Positions 1-64,000 of a stretch of 64,000 nt of DNA are shown here, piece by piece. The DNA is from Tardiphaga sp. P9-11 (GTDB lineage: Bacteria > Pseudomonadota > Alphaproteobacteria > Rhizobiales > Xanthobacteraceae). The notes beneath the pieces were generated by a model. The model made no database searches. It saw only the letters and a program-made list of their open reading frames with translations, and had not been told where the DNA came from. The number at the start of each line of letters is the position of its first letter. The first letter of the stretch is position 1. The stretch covers positions 1 to 64,000 of the forward strand of contig NZ_NPKQ01000007.1 of assembly GCF_008329525.1 (NCBI RefSeq), read 5' to 3'. A program made the position numbers and the translations under genes.

Positions 1-3
1 CCC

Positions 4-52
4 GCGCTCGTCTCGTCTCCGCAACCCCGGCCAGCTCCGACGAGACGAGCGC
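4..52. repeat. 14-bp perfect inverted repeat at window start
   Basis: GCGCTCGTCTCGTC at 4-17 is matched exactly by its reverse complement at 39-52, with a 21-nt spacer. It lies next to the IS21-like repeats at 77-122, so it is probably part of the same mobile-element remnant. It has no T-tract, so a terminator role is not supported. Confidence 0.6.
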
Positions 53-405
53 TACCCCCAAACCAGCACGCTCAAAGGGGTCAAAATTGGACGCCGATCC
101 GGGGTCAAATTTGAACGCCGATTGACACCGGAGGATTGATACGGCTGAAGATCTCTGTAGTCCCGAACAGCAAGTTCAATCTCGTGAGCCTCGCGCCTCA
201 TTGGGAAAAGAACCACCGGCGCCGGATAGTTTAGGACGGTATCCCAAACGGTCCGTTTGACCATATCAATGACGACCGTCGAGCACTCCGGATGAGCCGC
301 AATCATGTGACGTATGGCGTCCGGCGTAGCATCGTGTTCGGCGATGGCCGCGGTCGCGAAGGGGACGCCGTTGGCAGAAGCTATGACCGGCTGGACGCCC
401 GACAT
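52..405 (-). pseudogene. Unknown ORF whose C-terminus runs into IS-like repeats
   Basis: This 117-codon ORF is not recognised. Residues 1 to about 92 look like a genuine small soluble protein with mixed helix and strand residues, for example a VVIDMVKRTVWDTVL stretch. The last 25 residues (RRSNLTPDRR and onward) are encoded by the IS21-like repeats at 77-122. This suggests that an element insertion cut the original gene and gave it a new end. The natural start may also differ, because no strong ribosome binding site was found. It could equally be a non-coding relic. Confidence 0.35.
77..122. mobile_element. IS21-like terminal repeat remnant
   Basis: Two 22-bp near-identical direct repeats lie at 77-98 and 101-122. 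Both begin GGGGTCAAA and end CGCCGAT, with a 24-bp period and few mismatches. Repeated short sequences of this GGGGTCAAA..TTGGACGCCGAT type are common at the ends of IS21-family elements in rhizobia. No istA or istB gene is seen inside the window, so only an element end or a decayed copy is present. The family assignment rests on recall of the repeat style and not on a database comparison. Confidence 0.5.
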
Positions 406-867
406 CGTGATCTGAAGGTGCAGCGGTCGTGCAAACGGCGCTCATGTCGCATTATGGACTGCAATTCATTCCGGAAGACCAAAGCAACGGGTTTGGAATC
501 CGTTTCCCACTGGGTCATTTTTCAAACCCGCAGAATAGACGGCGCACACCGCGCAAACTGAAATCAAAAAGCGTGGCCAAAAAGCGAATAACTTAAGTCG
601 AACAGTCGTGGAGTCTATTAGTCGGAAAAGAGGTATTGTTCCTTCGTCGCCGGGCCTTTGTTCTGGTCAGATGCGCAGCTTCATGCGACGCGAGCGTTTC
701 GATTCAAATATTTTCACCGGTTTAAGAAAACGGTAGACGTGCGAATTCTGCGAATAACGTCTTCGCAAAATGTTCGGGTTGGTAGCCGTGATCCACCCCC
801 TGACGGGGGCATGGAGTTCTTTCTCAGCAAGAGGCGGTCAACCGAGCGATATAGTCCGCAGCGATGA

Positions 868-913
868 ACGGCCCTGCTTGCTTGCAATGGCGGGAGCCGC
901 TGCGCAGGGCCGT
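868..913. repeat. Inverted repeat with 10-bp arms
   Basis: ACGGCCCTGC at 868-877 pairs exactly with GCAGGGCCGT at 904-913 across a 26-nt loop. There is no T-run on either side, so it is not a typical intrinsic terminator. It could be a small structured RNA or a decayed palindromic repeat. Confidence 0.4.
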
Positions 914-953
914 CCTCCTCAACGGAAGAGATTCTGTCGATTAATCAAACGGA

Positions 954-983
954 AAAACCCGCCGCAGGCGGGTTTTGCTTTTT
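954..983 (-). terminator. Intrinsic terminator downstream of nrdJ
   Basis: AAAACCCGCC at 954-963 pairs with GGCGGGTTTT at 967-976 around a GCA loop, giving a 10-bp stem. On the minus strand the stem is followed by a run of T. On the plus strand it is followed by GCTTTTT, so it can act both ways. It lies about 80 bp past the nrdJ stop codon. Confidence 0.85.
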
Positions 984-1061
984 GTATCGAAGAGCGGCGG
1001 CATAACGATCAGGCAGAGGTCATCGATGTGCGGAACCGCGCCAAGGCCGCCGTTGGCATAA

Positions 1062-4000
1062 TCAACTACACCCGGTTGTCGAACCGCACGTATCGCACTT
1101 CATGCAGGTCCCATTCCGCACCAGCGTGAAGTTCGAGCACTCGCCGCACATGTCGCCTTCATAGCCCTTGGCTTTCGCTTCGGCGCGGCGTTCGGCCTTG
1201 CTTGGCGCGGCGGCTGCGGCGCTGCCGGCTTTGCTCCAGGCTTGCGCCTCGAGCTTTTCGGTCGGCGAGAGCTGGTGCTCGGGCTCGGCGGTCTTGAGGG
1301 CCACCGCGGCATCTCCGCTGCCGTGGCGGGCGGTGGCGCCCGACGCGTTCAGCGAGGTCACGTTGCCCGAACCGCGGGCGTCGGTGTTGTCGGCCGGGGC
1401 TGGCGCGCGCATGACGACGAGATTGTCGGTGCGCGAGCGGGTCAGGCCCTTGGAGACGTATTTGTTCGCGCCATCCGGCGCCTTGCCTTCTTCCTCGCCC
1501 TTGCCCAGCGCATCGAAGCCCGCTTCGGATACGTCGACATGGCCGAGATCAAAGCGCGACATGTAGGACACCGCGAGTTCGCGGAACACATAGTCGAGGA
1601 TCGAGGTCGCGAACTTGATGCTGTCATTGCCCTGCACCGGGCCCGCGGGCTCGAAGCGGGTGAAGGTGAAGGCGTCGACATACTCTTCCAGCGGCACGCC
1701 ATACTGGAGACCCAGCGAGACGGCGATGGCAAAGTTGTTGATGAAGGAGCGCAGGGCCGCGCCTTCCTTGTGCATGTCGATGAAGATCTCGCCGAGCCGG
1801 CCGTCGTCATATTCGCCGGTGCGCAGATAGACCTTGTGCCCGCCAACGACCGCCTTCTGGGTGTAGCCCTTGCGGCGATCCGGCATCTTCTCGCGGTCGC
1901 GCATCACCACGATGCGCTCGACCAGACGCTCGACAACCTTTTCGGAGATCGCGGCGGTGCGGGCCGCCATCGGCTTCTCCATCAGGTTCTCCAGCGCATC
2001 CTCGTCCTCGTCCTCATCGCTGATGAGCTGCGAGTTGAGCGGCTGCGAGAGCTTGGAGCCATCGCGATACAGCGCGTTGGCCTTCAGCGCGAGCTTCCAT
2101 GACAGCAGGTATGCGGACTTGCAGTCCTCCACCGTGGCGTCGTTCGGCATGTTGATGGTCTTGGAGATCGCACCCGAGATGAAGGGCTGCGACGCCGCCA
2201 TCATGCGGATGTGGCTTTCCACCGAGAGATAACGCTTGCCGACCTTGCCGCAGGGATTGGCGCAATCGAACACGCTGTAGTGCTCGGCCTTCAGGTGCGG
2301 AGCACCTTCCACCGTCATCGCGCCGCAGATGTGCACGTTGGCGGCTTCGATCTCGCGCTTGGTGAAGCCGAGGGCTGCGAGCAGGTCGAAGCCCGGAGCG
2401 GCAATGGCTTCGGCCTCGATCTTGAGGGTGTCGCGCAGGAAGTCTTCACCGAAGGTCCACTTGTTGAAGGCGAACTTGATGTCGAAGGCGGTCGGCAATG
2501 CTGCCTCGACCTTCTTCAGCGCCTCGTCAGTGAAGCCCTTGGCTTTCAGGGTCGAAGCATTGATGCCCGGCGCGTTGGACAGCGAACCGTGGCCGACGGC
2601 ATAGGCCTCGATCTCGGCGATCTCGCTCTCGCGATAGCCGAGCTTGCGCAGTGCTGCGGGGACGGCGCGGTTGATGATCTTCCAGTAGCCGCCGCCGGCG
2701 AGCTTCTTGAATTTCACCAGCGCGAAGTCAGGCTCGATGCCGGTGGTGTCGCAATCCATCACCAGGCCGATGGTGCCGGTCGGCGCCACGACGGTGGTCT
2801 GGGCGTTGCGATAGCCATGGAGTTCGCCGAGTTCGAGGGCGAGATCCCAGGCAATCTTGGCACGGGTGACGATGTCGGCCTGCGGGCAGGAGGCATGGTC
2901 CAGCGCCACGGGGGCGACGGCGAGGCCTTCATAGCCGCGGGTTTCGCCGTGGGCGGCACGGCGATGGTTGCGGATGACGCGCAGCATGTGGGCTGCGTTC
3001 TTCTTGTAGCCGGGGAACGGGCCAAGCTCCTTGGCCATCTCGGCCGAGGTCGCGTAGCTGACGCCGGTCATGACAGCGGTGAGGGCGCCGCACAGCGCGC
3101 GGCCTTCCTTGGAGTCGTAGGACAGACCCATGGTCATCAGCAGGCCGCCGATGTTCGCATAGCCGAGGCCCAGCGTGCGGAACTCGTAGGAGAGTTCGGC
3201 GATCGGCTTCGACGGGAACTGCGCCATCATGACAGAGATTTCGAGCACCATGGTCCACAGCCGGCAGAGATGCTCGTAGGCGTGGATGTCGAAGGTCGAG
3301 CTGGCGGTGTCATAGAAGGTCAGCAGGTTCGCCGAGGCGAGATTACATGCCGTGTCGTCCAGGAACATGTATTCCGAGCACGGATTGGACGCGCGGATAT
3401 CGCCCGACGACTTGCAGGTGTGCCAGTCGTTCATGGTGGTGTTGAAGTGCAGGCCGGGATCGGCCGACGCCCAGGCGGCGTAGCCAATTTTTTCCCAGAG
3501 ATCCCTGGCCTTGATGGTCTTCATGACCTTGCCGTCCTTGCGGGCGATCAGGTCCCAATTGCCGTCAGTCTCGACCGCGCGCAGGAAATCGTCCTTCAGC
3601 GAGACGGAGTTGTTGGAGTTCTGGCCGGCAACAGTGAGATAGGCCTCGGAGTCCCAGTCGGTGTCGTAGATATCGAAGGAGATATCCTTGTAGCCCTGCT
3701 TGGCGAACTGGATGACGCGCTTGATCATGTTGTCGGTGACCAGCGAGCGGCGGGCGAGCTTGATCTCGCGGCGCAGCGCCGGGTTCTTCTCGGGATCGAA
3801 GCAGTCGTCGCCCGAACCTTCGCAATTCACGCAGGCCTTCATGATGGCCTTGAGGTGCTTCTGGTTCATCTTCGACCCGGTGACGAGGGCAGCGACCTTC
3901 TGCTCTTCCTTCACCTTCCAGTCGATATAGGTCTCGATATCCGGATGGTCGGCATCGACCACCACCATCTTGGCCGCGCGACGCGTGGTGCCGCCCGACT

Positions 4001-4805
4001 TGATGGCGCCCGCAGCACGATCGCCGATCTTGAGGAATGACATCAGGCCCGACGAGCGTCCGCCGCCCGACAGCTTCTCGCCTTCGCCGCGCAGCTTCGA
4101 GAAGTTCGAGCCGGTGCCCGAGCCGTACTTGAACAAACGGGCTTCACGTACCCACAGGTCCATGATGCCGCCTTCATTGACCAGATCGTCCTCGACGCCC
4201 TGGATGAAGCAGGCATGCGGCTGCGGATGTTCGTAGGACGACTTCGACTTGGTCAGCTTGCCGGTCTTCCAGTCGACGTAATAGTGGCCCTGGCCGGGAC
4301 CATCAACGCCGTAGGCCCAGTGAAGCCCGGTGTTGAACCACTGCGGCGAATTCGGCGCGACCATCTGCTTGGCCAACATAAAGCGCAGTTCGTCATGGAA
4401 AGCGTGTGCGTCGGCTTCCGACGTGAAGTAGCCGCCCTTCCAGCCCCAATAGGTCCAGCAGCCGGCGAGGCGATCGAACACCTGCTTGGACGAGAGCTCG
4501 GAGACGAAGCGCTCTTTCTCGGGCAAAGCGGCCAGCGCCTCGGTGTCCGGCACCGAGCGCCACAGCCATGACGGCACGGTCTCTTCCTCGACCTTCTTCA
4601 GTTTCGCGGCGACGCCGGCTTTGCGGAAATACTTCTGCGCCAGCACGTCGGAGGCGACCTGCGACCACGAGTCGGGCACTTCGACGCCTTCAAGCTTGAA
4701 CACCACGGAGCCATCCGGATTCCGGATTTCGGACGTGGTCAGTCGGAAGTCGATCCCTGCGTAAGGGGACTGTCCGTCGGTGGTGTAGCGGCGTTGAATC
4801 TGCAT
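1062..4805 (-). CDS. nrdJ: Vitamin B12-dependent (class II) ribonucleotide reductase
   Basis: This 1247-residue protein reduces ribonucleotides to deoxyribonucleotides using adenosylcobalamin, independently of oxygen. The substrate-binding region contains [11 protein letters not shown]. The NPCSE motif near residue 472 carries the active-site Cys and Glu of class II enzymes. The extreme C-terminus has the cysteine-rich tail ([12 protein letters not shown]) thought to re-reduce the active site. The start at 4805 ([11 protein letters not shown]) is preferred over an upstream ATG at 4874 because the family begins at about this point. The extra 23 residues would be arginine- and glycine-rich and atypical. 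No NrdR box or cobalamin riboswitch was recognised upstream. It stands alone, followed by a strong terminator. Confidence 0.97.
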
Positions 4806-5582
4806 CTCGGTCGTGCCCCGTCTTAGTCCGACACCCCATCTGGTGGCGCCGGCGATTTCAGTTTGCGGTCTCAAGTTGTCCCCAGGATTGCGCCATGGGT
4901 GCCTTAAGTTTGCCGCAGCTCGGCCGGGTGAACCCGGTCCTGTTTGTCTCTGTGGAGCATGTGCTGGCCGTCATATCGGCCACCCGGAACTGCCGGGTTC
5001 ATGCTTCCCTGGATCGGGCTTCCCCGCATTTGCGGGTCGATCGATCCTAACGCCTCTACGCGTCGTTTGAGCCGGTTTCCGGCCCGTTTTTTAGTGCTCC
5101 AAACGCCGACTTTCCGGCCCGGATTCCAGGACGCAAATCCCCGATCCCGTAGCCTCGACTGGAGGACGGAGCGGTCAATCTGGAACCCGTTTGGGAGCGT
5201 CCGGCGGGACAAAAAACGACCCGCGCCGAACAGTTCGAAAACTAGGCCAAACCGAACTCGCCCGTCAAGGAGTAGTCGGGGTTCCTGAATCAAATACTAA
5301 ATATGGTGGAAAGGGTGGATAACCAAGGGGACAAGCCTCACCTCGATTGGTGCCAAGTATCGGTGAGTCCTCATGGATTCGGAAGCCAAAAATATTTCTA
5401 AAACTGTCTGGAATCCGAGCTGCGCCCACTGTTCACAGCCCAACTTTATTTTGTCATCTGGGGATTGCGTTTGGCGGACTCAGGCCACGCTGATGACCGC
5501 AGGACAGGTTCCCGCCACCGGCAGTAGTCAGCCCCTTCAATTGCGCGCAGGTTTGCGCCGATTCCCCAGCCGGTTGCCGTCC
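4806..5582. other. Long divergent intergenic region nrdJ / EamA gene
   Basis: About 780 bp separate the divergent nrdJ and EamA starts. Short ORFs exist on both strands (for example 4904-5293 minus) but resemble no family and overlap each other. The region probably holds both promoters and long leaders. The conserved GCCACTG core of a cobalamin riboswitch was looked for on the nrdJ side and not found. Confidence 0.5.
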
Positions 5583-6482
5583 ATGACAATGCCAGATGCT
5601 CCCACGCCGCGTGCGCGAATCGCTCCGATCGGTCTCGCTCTGCTGGCGACCGCCTCCATCGCCTGGGGACTCAACTGGCCGGTGTCGAAAGCGCTGCTGT
5701 TGGAATGGCCACCGCTGTCGATACGGGGCGGTACCGGGATCGTCGGCGCGCTTCTCCTCGCCGGGATTGCGGTCTGGCGCGGGGAGAGCCTGCGCGTGCC
5801 ACGCCATCAGTGGCTTCCGCTCTGCATCCTGGCGGCGCTGAACGTGTTCGGCTGGATGGCGTTCGTCGGCCTGTCGTTGTTGTGGCTGCCAGCCGGCGAA
5901 GCGGCGGTCGTCGCCTTCACGATGCCGGTCTGGGCTGCGGGACTGGCCTGGCTGATCCTCGGCGAGCGTCTGTCCGGCCAGCGGATCGTCGCGATGCTGA
6001 TGGCCTTTGCAGGCATCGCCGCCTTGATGGGAGGCGACGGTCTCGCCGCAAGCGAAGAGAAATTGCCGGGTATTGCCCTGGCGCTGCTGGGTGGCTTCGG
6101 CTTTGCGCTCGGCGCCGTGTTGGCCAAGAAATTCGGTCTCTCGCTGCCGCTGATGACGTCGTCTGCCTGGCAGATCGGAATCGGCTGCGTGCCGGTGTTA
6201 TTGCTGGGCCTGATCTTCGAAAGCCCGCATCTCTCGGCCTTGACGCCGCTGGGCCTCGGGATGATCGCCTATGTCATCCTGATTGCGCTCTGCGTGGCTT
6301 ATGTCTGCTGGTTCGCGGCGCTGAAACACTTGCCGGCCTCGGTGGCGGCGATCGGTACGATGGCGGTGCCGGTGATCGGCGTCGTCAGTTCCGCGATTGC
6401 GCTGCGCGAGCCGCTGGGGATCACGCAGATCGCAGCCCTGGCGTTCACCCTCGCGGGCGTCGCGCTGGCGACAAGGGGGTAG
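5583..6482 (+). CDS. EamA/DMT-family permease
   Basis: This is an inner-membrane protein of the drug/metabolite transporter superfamily, with ten predicted membrane segments arranged as two EamA repeats. The first covers roughly residues 10-145 and the second residues 155-295. The ATG at 5583 (MTMPDAPTP) gives 299 residues, the usual family length. The longer reading from 5373 adds about 70 polar residues with no family resemblance and was rejected. The start six bases later at 5589 is also possible. The substrate cannot be read from the sequence; relatives export amino acids or other metabolites. It converges on the histidine kinase gene with only 28 bp between stop codons. Confidence 0.88.
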   Translation: MTMPDAPTPRARIAPIGLALLATASIAWGLNWPVSKALLLEWPPLSIRGGTGIVGALLLAGIAVWRGESLRVPRHQWLPLCILAALNVFGWMAFVGLSLLWLPAGEAAVVAFTMPVWAAGLAWLILGERLSGQRIVAMLMAFAGIAALMGGDGLAASEEKLPGIALALLGGFGFALGAVLAKKFGLSLPLMTSSAWQIGIGCVPVLLLGLIFESPHLSALTPLGLGMIAYVILIALCVAYVCWFAALKHLPASVAAIGTMAVPVIGVVSSAIALREPLGITQIAALAFTLAGVALATRG

Positions 6483-6510
6483 GCGACGGATCGTCCGACG
6501 CCAATGACCG

Positions 6511-7722
6511 TCAGGGACTGCTCGCGGCCAGCGGCACTTTGACGGTGAAGTGCGAGCCGTGGGCGAGATCCGACTTCGCCTCGATCTCATGACCGAGTGT
6601 TTCGGCGGTGCGCCGTACGATCGACAGGCCGAGACCGAGGCCTTCGCTGGACGGGTTGATCTGGTGGAAGGCATCGAAGATCGACGTGAGTTGCTCGGTG
6701 GCGATGCCGGTGCCGGAATCCAGCACCTCGATCGTCAATGCATTGCCGTGCTTGCGGCAGCCAACCAGCACGCGGCCGTGATCAGTGTATTTGATGGCGT
6801 TGCCAACGAGATTGCCGAGGATGGCGCGGAGCATGCCGGGATCGCTGACCACATGGGCCTTGCTCGGCACCACGACCAGTTCGAGGCCCTTGGCTTCGGC
6901 GTGCAGGCTCCAATTGGCGAGGATCGACTCGAACACGTCCGAGATCGGAAAGGAGCGGAGGCTGGGCGTGCCGAAGCCTGCATCCAGCACCGATGTTTCG
7001 GCGAGGCGATCGAGTTCTTCCGCCATCCGCATGCCGGCATCGATGGCATAGCCGAGCCGCTCGCGGTCCTTTTCGTCGGTGAGCTTGCGGCGGATACGGT
7101 CGATGGCCATGATCATGACCTGTAGCGGCTGCTTGAGGTCGTGGCCGGCCACCGCCATCAGGCGGCTGATGTTGCGCTGCAGCCGATCCGACAGATGCAA
7201 CGCGCGGCGGAACTCCATCTGCGACATGACCTGGCGGGCGAGGGCAGCGAGCACCTCGCGCTGCGCTGTCGATAACACGCGTGGCTTCACGTCGAGAACG
7301 CAGACGGTGCCGAGCGGCAGTCCGTCCGGTGTACGCAGCAATGCACCGGCGTAGAATCGCAGATGGGGAATGCCCGTCACCAGCGGATTGCAGTCGAATC
7401 GCGGGTCCTTGGTGGTGTCCTCGATCTCGAGAAAGTTCTGTTCAAGAATGGCGTGAGCACAGATTGAGTCTTCGAGTGGGGTTTCCCGCACGCCGAACCC
7501 GATCTCTGACTTGAACCATTGGCGCCCATCGTCGATCAGGTTAATGACCGACATCGGCGTCTGGCAGACATAGCTGGCGATCTTGGTGATGTCGTCGAAT
7601 GATGGCTCGATGGCGGTATCGAGAATGCCGTATGAGCGCAGCGCTTTCAGTCGCTCGGCCTCGTTGGCGTGAAGCTTGGCGGCTCTGGGCTTGTTTGACG
7701 CGTCCACCACTGACCTGCTCAC
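6511..7722 (-). CDS. GAF-domain sensor histidine kinase
   Basis: This 403-residue protein has no membrane segment and is probably cytosolic. An N-terminal GAF domain (about residues 25-175) is followed by a HisKA helix pair with the phospho-accepting His in AVAGHDLKQPLQ near residue 195. An HATPase_c domain follows with N box NLVGNAIKYT, G1 DSGTGIA, F box IFDAFHQ and G2 GLGLGLSIV. The start is a GTG at 7722 without a strong ribosome binding site; nearby GTG codons could also serve. No cognate response regulator is adjacent, so it is an orphan kinase. The ligand or light signal sensed by GAF is unknown. Confidence 0.9.
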   Translation of the reverse strand: MSRSVVDASNKPRAAKLHANEAERLKALRSYGILDTAIEPSFDDITKIASYVCQTPMSVINLIDDGRQWFKSEIGFGVRETPLEDSICAHAILEQNFLEIEDTTKDPRFDCNPLVTGIPHLRFYAGALLRTPDGLPLGTVCVLDVKPRVLSTAQREVLAALARQVMSQMEFRRALHLSDRLQRNISRLMAVAGHDLKQPLQVMIMAIDRIRRKLTDEKDRERLGYAIDAGMRMAEELDRLAETSVLDAGFGTPSLRSFPISDVFESILANWSLHAEAKGLELVVVPSKAHVVSDPGMLRAILGNLVGNAIKYTDHGRVLVGCRKHGNALTIEVLDSGTGIATEQLTSIFDAFHQINPSSEGLGLGLSIVRRTAETLGHEIEAKSDLAHGSHFTVKVPLAASSP

Positions 7723-7854
7723 ACCCGACGCTTTCGACCATCCAATCAGCCGAGAGGTCCCAGGACACTACGCCCGAGTTCCATGAATGTTTCCCGCGCG
7801 CCGCCTCCAATGTTCTTAGACCTTGAAACGCCGGGCGCAACCCTGAAACGACAA

Positions 7855-7880
7855 AGGACGATGCCCTAAGGCACCGTCCT
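7855..7880 (-). terminator. Probable terminator of the BA14K gene
   Basis: On the minus strand AGGACGGTGCC pairs with GGCATCGTCCT around a 4-nt loop (11 bp with one G-U pair), 30 bp after the BA14K stop codon. The T-rich tail is only moderate (TTGTCGTTT). Confidence 0.5.
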
Positions 7881-7909
7881 GCAGAATGCTTAAACTGTCG
7901 CGTTTAGCG

Positions 7910-8428
7910 TTACGGGCAGGCGTGGCGCAGGCCGTCATAGCCGAGATAGGTGCCGGTGCGCACATTGTACGACTTGTAGGTGCGGATGCAGTAATCCACG
8001 TCGCCGCCGCCGGTGTCTGGAGCGACTTCGACCACATCAGGGGCGTCGTCATAATAGCTGCTACCGTAATACGGGCTACCGCCGTAATAGCCGTAGGAAT
8101 TCCCGTAATAGCTGTTGGCTGCGATACCGCTGCCGATGATTGCGCCGGCGGCGAAGCCCGGACCGAAGCCACCGCCGCGCCAACCACCGCCATGGTGCCA
8201 GCCACCACCACCACCACCACCAAAGCGTGGGCCACCGCCGCCGTGCCAGCCGCCACCGCCGCCCGGGCGGGGTCCGCCACCGCCGCGGAAGGTGCCGATC
8301 GTGTGCGATTGACCGCCGGGGCCAACGCCCACGACCTTGGTATTCTGCGCAAAGCTTGGCGTTGCTGCGAAGGCGGGAATTGCGACTGCGATCGCTGCCG
8401 CGACGCTTAAAATCTTCAAATTCGTCAT
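7910..8428 (-). CDS. BA14K family protein, glycine-rich, exported
   Basis: This 172-residue protein has a signal peptide (MTNLKILSVAAAIAVAIPAF, cleaved near AFA/SFA-Q). A long Gly/His/Trp-rich low-complexity stretch follows (about residues 40-95), then a Gly-anchored membrane-like segment and Tyr/Gly repeats. The C-terminal BA14K domain contains CIRTYKSYNVRTGTYLGYDG and a final Cys. The founding member is a Brucella immunoreactive protein with lectin-like activity, and the family is widespread in Rhizobiales envelopes. The start at 8428 is set by AGGAG seven to eight bases upstream. Longer readings to 8827 lack the signal peptide at the N-terminus and overlap the divergent promoter. Confidence 0.88.
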   Translation of the reverse strand: MTNLKILSVAAAIAVAIPAFAATPSFAQNTKVVGVGPGGQSHTIGTFRGGGGPRPGGGGGWHGGGGPRFGGGGGGGWHHGGGWRGGGFGPGFAAGAIIGSGIAANSYYGNSYGYYGGSPYYGSSYYDDAPDVVEVAPDTGGGDVDYCIRTYKSYNVRTGTYLGYDGLRHACP

Positions 8429-8714
8429 CGTCTGCTCCTGTATGGGATGCATTTTCAACCCCGTGAAGGGATTGCCGTTCCCTGCCGCCGCACTGTTATT
8501 GTGCAGGGTCAGAGTGTCAGTCCCGAACTGTATGCGGCATGAACGAATTACGCCGATTCCACGACAGCGGGTGCTTTCGAGGTAGGACTCGGGAGAAGCC
8601 GATACGAGGCCTGTCACGATCAGTTGCAGGCGGCGATCCGTCGCGGCGGCAACTGGACATTTGGCGGCCCGGATGGCATCAACGCCCCCGAGAAACCATC
8701 GATCGGCGCATAAT

Positions 8715-9125
8715 ATGAAACAGTTTCTGCTGAACTTCTTCACGTGGTGGAGCGGCACGACCTTCGGGACGAATCGCTGGACCCGTAAATTCGGCGAACT
8801 GGTCGGCACCGACGAGCAGGGCAACAAATATTACCGCACCAAGGGCGGCAAGATCGATCCGACCCTGGGCTTCGAGCGCCGCTGGGTGATCTATAACGGC
8901 TATGCCGAAGCCACCAAGATCCCGCCGGACTGGCATGGCTGGATCCACCACACAGTCGATGTGCCGCCGACCGAAGAGAACTATACGCCGCGCGAATGGC
9001 AGAAGCCGCATCAGCCAAACCTGACCGGCAGTCCGGCGGCCTATCGTCCGTCCGGTTCGACGCTGGCCAGCGGTCGCCGCCCGAAGGCGACGGGCGACTA
9101 TCAGGCCTGGACGCCGGGCTCCTGA
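8715..9125 (+). CDS. NADH:ubiquinone oxidoreductase accessory subunit NDUFA12 family
   Basis: This 136-residue protein is homologous to mitochondrial complex I subunit B17.2/NDUFA12, one of the few accessory subunits shared with alphaproteobacterial complex I. Family features seen are the early FTWWSGTTFGT segment, DEQGNKYYR, FERRWVIYNG and PPDWHGWIHH. The C-terminal 50 residues are Pro/Gly/Ser-rich. The start at 8715 (MKQFLLNFF) fits the family; the upstream in-frame ATG at 8661 does not. Its stop is 4 bp from the stop of the converging DJ-1 gene. In related genomes this gene usually sits near the DUF2155 gene and aat; here those lie 10 kb away. Confidence 0.92.
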   Translation: MKQFLLNFFTWWSGTTFGTNRWTRKFGELVGTDEQGNKYYRTKGGKIDPTLGFERRWVIYNGYAEATKIPPDWHGWIHHTVDVPPTEENYTPREWQKPHQPNLTGSPAAYRPSGSTLASGRRPKATGDYQAWTPGS

Positions 9126-9129
9126 CCAC

Positions 9130-9834
9130 TCACCCGTTCTGCACGACCGGTTGCACGAGCCGTGCCGCGGCGCGCTGAACCGACGCTTCGCGTTGTTTCC
9201 AGCCGCCGGCTCTTGCAGTCAGACCGGCAAGCACGTCCGGTGGTGCCGTCTCTGGTGAGCCGGCATTGAAGGGCGGCGCCGGATTGTATTCGATCCCCAG
9301 TTGAATCATTTCAGCGGTTTTGCGATCCAGCATGATCGATGTCAGCGTCAGCGCGAAATCGATGCCCGCGGTGACGCCTCCGCCGGTGACGCGGTTGCGG
9401 TCGATGCAGACGCGTGAGGCGTCCGGGATCGCGCCGAAATGCGACAGGAACGGCCTGGCCGACCAGTGCGTTGCCGCGCGGTACCCCCGCAGCAGGCCGG
9501 CCGCGCCCAGCACCAGCGAGCCCGTGCAAACCGACGTCACGTAGCGCGCACGGGTCGCCTGCTTCCGCAGGAATGTCAGGGTCTCCTCATCATGGATCGC
9601 ATCATCGGCGCCGGCGCCACCGGGCACGCAGATCACGTCGAGCTGCGGGCATTCGGCGAATGTGGTGGTCGGCAGAATGGCCAGCACGGTGTCGCTGGTG
9701 ATCGGTTCGATCCGCTTCCAGACCAGATGCACCTGTGCGCCCGGAACGCGTGTAAGCACCTGGAGCGGCCCGGTAAAATCGAGCTGCGTGACGTTTGGAA
9801 ACAGAACGAACCCGATCTGGATGGGCGTGGTCAT
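9130..9834 (-). CDS. DJ-1/PfpI family protein, isonitrile hydratase-like
   Basis: This 234-residue single-domain class I glutamine amidotransferase-like protein has the nucleophile-elbow Cys in VCTGS near residue 103 and the LDFTGP motif near residue 18. Both positions are features of isonitrile hydratase (InhA), which converts isonitriles to N-substituted formamides. The catalytic activity is inferred from family likeness only; other members are chaperones, proteases or of unknown role. The start at 9834 has AGGAGATT upstream. It is transcribed away from an AraC-type regulator with a related domain (9964-10902), which is the usual arrangement for a regulator and its target. Confidence 0.85.
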   Translation of the reverse strand: MTTPIQIGFVLFPNVTQLDFTGPLQVLTRVPGAQVHLVWKRIEPITSDTVLAILPTTTFAECPQLDVICVPGGAGADDAIHDEETLTFLRKQATRARYVTSVCTGSLVLGAAGLLRGYRAATHWSARPFLSHFGAIPDASRVCIDRNRVTGGGVTAGIDFALTLTSIMLDRKTAEMIQLGIEYNPAPPFNAGSPETAPPDVLAGLTARAGGWKQREASVQRAAARLVQPVVQNG

Positions 9835-9963
9835 GACAATCTCCTGACATAGCACTTGATGACTTGGCACTTGACCGGGTCAGCCTGTCATGATCGCCTC
9901 ATGTCACAAATGGCATAAATCCCTCATTAAAGGACATTGAGCGCGGGTGATGGACGTGACGCG
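9835..9963. promoter_or_regulatory. Divergent promoter region with direct repeats
   Basis: The 129 bp between the divergent DJ-1 gene and its AraC-type neighbour contain GCACTTGA twice (9852-9859 and 9867-9874, 15 bp apart), with a related ACTTG at 9862-9866 between them. TGTCA/TGGCA-like elements follow at 9887-9915. AraC-family proteins commonly bind direct repeats in such places. The assignment is inference. Confidence 0.4.
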
Positions 9964-10902
9964 ATGATCGGCATTCTGGTTTTTCCGAAATTCCAGCTTC
10001 TCGACGCCGCCGGACCGATTTCCGCATTCGAGATCGCGGGCCGCATTGCCGGCGCGCCGCCAGTGATCAAGGTGATCGCGGCCGACGCCGGTGAGATCGC
10101 GAGTTCGTCGGGTGTGGTGTTATTGGCACGAGGACTGCGCTCGGCGGCAGCGCTTCAGACCCTGATCGTTGTCGGCGGAGAGGGTGTGCGTGCAGCGGCA
10201 ACATGTCCGCGCATCCTGGCCTTTGTCCGCAAGGCCGCGGGGCACGGCTGCCGCGTCGCCAGTGTGTGTTCCGGCACCTATGTTCTGGCCGAAGCGGGCA
10301 TTCTCGACGGCCGTCAGGCGACGACGCATTGGCGGCATACGCGGCATTTCCTCGCGAACTATCCGCGCGTGAAGCTCGAACCCGACAGGATATTCGCACG
10401 TGACGGCAATATCTGGAGTTCGGCCGGCATCAGTGCGGGCATCGATCTGGCGCTGGCGATGATCGTTGAAGACCATGGTGACGAGGTTGCCCGGGCCACA
10501 GCACGGCAGCTCGTGCTCTATCATCGTCGCGGCGGTGGTCAGTCGCAGTTCTCGTCGCTGCTCGAATTGAAGGCGCCGACCGGCCGTTTCGCGCCGCTGT
10601 TGAGCTGGGCACGCGAGCATCTCGATCATGCGCTTACCGTTGAGCAACTGGCCGAGCAGGCCGGCATGAGCGCGCGACATTTTACGCGTGCGTTCATCGC
10701 CGAGACGGGGGCCACACCTTCGAAGGCCATCGAGCGGCTTCGCGTCGAAGTGGCCAGGCAGCGCGTACAGGATTCCAGCGAAGCCATTGAGCTGATCGCG
10801 CAGTCGGCAGGCTTTCGCGATCCGGAACGGATGCGCCGTGCCTTCATTCGCAGTTTCGGCCAGCCGCCGCAGGCGCTGCGCCGGGCGGCGCGGGCGGGTT
10901 GA
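9964..10902 (+). CDS. GlxA-type AraC-family transcriptional regulator with DJ-1/PfpI domain
   Basis: This 312-residue protein has an N-terminal DJ-1/PfpI sensing domain (about residues 1-175, with VCSGTYVLAEAG at the elbow). A C-terminal AraC-type double helix-turn-helix follows (about residues 215-305, with LTVEQLAEQAGMSARHFTRA and a second HTH at IAQSAGFRDPERMRRAF). The ATG at 9964 was chosen. A TTG at 9937 is in frame, but its AGGA is only two bases away. It probably controls the divergent isonitrile hydratase-like gene and itself. The inducer is unknown. Confidence 0.88.
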   Translation: MIGILVFPKFQLLDAAGPISAFEIAGRIAGAPPVIKVIAADAGEIASSSGVVLLARGLRSAAALQTLIVVGGEGVRAAATCPRILAFVRKAAGHGCRVASVCSGTYVLAEAGILDGRQATTHWRHTRHFLANYPRVKLEPDRIFARDGNIWSSAGISAGIDLALAMIVEDHGDEVARATARQLVLYHRRGGGQSQFSSLLELKAPTGRFAPLLSWAREHLDHALTVEQLAEQAGMSARHFTRAFIAETGATPSKAIERLRVEVARQRVQDSSEAIELIAQSAGFRDPERMRRAFIRSFGQPPQALRRAARAG

Positions 10903-11078
10903 GACGCTTGCGCGCTGCCTCCATAAATTGGGCAACGGCGGATACGATATAGCCGGCAACATATGCGTTCGAGGTGCTATGCTTCGAAAGGTCACGGGAT
11001 GCGAGGGGGATCAGGGCGGCAGACGAGATCATCGCTTTCAAGGTGCCTGTTTACGGCGACAACTCAGGAAAATCTGAC

Positions 11079-12494
11079 ATGATCGACGATACGCGCAGCG
11101 AGCACGACCTGTTGGGCAACCGCGATATTCCAGCCGACGCTTACTACGGTGTTCATACGCTCAGGGCGGTCGAAAATTTTCCGATCACCGGGATTCCGAT
11201 TTCCATCTATCCCGAACTCATCAGTGCGCTCGCCGCGATCAAGCAGGCGGCGGCACTGTCGAATATGGAGCTGGGGCTGCTCGACAAGGTACGCGGCGAT
11301 GCGATCATCGCTGCTTGCGAAGAAATTCGCGCCGGTCGCCTGCATGACCAGTTCGTGGTGGACGTCATCCAGGGCGGCGCCGGGACCTCCACCAACATGA
11401 ACGCAAATGAGGTGATCGCCAATCGCGCCCTCGAAATTCTCGGTCATGGCAAAGGCGACTACGGGCATCTGCACCCGAACGAACAGGTCAATATGAGCCA
11501 AAGCACCAACGACGTGTATCCCACGGCGTTGAAGATCGCGACCTATCACGGCGTGTTTCACCTGATCGACGCGATGGCCGTGTTGCGAAAGGGATTCGAG
11601 CGCAAGGCGGACGAGTTCAAGGATGTCCTGAAAATGGGCCGCACCCAGTTGCAGGATGCGGTACCCATGACGCTCGGTCAGGAGTTCAGCACGTATGGCG
11701 TCATGATCGGCGAAGACGAGGAGCGATTGCGCGAGGCGGCCTTGCTGATTTGCGAGATCAACATGGGTGCGACAGCCATCGGCACCGGGATCGCGTCCCA
11801 TCCGGACTACGCGCGTCTGGTCTGCCTACATCTCGTCGCCATCACCGGCATGCCGCTGGTCACCGCCGTAAACCTGATCGAGGCCACGCAGGACTGCGGT
11901 TCGTTCGTTCAACTATCAGGCGTGCTCAAGCGGGTGGCCGTCAAGATTTCCAAGATCTGCAACGACCTCCGGCTGCTGTCGAGCGGCCCGCGCGCCGGTC
12001 TCAACGAGATCAATCTCCCGGCGGTACAGGCAGGTTCCTCGATCATGCCGGGCAAGGTGAACCCCGTTATTCCCGAAGTCGTGAACCAGGTCGCGTTCGA
12101 GGTGATCGGCAACGATCTCACGGTGACCTTTGCGGCCGAGGCTGGCCAGCTTCAGCTCAACGCGTTTGAGCCAATCATCGCGCACAGCCTGTTCAAGAGC
12201 GTCAGTCATATGCGGGAGGCTTGCCTGACGCTGGAGAAGCGTTGTGTCTCGGGTATTACTGCGAACCGCGAACGTCTCCGTGCCTATGTCGAGAATTCGA
12301 TCGGTCTCGTCACTGCGCTCAATCCCTATATCGGCTACGCCAATGCGACCGCCGTCGCGGTCGAGGCCCATGCGACCGGCCGCAGCGTCTACGATCTGGT
12401 GCTCGAAAAAGGCTTGCTACCGGCAGCGACCCTTGCCGCCATTCTCCACCCCGACGTACTCACCAAGCCCCAGAGCATGTTGATCCGCGAATGA
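11079..12494 (+). CDS. aspA: Aspartate ammonia-lyase
   Basis: This 471-residue enzyme of the fumarase/aspartase superfamily deaminates L-aspartate to fumarate and ammonia. The superfamily signature GSSIMPGKVNP is present near residue 325, with the earlier TSTNMNANEV and MGRTQLQDAVPMT active-site segments. The match is closer to aspartase than to class II fumarase. The start at 11079 has AGGAA eight bases upstream. The longer reading from 10974 adds unrelated residues. The gene lies between the AraC-type regulator and the converging aroQ/TRAP cluster. A product of fumarate would fit the dicarboxylate uptake genes nearby, but a link is inference. Confidence 0.94.
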   Translation: MIDDTRSEHDLLGNRDIPADAYYGVHTLRAVENFPITGIPISIYPELISALAAIKQAAALSNMELGLLDKVRGDAIIAACEEIRAGRLHDQFVVDVIQGGAGTSTNMNANEVIANRALEILGHGKGDYGHLHPNEQVNMSQSTNDVYPTALKIATYHGVFHLIDAMAVLRKGFERKADEFKDVLKMGRTQLQDAVPMTLGQEFSTYGVMIGEDEERLREAALLICEINMGATAIGTGIASHPDYARLVCLHLVAITGMPLVTAVNLIEATQDCGSFVQLSGVLKRVAVKISKICNDLRLLSSGPRAGLNEINLPAVQAGSSIMPGKVNPVIPEVVNQVAFEVIGNDLTVTFAAEAGQLQLNAFEPIIAHSLFKSVSHMREACLTLEKRCVSGITANRERLRAYVENSIGLVTALNPYIGYANATAVAVEAHATGRSVYDLVLEKGLLPAATLAAILHPDVLTKPQSMLIRE

Positions 12495-12516
12495 GGGCCG
12501 CATCGGTCCGGCGCGA

Positions 12517-12954
12517 TCAGCGCGTGGGCATCTGCGCGACCGCCAGCATCGCTGCGACATAGCCGTACGGTCCGAGACCGCAGATCACAGCGGTGGCAGC
12601 CTGCGAGAGCACAGAATGGCGATGATACTTGTCGCGGGCGTGGATATTGGAGATGTGCAGCTCCACGATCGGTCCCTCGAAGGCCTTCATCGCGTCGAGC
12701 ATGGCGATCGAGGTGAATGAATAGCCCGCGGGATTGATGATGATGGCGTCGGCATCCTGACGGGCCGACTGGATGAGGTCGACCAAAATGCCCTCGTGGT
12801 TCGACTGGTGGAACGCCAGCGCCAGTTTGAGTTTGACCGCCTGTTCCTCACAACTGGCCTTGATCTGGTCGAGCGTGGTGGTTCCGTAGATGTGCGGCTC
12901 CCGCACGCCGAGCAGGTTGAGGTTGGGACCGTTGAGGATCATCACGCGTTTCAT
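12517..12954 (-). CDS. aroQ: Type II 3-dehydroquinate dehydratase, TRAP-linked copy
   Basis: This 145-residue enzyme catalyses the reversible dehydration of 3-dehydroquinate to 3-dehydroshikimate. It shows [18 protein letters not shown] with the catalytic Tyr, the QSNHEG loop, NPAGYSFTS, and ELHISNIHARDKYHRHS with the catalytic His region. RBS AAGGAAG precedes the ATG at 12954. It is the last gene after dctP-dctQ-dctM. A second, better placed biosynthetic aroQ lies at 35772-36239, so this copy is more likely catabolic (quinate/shikimate use). That role is inference from context. Confidence 0.93.
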   Translation of the reverse strand: MKRVMILNGPNLNLLGVREPHIYGTTTLDQIKASCEEQAVKLKLALAFHQSNHEGILVDLIQSARQDADAIIINPAGYSFTSIAMLDAMKAFEGPIVELHISNIHARDKYHRHSVLSQAATAVICGLGPYGYVAAMLAVAQMPTR

Positions 12955-12968
12955 TATCGAACTTCCTT

Positions 12969-14249
12969 CTAGCCGCCGAGCCACTTCGCCGGCACCATCA
13001 CGAGCGACGGAAACAGCGTCAGCAGCGCCAGCACCACCAATTGTGCGATCATGAACGGCCAGACGCCGCGCATGATCTCGTCCATGCTCACCTTCGCCAC
13101 GCCGCACACCACGTTGAGCACCACGCCGACCGGCGGCGTGATCAGTCCGATCGCGTTGTTGATGATGAACAGCACGCCAAAATAGACCGGATCGATACCG
13201 GCCTCGCGGACAATCGGCATCAACACGGGCGTCAGGATCAGTATGGTTGGTGTCATGTCGAGTGCGGTGCCGACGATGACGACAATGGTCATCAACACGA
13301 TCATGAGAAGCGTCTGGTTGCCCATGAAGGGGCGGGCGAGCTCGACGATCTGGCTGGAGATTTCGGCCACCGTAATCAGCCATGACGACACCAGCGCCGC
13401 GGCGACAAGGAACATCACCACGGCGGTGATCTGGGCCGAGCTGATCAGGATCTTGACCAGTTGCGGGAAGGTCAGCTCCCGATAGACGAAGGTGGCGACG
13501 ATGAAGGAATAGACCGCGACGACGACGGCCGCTTCGGTCGGCGTGAAGATGCCGAAGCGCAAGCCGAAAACGATGATCATCGGCAGCATCAAGGCCCAGA
13601 AGCCGTCGATCAGCGCGCGAAAGATCTGCGCTAGGCTCTGGCGCGGCGGACTCACCGAGTTCTCATTGCGTGCAACCCACCACCAGGCGAAGCACAGGCT
13701 GCCGCCGAGCATCAGGCCCGGCACCACGCCGGCGAGAAACAGTTTTGAGATGGAAACGCCGGCGGCAACGCCGAAGATCACGAATCCGATCGAAGGAGGG
13801 ATCACCGGCGCGATGATGCCGCCGGCGGCGACGAGGCCGGCTGCGGAGGCGCGGTTATGTCCGGCCGCAACCATCATAGGGACCAACAGTGCGCCGAGCG
13901 CGGCGGCGTCGGCGACGGCCGAGCCGGATAGCGATGCCAGGATGCAGGAGGTGAGAATGGCGACATAGCCGAGCCCGCCTCGCAAATGGCCGACAATAGC
14001 GATGGCGAAATTCAGGATACGTCGGGCGAGGCCGCCGGTGTTCATGATCTCGCCGGCCAGAATGAAGAACGGCACCGCCATCAGCGGGAAGGAGTCGACG
14101 CCATTGATGACGTTCTGCGCGATGATCTGGGAGTCGAAGATATCCAGATAGGTCATCAGCGCGATGCCGCAGATGATCAAAGCGAATGCGATCGGCATGC
14201 CGATGGCCATCGCGCCGAGCAGCGAGAAAGTGAAGATGCTGAGGGTCAT
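12969..14249 (-). CDS. dctM: TRAP transporter large permease (DctM type)
   Basis: This 426-residue inner-membrane protein has about 12 membrane segments and is the large, transport-catalysing subunit of a tripartite ATP-independent periplasmic transporter. Typical features are the early FFILAGEIMNTGG segment and VIPPSIGFVIFGV. The start at 14249 overlaps the dctQ stop by 4 bp (ATGA), showing translational coupling. It acts with DctP (binding protein) and DctQ (small permease) to import an organic acid with sodium or protons. The substrate is not evident; neighbours suggest a C4-dicarboxylate or a quinate-type compound. Confidence 0.95.
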   Translation of the reverse strand: MTLSIFTFSLLGAMAIGMPIAFALIICGIALMTYLDIFDSQIIAQNVINGVDSFPLMAVPFFILAGEIMNTGGLARRILNFAIAIVGHLRGGLGYVAILTSCILASLSGSAVADAAALGALLVPMMVAAGHNRASAAGLVAAGGIIAPVIPPSIGFVIFGVAAGVSISKLFLAGVVPGLMLGGSLCFAWWWVARNENSVSPPRQSLAQIFRALIDGFWALMLPMIIVFGLRFGIFTPTEAAVVVAVYSFIVATFVYRELTFPQLVKILISSAQITAVVMFLVAAALVSSWLITVAEISSQIVELARPFMGNQTLLMIVLMTIVVIVGTALDMTPTILILTPVLMPIVREAGIDPVYFGVLFIINNAIGLITPPVGVVLNVVCGVAKVSMDEIMRGVWPFMIAQLVVLALLTLFPSLVMVPAKWLGG

Positions 14250-14821
14250 CGGCGGTCGTTCCCGTTGGCGTGAGACGACGTTGCCGGGACCTGTTCCTCG
14301 GACTCGCTGATGGCGATCAGGTCATCTGTCGACACCTGTCCGGTGAAAAGCCGATACAGGTCATGCAGCAGGATCGGGATCGAGGCGACGCCGAAGACGA
14401 GACCTGCGGCGTAGAACAGGCCGACGGAGAGACCGGAGGCGGGCGCTGTCGTGTCCCAGTTCAGCACCGTCTGTTTCCACGAGCCTTCGGTAAGCAATAT
14501 AGAGGCGTAGAGCATCAGCGCGTGACTGAGCGCGTAGCAGATCTTGCGGCCCGTCGGCGATAGCAGCTTCACGAAACTGTCGACGCCGAGATGGGCATGT
14601 TCGCGGAGGCCGACGATGGCGCCGAGAAACACCATCCAGACGAATAGCCAGCGCGACAGCTCCTCGGAAATGGCGATGCCCGAGTTGAAGACGTAACGCA
14701 GCACGACATTGCCGAATACCAGGACCACCATGGCGGCAAGCAACACCGCCATGACGATCTTGATCGACCGGTAATAGGCTTCGACGATCCTGCTTGTCGC
14801 ACTAGTTGATGAAGCGGACAT
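14246..14821 (-). CDS. dctQ: TRAP transporter small permease (DctQ type)
   Basis: This 191-residue protein has four membrane helices, with the DctQ pattern NVVLRYVFNSGIAISEELSRW followed by GLREHAHLGVD. It couples the binding protein to DctM. The C-terminal tail after the last helix is unusually long and acidic. It is preceded by dctP with a 57-bp gap and overlaps dctM by 4 bp. Confidence 0.93.
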   Translation of the reverse strand: MSASSTSATSRIVEAYYRSIKIVMAVLLAAMVVLVFGNVVLRYVFNSGIAISEELSRWLFVWMVFLGAIVGLREHAHLGVDSFVKLLSPTGRKICYALSHALMLYASILLTEGSWKQTVLNWDTTAPASGLSVGLFYAAGLVFGVASIPILLHDLYRLFTGQVSTDDLIAISESEEQVPATSSHANGNDRR

Positions 14822-14878
14822 GGATGCTTTCGCAGTGAGCGTGGGATCGTCGCGTAGTGACGGTTGGTGATGCGCGGC

Positions 14879-15898
14879 TCAGTCCTTGTGAACGCGCTCA
14901 AGTTCGCTGTTGAACAGCTTGACGATCTCCTGATCGTAGTCGGCAGAGAATTTTGCCGCGATCGGCTTGGTCTTGTCGCGCATCTTGTTCAGTTCGGCCG
15001 GCGCGATCTCGTTGACTTCCATGCCCTTGGCCTTCAGCTCGCCGACGGAAGCCGCGGCTGCATCGCGGCTGACCTTGCGCTGATAGTCGCGCGCCTCGTT
15101 GGCTGCATCCTGCAGGATCTTCTGCTCGTCCTTGGAGAGCTTGTCCCAGAACACCTTGCTGACCAGGATGATGTTGGTGGAGTAGGTGTGGTTGGTGACG
15201 CTGAGATATTTCTGCACCTCGTAGAACTTGTTCGACAGGATCACCGAGAACGGATTTTCCTGGCCGTCCACCGTGCGTGTTTCCAGCGCGGTGTAGAGCT
15301 CGGAGAAGCTCATCGGCACCGGATTGGCGTTGAACGCCTTGAAGGTCTCGAGATAGACCGGGTTCGGGATCACGCGGATCTTAATGCCGTCGAGGTCTTC
15401 GCCCTTGGTGATCGGGCGGCGGCTGTTGGTGACGTTGCGGAAGCCGAGATCCCAATAGCCGAGACCGATCAGACCCTTTTCCGGCAGCTTGGCCAGCAGG
15501 GCCGAGCCGAGCGGGCCGTCCAGCAGCGCGTCGGCCTGCTTCGGCGTCGAGACGATGAACGGGAAATCGATCAGCCCGTAATCCTTGACGATGCCGACCA
15601 GCGAGGTCGTCGCTGGCGACTGCATCTCCTGCGTGCCGGCGCGCAATGCCGACTGCTGCTGCATCTCGGAGCCAAGCTGGTTAGCGGGATATTCGCGCAC
15701 CTTCATCTTGCCGCCGCTCTTGGCCGCAACGAGTTCGGTGAACTTCTGCACGCCCTTGCTGACGGGATGATCGGTGTTGTTGAGGTGACCCCAGCGGATC
15801 GTGCGCTCCTGTACCTGCGCGGATGCAGGGCCGCCGGCGATGGCGAGGGTGGCGGCGATGGCGGCAAGCCAGACGGCGGACTTCGGGTGTACGGACAT
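14879..15898 (-). CDS. dctP: TRAP transporter substrate-binding protein (DctP type)
   Basis: This 339-residue periplasmic protein has a signal peptide (MSVHPKSAVWLAAIAATLAI, cleavage near ASAQ). The DctP fold includes GQENPFSVILSNKFYEVQKYLS and the Arg-containing IKIRVIPNPVYLETFKAF, whose Arg normally pairs with a substrate carboxylate. The start at 15898 has GGGAG upstream. It is the first gene of dctP-dctQ-dctM-aroQ and is transcribed away from the GntR regulator. The substrate is probably a carboxylate. Confidence 0.94.
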   Translation of the reverse strand: MSVHPKSAVWLAAIAATLAIAGGPASAQVQERTIRWGHLNNTDHPVSKGVQKFTELVAAKSGGKMKVREYPANQLGSEMQQQSALRAGTQEMQSPATTSLVGIVKDYGLIDFPFIVSTPKQADALLDGPLGSALLAKLPEKGLIGLGYWDLGFRNVTNSRRPITKGEDLDGIKIRVIPNPVYLETFKAFNANPVPMSFSELYTALETRTVDGQENPFSVILSNKFYEVQKYLSVTNHTYSTNIILVSKVFWDKLSKDEQKILQDAANEARDYQRKVSRDAAAASVGELKAKGMEVNEIAPAELNKMRDKTKPIAAKFSADYDQEIVKLFNSELERVHKD

Positions 15899-16061
15899 GT
15901 TGAAGCTCCCTTGGATGGTATTTTTACTTCTTGGCGTCACCGTCATCTACGACAAAACAAAAATCAACCTATATTTTACATTATCTATGATGATTTGTGT
16001 CGGAGGCGCGGGGTGATGTATGGTGGCGCAACGCGACCATTCCTCGTCACCAGGACCTTTC
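15899..16061. promoter_or_regulatory. AT-rich divergent promoter/operator, dctP and GntR gene
   Basis: The region between dctP and the GntR gene contains a markedly AT-rich block (about 15950-16000). It is flanked by an imperfect inverted repeat: GACAAAACAAAATCA at 15952-15966 and TGATTTGTGTC at 15991-16001. This is a plausible GntR-family operator controlling both transcripts. Confidence 0.45.
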
Positions 16062-16796
16062 ATGCTGGATACCCCCATGGCGGATCGCGCCGGAGAGACC
16101 GTCGGCGACAGCGCCTATCGGCGTATCCGCAACGACGTGATTTTCGGCACTCTTGAGCCCGGCCAGAAGCTGAAGCTGGAGAAGATGAGCGTCGCGTATG
16201 GCACCAGCGTCTCGACGCTGCGCGAGACGCTGAACCGTTTGTGCTCGGAAGGTTTTGTTGTCGCCGAAGGCCAGCGCGGCTTCGAGGTCACGTCGATCTC
16301 GGCCACGGAATTCCAGCAGATCGCCGAATTGCGTGAACTGCTCGAGGGCCATGCCATCGAGCAATCCTTCAAGTCAGGCGATCTCGATTGGGAAGCGCTG
16401 GTTGTCTCCGCGCATCACAAACTGTCCGCCATGGAAAAGGCGATGCTGGCTGGCGACAAGTCGAAGACCGAGGCCTGGAAGCAGTGCGACTGGCAGTTTC
16501 ACCGCGCGCTGATCGCAGCCTGCGGCTCGCAGGTGCTGCTCGATGCGTTGTCCGCGGCCTACGACAAATATCTGCGCTATCAGATGCTGGCGGTGGTGTT
16601 TCGCGGCGAGGTCGCCGCGGTCGAGCACCGCGAATTGATGAATGCTGCGCTGGCACGGGATTCCGCGAAGGCGCGAAAACTGCTGCACACCCACATCCAT
16701 GACTGCGTGAAGCATGCGCTTGGCAATTCGGACTGGCTGAGACCGGCTCCGTCGCGGCAGCAAACCATCCAACAGCGTAAAAAACTGAAAACCTAG
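16062..16796 (+). CDS. GntR-family regulator, FadR/FCD subfamily
   Basis: This 244-residue protein has an N-terminal winged helix (about residues 15-80, AYRRIRNDVIFGTLEPGQ and TLRETLNRLCSEG) and a C-terminal FCD effector domain. The FCD metal-site histidines are seen in QFHRALIAACG, EHRELMNAAL and HTHIHD. These regulators usually bind carboxylic acids, which fits control of the divergent TRAP operon. The start at 16062 has AGGA six bases upstream. An ATG at 16020, 13 bases after GGAGG, is an alternative. Its stop codon overlaps the stop of the converging GFA gene by 4 bp at a CTAG. Confidence 0.9.
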   Translation: MLDTPMADRAGETVGDSAYRRIRNDVIFGTLEPGQKLKLEKMSVAYGTSVSTLRETLNRLCSEGFVVAEGQRGFEVTSISATEFQQIAELRELLEGHAIEQSFKSGDLDWEALVVSAHHKLSAMEKAMLAGDKSKTEAWKQCDWQFHRALIAACGSQVLLDALSAAYDKYLRYQMLAVVFRGEVAAVEHRELMNAALARDSAKARKLLHTHIHDCVKHALGNSDWLRPAPSRQQTIQQRKKLKT

Positions 16797-17284
16797 AACG
16801 GTTCGTCGTTTGGAGTCCGTTTCTTCTTTCTTCCCGGACGTTCCCAGACGACGCCCGGAAAGCCCTTGAGCGGAACCAGCGGTTCGCCGGTGTAGGTCCA
16901 CTCCTGCAACTCCTCGATTCCGATATGATAAAGCGGCTGTCGGCCGGTGCGGCTGCCGAACAACGCGCGGGGAATGTTGACCATGTGCGGCGAGCGGGCA
17001 CGTTCGTAGAATAGCGGCGTGCCGCATCGCGCGCAGAAGCTTCGCGCGGTTCCCGACGCCTTGTCTTCAAAGCGTGTGATCTCCGCTTCGCCTGCGGTGA
17101 CGCGGAAACGCTTGCGCCAGCTGCCTACATAGGTGGCGTAGGCGGCGCCATGCGCCTGCCGTGTTGCGCGGGAATGATCGTGCCACGCCCAGCGCGCTGG
17201 AAAATCGATTTCGAACTGAACCGTGCCACACAGGCAACGGCACCTGATCGGACCGCCGGGTGCGATCTTCTCCGGCTTCTTCAT
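16793..17284 (-). CDS. GFA family protein (glutathione-dependent formaldehyde-activating enzyme-like)
   Basis: This 163-residue zinc-binding protein of the GFA/CENP-V fold has RCRCLCGTVQ near the N-terminus and CARCGTPLFYE in the middle, supplying the zinc cysteines. Family members include an enzyme speeding S-hydroxymethylglutathione formation, but most are uncharacterised. The start at 17284 has AGGAG upstream. It is the third gene of an SDR-hydrolase-GFA operon with gaps of 27 and 29 bp. The C-terminus is basic (RPGRKKKR). Confidence 0.87.
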   Translation of the reverse strand: MKKPEKIAPGGPIRCRCLCGTVQFEIDFPARWAWHDHSRATRQAHGAAYATYVGSWRKRFRVTAGEAEITRFEDKASGTARSFCARCGTPLFYERARSPHMVNIPRALFGSRTGRQPLYHIGIEELQEWTYTGEPLVPLKGFPGVVWERPGRKKKRTPNDEPF

Positions 17285-17313
17285 CGCGATTGCTCCTGGG
17301 GGCGCCGCCAGCG

Positions 17314-18261
17314 CTAGTCCAACCCTTTCAGCCATTCCCCCATCTCATGCAGCGCCGTATTCGCCTTGGGCAGGATCTTGCCCATGGTGATGAAGCCGTG
17401 AAATTGCCCGGGATAGGTCTTGTAGGCCACGGCGACGCCGGCCTCTGACAGGCGCCGGGCATATTCATCGCCTTCGTCGCGCAGCGGATCAGCGCCGGCG
17501 GTCATGACATAGGCCGGCGGCAGGCCCGCGAGCTTGTCCATGCGGGCAGGCGAGGCGCGCCAGTTGTCGACATCGGCCGTGCCGGTGAGGTAGTGATCGG
17601 CGAACCAGCGGATGACGTTGTGCGTCAACAGGCAGCTTGTCTCCGGCTCGCTATGCGAGGGATGGCTCATGCGAAAATCTGTGGCAGGATAGATTAGCAA
17701 CTGGCCGGCGAGTTTCGGGCCGCCATTGTCCCGCGCATCAATGGCAACGATGGCCGCGAGATTGCCGCCGGCGCTATCGCCGCCGACGCTGATCTGCTTT
17801 GCATCCACATTGAGCTGTACGGCGTTCTCGGAAATCCAGCGCGTCGCGGCAATGGCGTCGTCGATGGCGGCCGGAAACTTGTGCTCAGGCGCGAGGCGGT
17901 AATCGACCGAGATGACGATCATCTCGGCTTCATGGGCGAGGATGCGGCACACCACGTCATGCGAGTCGAGATCGCCGATCACCCAGCCGCCGCCGTGGAA
18001 GAACACCAGGCAGGGCGACATGCCGTCCTTTTTCCGGAGGGGCTTCGGTGTATAGAGGCGCACGGGAATGGCGCCGGCCGGGCCGGGTACCGTCATGGAT
18101 GTCACCGACGCCAGTTCTGGCGGTTCGGGATTGGCGACCGGGCGCGCTTTCAAATACCACTCGCGCGCTTCCTGGGGCGAGATCGTCTCATAGGGTGGTC
18201 GGCCGGCATCGCGGAAGACGTTGAGGACGACGGCGGCATCGGGATCGAGAACAACGGGCAT
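17314..18261 (-). CDS. Alpha/beta hydrolase, HSL-family esterase
   Basis: This 315-residue carboxylesterase/lipase is of the hormone-sensitive-lipase family. The oxyanion-hole motif HGGGW is near residue 90, the nucleophile Ser is in GDSAGG near residue 163, the acid is in DPLRDE near residue 260, and the catalytic His is in FHGF near 290. It has no signal peptide, so it is cytoplasmic. The substrate is unknown. It lies between the SDR and GFA genes in one operon, suggesting stepwise breakdown of an ester or lactone. Confidence 0.93.
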   Translation of the reverse strand: MPVVLDPDAAVVLNVFRDAGRPPYETISPQEAREWYLKARPVANPEPPELASVTSMTVPGPAGAIPVRLYTPKPLRKKDGMSPCLVFFHGGGWVIGDLDSHDVVCRILAHEAEMIVISVDYRLAPEHKFPAAIDDAIAATRWISENAVQLNVDAKQISVGGDSAGGNLAAIVAIDARDNGGPKLAGQLLIYPATDFRMSHPSHSEPETSCLLTHNVIRWFADHYLTGTADVDNWRASPARMDKLAGLPPAYVMTAGADPLRDEGDEYARRLSEAGVAVAYKTYPGQFHGFITMGKILPKANTALHEMGEWLKGLD

Positions 18262-18288
18262 GTGATCTGCTCTTGGTTTTATTGGTGC

Positions 18289-19068
18289 TTAAGCGGAGGT
18301 GCGGCCGCCATCGACGGTGTAAGCGGAGCCGGTGACGTAGCTCGCATCGTCGGAGGCGAGGAAGGCCACGATCGGCGCGACTTCCCGGGCAAGGCCGAGC
18401 CGGCGCTGCGGTACGCGATCGACAACCTTGTCGACGGGGGCAGGCGCCCCTCGGCCGACGCGTGCGTCCACAATCGCACTCAGCATGCGGCTGTCGATCA
18501 GGCCGGGGCAAACGCAGTTCACGCGCACATTGGTGCCGGTGCATTCCTGCGCCGCGCTCTTGGTGAGGCCGATCACAGCGTGTTTGCTGGCGCTGTAGAC
18601 GGCGACTTCGGCCGAGCCGATGACGCCGGCGATCGACGCCGTGTTGATGATCGACCCCTTGTTGGCCTTCAGCATCACTGGCAGCACGTGTTTCATGCCG
18701 AGAAAGACGCCGACGACATTGACGTCGAGCACTCGCCGGAAGTCAGTGAGCGACATCTTCACGATGGGCGTGATCGTGCCCTCGATGCCGGCGTTATTGT
18801 AGAAAATGTCGATGGTGCCGAAGCGCTTCACGGCGGCGGCGACATAGCCGATGACGTCTTCTTCGCTGGTGACGTCGGCTGTGAGCGCCAGTGCTTCGGC
18901 GGAGGCGGGGAGTTGTTCGACCGCGCGTTGCAACGCGCCGGCATCGCGATCCACCGCGACGATTTTGGCGCCGCGCGCCGCCAGCAATTGGATGGTCTCG
19001 GTGCCGATCACCCCGGCCGCGCCGGTAACGACGGCAATTCGGCCGTCCAGACGGATTCCGTCAGTCAT
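18289..19068 (-). CDS. Short-chain dehydrogenase/reductase (SDR)
   Basis: This 259-residue classical SDR binds NAD(P) and oxidises an alcohol or reduces a ketone. The cofactor motif reads TGAAGVIG, in which the usual middle Gly is Val. NNAG and the catalytic YSASK are intact, with Ser in NTASIAGVIG. The PG motif CPGLIDSRM follows. An acidic residue at the end of the second strand (VDRD) favours NAD. GGGGAGA precedes the ATG at 19068. It is the first gene of the SDR-esterase-GFA operon. Confidence 0.93.
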   Translation of the reverse strand: MTDGIRLDGRIAVVTGAAGVIGTETIQLLAARGAKIVAVDRDAGALQRAVEQLPASAEALALTADVTSEEDVIGYVAAAVKRFGTIDIFYNNAGIEGTITPIVKMSLTDFRRVLDVNVVGVFLGMKHVLPVMLKANKGSIINTASIAGVIGSAEVAVYSASKHAVIGLTKSAAQECTGTNVRVNCVCPGLIDSRMLSAIVDARVGRGAPAPVDKVVDRVPQRRLGLAREVAPIVAFLASDDASYVTGSAYTVDGGRTSA

Positions 19069-19293
19069 CTTGAGCGTTCTCCCCATACTCCGGTTTGTTC
19101 CGGATTGATGGCCGGTCGCGTATCGCGCGCCGGCCTGATGTGGACTATTTCACGGGGAGAATGACCTGACCAGCCGGGCGGTATGGGGAGCAGGGTGCCC
19201 TTTCGCCGCCGCATTCCACGTGTTAACCGGAGGCGATTACGCGGCCATTCTCCTACAATGTCGCGAGCCTGATTCTCGATTGAGCCGCGCCGC

Positions 19294-20211
19294 ATGTTGC
19301 GAACCCTGACCATTGCCGGATTTGCGGCCCTTCTGGCCGCCACCTCACTGTCGCCTGCACCTGTGCAGGCGCAGTTCGGTCCGCTGTTCGGTGATCCGCC
19401 GCCGCGCCCGCCGGGCGCCGTGCCGCGCGGCCAGCAACCGCCGCCGCCCATGGATGACGAGGAAGAGGTTCCGGAACTGCCGCAGGGCCGCCTGTTGCCG
19501 ACGCGGCCGGGCATGGGCGCGCCGCCGCCCGGTGCCGTGCAGTCGCAACCGCTGGCACCGCCGCCCGGCAGCAATACCACCATCGTTCCGCAGAATCCGC
19601 CGGGGCAGGGACAGGCCCAGCAACCGGCCGCGCCAGGGCAGCAACAGCCCGGCGTCGCCAACGCGCCGCCTGCCGCCACTCCCGGTGGCCGTCAGCCGCC
19701 CAAGGTGGCGCCGCCGACGCCTGCGACGCTGCAGCCCGGCGATGAGGTGGTGACCGAGCCTCCGGCGCAGAAGATCGTCAACAAGAAGGCGAGCTTCTCG
19801 GGGCTCGACAAGATCACCGGCCGCATTATCAATTTCGACGCCGATATCGGCGAGACCGTGCAGTTCGGCGCGCTCCGCGTGAAGACCGATGCCTGCTACA
19901 CGCGTCCGGCAACCGAGGCCGCCAATACCGATGCCTTCGTCGAGGTCGACGAAATCACGTTGCAGGGCGAAGTGAAGCGGATCTTCTCCGGCTGGATGTT
20001 TGCGGCCAGCCCGGGCCTGCACGGCGTCGAGCACCCGATCTACGATATCTGGCTGACCGACTGCAAAGGCCCGGAAGCGACGGTTGCAACCACGCAGCCC
20101 GATGCGCCGCGCCCGCCGCCGGCACAGAAGCGCGCCGCGCCGAAGCAGCAGCCGCGCGCCCAGCAGCAGCCCCTGCAGCCGCCACCGGGCTTTCCGGCGT
20201 TCCGGCAGTAA
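19294..20211 (+). CDS. DUF2155 domain-containing exported protein
   Basis: This 305-residue protein has a signal peptide (cleaved near VQAQ), a long Pro/Gln/Gly-rich linker (about residues 30-150) and a DUF2155 domain (about residues 165-260: SGLDKITGRI, CYTRPATE, FSGWMFAASPGLHGVEHPIYDIW). The tail is Pro/Gln/Ala-rich. The function is unknown; such proteins are periplasmic or envelope-associated in alphaproteobacteria. The start at 19294 gives an intact signal peptide. In relatives it is commonly next to aat and the NDUFA12 gene; here an ABC binding protein gene separates it from aat. Confidence 0.88.
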   Translation: MLRTLTIAGFAALLAATSLSPAPVQAQFGPLFGDPPPRPPGAVPRGQQPPPPMDDEEEVPELPQGRLLPTRPGMGAPPPGAVQSQPLAPPPGSNTTIVPQNPPGQGQAQQPAAPGQQQPGVANAPPAATPGGRQPPKVAPPTPATLQPGDEVVTEPPAQKIVNKKASFSGLDKITGRIINFDADIGETVQFGALRVKTDACYTRPATEAANTDAFVEVDEITLQGEVKRIFSGWMFAASPGLHGVEHPIYDIWLTDCKGPEATVATTQPDAPRPPPAQKRAAPKQQPRAQQQPLQPPPGFPAFRQ

Positions 20212-20280
20212 CCGGCACCGCCGTCTCGCATAATATCTTTCAGGCTCTTCAAGCAGGAGAGGTGAGAGACAGCGCGTCGC

Positions 20281-21462
20281 CTACTTCTCTCCCAACACGT
20301 CTCCCATGAGCACCCATGACTTGCCGTCAAACCGTGCCATCTGCATCTGCCGGATCGGGGTGACGTTGCCGGGCTCGGTGTGCACGGTGATGCCGGGCAG
20401 CAGCATCGGCAAAGCCAGGTGGCTCACCGAACTGGCCTGCTTGATGATGTTATCGCGGCTGACGTCGTCCTTGCAGTTGGTCAGCACGGTCGCCATGACC
20501 TGCGCGGCGGTGTAGCCCTGCACGTTGAAGAGATCGCCTGTGGATGCGTTGGGTTGATATTTCTGCATCCAGGCGTGCCACTCCTTCATGCCGGGATCGC
20601 CGGCCCAGCGTGGATCATTGGGGTCCTTCAGGTAGAGGCCGGTAACCACGCCGATGGAGTTCTCCAGGCCGGCAGGTTCCAGCACGGCGCCGAATGAATT
20701 GGACACTGTCGGAAGGATGATCAGCGGCTTCCAGCCCATCGCTGCGGCCTTCTTGATGGCCTGGGCCGCGAATTTCGGGGTCGCTTCGGCAAAGAACACG
20801 TCGGCGCCGGAATCCTTCATCAACACCATCTGCGAGTCGATGGTCGGATCGGTAGTGAGATAAGTGGTCTGTGCGACCAGTTGTGCGACATGGTTCCCAA
20901 GCCCGTCCCTGAAGCCCTTCAGATAGTCTTTGCCGGCATCCTCATTGGGAATGATGATCGCGATCTTGGCGTCGGGTTTCGTTTTGAGAATATATTGCGC
21001 GTAGATGCGGCCTTCCTGCTCGTAGGTGGGATTGAAACCCACCGTCCAAGGAAAGTGTTCGGGATCGTTCCAGCGCGTGGCGCCCGACGAGACGAACAGC
21101 TGCGGGACTTTCTTGGTGTTGAGATATTTCTGGACTGCGATATTCGGCGCCGTGCCGACGGATGAAAACAGCGCGACCACCTCATCCTGCTCGACGAGAC
21201 GACGGGTCTGTTCGACGGACTTGGCCGGCGCATAGCCGTCGTCCAATGTGAGAAAATCGATCTTGCGGCCGTTAATGCCGCCTTTGTCGTTGAGCATCTG
21301 GAAATAGGCGGCTTCGGCGCGCGCGATCGTGCCATAGGCGGAAGCGGGGCCGCTATAGGGCGCGGTGTTTCCGATCTTGATGCTGGTGTCGCTGGCGTAG
21401 GCAGATGTGAGTGATAGGGCTGCGAGCAAGGCAAGTGACGGAATCGTGCTGCGATGGCGCAT
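20281..21462 (-). CDS. ABC transporter substrate-binding protein, branched-chain amino acid (Liv) type
   Basis: This 393-residue type I periplasmic binding protein has a signal peptide (cleaved near AYAS). It shows IKIGNTAPYSGPASAYG at the start and GRKIDFLTLDDGYAPAKSVEQTRRLVEQDEVVALFSSVGT in the first lobe, typical of LivK-like proteins. GGGAGAAAC precedes the ATG. No permease or ATPase genes lie nearby, so it is an orphan binding protein. The ligand could be an amino acid, an aromatic acid or an amide. Confidence 0.92.
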   Translation of the reverse strand: MRHRSTIPSLALLAALSLTSAYASDTSIKIGNTAPYSGPASAYGTIARAEAAYFQMLNDKGGINGRKIDFLTLDDGYAPAKSVEQTRRLVEQDEVVALFSSVGTAPNIAVQKYLNTKKVPQLFVSSGATRWNDPEHFPWTVGFNPTYEQEGRIYAQYILKTKPDAKIAIIIPNEDAGKDYLKGFRDGLGNHVAQLVAQTTYLTTDPTIDSQMVLMKDSGADVFFAEATPKFAAQAIKKAAAMGWKPLIILPTVSNSFGAVLEPAGLENSIGVVTGLYLKDPNDPRWAGDPGMKEWHAWMQKYQPNASTGDLFNVQGYTAAQVMATVLTNCKDDVSRDNIIKQASSVSHLALPMLLPGITVHTEPGNVTPIRQMQMARFDGKSWVLMGDVLGEK

Positions 21463-21552
21463 GCGTGTTTCTCCCGTGAGGCGGCATTTTGCTTTTTATT
21501 AGCCGGGAGTTTGCGCGCTCATCCTGCGGAGCGACAGCACCTTGTCAGAATA

Positions 21553-22254
21553 TCAGACCCGCGAAGGCTGCGTTGCTGCGTCGCGATTGGCGATGATGTC
21601 CAGCATCGTCGCGCCCTTCAGCGGAAAATCAGTCGGCAGCGTATCAAACTCCGCGATGCCGTCGAGCGATGCATCGAGCAACTTGCGATAGCGCGCACGC
21701 GGCACTTCCTGCGCGCCGAAGCTTAGCAGGTGATCGGTGACATATTGCGTGTCGAGCAATCTGAAACCGCCCGCGATCAGCCGTGCGACCAGATGCACCA
21801 GCGCCACCTTCGAGGCGTCCCGCGCGTAATGAAACATGCTCTCGCCAAAGAACGCGCGACCGAGCGAGACGCCATAGAGCCCGCCGACCAGCGCATCGTC
21901 TTGCCAGACCTCGACACTGTGGGCGTGGCCCATCTCATGCAATTCGCCGTAGAGATCGCGAATACGCGTGTTGATCCAGGTGTCTTCGCGGCCAGGTTTC
22001 GGCGCAGCACATTCGGCCATCACGCGCCTAAAGGCGGTGTTGACGGTGACCGTAAAGACATCGGAGCGCACGGTACGGGTAAGACGCGAGCTGACGCGGA
22101 AGCCGTCCAATGGAATGACGCCGCGCTGCTCGGGCTCGACCCAGAACAAGCCGGGATCGTCGGCGCTTTCCGACATCGGGAAGATGCCGCAGGCGTAGGC
22201 ACGCAGCAGCAGTTCTGGCGTGACCTCGGAGGAGGCGGAGTCGCGTGAGCTCAT
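21553..22254 (-). CDS. aat: Leucyl/phenylalanyl-tRNA-protein transferase
   Basis: This 233-residue enzyme transfers Leu or Phe from aminoacyl-tRNA to N-terminal Arg or Lys of proteins, marking them for ClpAP through the N-degron pathway. Family segments are [47 protein letters not shown] and [21 protein letters not shown]. The start at 22254 ([16 protein letters not shown]) fits the family; the in-frame reading to 22416 adds unrelated residues. No strong RBS was seen. It is upstream of, and on the same strand as, the Liv-type binding protein gene, 90 bp away. Confidence 0.94.
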
Positions 22255-22540
22255 GCGCGTAGCATAGCAGGCAGAGGGCGTTCGGGCGATGGCCTCGGCG
22301 CTCAACAGGTGCTGAGCGGATCGAGGTGGCATCGGAGGATCGGGACCACGAACCAAGCAATGCTTATGCCCGGCATTTGGCTTACTTATTGGATCGGTGC
22401 TGGCCGCGCGGGGCACACTGACGCCAGCGCGGGCTGATCAATCTGGAACCGCTCGATAACCGGCCTGGCGCGCCCGATTGTTGCTTGATTGTTCGGACGA
22501 CCGGCATAGCTACAGGAGACAGGCAGGGAGCCTGTTCACC

Positions 22541-23896
22541 ATGACGAATATCGTGACAATCGACGGCAAAGCATCGACCAGAACGACAACACCTCATCGC
22601 GTGGTCATTGTAGGCGCCGGCTTCGGCGGGCTGGAGGCCGTGTATCGGCTGACCGGTGCCGATGTCAGCATCACCATTGTCGATCGCCGCAATCATCATC
22701 TGTTTCAGCCGCTGCTGTATCAGGTCGCGACCGCGTCGCTGGCGACGTCGGAGATCGCCTGGCCGATCCGCTATCTGTTGCGTGGACGCAAGGATGTGAC
22801 GACACTGCTCGGCACGGTCACCGGCATTGATGCAGCCAAGCGCCGAGTATTGCTCGATGACGGGCAGACACTGCCCTATGACACGCTTGTGCTCGCCACC
22901 GGCGCTGGTCATGCCTATTTCGGCCATGATGAATGGGAGCCGTTTGCGCCGGGCTTGAAGACGTTGGAGGATGCGACCACGCTGCGCCGCCGTATTCTCA
23001 CGGCCTTCGAGCGCGCCGAGCGCGAGAGCGATCCGGTGAAGCGCGCGGCGCTGCTGACCTTCGTGATCATCGGCGCCGGACCCACTGGGGTCGAACTCGC
23101 GGGCACCATTGCCGAACTGGCGCGCGTAACGTTGCCGGAAGATTTTCGCAATATCGATACGCGTGAGACGCGTGTGGTTCTGATCGAGGCCGGCACGCGC
23201 GTGCTCGCCGGATTTCCGGAAGATCTGTCTGCCTATGCGCAGCGTTCGCTGGAAAAGCTCGGCGTCGAAGTTGCGCTCGGACATGCGGTGTCGGATTGCA
23301 ACATCGACGGGGTGGTCTATGGCGACAAGGTGCTCGGGGCCAGGACGATCATCTGGGCCGCGGGCGTGCGCGCGTCGCCGGCTGCGGAGTGGCTGGGTGT
23401 TGCCGCCGATCGGGCGGGACGACTGCAGGTCAATCCGGATCTCACGGTGCCCGGTCATCCCGATATTTTCGCAGTCGGAGACACCGTGACCATCGCTGCG
23501 CCCGATGGAAAGCCGGTGCCCGGAATCGCGCCGGCGGCGAAGCAGGAAGGGCGCTATGTCGCGTCAGCGATCAAGCAGCGTCTGCGCGGCGAGACGCCCG
23601 TGCCGTTTCGCTACTCGCACGATGGTAGTCTCGCGCAGATCGGCAAGAAGCTTGCGGTGATCGACTTCGGTCGCGTGCGCTTACGCGGTGCGTTGGCGTG
23701 GTGGATCTGGGGCATCGCCCACATCTACTTCCTGATCGGGCTGCGCAATCGTCTTGCCGTTGCGATCAACTGGCTGTGGATCCACACGCTGGATCAGCGT
23801 GGTGCGCGGCTAATCACGCAGGGGCGCGCCGTGATCGACAGCAAATCCGTACCGTCGCATAGCGACAAGGAGAAGCGTGCCAGTTCGGTGCGTTGA
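22541..23896 (+). CDS. ndh: Type II NADH dehydrogenase (NDH-2)
   Basis: This 451-residue flavoprotein oxidises NADH and reduces quinone without pumping protons. The first dinucleotide motif GAGFGGLEAV (FAD) is near residue 25 and the second GAGPTGVELAG (NADH) near residue 180. The conserved DRRNHHLFQPLLYQVA quinone/FAD segment follows the first. A C-terminal amphipathic, Trp-rich region (WWIWGIAHIYFLIGLRNRL) attaches it to the membrane. The start at 22541 has GGGAG upstream. It would let the cell bypass complex I. It stands alone between aat and a DASS transporter. Confidence 0.93.
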   Translation: MTNIVTIDGKASTRTTTPHRVVIVGAGFGGLEAVYRLTGADVSITIVDRRNHHLFQPLLYQVATASLATSEIAWPIRYLLRGRKDVTTLLGTVTGIDAAKRRVLLDDGQTLPYDTLVLATGAGHAYFGHDEWEPFAPGLKTLEDATTLRRRILTAFERAERESDPVKRAALLTFVIIGAGPTGVELAGTIAELARVTLPEDFRNIDTRETRVVLIEAGTRVLAGFPEDLSAYAQRSLEKLGVEVALGHAVSDCNIDGVVYGDKVLGARTIIWAAGVRASPAAEWLGVAADRAGRLQVNPDLTVPGHPDIFAVGDTVTIAAPDGKPVPGIAPAAKQEGRYVASAIKQRLRGETPVPFRYSHDGSLAQIGKKLAVIDFGRVRLRGALAWWIWGIAHIYFLIGLRNRLAVAINWLWIHTLDQRGARLITQGRAVIDSKSVPSHSDKEKRASSVR

Positions 23897-24348
23897 AATC
23901 TCGGGACGGCTGCCAGGGCGGCTTGGCGAAAATAGACGCCATGGATGCCGCCAGGCGTGGGCGGCGGCTGATCCAGCCTGAGAGCGTCGCCTGACTGTAC
24001 GCACCGGCAAGCTACGCGCACGCAATGTGCCGGAGATCGGCAGCGGCAGCTTCACTCATGACCTGTCGTCGGCTTGCTCCCTATGCGGTGAAGAAAACCA
24101 TCCGATAGACGAGCATTTCCTGCCGCTCGATACTGCGTTCGGGGGGGGCCGGCGGCAACGCCGCGCGTGACCCGGCTGCATGCGAGTGCGACCTTTGTTG
24201 CGGATGCGAAGGGAGAGAGCAGCACGTTTTAATATGGTGATACATACAGCGCAGTTCGCGTGGCCGATTGCTCGCCTGGCAAAAACTGGTGTTACGTTGC
24301 AAGACGTGTGTCGCAGGCACGGCAGATCGGTTCGCGGGAGGGTAGGCT
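23897..24348 (+). other. Intergenic region upstream of the DASS transporter
   Basis: About 450 bp without a convincing gene. ORFs on both strands are short or are extensions into neighbouring genes. The region presumably holds the promoter and leader of the gene at 24349. No terminator with a T-tract was found for ndh. Confidence 0.45.
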
Positions 24349-25794
24349 GTGTCGTTGAGCTGGAAGAAGATCGCACCTTTGGCCGTCTGGCTGGTGCTGT
24401 ACGTCATCCCGATTCCGGCAGGACTTGTCGCCAATCAGTGGCATTATTTTGCCGTTTTCGCCGCGGTGATTACCGGCCTTATCCTGGAATCCATGCCTGT
24501 TGGCGCGGTCGGTCTGATCGGTCTGACCTTTGCGGGCGTGATGGGATATGTCGAACACGATCCCAACAAGTCGCTGCGCTGGATGCTGAGCGGATTCTCC
24601 GAAAGCACGGTGTGGCTGATCGTCGGCGCCTTCGTATTCTCGATCGGCTATCGCAAGAGCGGCCTCGGCAGGCGTCTCGCATTGCTGCTGGTTCGCAGCC
24701 TCGGGCGCAACACGGTGGGACTGGGTTACGCCGTTGCGCTGTCCGATCTGGTTCTCGCGCCGGCGACACCATCGAACACCGCGCGCAGCGGCGGCACGGT
24801 CTATCCGATCGTCAGCAATATCCCGAAGATCTATGGATCGGAGCCGGGTCCGACAGCCGGCAGGATCGGGACCTACGTGATGTGGACCGCTTTCGCAGCG
24901 ACCGCGGTGACGAGCTCGATGTTCCTCACGGCGCTTGCGCCCAACGCGGCTGCACTGAGCATAGCCAAGAAGATCGTGAGCGTGGACGTCGGCTGGTCAC
25001 AGTGGTTCATCGGATTTGCGCCGCTGGGCGTGCCGCTCATTCTGCTGGTGCCGTTGCTGAGCTATATGATTTGCCGACCGGAGGTGAAGAACAGCCCGGA
25101 GATCGTGGCGTGGAGCGCGAGCGAACTCGCGTCGATGGGGGCGTTGTCGCGCAGTGAATGGATCATGGCCGGACTGGTCCTGCTTGCGATGTTCCTGTGG
25201 ATCACCGGATCCAATCCCGACATCTCGCTGCCTGGCGTCGGTTCGAACTTCATCAATGCGACCATGGTGGTGTTCGTTGTGATCTCGCTGATGCTCGTCA
25301 CCGGCGTCATCACGTTCTCCGACATCATCGCCGAGAAAGCAGCGTGGGAGGTGTTTTTCTACTTCACATCGCTGCTGACCCTGTCATCCGGCCTCAACGA
25401 CATCGGCTTCATCAAATGGGCAGCCGCCGGCCTGGCGGCTCCGCTCGCCACATTCAGCCCGACCATCGCGATGATCCTACTTGTCTCGATCTTCTTCTGG
25501 ATCCACTACTTTTTCTCGAGCATTACGGCGCACGCGGCGGCGATGCTGCCTGTCGTGCTGGCGGTGGGGTCGAGCATTCCCGGAATCCCGATGTCGACTC
25601 TGACATTGCTCTGCATCTATTCGCTAGGCCTGATGGGCGTGATCTCGCCCTATGCCACCGGACCGGCGCCGATGTATTTTGGCAGCGGTTATATCGGCAA
25701 GGCCGACTTCTGGAAGTTCGGCCTGATCTTCGGGCTGATCTATTTCGCCGGCTTGCTGCTGGTCGTGATGCCTTGGCTGCTGACGATCAACTGA
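24349..25794 (+). CDS. DASS-family dicarboxylate/anion symporter or exchanger
   Basis: This 481-residue inner-membrane protein has about 12 or more helices and belongs to the divalent anion:Na+ symporter (SLC13) family. ATPSNTARSGGTVYPI is the sodium/substrate SNT signature in its 2-oxoglutarate/malate-translocator form. A second motif in the later half is SSITAHAAAMLPVV. The start is a GTG at 24349 preceded by a strong GGGAGG six bases upstream. Substrates could be malate, 2-oxoglutarate, citrate or tartrate. It converges on the uracil cluster. Confidence 0.92.
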   Translation: MSLSWKKIAPLAVWLVLYVIPIPAGLVANQWHYFAVFAAVITGLILESMPVGAVGLIGLTFAGVMGYVEHDPNKSLRWMLSGFSESTVWLIVGAFVFSIGYRKSGLGRRLALLLVRSLGRNTVGLGYAVALSDLVLAPATPSNTARSGGTVYPIVSNIPKIYGSEPGPTAGRIGTYVMWTAFAATAVTSSMFLTALAPNAAALSIAKKIVSVDVGWSQWFIGFAPLGVPLILLVPLLSYMICRPEVKNSPEIVAWSASELASMGALSRSEWIMAGLVLLAMFLWITGSNPDISLPGVGSNFINATMVVFVVISLMLVTGVITFSDIIAEKAAWEVFFYFTSLLTLSSGLNDIGFIKWAAAGLAAPLATFSPTIAMILLVSIFFWIHYFFSSITAHAAAMLPVVLAVGSSIPGIPMSTLTLLCIYSLGLMGVISPYATGPAPMYFGSGYIGKADFWKFGLIFGLIYFAGLLLVVMPWLLTIN

Positions 25795-25851
25795 ACCCTC
25801 GGTAAACGAAAGCGTCGCGTGGTGGGAGACGTCCGCGGTCGCTGCGCCCCG

Positions 25852-26490
25852 TTACCTGGTGCCGTAAGCGCGGTCGCCGGCATCGCCGAGACCCGGCTCG
25901 ATATAGGCGTGTTCGTTGAGCCGATCATCGATCGCCGCCGTCCAGATCGGCACATCCGGATGGTAGCCGCGCAGGCGCTCGATGCCTTCCGGTGCTGCCA
26001 GCAGGCAGACGAAACGAATGTCCTTGGCGCCGCGCTCCTTGATACGGTCGATCGCGGCGACCGCGGTATTCGCCGTCGCGAGCATAGGATCGATGACGAT
26101 CACCAGGCGCTCGTCGAGGTTGGTTGGTGCCTTGAAGAAATACTCTACGGCCACGAAGGTTTCGGGATCGCGATAGAGCCCGATATGCGCGATGCGCGCT
26201 GACGGGACGAGGCCGATCATGCCTTCGACGAAAGAGAGGCCGGCGCGCAGGATCGGCGCAAATACCAGTTTCTTGCCGGCGATTTCCTTGCCGGTCATTT
26301 TCATGATCGGCGTTTCGATCTCGACATCGGTGAGCGGCAGGTCGCGCGTCACCTCGTAGCACAGCAGCATGCCGATTTCGTTGAGCAGTTCGCGAAAGCC
26401 CTTGGTCGAGCGGTTCTTGTCGCGGATCAGCGTCAGCTTGTGCTGCACCAGCGGGTGATTAACGATCGTGACGCCGTCCATGAACCTCAT
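25852..26490 (-). CDS. upp: Uracil phosphoribosyltransferase
   Basis: This 212-residue enzyme makes UMP from uracil and PRPP. The PRPP-binding loop [14 protein letters not shown] is near residue 130, the [15 protein letters not shown] segment is near 80, and the C-terminal [27 protein letters not shown] matches the family. It is the third gene after urc1 and urc4 on the minus strand, 30 bp from urc4. In the yeast URC pathway a uracil phosphoribosyltransferase (Urc6) does the first step of uracil breakdown. Here it probably serves both salvage and the pathway. The start at 26490 was kept; an ATG three codons later is possible. Confidence 0.95.
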
Positions 26491-26520
26491 CCGTTGCGAG
26501 AGTGTAAAATCGTCTTTGAC

Positions 26521-27765
26521 CTAGAAAACCGTACCGTCGCTGATGACCTTCACCGGCGGCGAATGATCCTCGCGGCGCTCGCGCGCCAAAATGCGACCGG
26601 CGGCCCATGTGCCACCTTCGAGTACCTTGGCCAGCGGCAGCGACGTCGCGTCCAGCTTCAGTCTTTGTCGCAGGCCGTCGGCGACGCGGTCAAGTAGCGC
26701 TACGGTCAGTGCCCGCCATTCCACCACCAGCGGCGAGGACACGTCATGTTCGCGCGCGGCATTGACAGGATCTCGGAATTTCAGAACGCCGCCGTCGACG
26801 AAAAGGCCGCCATTGCGATATTCGGCCAATCCCGTGAGACCGTCGATGTCGGTGACGTCGATGCCTCCAATCTGCAGCGGTTCGATGAGCGAATAGGCCA
26901 GCCACTGCGACAGCTTGTGGAGGGGCACAAGGCCGCTCGTCGCATCCGAGGTCGTCATCGCCGGATGCTTCCAGCAATCGCCGAGAGCGATGCCGTCCAG
27001 CGTCAGCCGCGACGGCCAGATCGGACCAAGTTGCAGCAGTAGTTCCGAGAGGATCGCTGGCGCAGGCAGGCGGCCATTGTCAGCCTGCGACGCCAGGCGA
27101 TCGAACAATCCGCCGGGCCGCGGCGTATCCTTCCTGCCGAACACGTCGGGCTTCGACGCCACGTGTTTGCCAAGCCGGCGCAGCAGATCGGCGCGGCCGT
27201 CGATGCCGACCATTGGATTGGTCTCGGAGACCTGCATGCCCCGCTTGAGATCGCTGACGTCGAGCTCTGCGAGCTTGCTGGCATCGGCGCGCAGTGGCTG
27301 CGCGGGATCGGCAGAGAACGTGCCGCCGACGAACATAGCAAGGCTCGCGAGACCGAGACCTTCGGAGCGGCCGATGGCCGCGCCGGTTTGCGGATCGGTG
27401 TAGCGCCAGGTCGGGCCGGCGCCGGCATCGAGGAACACGCTGGCGATGGCAAGATCGAATTCGGCGCGGCCGCGCGCAGCGCTATCAGACCATGCGGTGC
27501 GATCTGCGAGCTGAGCCCAGCGATTGTCGCCGGCGTTGACGAAGTGGCGCCAGCGCGAATGGAACGGCACGTCGAGCGACGGGTACGACGCCCGCGTCGT
27601 TTCCAGCACCAGATCGATCACGTCATCCATTCGCGAGAGATCGATGCGGAAGTTAGGTAGTTTATCGTCGAGGCCCAGTGCAAGCATGCGCTGCGCGCGT
27701 TCACGCACGGCGTGGGCTGACAGCAAAGAGAGCGCGGCGGAGGCTTCCGGGGTCTGCGAATTCAC
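26521..27765 (-). CDS. URC4/Urg3 family protein (DUF1688), uracil catabolism
   Basis: This 414-residue soluble protein is recognised as DUF1688, the family of yeast Urc4 (fission yeast Urg3), which is required for uracil use as nitrogen source. Its reaction is not well defined. Conserved-looking parts are the early HAVRERAQRML, SLDVPFHSRWRHF, GLGLASLAMFVGGTFS and HKLSQWLAYSLIEPL segments. The GTG at 27765 was chosen because it lies 10 bp after the urc1 stop with a GAG-rich region upstream. A TTG at 27789, overlapping urc1, is an alternative. It is flanked by the urc1-like gene and upp, which matches the expected partner set. Confidence 0.85.
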   Translation of the reverse strand: MNSQTPEASAALSLLSAHAVRERAQRMLALGLDDKLPNFRIDLSRMDDVIDLVLETTRASYPSLDVPFHSRWRHFVNAGDNRWAQLADRTAWSDSAARGRAEFDLAIASVFLDAGAGPTWRYTDPQTGAAIGRSEGLGLASLAMFVGGTFSADPAQPLRADASKLAELDVSDLKRGMQVSETNPMVGIDGRADLLRRLGKHVASKPDVFGRKDTPRPGGLFDRLASQADNGRLPAPAILSELLLQLGPIWPSRLTLDGIALGDCWKHPAMTTSDATSGLVPLHKLSQWLAYSLIEPLQIGGIDVTDIDGLTGLAEYRNGGLFVDGGVLKFRDPVNAAREHDVSSPLVVEWRALTVALLDRVADGLRQRLKLDATSLPLAKVLEGGTWAAGRILARERREDHSPPVKVISDGTVF

Positions 27766-27775
27766 TTTTGATATC

Positions 27776-29032
27776 TCAATACTTCTCAAGCGTGCGACCG
27801 ACGGAGTCGATCAGGTCCTGCGGCGTCACCGGCTCCGGCGTAAAGTAGCCGGCAGCTTTCTTGGCAGCGATTTCAACATGTGCGTCGGCCGGGATCATAT
27901 CGTCGGGGATCGGCACGCGTTCCACGATTTCGACGCCTTGGCTGGTCAGCGCATCATGCTTCATGTCGCTCATGGAAATGAAGTGATCGATACGCTTGAG
28001 GCCAAGCCAGTGCACGACATCCGGCATCAGTTGCTGGAAGCGCGCATCCTGCACGCCCGCGACGCATTCGGTGCGTTCGAAATATTGCGCCGCTGCGTCG
28101 CCGCCTTCCTGGCGTTTGCGCGCATTGTAGACCAGAAATTTGGTGACCTCGCCGAGCGCGCGGCCTTCCTTGCGATTGTAGATGATGATGCCGAGACCGC
28201 CGGATTGTCCGGCGCGTGCGCATTCCTCGATGCCGTGGATGAGATAGGGACGGCAGGTGCAGATATCGGAGCCGAACACGTCGGAACCGTTGCACTCGTC
28301 ATGAACACGGCAGGTGATGCTGGTCGTGTGATCCGGCAGTTTGCTGACGTCACCGAATAGATAGGCAGTGGTACCGCCGATCGGCGGCAGAAACACCTGC
28401 AGGTCCGGTCGCGTCACCAGCTCAGGAAACATGCCGGCCGTCTGCTCAAACAATTGGCGACGCAGATTGTTTTCGCTGGTATCAAAGCGCTTGGCGAGGC
28501 CGGGAAGATACCAGACCGGATCGATGGCGATCTTGACGACCGAGACGCTGCCATTGTCGTGAACGACATCGCCGTCATGCCTGAGACGGCCGGCGGCGAT
28601 GGCGGCCTGCAATTCGGGCAGATCCAGTCGCGCTTTGGTGATCGCGATGCTCGGGCGGATATCGATGCCCTCTGCAATCTCGGGCGCAAAGTTCTCGGCG
28701 ACGAGGTGCCCCCAGGGATCCAGCGAGACGATTTTTTCCGGATCCATCCACTGGCCGAATGGGCCGATGGTTGCTGCCGGATGAGTGTTTGTGAGATCGG
28801 GGCGCTTCAGCGGATCGAGCGCGCCGGACGACACCGCGAGCGCACGATAGACCGAGTAGGAGCCGCCATGGGTGCCGATGACGTTGCGGTCCTGTGGGCG
28901 GGAGACGGTGCCGATAATTGGCCCGCGTTCACGTGCGGAGGGTGCGCCCCACTGGATCGGGAAGTTATGCTTGGCGCCCGGCGCAGGATGCGACGTCAGG
29001 CGAATATGATCGATCCGGTTGGAACGGCTCAT
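27776..29032 (-). CDS. GTP cyclohydrolase II-like protein, URC1/Urg1 family
   Basis: This 418-residue protein has a 200-residue N-terminal extension and a C-terminal RibA-like domain. The zinc triad C-x10-C-x-C of GTP cyclohydrolase II is present (DEC..SDICTC, about residues 243-257). The following catalytic segment reads IIIYNRKEGRALGEVTK instead of the RibA LRQEGRGIGL form. Yeast Urc1 is of this type, acts on a UMP-derived intermediate rather than GTP, and is needed for uracil breakdown. AGGAGG eight bases before the ATG at 29032 sets the start. It is the first gene of urc1-urc4-upp. Confidence 0.88.
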   Translation of the reverse strand: MSRSNRIDHIRLTSHPAPGAKHNFPIQWGAPSARERGPIIGTVSRPQDRNVIGTHGGSYSVYRALAVSSGALDPLKRPDLTNTHPAATIGPFGQWMDPEKIVSLDPWGHLVAENFAPEIAEGIDIRPSIAITKARLDLPELQAAIAAGRLRHDGDVVHDNGSVSVVKIAIDPVWYLPGLAKRFDTSENNLRRQLFEQTAGMFPELVTRPDLQVFLPPIGGTTAYLFGDVSKLPDHTTSITCRVHDECNGSDVFGSDICTCRPYLIHGIEECARAGQSGGLGIIIYNRKEGRALGEVTKFLVYNARKRQEGGDAAAQYFERTECVAGVQDARFQQLMPDVVHWLGLKRIDHFISMSDMKHDALTSQGVEIVERVPIPDDMIPADAHVEIAAKKAAGYFTPEPVTPQDLIDSVGRTLEKY

Positions 29033-29100
29033 CGTAAAGGCCTCCTAAAATGGCAACGGCCCGCCTGAAAGGACGGGCCTTATTGCTAAGGAAGCAACTA
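29033..29100 (-). promoter_or_regulatory. Structured 5' leader of the uracil cluster
   Basis: On the minus strand, three hairpins can form before the AGGAGG of urc1. They are TTGCT/AGCAA at 29083-29097 with a TCCTT loop, CCTTA/TAAGG at 29078-29091 (as seen on the plus strand) with a 4-nt loop, and GGCCCG/CGGGCC at 29058-29079 with a 10-nt loop. The middle hairpin overlaps both others, so they are mutually exclusive. This suggests regulated folding (attenuator or riboswitch), but it may be chance. Confidence 0.4.
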
Positions 29101-29283
29101 ACTATAACTATCTCTCAAACAAATGCAACAGGACGAAAGACGTGGTAGCCGGCACGGGATGTCCCAAAAGCTCCGCCGCACCCAATATGCGCCGGTTGCC
29201 GACAATTTCAGCGTGTCCGGGCCTTGTGTCACGCGATCGTCACGGCGAGCATACGCTTCGTCAACCATGTTGGAGTGCCTGAT

Positions 29284-29781
29284 ATGCGCGCCGTTCTGGA
29301 TCATTGCAGCGATGGTCTGAAGCACAGCGTTGCAGCGGGCGACACGATCATCCGGGAAGGACAGACCAGCGGGCATTTGTTCGTGCTGATCGAAGGACAG
29401 CTCGATATCGTCAAGGGCGATACTGTTGTTGCGAGCCTGACCGAGCCCGGCGCCGTTATCGGCGAAATGTCAGTGCTTCTTGAACAGCCGCATACCGCGA
29501 CCGTGCGCGCTGTCATGGAGACGCAAATCTATGAGTTCGAAAATGCGACGGATTTCCTGCGGGATCACCCGACCGTCGCGCTGATGATCGCGCGGCTGCT
29601 GGCGCAGCGGCTCCATGTAGCGACGAGTTATCTCGCCGATATCAAGCAGCAATATGCCGGCCACGGCACGCATCTGTCGATGGTCAGCGAACTGCTGGAC
29701 AACATGGTCAACCTATCACCGACGAAGGTGTCGCCGGGCTCTGACCGACACTCGGATCGTCAAGGCGATCCAAGGATCTGA
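29284..29781 (+). CDS. Cyclic nucleotide-binding domain protein
   Basis: This 165-residue protein consists mainly of one cNMP-binding domain (about residues 5-125). It has the phosphate-binding cassette region GAVIGEMSVLLEQPHTATVRA, though the usual RTA Arg pattern is TVRA. There is no helix-turn-helix, so it is not a Crp-type transcription factor. A helical tail follows, with no membrane segment. The start at 29284 has GGAG upstream. It may be a sensor subunit for an unknown partner. Its 3' end overlaps the converging metallophosphoesterase gene by 74 bp. It is divergent from urc1. Confidence 0.88.
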   Translation: MRAVLDHCSDGLKHSVAAGDTIIREGQTSGHLFVLIEGQLDIVKGDTVVASLTEPGAVIGEMSVLLEQPHTATVRAVMETQIYEFENATDFLRDHPTVALMIARLLAQRLHVATSYLADIKQQYAGHGTHLSMVSELLDNMVNLSPTKVSPGSDRHSDRQGDPRI

Positions 29782-30547
29782 GCCATGGCGGCGCGGTCTT
29801 AATTGGTAACGCCGGACGCTGCAGCGGAGCGTTCAGGTCTATATGGTCAGCGCCTTCTGCAGATAACCAGAATGCCGTACCGTCATCGAGGTCGAGCACG
29901 ATGTAAGTCGGCGGCCGGCCGAACTGGCGGCCTGCATTGAACACCCAGGTCTCACCAATCCGATCGTACCATGAGCCGTCTTTGACAAACGGAGACTCAT
30001 GTACATGGCCGGAGATCACCATCGCCGGCTGATGCGTCTCGATCCATTGCACCAGTTCGACATCGCCGAAGTAGCGCTTGCCGCCCCAGCTGATCGGTGA
30101 GTTTGTCGGTGGCGCATGATGCACCCAGATCCAGCGCTTGGTGCGTTCGGTGGCGGCGGTCTGCAGTTGTTGCTCGATACGCTGGCGGACAAGTGGCCCA
30201 TCCCACCACGGACATACCGTAAAGAGCGTGTCGCCAATGATCAGGCTGTCGCCGTCACAGGCGATACCGAGGGCCCGGGCATCGCCAATCCATCGCGCGA
30301 TTTTCTCACCCTCGGTATTGCGCTCGTCAAGATCATGATTACCCGAACACAGGATCACTCTGGTGCGTTGGGTGAGCAAAGCGAGATACTTCTTCACCAC
30401 CAGAATTTGCGCGCGGAAGTCCACGACCGAAGCTATGTCGAGCGCGTCGCCGGCGAAGATCACGAAGTCGAATTGCGGAGCAACGCTGAGCAGCCAGTCG
30501 AACTGGGGCAGCGAATAATGCAGATCGGCCACGACAAGGCAGCGCAT
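29708..30547 (-). CDS. Metallophosphoesterase
   Basis: This 279-residue calcineurin-like phosphoesterase has the family motifs in order: ADLH near residue 8, GDALD near 32, GNHD near 68, VHHAPP near 140 and GHVHES near 175. Substrates cannot be inferred; relatives act on cyclic nucleotides, dinucleoside polyphosphates or other phosphate esters. The start at 30547 (MRCLVVADLHYS) puts the first metal motif at the N-terminus as usual. The longer reading from 30643 lacks support. The 3' end overlaps the cyclic-nucleotide-binding gene, a possible functional link to cNMP. Confidence 0.88.
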   Translation of the reverse strand: MRCLVVADLHYSLPQFDWLLSVAPQFDFVIFAGDALDIASVVDFRAQILVVKKYLALLTQRTRVILCSGNHDLDERNTEGEKIARWIGDARALGIACDGDSLIIGDTLFTVCPWWDGPLVRQRIEQQLQTAATERTKRWIWVHHAPPTNSPISWGGKRYFGDVELVQWIETHQPAMVISGHVHESPFVKDGSWYDRIGETWVFNAGRQFGRPPTYIVLDLDDGTAFWLSAEGADHIDLNAPLQRPALPIKTAPPWLRSLDRLDDPSVGQSPATPSSVIG

Positions 30548-30679
30548 GAAAAATCCGAAGTCGGAAAGGAAGGAAATATCAGCAGACTGAAAGGCGCAGT
30601 CTAGGCACGTGAGAACACCGCGCAAGGCAGCCAGGCGCGGCATATTTGTGCAGTCGAGGTGATCATTGTGCAGGCAGGC

Positions 30680-31774
30680 CTAGTCAGCAGCGCTCACAGG
30701 CGGCTTGGCCGCTGGCTTTGTCACGGCACAGAACCGCAGCACGATACGCGTCCCGGTGTGATCGGGGTCACGTTCGACGGAGGCGTCGAGTTTGTTGGCC
30801 ATGGCGTTGACGATACGCTGGCCCATGCCGGTCGAGCGCGGATCGATCTTCACATTGAGACCGACGCCGTCATCGGCGATGGAGAGTTCGAGCTGATCGC
30901 CCTGCGCGGTGAGCACGACATGTATCGGGCCCGCGCCATCGGGATAGGCGTATTTGACGGCATTCATCACCAGCTCGTTGACGATGATGCCGATGGCCAC
31001 GGCGCGATCCGGGTCGATCTCGACGGCTTCGGCTTTCAGCGTCAGGCGCGACATCCGGTTGCCTTCGGCGGACCTGCGAAGATCTTCCAGCAGCGCTTCG
31101 AGATACTGATTGAGCAGCACGCTGTTGAGGTCGTGTGACGTATAGAGCCGACGATGCACTTGAGCGACTGCAGCGACGCGGCCCATGGCGTTGGTAAGCG
31201 CCACTTTGACGTGATCTTCGCTGGACGAGTTGGCCTGCAGATGCAGCAGCGATGCGATGATCTGCAGCGAGTTGCCAACGCGGTGATTGACTTCGCGCAG
31301 CAGCACTTCGCGCTCGGCAGCGAGGGCCGCGTAGCGGTCGCGCGACGCGTGGACTTCGGCTTCGGCGTCGTCGCGGGCCTTTGATATCAGGGCCTGTTTG
31401 ATGGCGGTCGTGCAGGCCACATGCAGCAGCGGCAGGAAGTCGCCCTGGGTATCCTTCACCAGATAGTCGGCGGCACCTGCCTTGAGGGCGGTGACGGCGA
31501 TCTTGCTGTCCTGCGATGCCGTGACGAACACGACGGGCGGCGGCGAGGGCAGCTTCTGAATCTGCTCCAACGTTTCCAGCCCGTCGAGGCCCGGCATATA
31601 TTGATCGAGTGCGACGACGTCGATGCCGCCCTGCTTGATCCGTTCAATGCCGGCTTCGCCGTTGTCGCAATGTTCGACGCCAAAACCCTGCCGCGTCAGG
31701 CCGCGCGACACCAGGCGCGCAAGACCTGCGTCGTCATCGATATATAGCAGCGTGGGAGTCGTGGCAGATGTCAT
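30680..31774 (-). CDS. Hybrid receiver-histidine kinase (REC plus HWE/HisKA_2 type)
   Basis: This 364-residue cytosolic protein has an N-terminal receiver domain (about residues 5-125, phospho-accepting Asp in VALDQYMPGLDG and Lys in YLVKD). A short coiled linker leads to an HisKA_2-type kinase core with His in LREVNHRVGNSLQIIASLLHLQ. The ATPase domain has VNELVMNAVKYAYPDG and DDGVGL. The start at 31774 overlaps the stop of the response regulator gene by 4 bp (ATGA). It is the last gene of a three-gene signalling operon and could pass phosphate on from the partner regulator. Confidence 0.9.
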   Translation of the reverse strand: MTSATTPTLLYIDDDAGLARLVSRGLTRQGFGVEHCDNGEAGIERIKQGGIDVVALDQYMPGLDGLETLEQIQKLPSPPPVVFVTASQDSKIAVTALKAGAADYLVKDTQGDFLPLLHVACTTAIKQALISKARDDAEAEVHASRDRYAALAAEREVLLREVNHRVGNSLQIIASLLHLQANSSSEDHVKVALTNAMGRVAAVAQVHRRLYTSHDLNSVLLNQYLEALLEDLRRSAEGNRMSRLTLKAEAVEIDPDRAVAIGIIVNELVMNAVKYAYPDGAGPIHVVLTAQGDQLELSIADDGVGLNVKIDPRSTGMGQRIVNAMANKLDASVERDPDHTGTRIVLRFCAVTKPAAKPPVSAAD

Positions 31775-32211
31775 GTGGACGCTTGCGGAACCTGAATGAC
31801 GGAGAAAAACAGACCGAGTTGGCGGATCGCGTTGGCGAAGCTTTCGTAGTTTACAGGCTTGGTGATGTAGACGTTGCAGCCCAGCTCGTAGCAACGTTTG
31901 ATTTCCTGCGCGTCATCGGTGGTGGTGAGGACCACGACGGGCGCGCATTTGAGAAATTCGTTCTCTTTCACCCGCTTCAGGATATCGATCCCGGTCATGT
32001 CGGGCAGGTTGAGGTCGAGCAAGATCAGCAGGGCTTCGCCCCTGTGATCGAGGCCGGTGCTATCTTTGCCGAACAGATAGTTGACGGCGTCTGTACCGTT
32101 GGTGAACGGGATGATCTCATTATTGACACCCGAGCGCCTGATATTGCGCTCGATCAGACGGGCGTGACCCTCGTCATCCTCGATCATAATGATGGTGACT
32201 GGCTTGCTCAT
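31771..32211 (-). CDS. Stand-alone response regulator (CheY/Rcp1-like)
   Basis: This 146-residue receiver-only protein has the acidic pair in MIEDDEGHARL, the phospho-accepting Asp in LLDLNLPDMTG, Thr in VVLTTTDD and Lys in YITKPV. The Rcp1-type insertion before LLDLNLP is seen. There is no output domain. It overlaps the CHASE3 kinase gene (32208-32211) and the following REC-kinase gene (31771-31774) by 4 bp each, so the three are translated together. It probably carries phosphate between the two kinases. Confidence 0.92.
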   Translation of the reverse strand: MSKPVTIIMIEDDEGHARLIERNIRRSGVNNEIIPFTNGTDAVNYLFGKDSTGLDHRGEALLILLDLNLPDMTGIDILKRVKENEFLKCAPVVVLTTTDDAQEIKRCYELGCNVYITKPVNYESFANAIRQLGLFFSVIQVPQAST

Positions 32212-33731
32212 GTTTGCTTATCCCGGTTATGCCCCGTCCATCTGGCCGGCAGCGTGACGGTGAAGTTGCTGCCATTGCCCAGTTCCGATGACACCGACAT
32301 GGTGCCGCCCATCCGTCGCACCAAGGCGCGGACATGGGCCAGTCCGATGCCCTGGCCGGGCTGGTCCTGTGTACCCGCGCGGCGAAAAAGATCAAAGATG
32401 CGCTGATGATCCTTGGGATCGATGCCGCGGCCGTTGTCGATTACCTCGAAGATCACAAAACCCATTTTGCTGCGGCCCTTGACGAGAATGTCGCCGGGGA
32501 CGCCGGGCTTCAGATATTTCAGCGCATTGTCGATCAGATTTCCGAAGATCTGTTCCATTGCGAGGCGATCACTCTCGATGCCTGGCAATGGTTCGATCCG
32601 GATCTGCGTTTCGCTCTCGGCGGCCTGATGGGCGACGGTGGCGGCAATGCTCTCGATCAGTTCGCGGGTTTCGATCTTCACCGGCTTGAACTCGCGCCGG
32701 CCCTCGCGGGTCAGATTGAGGATGGCACTGATCAAGCGGTCCATCTTGCCGATCGATGACTTGATGAAGTCGAGCGCCTCGGTGAAGTCGGCGGAGAGTT
32801 GCTTATCTTGTTCGGGAAGCGCCGGCTCCGGCAATTCGCCGCTGGTATCGGGCACGACGGGCTCGGCATTAGCCAGTGTCGCGATACGTTTGAAGATGTC
32901 GCCTCGCAACTCCTCGAGCTCGCTGGTGAAGCCCATGATATTGACCAGCGGCGACCGCAGGTCGTGGCTGACGATGTAGGAGAAGCGCTGCAGCTCTTCG
33001 TTGGCCTCGCGCAGGTCGGCGGTGCGCTCTTCCACGGCGGCTTCGAGGTCGATGTTGCTGTCGCGCAACCTGGCCTCGGCCTCATCGCGGGCATTTGACG
33101 ATTGGCGCACGAGGAAGATGGACAGCGCCGCCAACAGTACCACCAGGCCAGAGCCGGCCACCGTGACTGACGAGGCCCATTGCTGGCTCTGGTCCGCCGT
33201 TCGGGTACGTTCGACGAACAGGCGACCTTCCTCGGCGCGCATCGCTTGGGTGATGTTAGCGATGTCCTGGACCGCCTGATTGGCATCGCCACGGCGCAGG
33301 ATATCGACGCTCGACTGGACGTCGTTGTTCTTGGTGCGGTCGATACCCGTCGCGAATTCGGACAGACGCTGCGCGACGGCCACGCGCAGTTTCGCCGTGT
33401 TGATGACTTGGGCCGGGTTGTCGTTGGCGAGGACTACCAGTCTGTCGACGGCCGGCATGATCGCTCCCGACGATGCTTCGTATTCGGCCAGAAATTGGGG
33501 ACTGGTGGAGAGTAGATAGGCCCGTGTGGCGCTTTCGGCGCGGCGGATTTCCAGCAGCAGGTTCGATATCTGGTTCTGGACTTCGACTGTGTGGATCACC
33601 CACTTGGAGTCGTCGCGTGCCTGGTTCACCAGGATGACGGAACCGGCGCTGATGGCCGCAAGTACGAGCAATCCGGCTAAGAGCAGCAGGATTTGCCAGA
33701 GCGCTCGCCTGCGGACGGCGTCAGCGGTCAC
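32208..33731 (-). CDS. CHASE3-domain sensor histidine kinase
   Basis: This 507-residue inner-membrane kinase has a membrane helix (residues 12-34), a periplasmic CHASE3 helical domain (about 38-180), a second helix (about 190-210) and a coiled coil (215-260). A HisKA domain follows with His in FSYIVSHDLRSPL near 272, and an HATPase domain has NLIDNALKYL, DNGRGID and GQGIGLAHV. Between the HisKA helices there is an insertion of about 45 residues rich in Pro and Glu (residues 300-345). The start is a GTG at 33731. It is the first gene of the operon of three. Confidence 0.92.
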   Translation of the reverse strand: MTADAVRRRALWQILLLLAGLLVLAAISAGSVILVNQARDDSKWVIHTVEVQNQISNLLLEIRRAESATRAYLLSTSPQFLAEYEASSGAIMPAVDRLVVLANDNPAQVINTAKLRVAVAQRLSEFATGIDRTKNNDVQSSVDILRRGDANQAVQDIANITQAMRAEEGRLFVERTRTADQSQQWASSVTVAGSGLVVLLAALSIFLVRQSSNARDEAEARLRDSNIDLEAAVEERTADLREANEELQRFSYIVSHDLRSPLVNIMGFTSELEELRGDIFKRIATLANAEPVVPDTSGELPEPALPEQDKQLSADFTEALDFIKSSIGKMDRLISAILNLTREGRREFKPVKIETRELIESIAATVAHQAAESETQIRIEPLPGIESDRLAMEQIFGNLIDNALKYLKPGVPGDILVKGRSKMGFVIFEVIDNGRGIDPKDHQRIFDLFRRAGTQDQPGQGIGLAHVRALVRRMGGTMSVSSELGNGSNFTVTLPARWTGHNRDKQT

Positions 33732-33776
33732 GCATTGCTCGCATAGATTGCAGACTGAAATTCAACTCAACCCCCG

Positions 33777-33810
33777 CGCCACGTCGTTCCGGCAACAGGA
33801 CAACGTGGCG
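33777..33810 (-). terminator. Possible hairpin downstream of accC
   Basis: CGCCACGT at 33777-33784 pairs exactly with ACGTGGCG at 33803-33810 (18-nt loop), about 30 bp past the accC stop. There is no T-run, so termination is uncertain; it may be a protein-binding site. Confidence 0.3.
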
Positions 33811-33840
33811 AAGGGCGATTGGTTCCATCCGAAGCGAAAA

Positions 33841-35193
33841 TCAGGTTTTGGCGGCCTTGCCGGCCAGATACTGCTCCAGCCAGTGAATGTGGTAATCACC
33901 CTCGATGATATCGCTTTCCCGCGCCAGCGCCCGGAATAGCGGCAAGGTGGTCTCGACACCGTCGACCACGATCTCATCCAGCGCCCGGCGCAGCCGCATC
34001 AGGCATTCCGGCCGGTTCTTGCCGTGAACGATCAGCTTGCCCACCAGCGAGTCGTAATAAGGCGGGATCCGGTAGCCCTGATAGACCGCGGAATCGATGC
34101 GGACGCCGAGGCCGCCGGGCGCGTGATATTGCGTGATCGTGCCGGGCGAAGGCCGGAAAGTCTCCGGGTTTTCAGCATTGATGCGGCACTCGATGGAGTG
34201 GCCAATGATGTTTACCTCGTCCTGGGTGCAGGGCAGATCGCCGCCAGCAGCGATGCGGATCTGTTCCAGAACCAAATCGATGTCGGTGATCATCTCGGTG
34301 ACGGGATGTTCAACCTGGATACGGGTGTTCATTTCGATGAAATAGAACTCGCCGTCCTCGTACAGGAATTCGATGGTGCCGACGCCGAGATACTGCATGT
34401 CCTGCATGGCCTTGGCGCAGATGCCGCCGATCCTGGCGCGCGCTTCAGGTGACAGGATTGGCGAGGGGCCTTCTTCCCAGACCTTCTGGTGGCGGCGCTG
34501 CAGTGAGCAGTCGCGCTCGCCGAGATGCAGCGCGCCGCCACGGCCATCGCCGAGTACCTGAATTTCGATGTGGCGCGGCTTCTGAAGGTACTTTTCGAGA
34601 TAGACCGATGCATCGCCGAACGCGGCCTTGGCCTCGTTCGAGGCAGTGGACAGCGCCATCAACAGATCGGCTTCGGTCTGCGCGACCTTCATGCCGCGGC
34701 CGCCGCCGCCGGCGGCTGCCTTGACGAGCACCGGGAAACCGATCTTGCGGGCGATCGCAATGGCATCATCTTCGGGGCCGACGCCGCCATCCGAGCCAGG
34801 TACCACGGGAATTCCGAGGCGCTTTGCCGTTTTCTTGGCTTCGATCTTGTCGCCCATCAGGCGGATATGCTCGGCCTTGGGGCCGATGAACTGCAGATTA
34901 TGGTCGGCGAGGATTTCAGCGAAACGTGCGTTCTCCGACAGGAAGCCATACCCGGGATGCACCGCATCCGCGCCCGTGATCTCGCAGGCGGCGAGCAGCG
35001 ACGGGATGTTGAGGTAGCTGTCTTTCGATGCCGGCGGGCCGATGCACACGCTCTCGTCTGCAAGGCGCACATGCATGGCGTCGGCGTCCGCGGTCGAATG
35101 CACGGCCACGGTCGCGATGCCGAGCTCCTTGCAGGCCCGCAGGATGCGCAATGCGATCTCGCCGCGGTTGGCGATCAGGATTTTCTCGAACAT
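33841..35193 (-). CDS. accC: Acetyl-CoA carboxylase, biotin carboxylase subunit
   Basis: This 450-residue ATP-grasp enzyme carboxylates the biotin on AccB, the first step of fatty-acid synthesis. It contains the N-terminal [19 protein letters not shown], the ATP loop GGGGRGMK near residue 164, [14 protein letters not shown], and C-terminal [16 protein letters not shown]-like elements. Length matches the family. It is the third gene of aroQ-accB-accC on the minus strand, 30 bp from accB. Confidence 0.98.
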
Positions 35194-35223
35194 GGCGTTC
35201 CGGAGTCAGAGATAAGTTCTAGA

Positions 35224-35718
35224 TTACTCGATGATGACGAGTGCTTCGCCGTATTCGACCGGCGAACCGTCTTCAACCAGGATCTGGGTCACGGTACCGG
35301 CACGCGGCGCCGGAATCTGGTTCATGGTCTTCATCGCCTCGATGATAACCAGCGTCTGGCCGGCAGCAACCTTGGTGCCTACTTCGATGAAGGCCGGCTT
35401 GCCGGGCTCTGGCGCACGATAGACGGTGCCGACCATCGGAGAGGGCACGGCGCCTGGATGCTTGGCCATATCGGCGGCCGGTGCGGCAGCAGCCGCCGCA
35501 GCAACAGGAGCGGGGCCTGCAGCGGGAGCAGGTGCATATGCGGGTACAGCGGCAGCGACGCTGATATTACGCGCGACGCGCACGCGCAGACCGGCGCGTT
35601 CGACCTCGATCTCGGTGAGGTTGGTTTCGTCCAGCAGCAGCGCCAGTTCGCGGATCATGCCGCTATCGTTGCTGGCTTTCGGCGTTGCGGTCTGTGTGTC
35701 GTCAGGCTTGCGGGCCAT
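35224..35718 (-). CDS. accB: Acetyl-CoA carboxylase, biotin carboxyl carrier protein
   Basis: This 164-residue carrier has a C-terminal biotinyl domain with the attachment Lys in EAMKTMNQI near residue 129. The N-terminal helix region ([27 protein letters not shown]) is joined by an Ala/Pro-rich linker (residues 60-85). The start at 35718 ([10 protein letters not shown]) was chosen; the in-frame reading to 35850 is rich in Arg and unsupported. AccC (next gene) biotin-carboxylates it. A BioY biotin uptake gene lies at 51058. Confidence 0.97.
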
Positions 35719-35771
35719 GGGCAATCCAATGTCTGAAGTGAAAGACGAATTCAAAGAGCGAGGCGGGCGCA

Positions 35772-36239
35772 TCACGCGATGGCGTTGGCGCCGATTTTGG
35801 CGGCGAGGCCGCTGATGGCAAGGCGATAGCCTTCGATACCGAAACCGCACAGGCTGGCAAAGGCCGCCTTGGCAATGAAGGAATGATGGCGAAAACTCTC
35901 GCGGGTGTAGACGTTGCTGACATGCACTTCCACGGTGGGAATGCGCACGCCGACGATGGCGTCGTGCAAGGCGATCGAGGTGTGCGAGTAAGCGCCGCCA
36001 TTGATCACGATGCCGGCCACGTGTTTTTCGCGGGCCTCATGGATATAGCCGATGAGCTCGCTCTCGCTATTGGACTGCCGGCAATCTGCGGTCAGACCAT
36101 ATTGCGCGGCGGCGGCTGCGCACAACTTCTCGACATCGGCCAGGGTTGCGTGGCCATAGGTCTCGGGCTCGCGGATTCCGAGCAGGTTCAGGTTAGGGCC
36201 GTTGAGCACGTAGATGGTGTTGGTCGTGGTGTTGGCCAT
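35772..36239 (-). CDS. aroQ: Type II 3-dehydroquinate dehydratase, biosynthetic copy
   Basis: This 155-residue enzyme of the shikimate pathway shows [42 protein letters not shown], and [17 protein letters not shown] with the catalytic His. It heads the aroQ-accB-accC operon, the usual place for the housekeeping copy in this group. Another copy at 12517-12954 sits with a TRAP transporter and differs in sequence. The start at 36239 ([11 protein letters not shown]) fits the family. Confidence 0.96.
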
Positions 36240-36531
36240 CGGACATCCCGGGCGTGTCAGCAATGGGCGCGCGCGGGCGCCGTTCTGCCGGGGGTTATAG
36301 GTAACCAAACCGCTGAGGGGAAGCCTCTAGACCTCGGGTTCCCCCAGCCAAATACCTCACCCAATTCATAAAAAGCCCGGTGGAACCTATGGAAAACGCT
36401 TATTAACCAAGGTTAAAGCCGCTGGCGCCATTTCCGGCAATCTGCAGACTCAGGACGGGGGTGGAGGGTACTGGATAGCAAACGGGCGGACCCTTTCGAG
36501 CCCGCCCGGGCGTCACATCAGATGTGCGGCC
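36240..36531. promoter_or_regulatory. Promoter region of aroQ-accB-accC
   Basis: About 290 bp upstream of the operon. It contains TTAACC-AA-GGTTAA at 36403-36416, whose six-base arms are inverted. TTAA-rich half-sites of this type resemble CtrA boxes, but the spacer is 6 instead of 7. No gene is seen. A hairpin for the DUF1236 gene lies at its far end. Confidence 0.4.
36483..36508 (-). terminator. Hairpin downstream of the DUF1236 gene
   Basis: CGGGCGG at 36483-36489 pairs with CCGCCCG at 36502-36508 around a 12-nt loop. On the minus strand it follows the DUF1236 stop by about 25 bp and leads into GTTTGC, a weak T-tract. Confidence 0.5.
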
Positions 36532-37269
36532 TTAGGCGTCGAGCACCGCGACGATTTCGAGTGTCCGCGGGTTCACGACGATGATCTCGTTGCGAACCAG
36601 AAAGAACTCATAGCCGCGCCAATCCGGATAGACGGTGATGATCTCAGCCGGAAGCGGGTGGAAGCGGACTTCACGCGGCACGCGGGTGCCGACCGAGATC
36701 GAGAAGTTCACATTGGTCACGGGCTGGATGTTCTGCTGCTTGATCACACTCGTCACCTTGGTGCGCTGCTCGGTGGTGAGCTTGGCGCCCGCACCGGCCT
36801 GACCGGTGGTGGTGGTCGACTTGGTCTCCGTCGATGTCGACTTGGTGTCTGCACCCGACTTCGTATCGCCAGCCTTGGAATCGGCCTTCATGTCCTTGCT
36901 GGCTTTTCCGCTGTCACGGGTCGAGTCGGTTGCACGCTTGTCGTCACGCTGCATCTTGTCGTCGGACTGCGTAGACTTCACCGCCGGCTTCTGCTCGGAC
37001 TTGTTGGTGGTGTCGGTCGCTTCGTCCTTGTTGACAGGTGCACTGCGTTCCATCGGCGCGGCGCGGTCGGCAGAGGCACCGCCTGCGGGCGCACTCGTTG
37101 CGCCGCTACGCGCAGCGCCGCCCGCCGGCGCCTCACGGGTCATTCCGGCACCTCCGGTGCCACCACCCGACGTTGCGGCTCCTGCGCCACCTGGATTTTG
37201 CGCGCTAGCGAAACCCGAACCTGCAATCAGTGCTGCGGCGGCGACGCTCATCAATAAACGGTTGTTCAT
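36532..37269 (-). CDS. DUF1236 domain-containing exported protein
   Basis: This 245-residue protein has a signal peptide (MNNRLLMSVAAAALIAGSGF, cleaved near ASAQ). A Gly/Ala-rich then Lys/Asp/Ser/Thr-rich low-complexity region follows (about residues 25-165), then a C-terminal DUF1236 domain with VPREVRFHPLPAEIITVYP and LEIVAVLDA. The function is unknown; it is likely an envelope or matrix protein. The low-complexity part is probably disordered. RBS GAGGAG precedes the ATG at 37269. It is divergent from the genes to the right, and its neighbours (DUF6894) are also typical of Bradyrhizobium accessory regions. Confidence 0.9.
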   Translation of the reverse strand: MNNRLLMSVAAAALIAGSGFASAQNPGGAGAATSGGGTGGAGMTREAPAGGAARSGATSAPAGGASADRAAPMERSAPVNKDEATDTTNKSEQKPAVKSTQSDDKMQRDDKRATDSTRDSGKASKDMKADSKAGDTKSGADTKSTSTETKSTTTTGQAGAGAKLTTEQRTKVTSVIKQQNIQPVTNVNFSISVGTRVPREVRFHPLPAEIITVYPDWRGYEFFLVRNEIIVVNPRTLEIVAVLDA

Positions 37270-37378
37270 CTTAGTTCTCCTCGCGATGCATTGCCCGCCG
37301 TACAACGGCACTAGTGGAGGGATGTTCCTGAGAAAGTGTAGTTCCATTGCTTTTGTTATAAGTGCACGTCATGCTGCG

Positions 37379-37585
37379 TCAGGACTTGATCTTTGTCTTG
37401 TAGACTTCAGCGCCGTTCTCATCGATGACGACGACCTTCCTCTCAGTGTCCCCTGCGATATCAACTCCAATTTGATGAGCAATATTCTTCGCCACATCCC
37501 TGGCTTGCGTGTCATCGCTACAATCCAGACCTACGGGATCCTCAAGCCGGAAACCATCGACAATCTCGAAATGATATTTTGGCAT
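37379..37585 (-). CDS. DUF6894 family small protein
   Basis: This 68-residue soluble protein begins MPKYHFEIVDGFRLEDPVG and ends in a beta strand (KVVVIDENGAEVYKTKI), the pattern of the DUF6894 family of short rhizobial proteins. Function is unknown. A strong AGGAGG lies upstream. It is oriented like the DUF1236 gene, 109 bp upstream of it. Confidence 0.8.
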   Translation of the reverse strand: MPKYHFEIVDGFRLEDPVGLDCSDDTQARDVAKNIAHQIGVDIAGDTERKVVVIDENGAEVYKTKIKS

Positions 37586-37719
37586 TGCTCTTTCTCCTCC
37601 TCCGTAAAAGGCAATCCACCACCGTTGGGGATGTTCCTAAGTCAGAAATGGAATGAAGAAGGTCTCAGCCGGAACCAAATCGCAGCACGTGCATTGCCTC
37701 ATCGAATAAGGAAAATGCG

Positions 37720-37887
37720 ATGTCAGCCTTTGTGGGGATGATCGTTGAGAAGATCGCGGAAGCGGCGCCGATCGAGAATTCGGTATCGGACTTTGTCGCC
37801 GGCGTGCTGGAGAATACGGCAAACAAGCTATGGCGTTTTGAACATCGCCCGGATGACGGCGAGACGACAGTCGAGGACATCGCGTAA
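37720..37887 (+). CDS. Small ORF of 55 codons, unknown function
   Basis: The reading frame begins MSAFVGMIVEKIAEAAP and ends in an acidic tail with TTVEDIA. AAGG lies eight bases before the ATG, and the frame is followed by a very strong terminator at 37915-37947. The N-terminal part could form an amphipathic helix. It has no family resemblance I recognise. It is too short for normal gene finding, but the RBS and terminator make it a credible gene. Confidence 0.5.
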   Translation: MSAFVGMIVEKIAEAAPIENSVSDFVAGVLENTANKLWRFEHRPDDGETTVEDIA

Positions 37888-37914
37888 CTATTGCTGTAAT
37901 ATTGATCAGGTTTC

Positions 37915-37947
37915 AAAAAGGCCGACTGTTACGCAGTCGGCCTTTTT
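37915..37947 (+). terminator. Strong intrinsic terminator
   Basis: AAAAAGGCCGACTG at 37915-37928 pairs perfectly with CAGTCGGCCTTTTT at 37934-37947 (14 bp, 5-nt loop TTACG). It can act on both strands and ends the small ORF at 37720-37887. Confidence 0.9.
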
Positions 37948-38028
37948 GCTGTGAGTTCGACATGGACAGCGCGGGTGCAACGACTACCATCAGGTCCTGT
38001 TAGTCGATAGCTGCGGAGCTGTGCTTCG

Positions 38029-40053
38029 ATGAGGAACTGGATTGGCGGCATCCTGGCGCTCGTAGTCCTGTCGGTAGCACCTGCTCTTGGATGGGAGCAT
38101 TGGGGCGCCGACCGTGGCGGCTCCCGCTTTGCGCCGCTTGAGCAGATCTCCTCCGATAATGTCGGTCGCCTGATCGAGGCCTGGCGTTTTCAGACTGACG
38201 ATCTCCTGCGTCGGACACCTGCGCAGATGGCGCGCACCAAATTCGAAGCGACGCCGTTATTCGTCGACAACAGCCTGATCTTTTGCACGCCGTTCAACGA
38301 GGTGATCGCGCTCGACCCCGCCAGTGGCCAGCAGAAGTGGCGTTTCGATCCGCGCGTCGCGCCAGATGTGCGCCCCGCCAACCGCTGGGTTTGCCGCGGT
38401 GTGACCTATTGGCGTGATGATCGCGCAGCATTCGGCGCGGCCTGTCGCAGCCGCATCTTCATGGGTACCAACGATGCCCGTGTCATTGCGCTGGATGCAG
38501 CGACGGGATTGCCGTGTACCGACTTCGGCGCGCAGGGCGAAGTGAAGCTCGATCCTGGAATGCGACTCGATGGCCCCGGCGAGTTCCAGATCACGTCGCC
38601 GCCGGTGGTCGGCCGCGATGTTGTCGTTGTCGGTTCTTCATTTGCTGACAATCGGCGCGTGGCCGCACCGAAAGGCACCGTCCGTGCCTTCGATGCACGC
38701 AGCGGCGCACCGCGATGGTCGTGGGATCCGCTGATCCATGACGGCATCGAATCCGGGCACGCCAACGTCTGGGCGCCGATGTCGACAGATGATGAACGCG
38801 GATTGTTGTTCCTGCCGACGTCGTCACCCAGTCCGGATTTCTGGGGTGGCAAGCGGCTTGGCAATAATGCCCACGCCGATTCGGTCGTCGCGCTGAAGAT
38901 CGAGACCGGCGAAATGGTCTGGTCGTTCCAGGCCGTGCATCACGATGTCTGGGATTATGACATGCCGGCGCAGCCGACGCTGGCCCGCATCGATCTTGCA
39001 AGCGGTCCCCGCGACGTCGTGATCCAGGCCACCAAGCAGGGGTTCCTGTTCGTGCTGGATCGCGCCACCGGAGAGCCGGTCTGGCCGGTGGAGGAGAGGG
39101 CCGTTCCGCAAGGCGGCGTCGAGGGCGAAGCGCTGTCGCCGACGCAGCCGTTTCCGACGCATCTTCCGACGTTGGTGCCGCAACGCGTAACGCCGGATGA
39201 CGCGTTCGGCGTAACATTCTGGGATCGCGGCAAGTGCCGGGATGAACTTGCCAGTGGACGCAACGAAGGCCTCTATACACCGCCTGCGACAGGCGCCGGC
39301 ACGCTGCTGTTTCCGATGACCGGCGGGGGCGTCAATTGGGGCGGTGTTGCCTTCGATCCCGTCAGGCAGGTGCTCTACGCCAATACGAGCCGCGCCGTGC
39401 ATCGGGTTACCCTGATCCCACGCGTCGAGGCGCAGAACTACAAGCCGCCGGCCGGCACGGATTTTGGCGCGCAGCGCGGTGCGCCCTTTGCCATGACGCG
39501 GGCGCTTGTGACGTCGCCGCTTGGCATGCCCTGCAACAAGCCGCCCTGGGGCGCGATGGTCGCGGTGGATCTCAAGGCGGGCAAAGTGCTTTGGGAATCA
39601 AGTGTCGGCACGACCGAGGACATCGCGCCGCTGGGTCTCGCACTGGCCACCGGCACGCCGCTGGTCAACGGCTTGCTGGCCACGCGCGGCGGCGTGATCT
39701 TCACCGGCGCCATGGATGCCTACCTGCGTGCCTATGATGCGAAGACCGGCGCTGAACTCTGGCAGGGGCGGCTACCGGTGCCGGGCGTCGCCAATCCGAT
39801 GACTTACGCCGTGGGTGGAGAGCAGTATGTGGTCATCGCCGCCGGTGGTCATTCGGAATCCGGCACGTCGATTGGCGACAGCGTTGTGGCATTTCGTCTG
39901 GCACGCAATGGTGAGTCTCCATCGCTACGCTCGCTCTACATCGATCGTCCCGGCGGCCGGCTCCGCGCCGGCGTGATTGCGCTTGGCGCGGTATTCGTCC
40001 TGTTACTCGCCGGAGCTCTTGTCTCGCGTGCCAAGCGCAAGGCGCTGAGGTGA
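38029..40053 (+). CDS. PQQ-dependent dehydrogenase, membrane-anchored
   Basis: This 674-residue periplasmic quinoprotein of the eight-bladed beta-propeller family oxidises an alcohol, sugar or related substrate with pyrroloquinoline quinone. Seen are a signal peptide (cleaved near ALGW), the entry motif HWGADRGGSRFAPLEQI, repeated W-motif blades and a C-terminal membrane helix (about residues 648-668, AGVIALGAVFVLLLAGALV). It lacks the five N-terminal helices of Gcd-type glucose dehydrogenase and any haem CxxCH motif, so it likely passes electrons to quinone or a separate cytochrome. No pqq synthesis genes are in the window. It converges on the CDF gene with one base between stops. Confidence 0.92.
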   Translation: MRNWIGGILALVVLSVAPALGWEHWGADRGGSRFAPLEQISSDNVGRLIEAWRFQTDDLLRRTPAQMARTKFEATPLFVDNSLIFCTPFNEVIALDPASGQQKWRFDPRVAPDVRPANRWVCRGVTYWRDDRAAFGAACRSRIFMGTNDARVIALDAATGLPCTDFGAQGEVKLDPGMRLDGPGEFQITSPPVVGRDVVVVGSSFADNRRVAAPKGTVRAFDARSGAPRWSWDPLIHDGIESGHANVWAPMSTDDERGLLFLPTSSPSPDFWGGKRLGNNAHADSVVALKIETGEMVWSFQAVHHDVWDYDMPAQPTLARIDLASGPRDVVIQATKQGFLFVLDRATGEPVWPVEERAVPQGGVEGEALSPTQPFPTHLPTLVPQRVTPDDAFGVTFWDRGKCRDELASGRNEGLYTPPATGAGTLLFPMTGGGVNWGGVAFDPVRQVLYANTSRAVHRVTLIPRVEAQNYKPPAGTDFGAQRGAPFAMTRALVTSPLGMPCNKPPWGAMVAVDLKAGKVLWESSVGTTEDIAPLGLALATGTPLVNGLLATRGGVIFTGAMDAYLRAYDAKTGAELWQGRLPVPGVANPMTYAVGGEQYVVIAAGGHSESGTSIGDSVVAFRLARNGESPSLRSLYIDRPGGRLRAGVIALGAVFVLLLAGALVSRAKRKALR

Positions 40054-40054
40054 C

Positions 40055-40963
40055 TTACACCCAGCGCTTGTCGGCGGTGAAGTCCACCGTGAGCCAATAG
40101 CCGGGACTAAGACCACCCATGGCCAGGGCAATCTCGGCACGGATGGCATCGAGTTCGGCGAAGGTTTTGCTGATCTCGCCTGAGGGTGCGACTAGGCCGA
40201 TCTCGATGAATTGCTGGCGGCCGGAGCGCATCACATGCGAGCTGAAGTCGCTGAAGCCATGCTTGTGCGCGATCGACTGCGCGAGCTCGCGAACCTCCTC
40301 ATCGAGATCGCTCGGTGCGACTTGCAGGATGTCGCGGCCGGCGTTCCAGATCGTCGAGAGCGGAAACGGCAGCAGGCAGATCGCCACCACCAGCAGGATC
40401 AGCGGATCGACCAGTGGCGCATAGGTCGCGGCCGGCGTCGTCTTCAGCACAGCACCAAGCACGAAACTGATACAGACCGCGAGACTGAGTACGCCGCCCA
40501 TCAGCCAAGCGCGCGCGTCGAGATCAAGGAGTTGCGAGCCATGTTCGCCAGCCGAGCGGCGGATATAGATACTCATGCCGAAGCTGATGGCGCCCGCCAC
40601 TGCGGCGAAGATAGCGCCGGGGCCGAATTCGATGGCGCGCCCGCCGGTGATCAGTCCGTTAAGTCCGTCGATGAAGGCATAGGCGCAGGCGAAGCTAAGC
40701 ACCGTGCCGTTGATCAGCGCGAGGATCGGTTCAAGATGCCAGTAGCCATACTGGAAGCGGTCGTCTTCGCCTCTGCTGATCAGTCGTGCGGTCAGCAATG
40801 CAACGCCGGTCATGGCTGCGTCGATCAGCGTGTAAAAGCCGTCGAAGGCGATGGCGCGCGAACTGATGGCGAGCCCGAAAGCGATGCTGGCAAATGAAAT
40901 GAGAAGCGTCACGTAAATCGAAATCTTCAGGAGCCGCTGCTCCTGTTTGGTATCGGTCAACAT
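40055..40963 (-). CDS. Cation diffusion facilitator (CDF) family transporter
   Basis: This 302-residue protein has about six membrane helices followed by a cytoplasmic domain of roughly 90 residues. It would export divalent metal ions in exchange for protons. The first metal-site half is seen as FDGFYTLIDAAM near residue 40. The usual HxxxD of helix five is not found; that area reads LDLDARAWLMGG, so metal specificity or even transport is uncertain. An aspartate is present at the position. The start at 40963 lacks a strong RBS. Confidence 0.88.
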   Translation of the reverse strand: MLTDTKQEQRLLKISIYVTLLISFASIAFGLAISSRAIAFDGFYTLIDAAMTGVALLTARLISRGEDDRFQYGYWHLEPILALINGTVLSFACAYAFIDGLNGLITGGRAIEFGPGAIFAAVAGAISFGMSIYIRRSAGEHGSQLLDLDARAWLMGGVLSLAVCISFVLGAVLKTTPAATYAPLVDPLILLVVAICLLPFPLSTIWNAGRDILQVAPSDLDEEVRELAQSIAHKHGFSDFSSHVMRSGRQQFIEIGLVAPSGEISKTFAELDAIRAEIALAMGGLSPGYWLTVDFTADKRWV

Positions 40964-41064
40964 TGGGAACTTAGGCGGGTGTCCGCTGCATCCTTTTACC
41001 GTTGGGGATTGGTTACCCTATCACAGATGGCATTCAGCCGCTTTGACCGCTACCCAAAGATAAA

Positions 41065-41091
41065 TAAAAAACCGGCTGCAATGCAGCCGGT
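41065..41091 (-). terminator. Intrinsic terminator of dsbA
   Basis: ACCGGCTGC at 41071-41079 pairs with GCAGCCGGT at 41083-41091 (9 bp, loop AAT). On the minus strand it is followed by a T-run (TTTTTTATTTA), about 70 bp past the DsbA stop codon. Confidence 0.85.
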
Positions 41092-41159
41092 CTGTCATAT
41101 TTCCGATATGTTCGTGTCGGCGTGGGCGACGGTATCAATCACCCTGCTGGTGTCTGTGT

Positions 41160-41942
41160 TTACGAACAGAGCGCCTTGCCGCAGCGCGCCTGGTTGATCT
41201 TCTCCTTCAGCGCGTCTGCGCCAACGGCACCGATGATCACCTGCTTGCCGATCACGTAGCTCGGCGTGCCGTTCATGCCCATCGACTCCGCGAGCTTGAA
41301 GTTCTCTTCGATGGTGGCGCGCACTTCCGGGCTGGTCATGTCCTTTTCCAGCTTGGCGACATCGAGACCTGCGTCCTTGGCTGCTGCCATGGCGCGGGCC
41401 TTGTCGGCCTGGCCGCGGCCGCTCAGCAGCTTCTGGTGGAAGTCGAGATACTTCTTGCCGGTCGGGTCCTGCATGCGCACGGCAACCGCCACCTGGGCGG
41501 CCTCGACCGAGCCGGGCCCGAGCACCGGGAATTCCTTCAGCACGACCTTGAGCTTCGGATCGTTCTTCATGATGCCGACCATGTCGTCCATGGCGCGCTT
41601 GCAGTAGCCGCAATTGTAATCAAAGAACTCGACGAAGGTGACGTCGCCGTCCTTGTTGCCGACGACGACTCCGCGCGGTGAGTTGAAAATGGTGTTGGCG
41701 TTCGCGGCGATCGCAGCCTGGTGCTTCTCGGCTTCAGCTTGCGCCTGACGCTTGGTCAGCTCGGCCGAGACTTCTTCGAGAATTTCCGGATGGGTGATCA
41801 GGTAGTCCTTGATGATCTTTTGGATCTCGCCGCGCTGGGCGTCATTGAATGTCTGCGCTGATACGACCGTGGGCGCGCCACACAGCGCGAGGGCCAAAGC
41901 CAGGGCCGGGCCGGCGGAGGCGAGAAAACGGAACGAAGGCAT
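41160..41942 (-). CDS. DsbA-family thiol:disulfide oxidoreductase
   Basis: This 260-residue periplasmic protein has a signal peptide (cleaved near VSAQ). An N-terminal helical segment of ScsC type is present (about residues 30-80, EIQKIIKDYLITHPEILEEVSAEL), followed by a thioredoxin-like DsbA domain. The active site is CGYC in FFDYNCGYCKRAM near residue 125. The cis-Pro loop is NGTPSYVIG near 230. The N-terminal segment may mediate oligomerisation, as in ScsC, giving isomerase or copper-related roles. In relatives this gene lies near aroQ; here 5 kb of other genes intervene. The start at 41942 has AAGGA upstream. Confidence 0.92.
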   Translation of the reverse strand: MPSFRFLASAGPALALALALCGAPTVVSAQTFNDAQRGEIQKIIKDYLITHPEILEEVSAELTKRQAQAEAEKHQAAIAANANTIFNSPRGVVVGNKDGDVTFVEFFDYNCGYCKRAMDDMVGIMKNDPKLKVVLKEFPVLGPGSVEAAQVAVAVRMQDPTGKKYLDFHQKLLSGRGQADKARAMAAAKDAGLDVAKLEKDMTSPEVRATIEENFKLAESMGMNGTPSYVIGKQVIIGAVGADALKEKINQARCGKALCS

Positions 41943-42075
41943 GGGCAAATTATCCTTTGGAAAAGGCCGAGTCAGAAAGCCACGTGTCATTCGGGAAGCT
42001 GCTTAGCATTTTGAGGGCAAAATACGCGTTATTTGTGAAGGTGGTCACGCGCAATTCATCATGGTGCCGCAGGTC

Positions 42076-43335
42076 TCAGAATCCGGAATGGTGGTGATCC
42101 GGCCCGATCATTGCGGTGAGGGCATGCGGTGCCGGCAATGGAGCGCTTCCAATCTCGTCATCGAAGATCGGTACCAGCGGCGGTGCAGGCTCATAGAGCA
42201 CGACCCGGTTCTTGCCGCTGTGTTTGGCCTGATACAGGGCGTGATCGGCAGCCGCCATCAACCGTTCGGGGGAGGCGATGAGGTCGGAGGACCACTGTGC
42301 GACGCCGATGGAGGCGGATAAGGTCCCCACGGTGCGTCCGGCATTGCCAAATTGTCGCGGGCAGGCCGCCAGCACGCGCCGCGCGACCTCGCCGGCCTGC
42401 TGCAGGTTGGTGTCGGGCAGCACGATGCAGAACTCGTCGCCGCCGCATCGGGCCAGCGTATCGCCGGGGCGCAACTGATCTTGCGCCGCTTGGGCGAATT
42501 GCTTCAGGCAGTCGTCGCCGGCGCTGTGACCGAAACCATCATTGACCGCCTTGAAGCCATCGAGGTCGATCGCCAGCAGTGCGTATGGCCGTGCGGTCCG
42601 CCGAGCCATCGCACATTCCTCGTCCATCCGTTGCAACAGGCGGCGGCGATTGCCGGCGCCGGTCAGATCGTCGATCAGCGCCAGTTCGGCCGCGTCGCCG
42701 CGCAGGCGGTCGATCGCCATCATCAGCAGTCCGTAATTCCATGTCATGGCGAGGAATGCCGCTACCAGCATGAAGCCGGCCTGTACCGCATCGACCGTCA
42801 CCATGGTCGTCTCGCTGCCGCCCAGATGAAGCAGTGCGGCGATCGCGCGGCAGCCAAAAGCGACAAGCAAGAGAATCGAGAGGTAGCCGGCCATTCGTGC
42901 GCCATGATTGCTGCGCCGATGATCTCGCGACAGCAGCAGCGTCAGCGTCAGCGCTACGGGAATGCCCTGACTTAGCGAATAGACGACAATGCGCATCGCA
43001 TAGTCGTCGACGACCAGTCTGAAGAACAGGAAACCCGCGAGGCTCGCGGCAATGACCAGAACGGTGGCGATCCAGGATGTTGGTCTGTCGTAAAAGCGGC
43101 GGATGCCGACCGCCGAAAGGCAGTAGGCGAGAACTGTCATCTGAGCTGCGACGAGCAAGCCGATGGGATTGGGAAACAGCAGGCCAAGAGCAGGGCCGCA
43201 AGATGCGCACAGCGAGGCTGCGCTCCAGTAGCGTGCCGGAACGAAGTTCGAATAGCAGCGCGCCACATAGGCCCAGACCAGCCCCGACGACAGGAAGTTG
43301 GCGAGCGTGAACCAGAAGATAGTCGTCGTGCTCAT
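42076..43335 (-). CDS. Membrane-bound diguanylate cyclase (GGDEF)
   Basis: This 419-residue protein has about six to seven N-terminal membrane helices (residues 5-205, MASE-like) and a C-terminal GGDEF domain (residues 220-380). The active site CGGDEF is intact, so it should make cyclic di-GMP. The inhibitory RxxD site is present five residues before it (RPGD). There is no EAL domain. A 30-residue tail is His/Pro-rich. No receptor or phosphodiesterase partner is adjacent. Confidence 0.93.
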   Translation of the reverse strand: MSTTTIFWFTLANFLSSGLVWAYVARCYSNFVPARYWSAASLCASCGPALGLLFPNPIGLLVAAQMTVLAYCLSAVGIRRFYDRPTSWIATVLVIAASLAGFLFFRLVVDDYAMRIVVYSLSQGIPVALTLTLLLSRDHRRSNHGARMAGYLSILLLVAFGCRAIAALLHLGGSETTMVTVDAVQAGFMLVAAFLAMTWNYGLLMMAIDRLRGDAAELALIDDLTGAGNRRRLLQRMDEECAMARRTARPYALLAIDLDGFKAVNDGFGHSAGDDCLKQFAQAAQDQLRPGDTLARCGGDEFCIVLPDTNLQQAGEVARRVLAACPRQFGNAGRTVGTLSASIGVAQWSSDLIASPERLMAAADHALYQAKHSGKNRVVLYEPAPPLVPIFDDEIGSAPLPAPHALTAMIGPDHHHSGF

Positions 43336-43978
43336 GACCGCGAGTTCTGCATGCGCATGATGCCGCTATGTGCGGTTTCGTGATCCGAAAGCTGCATTGG
43401 TCTCCCCGCGGACGCGATGAGAGCATCCATTTTCCTTAAATGCAGCCAGTTCCGTTAACGGAACCTGACTACTGGCGGCGAGAAGCCGATAGTGGTTGCA
43501 AAATGATGAAGGTCATATCGGTGTGGACGGCAGGGCCTCCGTGAGGCCGCCGCATTGATCTGCAGGCGGGCAGCCTGGCCATGTCTAATGTCAGGTCATG
43601 ATCCGGTTCGTGCCGGGCGACGATCCGTCCAGGTGAAGGGGATGGAAATGGCCCGAAGTTTAGGCTCTCATTCCGAGGCGCTTTTTTGGCACCGTCTCGA
43701 AGGATGGCCACAAGCTGCGTGCCTAGGGCTCAACGGAAGCAAACATGCGCGCTCCTCACCATAAGGGTGAGATCGCGGCTCGGCGGTCTCTGCACTCGGC
43801 CATCTTCCCATTCGAGGACGCGCGGGTGGCGTAGAGGCGTTCGGTCTGCAGTCCGCGGGCAATATTGTGAAATAAACGCGCAAACAAATGGCAAATCAGC
43901 CGTGTAAGAGTTTCCGGAGATGGAAACCCGTATGGCCAGATCTTCAAATTTCACTTTGATCGTTTCAGAGTTCGCGTG
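43336..43978. other. Gene-poor region with a decayed intergenic repeat
   Basis: About 640 bp between two genes transcribed in opposite directions. No convincing gene; ORFs are short and overlap each other. A degenerate copy of a Bradyrhizobiaceae-type palindromic repeat lies at 43663-43770. The rest presumably holds promoters of the cyclase and patatin genes. Confidence 0.5.
43663..43770. repeat. Degenerate intergenic palindromic repeat
   Basis: The stretch contains the hallmarks of a repeat common in Bradyrhizobium and Rhodopseudomonas genomes: TCATTCCGAGG, CGTCTCGAAGGATGGCC, ACAAGCTGCGTGCC and GCTCCTCACCATAAGGGT. The order matches the usual copies, but many positions have drifted. The assignment rests on recall, not on a search. 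Confidence 0.5.
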
Positions 43979-45106
43979 ATGCCTCGCGCAACGCTTCCCA
44001 TGATTTGCGCGGCGCTGCTGCTATCGGCCTGTGCGTCGCTGCCACGCGCGCCGCTGATCGCAAGCGCGCGGGCGACGATCCCGCAGATCCCGTTGGCCAG
44101 GATATCGCCAGACGATGGCTATCGCATCTTTGCGGGATCGCGGCGCGGTGCCACGCCGCTCACCATTCTTGCCCTGTCAGGCGGCGGCGCCGACGGCTCC
44201 TATGGTGCAGGATTCCTGAAAGGCTGGTCCGACTCCGGGCTGCGCCCCGAGTTCGATATCGTCACCGGCTCCAGCGTTGGCGCCCTGATTGCGCCATTCG
44301 CGTTTCTCGGCCCGGGCTATGACGGCCGTCTCGAAGCGATCTTCACCAGCGGCGCGACTGAGAATCTGATGCGCATCGCGGGGATCAATGCCGTTGTCGG
44401 ATCGGGCGTCTTCAAGGCGGGGCCGATGAAAGACCTCATCTCGAAATATGCCGACGATCGGATCATCGATGCGGTCGGAGCACGATATCGCAAAGGCAAG
44501 ATGCTCATCGTGGCCACCACGAACCTCGACACCCAAGGCACGACGCTCTGGAATATGGGGGAGATCGCAAGCAGCGATAGTCCAGGCCGCTATGAGCTAT
44601 TCCGGAATGTTCTCGCTGCGTCAGCCGCTATCCCCGGGATTTTCCCGCCAGCTCTGATCGCTGTCGAGTCCGGCGGAAATATGTATTCCGAGATGCATGT
44701 CGATGGCGGCGTGACGTCGAATATCCTGGCTGTGCCGGAAAGCGTGTTGACGGCCCATGCGGGATTGTTGGCTACGAAGTCTCGGGTCTTCGTGATCGTC
44801 AACGGCAAGCTGTCGCCCGACGCCTCCTATACATCGGATCTGACGCTTCCGATCGTGGCGCGCTCGTTTCAGACCTCGGTGAAGGCCAATACGCGTAATG
44901 CGATGATCGCCACATACGATTTCTGCAAACGCAACAACTGGGATTTCAAAGCAACGGCCATCGACGCGGGCAAGCTCACCACGAGCGATCCAACCAATTT
45001 CGATACCGATTATATGAGGGAGCTCTACGCCTACGGCCGCGCCAAAGGTGTCTCGATGCGCGGTTTTCGGTCAAACCTCGAGGGCTTGAGGGGGCAGGGT
45101 AGTTAG
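43979..45106 (+). CDS. Patatin-like phospholipase, lipoprotein
   Basis: This 375-residue lipid hydrolase has a lipoprotein signal (lipobox LSAC near residue 18), so it is anchored in the envelope. The catalytic dyad is visible: oxyanion stretch SGGGADGSYGAGF near residue 68, nucleophile Ser in TGSSVGAL near 98, and the partner Asp in VDGGV near 243. A GTG at 43976 immediately precedes the chosen ATG. The small gene at 45107 abuts the stop codon. A sensor kinase gene lies just beyond, on the opposite strand. Confidence 0.92.
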   Translation: MPRATLPMICAALLLSACASLPRAPLIASARATIPQIPLARISPDDGYRIFAGSRRGATPLTILALSGGGADGSYGAGFLKGWSDSGLRPEFDIVTGSSVGALIAPFAFLGPGYDGRLEAIFTSGATENLMRIAGINAVVGSGVFKAGPMKDLISKYADDRIIDAVGARYRKGKMLIVATTNLDTQGTTLWNMGEIASSDSPGRYELFRNVLAASAAIPGIFPPALIAVESGGNMYSEMHVDGGVTSNILAVPESVLTAHAGLLATKSRVFVIVNGKLSPDASYTSDLTLPIVARSFQTSVKANTRNAMIATYDFCKRNNWDFKATAIDAGKLTTSDPTNFDTDYMRELYAYGRAKGVSMRGFRSNLEGLRGQGS

Positions 45107-45268
45107 ATGTGTCGCATGGCCCTCACAGCAGCCTTGGAACGTTCCCGAATGAGGAGGTCCGTTCGTCGCCTCTGGTCCCGCGCCAGCGACCTCGCGTTTC
45201 TGAGCATGGAAATCGCCTATTATCCATTGCTGGTCTTCGGGATCGTGATGATCCTGTGGTCCGGCTGA
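45107..45268 (+). CDS. Small membrane protein, 53 residues, unknown
   Basis: The ATG follows the patatin stop codon with no gap. The predicted protein has a basic N-terminal half (RMRRSVRRLWSRASDL) and a hydrophobic C-terminal helix (YYPLLVFGIVMILW), so it should insert in the inner membrane with its N-terminus inside. No family is recognised. The abutting start suggests coupled translation with the patatin gene. Overlapping ORFs in other frames are less plausible. An internal AGGAGG at 45152-45157 is part of the coding sequence. Confidence 0.5.
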   Translation: MCRMALTAALERSRMRRSVRRLWSRASDLAFLSMEIAYYPLLVFGIVMILWSG

Positions 45269-45282
45269 GCGCGCGCGTCCGT

Positions 45283-46542
45283 TCAGGCTGCAGCCGACGA
45301 CGCGATCGCGATGTCCATCTCGAACGTCAAAGTTTGCCTCAAGCCATGCGGCAGCCGGTTCTCGATCTCAAGCGTGCCACCCTGCCGCTCGACGATTTCC
45401 TTGGCGATGGCAAGGCCCAACCCGGCGCCGGGGATTGACTGGCGCCGTGCCGGATCGACCCGAAAGAACGGCTCGAATGCGCTGTCCAGGAATTGTTCAG
45501 GAATCCCGGGGCCGTTGTCGTCGATCAGGACGACAGCGCGACAATCTTGAACGCGCAGGCTCACTATGGCGCCGCCGCCATGGGTCGCAGCATTGATGAT
45601 GAGATTGCGCAGGGCGCGCTTGAGCGCGAGTGGTGAGATCTTGACGCTGCTGTGATCGAGTTCGGCAACTGTCACCCGCATCTTGATCAGGGTGAGTTCG
45701 GCACAAACGTCCCCGACGAGTTCGTTGAGTCTGACGTGTTCGGTGCCTTTTCCGACGGTCTCTTCCCGAACGAGCTGGATTGCGCTGTCGGCAATGTGAT
45801 CCATTTCATCGAGATCATGCAGCCACTCCTCACGCTCTCGTTCGTTGAGAAATTCGGCGCGCAGACGCATGCGCGTCATGGGTGTCCGCAAATCGTGCCC
45901 CGCCGCAGCCACAAGTCTAATCTTGCTGTCCATCGCTTTTTTCAGACTGGCGCCCATCATGTTCAGTGCCTGAGCGGTTGCCTTGATTTCAATAGAGCCC
46001 TCTTCTTTGAGCACGGGCAGCACGCCGTTCTTGCCAACGGACATCGCCATGCTCTGCAGCAATTTAAGCTGGTTCGTCGTCTGATGGGCGACCGTAAGAG
46101 CGACTCCGATGACGCCAACCGTGATCAGTACCATCCAGCCTGCGAGGCCCCACCATACTTCAGGAGGCGGCGCGTGCTCACGTATGGGCCAGCTCAGCCA
46201 GCCGGGGCCCATTTTGATAGACGCCCATCGTTGGCCGTCCGGCGATTGCTTGACGAAAATGTCGAAATTGGCTTGCGATTTCTGAAATGCTTCCTGCAGA
46301 ACCTTCGTCGGCGCTTCCAGAAGCTTACCCTCGATGGGCGCCGGCTGAAGATGAAAGATTGCATCGTTTCCGCGAAAGGTGATGCTGTTGGAAAATGCAG
46401 CGACGCGAGACGTCAATCCGTCGCGGAAATCCTTTTCGACCAGCGCGAGAATCATCTGCGACATCACTGCGCTGGCCAGGATCACCACACAAAGGACCGA
46501 GCCTACCAGCATCAAGGAAAATCGAATGCGTATCGAGTTCAT
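45283..46542 (-). CDS. EnvZ-like sensor histidine kinase
   Basis: This 419-residue inner-membrane kinase has two membrane helices (about residues 8-32 and 132-155) flanking a periplasmic sensor of about 100 residues. A HAMP linker follows, then HisKA with His in AAGHDLRTPMTRMRL near 221, and an HATPase with NLIINAATHG, DDNGPGIP and GAGLGLAIAKEI. It overlaps its response regulator gene by 4 bp (46539-46542). The signal is unknown; the EnvZ/OmpR type suggests osmotic, envelope or acid stress. Confidence 0.92.
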   Translation of the reverse strand: MNSIRIRFSLMLVGSVLCVVILASAVMSQMILALVEKDFRDGLTSRVAAFSNSITFRGNDAIFHLQPAPIEGKLLEAPTKVLQEAFQKSQANFDIFVKQSPDGQRWASIKMGPGWLSWPIREHAPPPEVWWGLAGWMVLITVGVIGVALTVAHQTTNQLKLLQSMAMSVGKNGVLPVLKEEGSIEIKATAQALNMMGASLKKAMDSKIRLVAAAGHDLRTPMTRMRLRAEFLNEREREEWLHDLDEMDHIADSAIQLVREETVGKGTEHVRLNELVGDVCAELTLIKMRVTVAELDHSSVKISPLALKRALRNLIINAATHGGGAIVSLRVQDCRAVVLIDDNGPGIPEQFLDSAFEPFFRVDPARRQSIPGAGLGLAIAKEIVERQGGTLEIENRLPHGLRQTLTFEMDIAIASSAAA

Positions 46543-47264
46543 GAGTCCACGCCAATGGTTTCAACGCGTGCCGAGAAAATGTAACCGCCGTTGCGCACGG
46601 TTTTGATCAACTGGAAATCGTCATTGTCGCCAAGCTTCTTGCGTAACCGGCTCATCAACACGTCGATCGAGCGATCGAACACGTCGTCGGAGCTGCGGTT
46701 CGTCAGTTCGATCAGTTGATCACGCGAGAGCAGGCGACCCGGCCGTCTGACGAGCACGAGCAACAGCTCAAATTCAGCTGTCGTGAGATCGAACGGCTGC
46801 CCGTTTTCGTCCAGCAACTGCCGCGCGCCGGGATGGAGTTTAAATTTGCCGAAGTGATGTTCGAGCACCTGGGAGAGCTGGATATCCTGCGTCACCTTGC
46901 GGCGAAGCACCGCGCGGATGCGGGCGAGCAACTCGCGCGGATTGAATGGCTTGCCGAGATAGTCATCCGCGCCGATTTCCAGGCCGATGATCCGGTCGAC
47001 ATCCTCCTTTAGCGCAGTCAGCAGGATGACGGGTATCTCGGAGCCCTCCCGCCGAAGATCGCGGCAAATATCGAGCCCCGACCCATCGGGGAGCAGGACA
47101 TCGAGAACGATCAGGCTGACCTGGTTGGTCTGCAGCGCTTCCTTCATCGTTCGCTGGTCGGAGGCGATGGATACGCGGTAGCCTTGTTCGGTCAGATAGC
47201 GTCCCAACAGTTTTCGTATTGCAAGATCGTCGTCGACGATGAGGATGTGAGGCGTGCTCTGCAT
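46539..47264 (-). CDS. OmpR-family response regulator
   Basis: This 241-residue protein has an N-terminal receiver domain (acidic VDDD, phospho-Asp in IVLDVLLPDGSG, Lys in YLGKPF) and a C-terminal winged-helix DNA-binding domain (about 140-235, with LTTAEFELLLVLVRRPGRLLSRDQL and VRNGGYIFSA). The start at 47264 (MQSTPHILIVDDD) is preferred; a longer reading to 47363 adds 33 residues without family support. It is the partner of the following EnvZ-like kinase. Its targets may include nearby envelope genes. Confidence 0.93.
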   Translation of the reverse strand: MQSTPHILIVDDDLAIRKLLGRYLTEQGYRVSIASDQRTMKEALQTNQVSLIVLDVLLPDGSGLDICRDLRREGSEIPVILLTALKEDVDRIIGLEIGADDYLGKPFNPRELLARIRAVLRRKVTQDIQLSQVLEHHFGKFKLHPGARQLLDENGQPFDLTTAEFELLLVLVRRPGRLLSRDQLIELTNRSSDDVFDRSIDVLMSRLRKKLGDNDDFQLIKTVRNGGYIFSARVETIGVDS

Positions 47265-47369
47265 TGGGCGGCACCTGGCTCCAGGCGATTGTTCGGTCAA
47301 CTCGGCAACAGATGTCGTAGCATAGCTGTCTCGGGCGGAGGGAGGGTAATCACTGTCATGCATGTCCGG

Positions 47370-48218
47370 TCATTCCGTCACCGGCATCGCATCGTCGTTC
47401 CACTCGGGAGGTGCTCCCATCTTCCCGCCGATGAAGGCTGGCACGCCGGTGCGCCCGAAAGCATCGCAGGCCGCGTATTTGGGTTTTCCCCCGAAGGCTG
47501 AATTCACGCGCTGCATGCTGGGCATGGACAGCTTCTTGTCGAATGGATTTTCGCCGGTCATCAGAAGCTTGCTGAAATCCGCGCCGAACTCGCCCGCCAG
47601 ATCGTAGGCGTCCCCGGACGCGGCAACGCGCGGCGTGCTGGTCAGCATGTCGGCATCGCGGGCCCAGACGAATGCCGCCTTCTGCTGGCCCTGCACGTCG
47701 CGGGCTTCCGCCTCGACCGAGAGCCCACCCATGCCGTACGGGATACGGGGCACGACAATAGGAAAGCCGGCGCTGATGAACATAGGTGCAGCGGAGGCAA
47801 CCTTCGCGGCTCCAGCGACATTCGGATCGGTGACCGTCACACGCGTCACGGTGACATGCACCGTCAGGTCGGCGGGTTGCCCGGATGGGACCACATTGAA
47901 GCGGTCGCTCAGTCCGATACAGACGGAGCGGTCGACCGCATTCGCAATGACGCGACGCTGCTTGTCGGTGAGAGCGGCTCGTAATGCGGCATGAGAGAAG
48001 GAAGTCGGTATGATGCTGACGCTCCTGGCCGCCAGCACGCCGGCCTTGTCGACGCGCATCTTGGATTTGGTGGTGACGCCGTCGGCCGGCGCGAGGTCGT
48101 TATACGAGGCGAGAGACCCTGATGTCTCCAGCTGCGCCGTGGCGCATCCTGCGACAGATGCTGTCAAAGCGTGCAGGCATATCAGTTTCAACACGAGGTT
48201 GACGGCGTTCACGCGCAT
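47370..48218 (-). CDS. DUF3313 domain-containing lipoprotein
   Basis: This 282-residue putative outer-membrane lipoprotein has a lipobox at SVAGCA (Cys near residue 25). A conserved-looking part covers about residues 35-200, including the region of hydrophobic strands DLTVHVTVTRVTV. The rest carries no recognised catalytic motif. DUF3313 proteins are of unknown function. GGGGA precedes the ATG at 48218. It lies upstream of the OmpR-type regulator gene on the same strand, 105 bp away, so it may be co-transcribed or controlled by it. Confidence 0.8.
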   Translation of the reverse strand: MRVNAVNLVLKLICLHALTASVAGCATAQLETSGSLASYNDLAPADGVTTKSKMRVDKAGVLAARSVSIIPTSFSHAALRAALTDKQRRVIANAVDRSVCIGLSDRFNVVPSGQPADLTVHVTVTRVTVTDPNVAGAAKVASAAPMFISAGFPIVVPRIPYGMGGLSVEAEARDVQGQQKAAFVWARDADMLTSTPRVAASGDAYDLAGEFGADFSKLLMTGENPFDKKLSMPSMQRVNSAFGGKPKYAACDAFGRTGVPAFIGGKMGAPPEWNDDAMPVTE

Positions 48219-48331
48219 AGAGATGTCCCCAAATAGTCAGGGACACTGCGTACAGAGACAAATTGTCAGCACCATTTCCAAAGATTGCGGATCAGCCGCC
48301 ATTTGTTGCAGAACATTGCAGCGGGGCCGCG

Positions 48332-49747
48332 CTAGTTCTTGCCCGGCATTTTCGCGACGATGATGTCATCGGCCTTCACCCAGCCGGGCGTGCCCACCGC
48401 AAAGCGTGCCTTGGCGCGCGACGCCAGGTCGCGGGCGGTCTTGTTGTCGCCGCGTAGAAATGCCGCTTGGGCGGAGGCGAGGTCGGCCTCGGCATAGTCG
48501 CCCTTGCGGCCATAGGCCATGGCGAGCTGCATATAGCCGACGGGCGCTTCGTTCTCGCGCGCGACTGCAGCACGCAGGATGCGGATCGCCTCGTCGGTAT
48601 AGGCCTTGTTGTCGGATGCAACGAGCGCCTGGCCGAGCATCATCTCGATCAATGGCGCGTTGTTCGAGAGCTGTACCGCGCGGCGCAGCGGCGCGATCGC
48701 CTCATTGGGTTTGCCGCCTTCCAGAAGCGCCTGGCCACGCAACTCGTAGAAATATGGGTTGTTCGGTTGTGCCTTGATCAGCGCATCAATCTGCTCAACG
48801 GCCAAACGCAGATCGCCATGCCGATAGGTGGCGATGGCGCGGGCATATTGCGCGGGCAGGCTGGTGTCGGATGGCGGGTAGCGCCGCAATACCGTGTCGC
48901 GCTGCTCCATAAAGCCGGCGGTCTTGGCCCGCATCAGATCGTGGCGCAGTTGCAGCGCTGGATCATCCTTCTTGTCCCAATAGGGGCTCGACTTCGCGAG
49001 TTCTTCGAGGGCGGCAACGCGCTCCCGCGGCATCGGATGTGACATCATGTATGGGTCTGCGCCGCGCGCCGCGAATAGGCTGTCAGTGCCGAAGCGCTGG
49101 AAGGTCTCGTACATGCCCTTGGACGACTGACCGGTCTGGTTCAGGAATTTCACACCGGCGCGGTCGGCATTCTCTTCCTGCTGTCGCTGATAGGACAGCA
49201 TCGTATTCATCATCATCGCTTGCGGCGCGGCGACCGCTGCCGCACCAATATTGCCGGCGGCGCCGTTGGAATTGCCGCCGCGCGCGCCGGCGGCCATGGC
49301 GCCGACGCCGAGCAGCATCGCCACGATCATCTGGGTCTGCGCCTGCGCCATGCGCTCGCGCAACTTCGACAGATGACCACCGGCGAGATGGCCGGTTTCG
49401 TGGGCGAGCACGCCGATCAGCTGGTTCGGCGTCTGTGACTGCATCAGCGCGCCGTGATTGACGAAGATGCGTCGGCCGTCGGCGACGAAGGCGTTGAAGC
49501 TGGCATTATTGATGATGACGATCTGGATGTTCTGCTTTTCTAGCCCTGCGGCGCGCAGGATCGGCCGGGTGTAATCGCGCAACAATTGTTCGATCTCGGC
49601 ATCGCGCAGCAGGCGCGGAGCGTCGCCTTGCTGCGCATGGACCGCCATTGGCGTCAGCGTCAGCGCCGCCGCGGTCAGCAGCGTGGTCAGCTTCGAGAAC
49701 AATCGAGATGCAGCCCTTTTTGGCTGCAGTTGCAGGTCTTTCATCAT
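48332..49747 (-). CDS. M48-family metalloprotease, BepA/YfgC-like with TPR tail
   Basis: This 471-residue protein has a signal peptide (cleaved near VHAQ). The zinc-protease motif HETGH is at residues 116-120 and a third ligand Glu is in QEENADRAG near 195. A C-terminal region of TPR-like helical repeats follows (about 300-460). In E. coli, BepA promotes outer-membrane protein (LptD) assembly and degrades misfolded forms; a similar periplasmic role is likely here. The start at 49747 (or ATG at 49744) gives an intact signal. It converges on none and is divergent from the aminotransferase gene. Confidence 0.93.
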   Translation of the reverse strand: MMKDLQLQPKRAASRLFSKLTTLLTAAALTLTPMAVHAQQGDAPRLLRDAEIEQLLRDYTRPILRAAGLEKQNIQIVIINNASFNAFVADGRRIFVNHGALMQSQTPNQLIGVLAHETGHLAGGHLSKLRERMAQAQTQMIVAMLLGVGAMAAGARGGNSNGAAGNIGAAAVAAPQAMMMNTMLSYQRQQEENADRAGVKFLNQTGQSSKGMYETFQRFGTDSLFAARGADPYMMSHPMPRERVAALEELAKSSPYWDKKDDPALQLRHDLMRAKTAGFMEQRDTVLRRYPPSDTSLPAQYARAIATYRHGDLRLAVEQIDALIKAQPNNPYFYELRGQALLEGGKPNEAIAPLRRAVQLSNNAPLIEMMLGQALVASDNKAYTDEAIRILRAAVARENEAPVGYMQLAMAYGRKGDYAEADLASAQAAFLRGDNKTARDLASRAKARFAVGTPGWVKADDIIVAKMPGKN

Positions 49748-49858
49748 TGGCCGAGGTTCGGATTCGATATAAGCCCTAACAAGTCAAATATTGCGGCGGG
49801 AGCGCGGCGTTGCTCCCATGCCGTAACGTGCATAACGCCGCGCAGATAGCAGATTTCC

Positions 49859-51061
49859 ATGCCAGATACGATCCTCAAAACCCGGGCACACAGCCTTCTT
49901 GCGGCGTCGGGACGCAGCGATGTTCCCGCATTCATGGTGATGGATGTGATGGCGGCCGCAGCCCGGATCGAGGCCGCTGGCGGGCACGTGATTCACATGG
50001 AAGTCGGGCAGCCGGCAGCGCCCGCGCCGAAGGTGGCCATCGAAGCTGCGCAGGCAGCACTGGCGCACGGGCGGATCGAATATACCGCCGCGCTCGGTAC
50101 GCCGTCGCTGCGTGCGCGGATCTCCAGGCATTATCGCGACGTCTACGGTTGCGCGGTCGATCCGGAGCAGATCGTCGTGACCACTGGCTCCTCCGGCGCA
50201 TTCATCCTGTCCTTTCTCGCCCTGTTCGAGCCCGGTGACCGCGTCGCCGTCACGGTGCCCGGCTATCCGCCCTATCGGCATATTCTCACCGCGCTCGGCT
50301 GCGAGCCGGTGCTGATCGAGACCCATGCCGACAAGCGCCATGCCCTGACTGCCGAGGACCTGCTCGCAGCGCATCGCGAAAAACCGCTGAAGGGCGTGCT
50401 GGTCGCGAGCCCGGCCAATCCCACTGGCACCATGATGTCGCGCGAAGCGCTGACCAGCCTGATCCACGCGGCCGATGACGCGGGCATCCGCTTCATCTCC
50501 GACGAGATCTATCACGGCCTTGATTATGCATTTCCCGCAGTGACTGCCGCGGAGCTGTCACCGAATGCGCTCGTCATCAATTCGTTCTCGAAATACTTCT
50601 GCATGACCGGCTGGCGCGTTGGCTGGATGGTTGTACCGAAGCCGCTGGTACGGTCGATGGAACGGCTGCAGCAGAACCTGTCGATCTCGGTGCCGACGCT
50701 GTCGCAGATCGCGGCCGAAGCTGCCTTCGACGGTCATGCGCAGATGGAAGACATCAAGCATGGCTATCAGGAGAACCGCCGCATCCTGACCGCAGGATTG
50801 CCGCAAGCCGGCCTCACGGACTTCCTGCCGGCCGACGGCGCCTTTTATCTCTATGCAGATGTGTCGAAATTCACCAATGACAGCTTCGATTTCGCTAAAC
50901 AGATGCTGGAACAGGCGCATGTCGCGGCAACGCCCGGCAGCGACTTCGATCCGATCCACGGCAAGTCCTATGTTCGCTTCTCCTATGCGAGCTCGACCGA
51001 AGACATGCATGAGGCGGTCGCGCGGATCAGTAAATGGCTCGGGCAGGGCGGTCCGAAGTGA
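49859..51061 (+). CDS. Class I/II pyridoxal-phosphate aminotransferase
   Basis: This 400-residue aminotransferase of fold type I has the PLP-binding Lys in NSFSKYFCMTGWRVGW near residue 242. VVASPANPTGTMMS and ISDEIYHGLDY supply the cofactor Asn and Asp/Tyr. Substrate specificity cannot be read; it resembles the aspartate or aromatic aminotransferase group. Its stop codon overlaps the bioY start (GTGA at 51058-51061), indicating coupled translation with a biotin transporter. Confidence 0.93.
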   Translation: MPDTILKTRAHSLLAASGRSDVPAFMVMDVMAAAARIEAAGGHVIHMEVGQPAAPAPKVAIEAAQAALAHGRIEYTAALGTPSLRARISRHYRDVYGCAVDPEQIVVTTGSSGAFILSFLALFEPGDRVAVTVPGYPPYRHILTALGCEPVLIETHADKRHALTAEDLLAAHREKPLKGVLVASPANPTGTMMSREALTSLIHAADDAGIRFISDEIYHGLDYAFPAVTAAELSPNALVINSFSKYFCMTGWRVGWMVVPKPLVRSMERLQQNLSISVPTLSQIAAEAAFDGHAQMEDIKHGYQENRRILTAGLPQAGLTDFLPADGAFYLYADVSKFTNDSFDFAKQMLEQAHVAATPGSDFDPIHGKSYVRFSYASSTEDMHEAVARISKWLGQGGPK

Positions 51062-51687
51062 GCGAGCCGATCGTGTCGACTGCTTCATCCGTCCCGCCCC
51101 AGCGTCACGTCTCGATCGCCGACGTGTGGTGGCCGACCCGCCGCAAAGGCTTTGCCGTCGTTAGGCGCGCCGTGATGCTGGCGGCGTTTGGCGTCGCACT
51201 GTTGGCGGTCTCCGCGAAGATCAACCTGCCGCTGCCCTATGTGCCGATGACCCTGCAGACGCTGGTCGTTCTGATGATCGGCGCCGTCTATGGCTGGCGT
51301 CTCGGCACGCTGACGATCATCGCTTATCTCGCCGCCGGTGCATTGGGATTACCGGTATTCGCCGGGCCTGTTGGTGGTCTCAAGCCGCTCACAGGGGCCA
51401 CGGCCGGCTTCCTGTCCGGCTTCGTCGTCGCTGCGTTCATCACGGGCTGGTTCAGCGAACGCGGATGGGATCGCTCGATGGTCCGCCTGTTCGTGGCTAT
51501 GGCCATCGGCCACATCGCGATCATGGCGATGGGCTTTGCCTGGCTGGCTTACGGCATGAAGCTCGGCGCCGAGAAAGCCTGGCTGGTCGGCGTGATGCCG
51601 TTCCTGGCGGGTGCACTTGTGAAGAACGCCCTGGGCGCGATCCTTGTACCTCTCCTTCGCGGCATGGTTGATCGCCGGTATCGCTGA
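51058..51687 (+). CDS. bioY: Biotin transporter BioY (ECF S component)
   Basis: This 209-residue membrane protein has about six helices. The BioY pattern is KINLPLPYVPMTLQTLVVLMIGAVYGWRLG followed by YLAAGALGLPVFAG and GGLKPLTGATAGFLSGF. The GTG start at 51058 overlaps the aminotransferase stop. No BioM (ATPase) or BioN (T component) is adjacent, so it works alone or with shared components. Biotin uptake would supply AccB. Confidence 0.95.
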   Translation: MSEPIVSTASSVPPQRHVSIADVWWPTRRKGFAVVRRAVMLAAFGVALLAVSAKINLPLPYVPMTLQTLVVLMIGAVYGWRLGTLTIIAYLAAGALGLPVFAGPVGGLKPLTGATAGFLSGFVVAAFITGWFSERGWDRSMVRLFVAMAIGHIAIMAMGFAWLAYGMKLGAEKAWLVGVMPFLAGALVKNALGAILVPLLRGMVDRRYR

Positions 51688-51805
51688 ACGCCCGGCGCGA
51701 TATTAGTTCGTTAGTCGCATAAGTAATTCCGTGTCGCGGGTTGCAAGAGGCCGCCCATGTGACTAATGACCGCGGCAGTAAAGAAGCTCAGGGAGTTGAA
51801 GCGGA

Positions 51806-53146
51806 ATGTCTGCGGTAACGACAACGGCGGGTGCGGGAGCGGCCGCTCCGGCCAAAAAGCCCTGGTACAAGGTTCTCTATATTCAGGTGCTGATTGCCAT
51901 CGTGATCGGTGTGCTGGTTGGGTGGCTGGAGCCCCAGTTCGCCACCAATGAATGGATCAAGGCGCTCGGTGACGGCTTCATCAAGCTGATCAAGATGGTG
52001 ATCGCGCCGATCATCTTCTGCACCGTGGTCTCGGGCATCGCCCATATCCAGGACGCCAAGAAGGTTGGCCGTGTCGGTATCAAGGCGCTGCTCTATTTCG
52101 AGATCGTCTCGACCTTCGCGCTGATCCTCGGCCTCGTGATGGGCAACCTGTTTCAGGTCGGCCATGGTCTGGTGACCAAGACCGAGGGCAGCGCGGGCGC
52201 TGTCGCCAATTTCGTCAAGCAGGCGGAAGCGACCAAGTCGGTCGACTTCGTGCTCAACATCATTCCCGACAGTGTCGTTGGCGCCTTTGCCAAAGGTGAT
52301 ATCCTGCAGGTGCTGCTGTTCGCGATCCTGTTCGGTTTCGCGTTGATGGCGCTTGGCGAGCGTGGCCATAAGCTGCGCGACATCATCGATGATACCTCGC
52401 ATGCGGTGTTCGGCGTGATTGCCATCGTCATGAAGGCGGCTCCAATCGGTGCATTCGGCGCAATGGCCTACACCATAGGCAAGTTCGGCCCGGCGGCGCT
52501 GACCAATCTGCTCAGCCTGATCGTGCTGTTTTATGCGACTGCGGCGCTGTTCATCGTGGTCGTGCTCGGCATCATTGCCCGCATCGTCGGCTTCAACATC
52601 TTCAAGTTCATCGCCTATATCAAGGATGAGCTTTTGATCGTGCTCGGCACTTCGTCGTCGGAAAGTGCCCTGCCGCAGTTGATGGAGAAGCTGCAGCGTC
52701 TGGGCTGTTCGAAGTCGGTGGTCGGCCTCGTGGTGCCGACCGGTTATTCGTTCAACCTCGACGGCACCAACATCTACATGACCCTGGCGACCTTGTTCAT
52801 CGCTCAGGCGCTCGGAGTGGATCTGTCGTTCGGCCAGCAGATCACGATTCTGATCGTGGCGATGCTGACCTCGAAGGGCGCCTCGGGCGTCACCGGCGCC
52901 GGCTTCATCACGCTGGCAGCCACGCTGTCGGTGGTCGATCCGCGTCTGGTGCCCGGCATGGCGATTGTGTTCTCGATCGACAAATTCATGAGCGAGGTTC
53001 GCGCGCTGACCAACATCACCGGCAACGGCATCGCCGCGGTGTTCGTGTCATGGTGGGAAGGCGAGCTCGATCACGACACCATGCATGCCAATCTCAACAA
53101 GACGATCGATCCGTCGGACGTTGAAACGGCGGTCACGACGGGCTGA
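51806..53146 (+). CDS. dctA: Dicarboxylate/amino acid:cation symporter (DctA type)
   Basis: This 446-residue inner-membrane transporter of the DAACS family imports C4-dicarboxylates such as succinate, fumarate and malate with H+ or Na+. Signatures are [15 protein letters not shown], the serine-rich re-entrant loop, and [21 protein letters not shown]. About eight helices and two re-entrant loops are expected. It is followed by a UUCG-loop terminator. No dctB/dctD regulators are in the window. GGGAG lies about 11 bases before the ATG. Confidence 0.95.
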
Positions 53147-53171
53147 TCGAGACAACAGACGCAAGAAGACG

Positions 53172-53202
53172 AAAGCCGCCTGGTTCGCCGGGCGGTTTTT
53201 TT
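53172..53202 (+). terminator. Intrinsic terminator with TTCG loop, dctA
   Basis: The stem GCCGCCTGG / CCGGGCGGT closes on a TTCG tetraloop at 53184-53187 and is followed by a run of seven T. It lies 26 bp past the dctA stop. Confidence 0.9.
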
Positions 53203-53213
53203 GTCGACTACAT

Positions 53214-53366
53214 CGTCATTCCGGGGATGCATGTAAGACGGCGAAGCCGGCTGGAATGCAGACCCGGAATCTCGAAGTGCTTTGAACATGTCGGGATTCT
53301 CCGCCATTCCAATTGGAATGGCGGAGGCTCGCCCGCAGCTGTCGCTGCATTCGTCCCGGAACGACA
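53214..53366. repeat. Intergenic palindromic repeat with a 28-bp perfect palindrome
   Basis: The ends are inverted copies: CGTCATTCCGGGG at the left and CGTCCCGGAACGAC at the right. Inside, 53299-53326 is a perfect 28-bp palindrome with arms beginning CTCCGCCATTCCAA. Elements beginning CGTCATTCCGGGG and containing GACCCGGAATCTCGAAG are frequent between genes in Bradyrhizobium relatives. It lies between two terminators. Confidence 0.65.
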
Positions 53367-53381
53367 GCTGTAGGGCATGAA

Positions 53382-53412
53382 AAAAGCCGCCTGGCATCAC
53401 CAGGCGGCTTTT
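53382..53412 (-). terminator. Bidirectional intrinsic terminator downstream of rne
   Basis: AAAAGCCGCCTGG at 53382-53394 pairs with CCAGGCGGCTTTT at 53400-53412 around a 5-nt loop. It is 22 bp past the rne stop and symmetric, so it can also stop plus-strand transcription. Confidence 0.88.
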
Positions 53413-53433
53413 CCGTTGTCAGTGTCTCAGCGA

Positions 53434-56400
53434 CTAGTCGTTGCCGAGAACGCGCGACCACCAGCCGGCCTTGCGGGGCTGGGCCTCGGCTGCGGGAGCT
53501 GGTGCAGCAGGGGTCGGAGCCGGAGCGGACGTCGGTTCCGGTGCAACCGCAACGGGCGCAGCAGCAGGCTGTGGCTCCGAAGACGTCGTTCCGAAGTTGA
53601 CCTTCTCGCGCACGGTCGAGCGACGGCGCGCTGCGGCCTTGTCATCGTCCTGCGGTGCCGCTTCCTGCACGGGTGCAGGTGCTGCGACGGGCGCAGGCGC
53701 TATCGGCGTCAGCTCAGGTGCTGCCGGCGCGAACATTGGCACGGCATCATGCCGGCTTTGTTCGATCTCTGGCTGCTGTGCGGCATAGGACGTCACGGTG
53801 TCCGGGGCTGCGTGCTGGTGCGGCTGCGCGTCGTGGCGCGTGTCCTGACCTTCGAGATCGGCCACGGCATCGCCGGCCTCCGGGGTCTGCGTCGGTCCGA
53901 GTTCATCGGAAATCGATCCGGCCAGACCTTCATCGTTACCACCGCGCCGGCGGCGTCCACCGCGACGACCACGACGACGCGGACGTCGCTCGCCATCGGC
54001 CGGCTGGTCGGCACGAGCTTCACGGGGCTGATCGTCGGCCTCGTCATCCTCACCTTCGCTGTCATCGCCAACGGCTTCGACGTTACCTTCGACCGCGCCT
54101 TCATCAGCGGCATTCTGGAACTCGCCGCCCTCGCGACCGGGAGCGCCGCCTTCGCGGGTTTCACCCGAGCGGCCGCGACGGCGCCGACGGCGCTTGCGCT
54201 TGCGGCCATCGCTGTCTGCATCGCCGGTGGCGCTTTCACCCGACGCCTCGTCTTCGGTGAGACCTTCGGTCTCCTCGGTCTCGATCTCGGCTTCTGTCTC
54301 GAACAGGTCTTCGTCGTCGAACGGTTCTTCTTCCAGCGGCGGCGGGAAGGCAGCGACCTGAGCCGCGAGAAGCGCCTTGGCGGCTTCCAGCGTGTGCACC
54401 TGTTCGCCGCGGTCGATCACGAAGGACTGCTGACCGCTCACATTCGGATCGGCGATGACGGCGAGGGTCACCTTAAAGCTGTTTTCGAGATCGCGCAGAT
54501 GGCCGCGCTTGTGGTTAAGCACATAGAGCGCGACATCTGTGCGCGTGCGCACAATGAGGTTATGCGTGGCGCCCTTCATCAGGATTTCTTCGAGGCCGCG
54601 CAGCAACTGCAGCGCCACCGACGACACCGAACGAACGTGACCGCTGCCGCCGCAATGCGGGCAGATATCCGTCGAACTTTCGAGCACGCTGGCGCGGATA
54701 CGCTGGCGCGACATTTCGAGCAGGCCGAAATGCGAGATGCGGCCGACCTGGATGCGCGCGCGATCCTGACGCAGGCAGTCGCTCATCTTGCGTTCGACAG
54801 CGCGGTTGTTGCGCTTCTCGTCCATGTCGATGAAGTCGATCACGATCAGGCCTGCGAGATCGCGCAGGCGCAGCTGCCGGGCGACTTCCTCGGCGGCTTC
54901 GAGATTGGTTTTTAGCGCGGTGTCTTCGATGTGGTGCTCGCGGGTCGAACGACCCGAGTTCACGTCGATCGAGACCAGCGCTTCGGTCTGGTTGATGACG
55001 ATGTAGCCACCGGAGCGGAGCTGCACGGTCGGCGAGAACATCGCGTCCAGCTGGCTCTCGACGCCCATCCGCGAGAACAGCGGCTGGCCGTCGCGATACT
55101 GCCTCACCGCGCGCACATTGCTCGGCATCAGCATGTGCATGAAGTCGCGCGCTTCCTGATAACCGGCTTCGCCAGCGACCTGAATTTCGTCGATTTCCTT
55201 GTTGTAGAGGTCGCGCAGCGAGCGCTTGATCAGCGAGCCTTCCTCATAGACGAGGGTCGGGGCCTGCGACTTCAGCGTCATGTCGCGGACAGTTTCCCAC
55301 ATCCGGATCAGATATTCGAAGTCGCGCTTGATTTCCGGCTTGGTGCGTGAGGCACCTGCGGTGCGCAGGATGATCCCCATGCCTTCCGGCACGTCGAGGT
55401 CCGACACCACTTCCTTGAGACGCGAACGATCCTGCGCCGAGGTAATCTTGCGCGAGATGCCGCCGCCACGGGCGGTGTTCGGCATCAGCACGGCGTAACG
55501 GCCGGCCAGCGACAGGTAGGTGGTCAGTGCAGCGCCCTTGTTGCCGCGCTCTTCCTTGACGACCTGCACCAGCATAACCTGGCGACGCTTGATGACTTCC
55601 TGGATCTTGTACTGGCGACGCGGACGGAAGGCGCGCTCGGGCACTTCCTCGAGAACGTCGTCACCGCCAACGGATTCGACCTGATCCTCTTCGGCTTCTT
55701 CCTCGCCGTCGTCTTCGTCGTCGTCGTGTTCGTCGCTGTCAGCGGCAGCGGTGTGCTCATCCTCGGCACGCCCTTCGTGGTGAACGTCCTCGGCATGCGC
55801 CGCGTTCTCTTCGGCGTGAGCGGCCTGAATCTGTTCGTCATGCGCATGATCATCATGCGCTTCGGCAGCGATGGGCGCCTGCGTTTCCGCCACGGCTTCG
55901 ACCGGAGCAGGCGGGAAGCCTGCCGAAATCGGCTGTTCGGCTACGGGCTCGGATGCAACGACCTCAGACGCGACGACCTCGGGAGCTGCGGCTTCAGCAG
56001 CGACGCTCTCGGACACGGTCGGAGCGGGGGCATGGTCGTGGTGGTCGTGATCGCCTTCGGCATGTTCGTGCGCGTGGGTGTGTTCGTGACCTTCATGGTC
56101 ATGGTGATTGTGGTCATGATCCCCAGCGTGGTGCCCGTCGTCATGGGCATGGCTATGGGTTTCGAACGCCGGGTCGCGCGGCTGTTCGGCCAGCGATGGA
56201 TCGATCGCGGTTGCATCGACGACATCGCTCTGCACCCGTTCGCCACGGTCGCGGCGGCGGGAGTTGCGATGACGCGAGCGCTTACGGTTGGAGCGATTGT
56301 CGGTCTCTTCTTCAGCTTCGCGATGGGCGCGTTCATCCGCCTCGATTAGCGCCTGACGATCGGCGACCGGGATCTGGTAATAGTCCGGATGGATTTCGCT

Positions 56401-56613
56401 GAAAGCGAGAAAGCCGTGGCGGTTGCCACCGTATTCGATGAAAGCTGCCTGCAGCGACGGTTCAACGCGCGTGACCTTGGCGAGGTAGATATTGCCGCGG
56501 AGCTGCTTGCGCTGCGCAGTCTCGAAATCAAACTCTTCGACGCGATTGCCGCGAACCACGACAACCCGGGTCTCTTCCGGGTGGGTCGCATCGATCAACA
56601 TTTTGTTTGGCAT
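53434..56613 (-). CDS. rne: Ribonuclease E/G family endoribonuclease
   Basis: This 1059-residue central RNA-decay and processing enzyme has the start segment MPNKMLIDATHPEETRVVVV, characteristic of alphaproteobacterial RNase E. An S1 RNA-binding domain begins the protein and is interrupted by a large acidic and His-rich insertion (residues about 80-335; His/Asp run at 150-194). The catalytic core shows SIDVNSGRSTREHHIEDTALKTNL and GLIVIDFIDMDEKRN, the Zn-link CPHCGGSG (Cys pair), and a long Arg/Glu/Pro/Ala-rich C-terminal tail (after about 700) for partner binding. The start at 56613 is preferred over ATGs upstream. A long leader precedes it. Confidence 0.95.
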   Translation of the reverse strand: MPNKMLIDATHPEETRVVVVRGNRVEEFDFETAQRKQLRGNIYLAKVTRVEPSLQAAFIEYGGNRHGFLAFSEIHPDYYQIPVADRQALIEADERAHREAEEETDNRSNRKRSRHRNSRRRDRGERVQSDVVDATAIDPSLAEQPRDPAFETHSHAHDDGHHAGDHDHNHHDHEGHEHTHAHEHAEGDHDHHDHAPAPTVSESVAAEAAAPEVVASEVVASEPVAEQPISAGFPPAPVEAVAETQAPIAAEAHDDHAHDEQIQAAHAEENAAHAEDVHHEGRAEDEHTAAADSDEHDDDEDDGEEEAEEDQVESVGGDDVLEEVPERAFRPRRQYKIQEVIKRRQVMLVQVVKEERGNKGAALTTYLSLAGRYAVLMPNTARGGGISRKITSAQDRSRLKEVVSDLDVPEGMGIILRTAGASRTKPEIKRDFEYLIRMWETVRDMTLKSQAPTLVYEEGSLIKRSLRDLYNKEIDEIQVAGEAGYQEARDFMHMLMPSNVRAVRQYRDGQPLFSRMGVESQLDAMFSPTVQLRSGGYIVINQTEALVSIDVNSGRSTREHHIEDTALKTNLEAAEEVARQLRLRDLAGLIVIDFIDMDEKRNNRAVERKMSDCLRQDRARIQVGRISHFGLLEMSRQRIRASVLESSTDICPHCGGSGHVRSVSSVALQLLRGLEEILMKGATHNLIVRTRTDVALYVLNHKRGHLRDLENSFKVTLAVIADPNVSGQQSFVIDRGEQVHTLEAAKALLAAQVAAFPPPLEEEPFDDEDLFETEAEIETEETEGLTEDEASGESATGDADSDGRKRKRRRRRRGRSGETREGGAPGREGGEFQNAADEGAVEGNVEAVGDDSEGEDDEADDQPREARADQPADGERRPRRRGRRGGRRRRGGNDEGLAGSISDELGPTQTPEAGDAVADLEGQDTRHDAQPHQHAAPDTVTSYAAQQPEIEQSRHDAVPMFAPAAPELTPIAPAPVAAPAPVQEAAPQDDDKAAARRRSTVREKVNFGTTSSEPQPAAAPVAVAPEPTSAPAPTPAAPAPAAEAQPRKAGWWSRVLGND

Positions 56614-57306
56614 TTGGGGGCTCATGGAGGCGGACGGCGCGCGTGGCGGCAAGCGCGTATCGCGCGGCCGGGTGACGCAACGGTCCACCTGATTCGGGGG
56701 TGAGGGGAAGGCCGAAACACAGCCCTGAACGCCGTGCCGGTCGCGAGGTCAGTGCGGGGCGACGCGCGAAGCTTTTGCTTCGCATCGGCATAGTTCCCAC
56801 CTGGGTCTCGGTCGTCGGCATCACAGTCTGGCGCATCAAGCGTCGGCCCGTCTGAACATCTTGGCGGCAAAGGCGCCGCCTTTTGCTGACGTCCGGCGTG
56901 CCGCAGAACGCGGTCGCCGGCTGTCGCATACTCCGCCCGTAAGGCCGGAATAATCGGTCATGAAGTGTCTAAAGCCGCCCCGGGAGAGAGAAAGGACCTG
57001 GGACCGGACACCGCCTGGGCTAGGACCGCCTCTCTGGGCAACCGCGCGCTGCGCTGGTTGTAGAGGGGAGGTCGGAAAACGCTGGATCCACCGACAGGTA
57101 GCCGGGAGAACGAGCGCTGCACCGGGAGGCTGAACGCGACACAACCGGGAGTTAAACCGTCAGCTCTTCGTACATACGAGGAATGGGGGGCGCATGCAAG
57201 GGAAGCGTCACAAGGCTGCAACACTCAGGCTTATTCGATACTGCGGGCTTAAGCTCCAGTTAACCCTGCAATCCTATTGGGTTAATGAGGGGCTGCTTCG
57301 GAGGCA
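56614..57306. promoter_or_regulatory. Long divergent region between rne and amiC, with repeats
   Basis: About 690 bp with no convincing gene, holding the rne leader on the minus strand and the amiC promoter on the plus strand. CCGGGAG occurs four times on the plus strand (56980, 57102, 57122, 57145). TTAACCC and GGGTTAA form an inverted repeat at 57260-57266 and 57279-57285. RNase E leaders are known to control their own expression in E. coli; the same may hold here. Confidence 0.5.
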
Positions 57307-58614
57307 GTGGATTCGTTGACGAGCCGCGCAAACTACGTCGTCAGGCTGGCCACGGTACTCTTGAGTGCCGGTTTTGGGCTGTTTTGGTGCCCGAACTCCA
57401 CCCAGGCCGCCGGCGAGGCGCCACGCGCGGAAGTGGAAGGCACTTTCCCTGTCGCCTCAGATGTGCGGATCGCTGGCGACGAGAAGCAAACCCGTTTTAT
57501 CCTCGATCTCGACAAGAAGATCCCGCTGCGTGCTTTCGCGCTGGCCGACCCGTATCGGGTGGTCATCGACCTTCCTCAGGTCACCTTCCATCTCGATCCC
57601 GGTGCTGGAACGGTATCCCGTGGCCTAATCAAGGCGTTTCGCTACGGCCTGGTGATGCCGGGCGGTTCGCGCATGGTGTTCGATCTGACCGGACCCGCCA
57701 AAATCAAGAATTCCTATGCACTCGATCCTGCCAACGGGCAGCCGGCGCGGATGGTAATCGAACTCGAATCTGTCGATCGAACCGCTTTCGTGCAGGCGCT
57801 GGCGGTCGAGAACCGCCCGGACCTGCGACCGGCCATCGGAACAGCCGCCGCGGCATCTCCCGTGGCGACCAAGGTGGTTGCCAGTGCCGCGCCCGACGCC
57901 GCGCCGGACGCCCGTCCAGTTATCGTGATTGATCCCGGCCATGGCGGCATCGACAATGGCACCCAGGCCGGCGGCGAGAGCGAGAAGGGGATCGTGCTGG
58001 GTTTCGGTCTGGCCCTGCGTGACCGTCTGGAGAAGCTTGGCAAATACCGGATCGTGATGACCCGTGCCGACGACACGTTCATTCCCTTGGATGAACGGGT
58101 GAAGGTCGCCCGCAACCAGTCAGCCGCACTGTTCGTCTCGATTCATGCCGATGCTTTGCCGCGCGGCGAGGGTGATGCCCAGGGCGCAACCATCTATACG
58201 CTGTCAGACAAGGCCTCCGACGCTGAGGCGGAGCGGTTGGCAGACTCGGAAAACAGGGCGGATGCCATTGCCGGCGTCAACCTGACGGAAGAGCCGACCG
58301 ATGTCGCCGACATCCTGATCGACTTGGCGCAGCGTGAAACCCGAACTTTTTCGAACCGCTTTGCACGGCTTGTGGTGGGCGAAATGAAGACGACGGCCCG
58401 GATGCACAAGCATCCCCTGAAGTCGGCCGGCTTCAGGGTTCTGAAAGCACCGGACGTACCGTCCGTACTGATCGAACTAGGATACGTGTCCAACAAGGAC
58501 GACCTCCAGCAGCTGATGTCCGAGAACTGGCGCTCCAAGACGGTCGGCGCGGTCGCCAAGGCGATTGACGGGTTTTTCGCCAAGCGAATGGTCTCTGCCG
58601 GCCCTGGAAACTGA
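57307..58614 (+). CDS. amiC: N-acetylmuramoyl-L-alanine amidase (AmiC type)
   Basis: This 435-residue periplasmic zinc amidase cleaves peptide stems from peptidoglycan during cell separation. A signal-like hydrophobic segment (residues 12-35) precedes an AMIN domain (about 45-145) and an Amidase_3 domain (about 205-425). The Amidase_3 motifs are IDPGHGGIDNGT (zinc His), SIHADA (zinc His) and LIELGYVSN (catalytic Glu). The GTG at 57307 was used. A GGAGG begins only 7 bases before it and a TTG nine bases later is a possible start. Followed by mrcA on the same strand. Confidence 0.93.
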   Translation: MDSLTSRANYVVRLATVLLSAGFGLFWCPNSTQAAGEAPRAEVEGTFPVASDVRIAGDEKQTRFILDLDKKIPLRAFALADPYRVVIDLPQVTFHLDPGAGTVSRGLIKAFRYGLVMPGGSRMVFDLTGPAKIKNSYALDPANGQPARMVIELESVDRTAFVQALAVENRPDLRPAIGTAAAASPVATKVVASAAPDAAPDARPVIVIDPGHGGIDNGTQAGGESEKGIVLGFGLALRDRLEKLGKYRIVMTRADDTFIPLDERVKVARNQSAALFVSIHADALPRGEGDAQGATIYTLSDKASDAEAERLADSENRADAIAGVNLTEEPTDVADILIDLAQRETRTFSNRFARLVVGEMKTTARMHKHPLKSAGFRVLKAPDVPSVLIELGYVSNKDDLQQLMSENWRSKTVGAVAKAIDGFFAKRMVSAGPGN

Positions 58615-58638
58615 CGACCGGAACTGAAAATGACAAAT

Positions 58639-58676
58639 CTTTCAGTACCAAAGCCGTGGCTTTCAGTATCAAAGCC
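58639..58676 (+). promoter_or_regulatory. Tandem 17-bp direct repeats upstream of mrcA
   Basis: CTTTCAGTACCAAAGCC at 58639-58655 and CTTTCAGTATCAAAGCC at 58660-58676 differ at one position and start 21 bp apart, two helical turns. They lie between amiC and mrcA, just before a TATAAAA-like sequence. They may be a paired operator. Confidence 0.45.
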
Positions 58677-58861
58677 CTAGTTTGGCCACAGCCGGCGCTC
58701 TATAAAAATTTCCGTGCGGCCGTCAGAATCGGTCAAGACTGATGGCCATTTCAGGCCGTCGCCTGAGCTTGTTTTTGCTGCGCGACTTGTTGCTGACTTC
58801 GCGCCCATGGGGGCCGCCGTATGTTATATTGCGGCACAGCGATTGAAACGGATCGTCGATA

Positions 58862-61354
58862 ATGCGTCTGCTGGTGCGGTTTATGGGGTTCTTGTTCGCC
58901 GCAGGAACCGTGGTGTTCCTGGTGGGCGTGGCAGCCGCAGCCGGGCTGATCTGGCATTATTCCAAGGACTTGCCGGACTATTCGCAGCTTCAGGATTATG
59001 AACCGCCGGTGATGACGCGCGTCCACGCGTCGGATGGTGCGTTGCTCGGCGAATACTCCAAGGAGCGCCGGCTCTATTTGCCGATCCAGGCTGTGCCGAA
59101 GCTCGTGATCAACGCGTTCCTTGCGGCCGAAGACAAGAATTTCTACGAGCACGGCGGCCTCGACTATTCGGGCATGGCGCGCGCGATGGTGCTTTACGCG
59201 CAGAATCTCGGCTCCAACCGCCGTCCGCAGGGCGCGTCCACGATCACCCAGCAGGTCGCGAAGAACTTCCTGCTGACCAACGAGGTCTCCTTCACCCGCA
59301 AGATCAAGGAAGCCTTGCTGGCGATGCGCATCGAGCGGACCTATTCGAAGGACAAGATCCTCGAACTGTATCTCAATGAAATCTATCTCGGCCTGGGTGC
59401 CTATGGCATCGCCGCCGCGTCGCTGGTCTATTTCGACAAATCGGTGAACGAACTCACCGTATCGGAAGCTGCCTATCTGGCCGCATTGCCGAAGGCGCCG
59501 TCGTCGCTGCATCCGGTCAAGAACCGCGACCGTGCCATCGAGCGTCGCAACTATGTGGTTGATCGTCTGCTGGAGAACGGCTGGATCAAGCAGGCAGATG
59601 CCGATAAGGCGCGCAAGGAAGCGTTGACTGTCACCAGCCGTGGCAATCCCGGCCATATCTATGCTGGCGAGTATTTCGCCGAGGAAGTCCGCCGCGACAT
59701 CCTCGAACGTTACGGAGAGAAGAAGCTCTATGAAGGCGGCCTCTCGGTCCGCGCCACTCTCGATCCCAAGCTGCAGGTGATGGCGCGTAAGACCATGACC
59801 AACGGCCTGATCAATTTCGACGAGGTGCGTGGCTGGCGCGGAGCGACCAACAAGATCGATATTTCCGGTGACTGGGGCGTGAAGCTCGCCGAGGTCAAGG
59901 CGCTGTCCGACATCGCACCCTGGAAGCTCGCGGTCGTGCTGGACGTCAGCGATCAGTCGGCGCGGATCGGCTTCCAGCCGGGCCGTGAACTCGGCGGTGC
60001 CGTGCTGAAGGATCGCCAGACCGGCATCCTGACTCTCGATGGCGTGCGCTGGGCTAGGCCCGCCGCTGGACCGACCAAGGGCAAGACGCCGACCGCGGTG
60101 TCTCAGGTGTTGAATCCGGGCGACGTGATCTATGTCGATCCGCTGCTCAACAAGGATGGCTCTGTGGTCGAGGGACAGTTCCGGCTGCGGCAGTATCCGG
60201 AAGTGTCCGGTGCGATGGTCGCGATGGATCCTTCGACCGGACGTGTGCTCGCCATGGTCGGCGGCTTCTCGTTCGACCAGAGCCAATTCAATCGTGCCAC
60301 GCAGGCGTATCGTCAGCCCGGCTCGTCCTTCAAGCCGCTGGTCTACTCGGCAGCGATGGACAATGGCTACACGCCGTCCACCGTCGTGGTCGACGCGCCG
60401 ATCGAGATCGATCAGGGGCAGGGTGCCGGTGTCTGGCGTCCGGAAAACTATTCGAGCGGCAAGTATTCAGGGCCGGTAACGTTGCGCAATGCGCTGATGC
60501 GCTCGCTCAACACCGTGACCGTGCGTCTCGCGCAGGATGTCGGCATGCCGTTGATCGGCGAATATGCCAAGCGGTTTGGCGTTTATGACGAATTGCCGAA
60601 CTATCTTTCCTATGCGCTCGGCGCCGGCGAAACGACGGTCATGCGCATGGTCACGGCTTACTCGATGTTCGCCAATGGCGGCCGCCGGGTGAAGTCGACT
60701 TTGATCGACCGCATCCAGGATCGTTACGGCCACACCATCTTCAAGCACGACCAGCGTGAATGCCGCGGCTGCGAGGCGCCGGAAGGCTGGAAGAACCAGG
60801 CCGAACCGCAGCTCGTCGATCGCCGCGAGCAGGTGATGGATCCGATGACGGCCTATCAGATCACCTCGATGATGGAAGGCGTCGTGCAGGGTGGTACCGC
60901 GACCATACTGCGCGAAGTCGGCAAGCCGATCGCGGGCAAGACCGGCACCACCAATGACGAGAAGGACGCCTGGTTCGTCGGCTTCTCGCCGGATGTCGTG
61001 GTCGGCATTTATGTAGGCTACGACAAGCCGCGTAACCTCGGAGCCAAGGCCACTGGTGGCGCGCTGGCTGCGCCCATCGCCAAGGACTTCATGAAGCTGG
61101 CGCTTGCCGACAAGCCTGCCGTGCCGTTCAAGGTGCCTGCTGGAATCAAGCTGATCCGCGTCGATGCCAAGTCTGGCATGCGCGCCGGACCGGGAGACGG
61201 CGGTCGCACCATCCTTGAGGCCTTCAAGCCGGGTACGGCGCCGCCGGACAACTATTCTGTGATCGGTGTTGCCGATGCGGATGGTCGTTCGCTCTCGGTA
61301 TCGCCGGAAACCGACCGCAGTTTCATGCGACCGGGAACGGGCGGGCTGTATTGA
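58862..61354 (+). CDS. mrcA: Penicillin-binding protein 1A (bifunctional transglycosylase/transpeptidase)
   Basis: This 830-residue peptidoglycan synthase has an N-terminal membrane anchor (residues 8-30). The glycosyltransferase domain shows EDKNFYEHGG, GASTITQQVAKN, RKIKEALLAMRIE and KILELYLNEIYLG. The transpeptidase domain shows SSFKP (catalytic Ser), SLNT and KTGTTNDEKDAWF. An OB-type insert lies between. Length is typical of alphaproteobacterial PBP1A. Followed by prfB on the same strand, 107 bp away; the order rne/amiC/mrcA/prfB is common in this group. Confidence 0.97.
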   Translation: MRLLVRFMGFLFAAGTVVFLVGVAAAAGLIWHYSKDLPDYSQLQDYEPPVMTRVHASDGALLGEYSKERRLYLPIQAVPKLVINAFLAAEDKNFYEHGGLDYSGMARAMVLYAQNLGSNRRPQGASTITQQVAKNFLLTNEVSFTRKIKEALLAMRIERTYSKDKILELYLNEIYLGLGAYGIAAASLVYFDKSVNELTVSEAAYLAALPKAPSSLHPVKNRDRAIERRNYVVDRLLENGWIKQADADKARKEALTVTSRGNPGHIYAGEYFAEEVRRDILERYGEKKLYEGGLSVRATLDPKLQVMARKTMTNGLINFDEVRGWRGATNKIDISGDWGVKLAEVKALSDIAPWKLAVVLDVSDQSARIGFQPGRELGGAVLKDRQTGILTLDGVRWARPAAGPTKGKTPTAVSQVLNPGDVIYVDPLLNKDGSVVEGQFRLRQYPEVSGAMVAMDPSTGRVLAMVGGFSFDQSQFNRATQAYRQPGSSFKPLVYSAAMDNGYTPSTVVVDAPIEIDQGQGAGVWRPENYSSGKYSGPVTLRNALMRSLNTVTVRLAQDVGMPLIGEYAKRFGVYDELPNYLSYALGAGETTVMRMVTAYSMFANGGRRVKSTLIDRIQDRYGHTIFKHDQRECRGCEAPEGWKNQAEPQLVDRREQVMDPMTAYQITSMMEGVVQGGTATILREVGKPIAGKTGTTNDEKDAWFVGFSPDVVVGIYVGYDKPRNLGAKATGGALAAPIAKDFMKLALADKPAVPFKVPAGIKLIRVDAKSGMRAGPGDGGRTILEAFKPGTAPPDNYSVIGVADADGRSLSVSPETDRSFMRPGTGGLY

Positions 61355-61461
61355 GGCCTGCCTGACCCGGAGCGATCCTTGTGGATTGCGCTTTGCTGCG
61401 CACGCCGCTACATCCCGATCACCATTTGTATTGCGGCTGACGCCGCCAGATCAGAGTTTCC

Positions 61462-62593
61462 ATGCGCGCTGAAATCGAACGCCTCGTAGAAGAGATCAAG
61501 CAGTCAGTCGGGCTGCTGAGGAGGCATCTTTGACGTCGATGCATCCACGGCACGACTCGCAGAGCTGAACGCTCTCGCCGAAGACCCCAATCTCTGGAAC
61601 GATCCGCAGAAGGCCCAAAGGCTGATGCAGGAGCGGACGTCGCTTGAGGATTCGCTTCAGGGCATCGGAAAGGTCACGCGCGAACTCGATGACAATATCG
61701 AGATGATCGAACTCGGCGAGGCCGAGGGCGATCAGGGCGTCGTGACGGAAGCCGAGAATGCGCTCAAGGCGCTGAAGAAAGAAGTCGCGCGCCGGGAACT
61801 GGAAGCGCTGCTGTCCGGCGAAGCCGATCGCTTCGATACCTATCTGGAAGTCCATGCCGGTGCCGGCGGCACCGAGAGCCAGGACTGGGCATCGATGCTG
61901 CTGCGTATGTATACGCGCTGGGCGGAAAAGCACGGCTTCAAGATCGAGTATCTCGAAGAGACGCAGGGTGAAGAAGCCGGCATCAAATCGGCGACCATCC
62001 AGATCTCCGGCCACAATGCCTATGGATGGCTGAAGACCGAAGGCGGCGTGCATCGTCTGGTGCGCATCTCGCCTTACGACTCCAATGCCCGTCGTCACAC
62101 CTCGTTCTCAAGCGTTGCGATCTTCCCGGTCGTGGACGACAGCATCAAGATCGACATCAACGAGTCCGACGTGCGCGTCGATACGATGCGTTCGGGCGGC
62201 GCCGGCGGTCAGCACGTCAACAAGACGGAATCGGCCGTCCGTCTCACGCATATTCCGAGCGGCGTGGCCGTGGTCTGTCAGGCCGGTCGTTCGCAGCACA
62301 AGAACAAGGCCCAGGCCTGGGACATGCTGCGCGCGCGACTCTACGAAATCGAGCTCAAGAAGCGCGAAGAGAAGGCCGCAGCCGATCAGGCAGCCAAGAC
62401 CGATATCGGCTGGGGCCACCAGATCCGCTCTTACGTGCTGCAGCCCTATCAGATGGTGAAGGATTTGCGCACCGGTGTGCAGACCTCGGACACATCTGGC
62501 GTGCTCGATGGTGATCTCGATGAGTTCATGGCCGCGACATTGGCGCAACGCGCCTTCGGCACCTCGCCGGGCGCCATCGACGACGTGGATTGA
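61462..62593 (+). CDS. prfB: Peptide chain release factor 2, with programmed +1 frameshift
   Basis: The protein reads stop codons UGA and UAA. Reading starts at ATG 61462 ([19 protein letters not shown]), meets TGA at 61531-61533 after 23 codons, and continues in the +1 frame from GAC at 61532 to the stop at 62593, giving about 376 residues. The frameshift site AGGAGGCATCTTTGAC matches the classic Shine-Dalgarno/CTT-TGA-C signal. The mature protein has [13 protein letters not shown] (stop-codon recognition, SPY instead of SPF) and [17 protein letters not shown] with the GGQ catalytic motif. RF2 controls its own level through this shift. A simple ORF search misses the first 23 codons. Confidence 0.97.
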
Positions 62594-62596
62594 GTC

Positions 62597-63496
62597 ATGC
62601 CCCCAGTTTTGCCCCATGTTGCGTTCGTCGGCTTGGGGCGCATGGGGCGCGGCATGGCCGGCCGTTATCTCGACGCTGGCTTCACCACTGCCGTCTGGAA
62701 TCGCAGCAAGGCTAAGGCAGAAGACCTGATCGCACGCGGTGCGCGCTGGGCAACCTCGCCGTCGGACGCCGCAGCTGGCGCCGACGCCATCGTTACAATG
62801 GTCGCCGACGACGAGGCTTCCCGGGATGTATGGCTTGGCCGCGATGGGGCCGGACAGACGGCGAAGCAGGGCGCATTGGCGATTGAATGTTCGACGGTGT
62901 CGCACCAGCATGCACTCGACCTTGCCAAGGCACTGCAAACGCGTGGGCTGATTTATATTGATTGCCCGGTCACCGGCCTGCCGGATGCGGCCGCGAGCGG
63001 CAAGCTCACGCTGCTGGTCGGCGCGGATGCCGCTGATCTGGAAAAGGCCCGGCCGTTCCTGGCGCCGATCGGATCGACAATCCGGCACTTCGGCCCCGTC
63101 GGATCGGGCACGGTCTACAAGCTGATTAATAACCTGATGGGCGCGATCCATATCGCCGGGCTCGCCGAAGGTCTGGCCATCGCAGAACATGCCGGGCTGG
63201 ATATGAAGCTGGTTCTGGAGTCCATCGCGAGTGGCGTCGCGGCAAGCCCACAGGTCCTGCGACATGCGCCGCGCATGGTGACGCGCGATTATTCAGGTGC
63301 ATCCTTCACCGCTGCGCTGCGCCATAAGGATGCGGCCTATGCGGTGAAATTGGCGGAGCAGCTTTTGCAGGCGAGGCCCCTCGTCGGCGCCGCGGCCGTT
63401 GAAGCCTATGAAAAGGCGAAGGCTTTTGCGCCCGACGATGACGAAGCCAAAATGATCGAACTCATCTCGCAACCGAGAGACGGCAGAGCAAGCTAA
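62597..63496 (+). CDS. 3-hydroxyisobutyrate dehydrogenase-like NAD(P)-binding oxidoreductase
   Basis: This 299-residue enzyme of the beta-hydroxyacid dehydrogenase family has the Rossmann motif GLGRMGRGMA near residue 12, the substrate-binding segment DCPVTGLPDAAASGKL near 128, and the catalytic Lys in GTVYKLINNLMGA near 178. Substrates are 3-hydroxyacids or related compounds; relatives include glyoxylate reductases. It begins 3 bp after the prfB stop, so it is co-transcribed. The identity of the substrate is not clear. Confidence 0.9.
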   Translation: MPPVLPHVAFVGLGRMGRGMAGRYLDAGFTTAVWNRSKAKAEDLIARGARWATSPSDAAAGADAIVTMVADDEASRDVWLGRDGAGQTAKQGALAIECSTVSHQHALDLAKALQTRGLIYIDCPVTGLPDAAASGKLTLLVGADAADLEKARPFLAPIGSTIRHFGPVGSGTVYKLINNLMGAIHIAGLAEGLAIAEHAGLDMKLVLESIASGVAASPQVLRHAPRMVTRDYSGASFTAALRHKDAAYAVKLAEQLLQARPLVGAAAVEAYEKAKAFAPDDDEAKMIELISQPRDGRAS

Positions 63497-63660
63497 GCGC
63501 CTGCCAAAAGTCTGCGGCGTCTTGAAACAGTCGCGTCGCTGCGTGTCCGCTTCCGTTCTTCCTGCCACCCGATATCATCCCTAGGTCGGAACTCAGTGTC
63601 CGGCGCTGGCTTATCCCGATGCCGCATATCGCGGTGTCACGAATTCAATGGGTGTGGGGC

Positions 63661-64000
63661 ATGAAGAAGATCATTCCAATTCTTGCTGTTGGCGTTGCAT
63701 TGATGCTGGGCGGCTGCGGCCGCGATCCCGGACCGGCAGGTCCGAAGGGCGAGACCGGCGCCCAGGGGCCGGCCGGTCCGCAGGGCGCGCAAGGCGTTCA
63801 GGGCATTCCCGGCGCGCAGGGACAGGCGGGTGCACAGGGACCCCAAGGTCCGCAGGGCACGCCCGGCGCCAAGGGTGACAAGGGCGATGCGGCACCGGTC
63901 AGCTTCCGCGCGGTGCAGGCCGATGGCGCGATCAGCTGTGAGGCGACGGAGACGCTGGTGTCCGTTGTCTGCCCGAACGGCGGCGCACCGGACGGCACCA
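63661..64000 (+). CDS. Collagen-like repeat lipoprotein (partial, cut by window end)
   Basis: The open frame runs off the window end. It starts with a lipoprotein signal ([19 protein letters not shown], Cys 19), then 18 uninterrupted Gly-X-Y triplets from residue 24 to 77 (such as [12 protein letters not shown]). A globular part containing two Cys follows. The triplets can form a collagen-type triple helix on the cell surface. Function is unknown. The frame is missed by ORF tools that require a stop codon inside the window. Confidence 0.8.

Follow-up and report, generated by a model that had tools for sequence, protein, structure and literature searches.

Three genes that lie in a row on the minus strand of the DNA analyzed here (the window, 64,000 nucleotides of Tardiphaga sp. 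P9-11) raise the question of whether this bacterium carries the URC route of pyrimidine degradation and, if so, which protein opens the ring and which one frees urea. Judging by the nearest named entries, the host is a relative of Bradyrhizobium. In yeast, we take URC1 to be a GTP-cyclohydrolase-II-like protein, URC4 a DUF1688 protein, and URC6 a uracil phosphoribosyltransferase. The summary in PMC12507026 lists URC as one of four routes of pyrimidine degradation, and the summary in PMC7530994 gives the conversion of ribosylurea to urea as the step of yeast URC4. The locus has the following features.

25852..26490, minus strand: upp, uracil phosphoribosyltransferase, 212 aa
26521..27765, minus strand: urc4, DUF1688 protein, 414 aa from a GTG start, predicted Qng1-like N-glycosidase
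27776..29032, minus strand: urc1, putative UTP-cyclohydrolase-type protein, 418 aa, named GTP cyclohydrolase II in databases
29058..29079, minus strand: conserved palindromic leader element, GGCCCGTC-loop-GGCGGGCC, 5' of urc1

The sequence-only reading had placed urc1, urc4, and upp in this order, 10 and 30 bp apart, and the open reading frames agree: 10 bp separate urc1 from urc4 when the latter starts at the GTG at 27765, and 30 bp separate urc4 from upp. An alternative urc4 start, a TTG at 27789, is possible and would make urc4 overlap urc1. Upp matched PF14681 (239 bits) and TIGR01091 (269 bits, above its cut-off). Urc4 matched PF07958/DUF1688 nearly end to end (483 bits), a family that Pfam labels "protein of unknown function," and Urc1 carried the domains PF12471 (273 bits) and PF00925 (50 bits) and matched NF005536/PRK07198, named "GTP cyclohydrolase II," with 751 bits against a cut-off of 403. 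With urc1, urc4, and upp found together, the cluster is a real URC operon, of a kind already named or recognizable in databases. It shares with the URC pathway of Lachancea kluyveri (URC1, URC4, URC6) the three protein families and, as far as the yeast summary goes, the urea product; it differs in that the genes form a single operon here, the urea enzymes are encoded elsewhere, and urease occurs besides allophanate hydrolase. We hold with good confidence that this is a bacterial URC operon in which Upp yields UMP, UMP becomes UTP, Urc1 opens the ring, and Urc4 releases urea in a Qng1-like manner. New here are the leader element, the enzyme class proposed for Urc4, and the likely replacement of UMP by UTP as the Urc1 substrate.

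To describe how well the operon is conserved, we used 109 urc4 loci, consisting of 25 from genomes of the phylum, 4 from 13 plasmid records, and the best 80 of at least 585 places in named genomes; these 80 represent the closest relatives, and some loci share a genome. The order urc1-urc4-upp on one strand was kept in 99 of the 109 loci, a count that says little about distant groups. Because so many loci keep the order, the arrangement is more than chance, and the earlier claim of a conserved bacterial URC-type cluster is borne out. Among the plasmid loci, the same order was also found in Betaproteobacteria and Actinomycetota. The 10 exceptions were of several kinds: two loci ended at a contig end, one had a divergent upp, and in another upp lay beyond reach, with a wider locus from the same genome showing it to be divergent. 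One locus had no upp, even within a wider 19 kb, and upp was not found at one further locus. The last four had no urc1 nearby (one of them also lacked upp), and in each of these genomes urc1 had a match elsewhere, of near full protein length and 66 to 70% identical. In a draw of 398 genomes from the phylum, urc4 was present in 26 and urc1 was above its cut-off in 26, and the two sets of genomes were identical.

Urc1 is closely related in sequence to a solved enzyme. It matched chains of PDB entries 7ej3 and 7eev with an E value of 2e-175, and 261 of 408 columns aligned with 7ej3 were identical (64%). We take these entries to be the UTP cyclohydrolase of Zhang 2021; a literature search found no paper naming 7EEV or 7EJ3. 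The zinc triad C-x10-C-x-C and the segment RKEGRALG, both pointed out earlier, were located from residues 247 and 287, respectively, and both were present in 109 of 109 Urc1 relatives kept after matches shorter than 380 residues or containing a stop had been removed. No motif that we examined differs between Urc1 and the 7ej3/7eev enzyme, and the same activity is putative for Urc1. Because of the close identity to this presumed UTP cyclohydrolase, the step after Upp probably uses UTP and not UMP, the substrate favored by the sequence-only reading. By the same comparison, UTP cyclohydrolase seems a better reading of the bacterial family NF005536 than its present name.

GTP cyclohydrolase II (RibA) shares with Urc1 the PF00925 domain and the cysteine triad. 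It differs in that three RibA-type rows had DQEGRGNG in place of RKEGRALG and in that Urc1 has the extra PF12471 domain and falls far below the RibA cut-offs (58.5 of 148 bits for NF001591 and 47.4 of 205.85 bits for TIGR00505). In a phylogenetic tree, 29 Urc1 rows, taken at even steps from 110, stood apart from 5 RibA-type rows, 2 of which were degenerate; the connecting branches are saturated, and the separation alone is informative. Judged by its sequence, Urc1 is not RibA, as had been proposed. The further claim that it is no riboflavin enzyme is left on weaker ground, since the genome has two other PF00925 proteins, both of the RibBA type, and neither has the cysteine triad. On this count, riboflavin synthesis in this genome could draw on Urc1 for its GTP cyclohydrolase II step, and the summary in PMC9478397, which calls the first riboflavin step of Rhizobiales unresolved, also speaks for such a role. 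We nevertheless regard it as very improbable: Urc1 misses the RibA models, urc1 was always accompanied by urc4 across the 398 genomes, and genomes of the same taxonomic order (such as G051, G055, and G071) had no NF005536 match at all, so that Urc1 is not a general solution. Since these genomes have no Urc1, we reject it as the GTP cyclohydrolase missing from riboflavin synthesis across the Rhizobiales.

The predicted shape of Urc4 suggests how the last step of the route frees urea. We aligned the window protein with proteins from 56 of the 80 named loci (57 sequences) and used this alignment for a structure model, which had a pLDDT of 94.2 and a pTM of 0.93. The resemblance of Urc4 motifs to those of Qng1 had been noted before the model existed, and the fold search was thus a test of a prior idea. 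When the model was compared with 350,542 PDB chains using Foldseek, all 11 matches with E values of ≤0.001 were DUF2419/Qng1 chains, and the twelfth match had an E value of 0.73. The 11 matches had E values from 1.1e-9 to 3.2e-8 and TM scores by target of 0.69 to 0.77; the fit of the folds is moderate, with TM scores by query of 0.55 to 0.61 and an rmsd of 4.8 to 6.3. Some of the matched chains have queuosine 5'-monophosphate bound, and the K199C and D231N mutants are also among them.

Sequence comparisons with the same family gave a weak signal. Pfam family PF10343 (Q_salvage) was weakly matched by 20 of the 57 Urc4 proteins (best value, 0.00067), the next family by 4 of the 57, and the window Urc4, with 14 bits, fell short of the 25 that PF10343 requires. 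A scan of 398 genomes of the phylum with PF10343 gave no match, but its controls gave none either, and this zero does not speak for absence of the family. A PDB profile search with Urc4 returned nothing at E values of ≤10, and hhalign comparisons of Urc4 and Qng1 had low probabilities (1.6%, 4.1%, and 2.9%). Two Qng1 fragments taken from the PDB records aligned in order to Urc4 residues 161 to 205 and 282 to 365, and column-shuffled controls scored as high in 1 of 100 and 0 of 100 cases. Urc4 and Qng1/DUF2419 (7u07, 7u91, 7ugk, and others) have in common the fold, as predicted for Urc4, the order of two sequence blocks, and, in the profile alignment, a Lys at the place of K199; they differ in that Urc4 is only 16 to 19% identical, has Glu for D231 in that alignment, and stays below the PF10343 cut-off. 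On the evidence of the model, which takes the Qng1/DUF2419 fold, Urc4 is a relative of Qng1 by fold and not a member of PF10343.

By comparing the mutant chains, we identified K199 as the Lys of FYKRAQ and D231 as the Asp of FADYK in Qng1. In the profile alignment, which spans short fragments, K199 aligns with K284 of Urc4 (LHKLSQ) and D231 with E315 (LAEYR), and the spacing from the Lys to the acidic residue is 32 residues in Qng1 and 31 in Urc4. Both columns were invariant in Urc4 sets of 57 and 19 sequences, and we propose K284 and E315 as putative active-site residues.

Because the predicted fold is Qng1-like and the yeast summary places the release of urea from ribosylurea at URC4, we infer, as the simplest reading, that Urc4 is an N-glycosidase splitting (phospho)ribosylurea into urea and ribose(-5-P). 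The fold match proposes not only this enzyme class but also a type of substrate (a 5'-phosphorylated N-riboside) and two residues; if true, an N-glycosidase would fill the last URC step in bacteria and, through family membership, that of fungi as well. A literature search, which covered mostly abstracts, found no paper linking Urc4 to a Qng1-type N-glycosidase. A different use of the same fold is conceivable, in which Urc4 hydrolyzes or isomerizes the ring-opened ureido chain and sugar and urea are parted by another enzyme or spontaneously. The acid residue of Urc4 does differ (Glu for Asp), Urc4 resembles Qng1 only weakly beyond the fold, and the summary in PMC7530994 calls the steps from uracil to ribosylurea uncharacterized. 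We consider this unlikely, however, given that the fold matches a nucleosidase family only, that the Lys and acid columns do not vary, and that the same yeast summary names ribosylurea as what Urc4 converts. It is probable instead that Urc4/DUF1688 is a sister family of Qng1, predicted to act as an N-glycosidase that releases urea from a 5'-phosphorylated riboside with Glu for the catalytic Asp, and that Bradyrhizobium-like operons encoding it have their own conserved leader hairpin or operator.

The bacterial URC route would then run as follows. Upp, which belongs to an established enzyme family, would convert uracil and PRPP to UMP, and housekeeping kinases would presumably raise UMP to UTP. 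Urc1, assigned to its family by sequence and to its activity by transfer from its presumed characterized relative, would open the pyrimidine ring of UTP, with 5'-phosphoribosylurea and a three-carbon acid, for instance 3-oxopropanoate, as likely products further on. Urc4 would hydrolyze the bond linking C1' of the ribose to the urea nitrogen, much as Qng1/DUF2419 acts on queuosine 5'-phosphate; the fold is predicted with high confidence, and E315 and K284 would take the places of D231 and K199. Finally, the urea would be broken down either by urease or by the pair of urea carboxylase and allophanate hydrolase, from genes elsewhere in the genome.

The leader element lies between urc1 and its upstream neighbor. 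Toward the urc1 start, the window reads GGCCCGTC-loop-GGCGGGCC, then TTTT at 29047 to 29050 and AGGAGG at 29041 to 29046. The pattern occurred once in the window and in 0 of 100 shuffles, and 54 of 126 urc1 loci (some of which share a genome) had it on the same strand as urc1, 21 to 74 nt 5' of the urc1 start (median, 23 nt). The remaining matches were opposite-strand readings in three of those 54 loci. A stricter terminator-like rule was passed by 37 of 91 leaders, and by 18 of 65 after thinning, compared with a mean of 0.5 (maximum, 2) for shuffles; among random stretches, 0.4% passed. The copy in the window fails this rule. Because the adjoining gene (29224 to 29781), which encodes a cNMP-binding domain, is divergent from urc1, the element here does not act as the terminator of a codirectional upstream gene. 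A sigma-70 promoter scan of positions 25600 to 29400 found none, and an Rfam search of the window gave nothing above gathering scores. The element may be an RNA hairpin or a DNA operator, and the two are not distinguished here because the core stem is near-invariant and 0 of 8 pairs showed a compensatory change.

In the window, neither urease alpha nor allophanate hydrolase was matched, in line with the earlier remark that no urease or urea amidolyase gene is present there. Both were found over their cut-offs elsewhere in the genome, at G000:C3 and G000:C12, and the urease alpha gene has subunit-sized ORFs alongside; the genome thus encodes urea-degrading enzymes. Across the 398 genomes, urease was present in 23 of 26 genomes with urc genes and in 121 of 372 without them (Fisher P = 1.8e-8, uncorrected for kinship), and the corresponding counts for allophanate hydrolase were 18 and 55 genomes. 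Three genomes with urc genes, all of one family (f12), had neither enzyme at the cut-offs used, and these count against the model.

What the operon is for can also be asked of its neighbors. Since naive ORF clustering was confounded by shadow ORFs in the GC-rich DNA, we surveyed neighboring genes with GC3-scored ORFs and tblastn, and counts refer to 92 loci that extend over 12 kb or more, some sharing a genome. Cytosine deaminase-like genes were found at 5 of the 92 loci (four at ≥78% identity to the query and one at 31%), a Bmp-type transporter protein at 3, and ureC at 2 loci that are close relatives. A phosphopentomutase-like gene lay near the operon at 14 loci. Families were checked for two cytosine deaminases, one ureC, three Bmp proteins, and one phosphopentomutase-like protein; the family match of the last was Metalloenzyme, and phosphopentomutase is the name that we presume for it.

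The operon might serve the turnover or clean-up of uridine nucleotides and not growth on external uracil as a nitrogen source. If Urc1 acts on UTP, the route would be costly for a nutrient, and the genome also has a dihydropyrimidinase-family gene and a RutA-family gene elsewhere. That the cytosine deaminase-like and Bmp-type genes lie near the operon in some loci and that urease co-occurs with it speak against this purpose, which we think improbable, as does the lack of clear pathway partners among ten ORFs scanned in the 11 to 12 kb around the RutA and dihydropyrimidinase genes. A carbamoylputrescine-type amidase adjoins the dihydropyrimidinase gene.

Two RibBA-type proteins are encoded in the genome of Tardiphaga sp. 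P9-11, each with a GTP cyclohydrolase II domain that lacks the cysteine triad (C-x10-C-x-C).

L027 (contig C19), 841-1959: RibBA-type protein
L028 (contig C6), 883-1959: RibBA-type protein

Because neither has the triad, Urc1 is the sole triad-bearing PF00925 protein that we found in this genome. The first riboflavin step in Rhizobiales is described as unresolved in PMC9478397, and the triad-less pair is relevant to that question.

A RutA-family gene (693 bits) lies elsewhere in the genome, neighbored by ubiE and a DNA-formamidopyrimidine glycosylase gene, and the ORFs scanned around it included no rut operon partners.

L139 (contig C12), 3432-4637: RutA-family gene

Three genomes of a single family (G119, G256, and G373) carried both urc1 and urc4, and neither urease nor allophanate hydrolase was found in them at the cutoffs used.

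The surroundings of the urc1-urc4-upp operon include the following features, and a Pfam scan (E ≤ 0.01) of the three long ORFs returned no matches.

22382-23458, minus strand: long ORF adjoining or near the operon
24180-25157, plus strand: long ORF adjoining or near the operon
25158-25805, plus strand: long ORF adjoining or near the operon
29041-29079, minus strand: GC-rich conserved palindrome with a T run, immediately ahead of the urc1 start
29224-29781, plus strand: cyclic-nucleotide-binding domain protein gene, adjoining urc1 and divergent from it

The palindrome with its T run was present at 54 of the 126 urc1 loci, which do not all represent different genomes, and hairpins differing in sequence occupied the same place in other groups (e.g., L084, L089, and L152). 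The palindrome may be an attenuator or operator. At four loci (L074, L085, L086, and L088), urc4 stood apart from urc1, which was located elsewhere in the same genome in each case.
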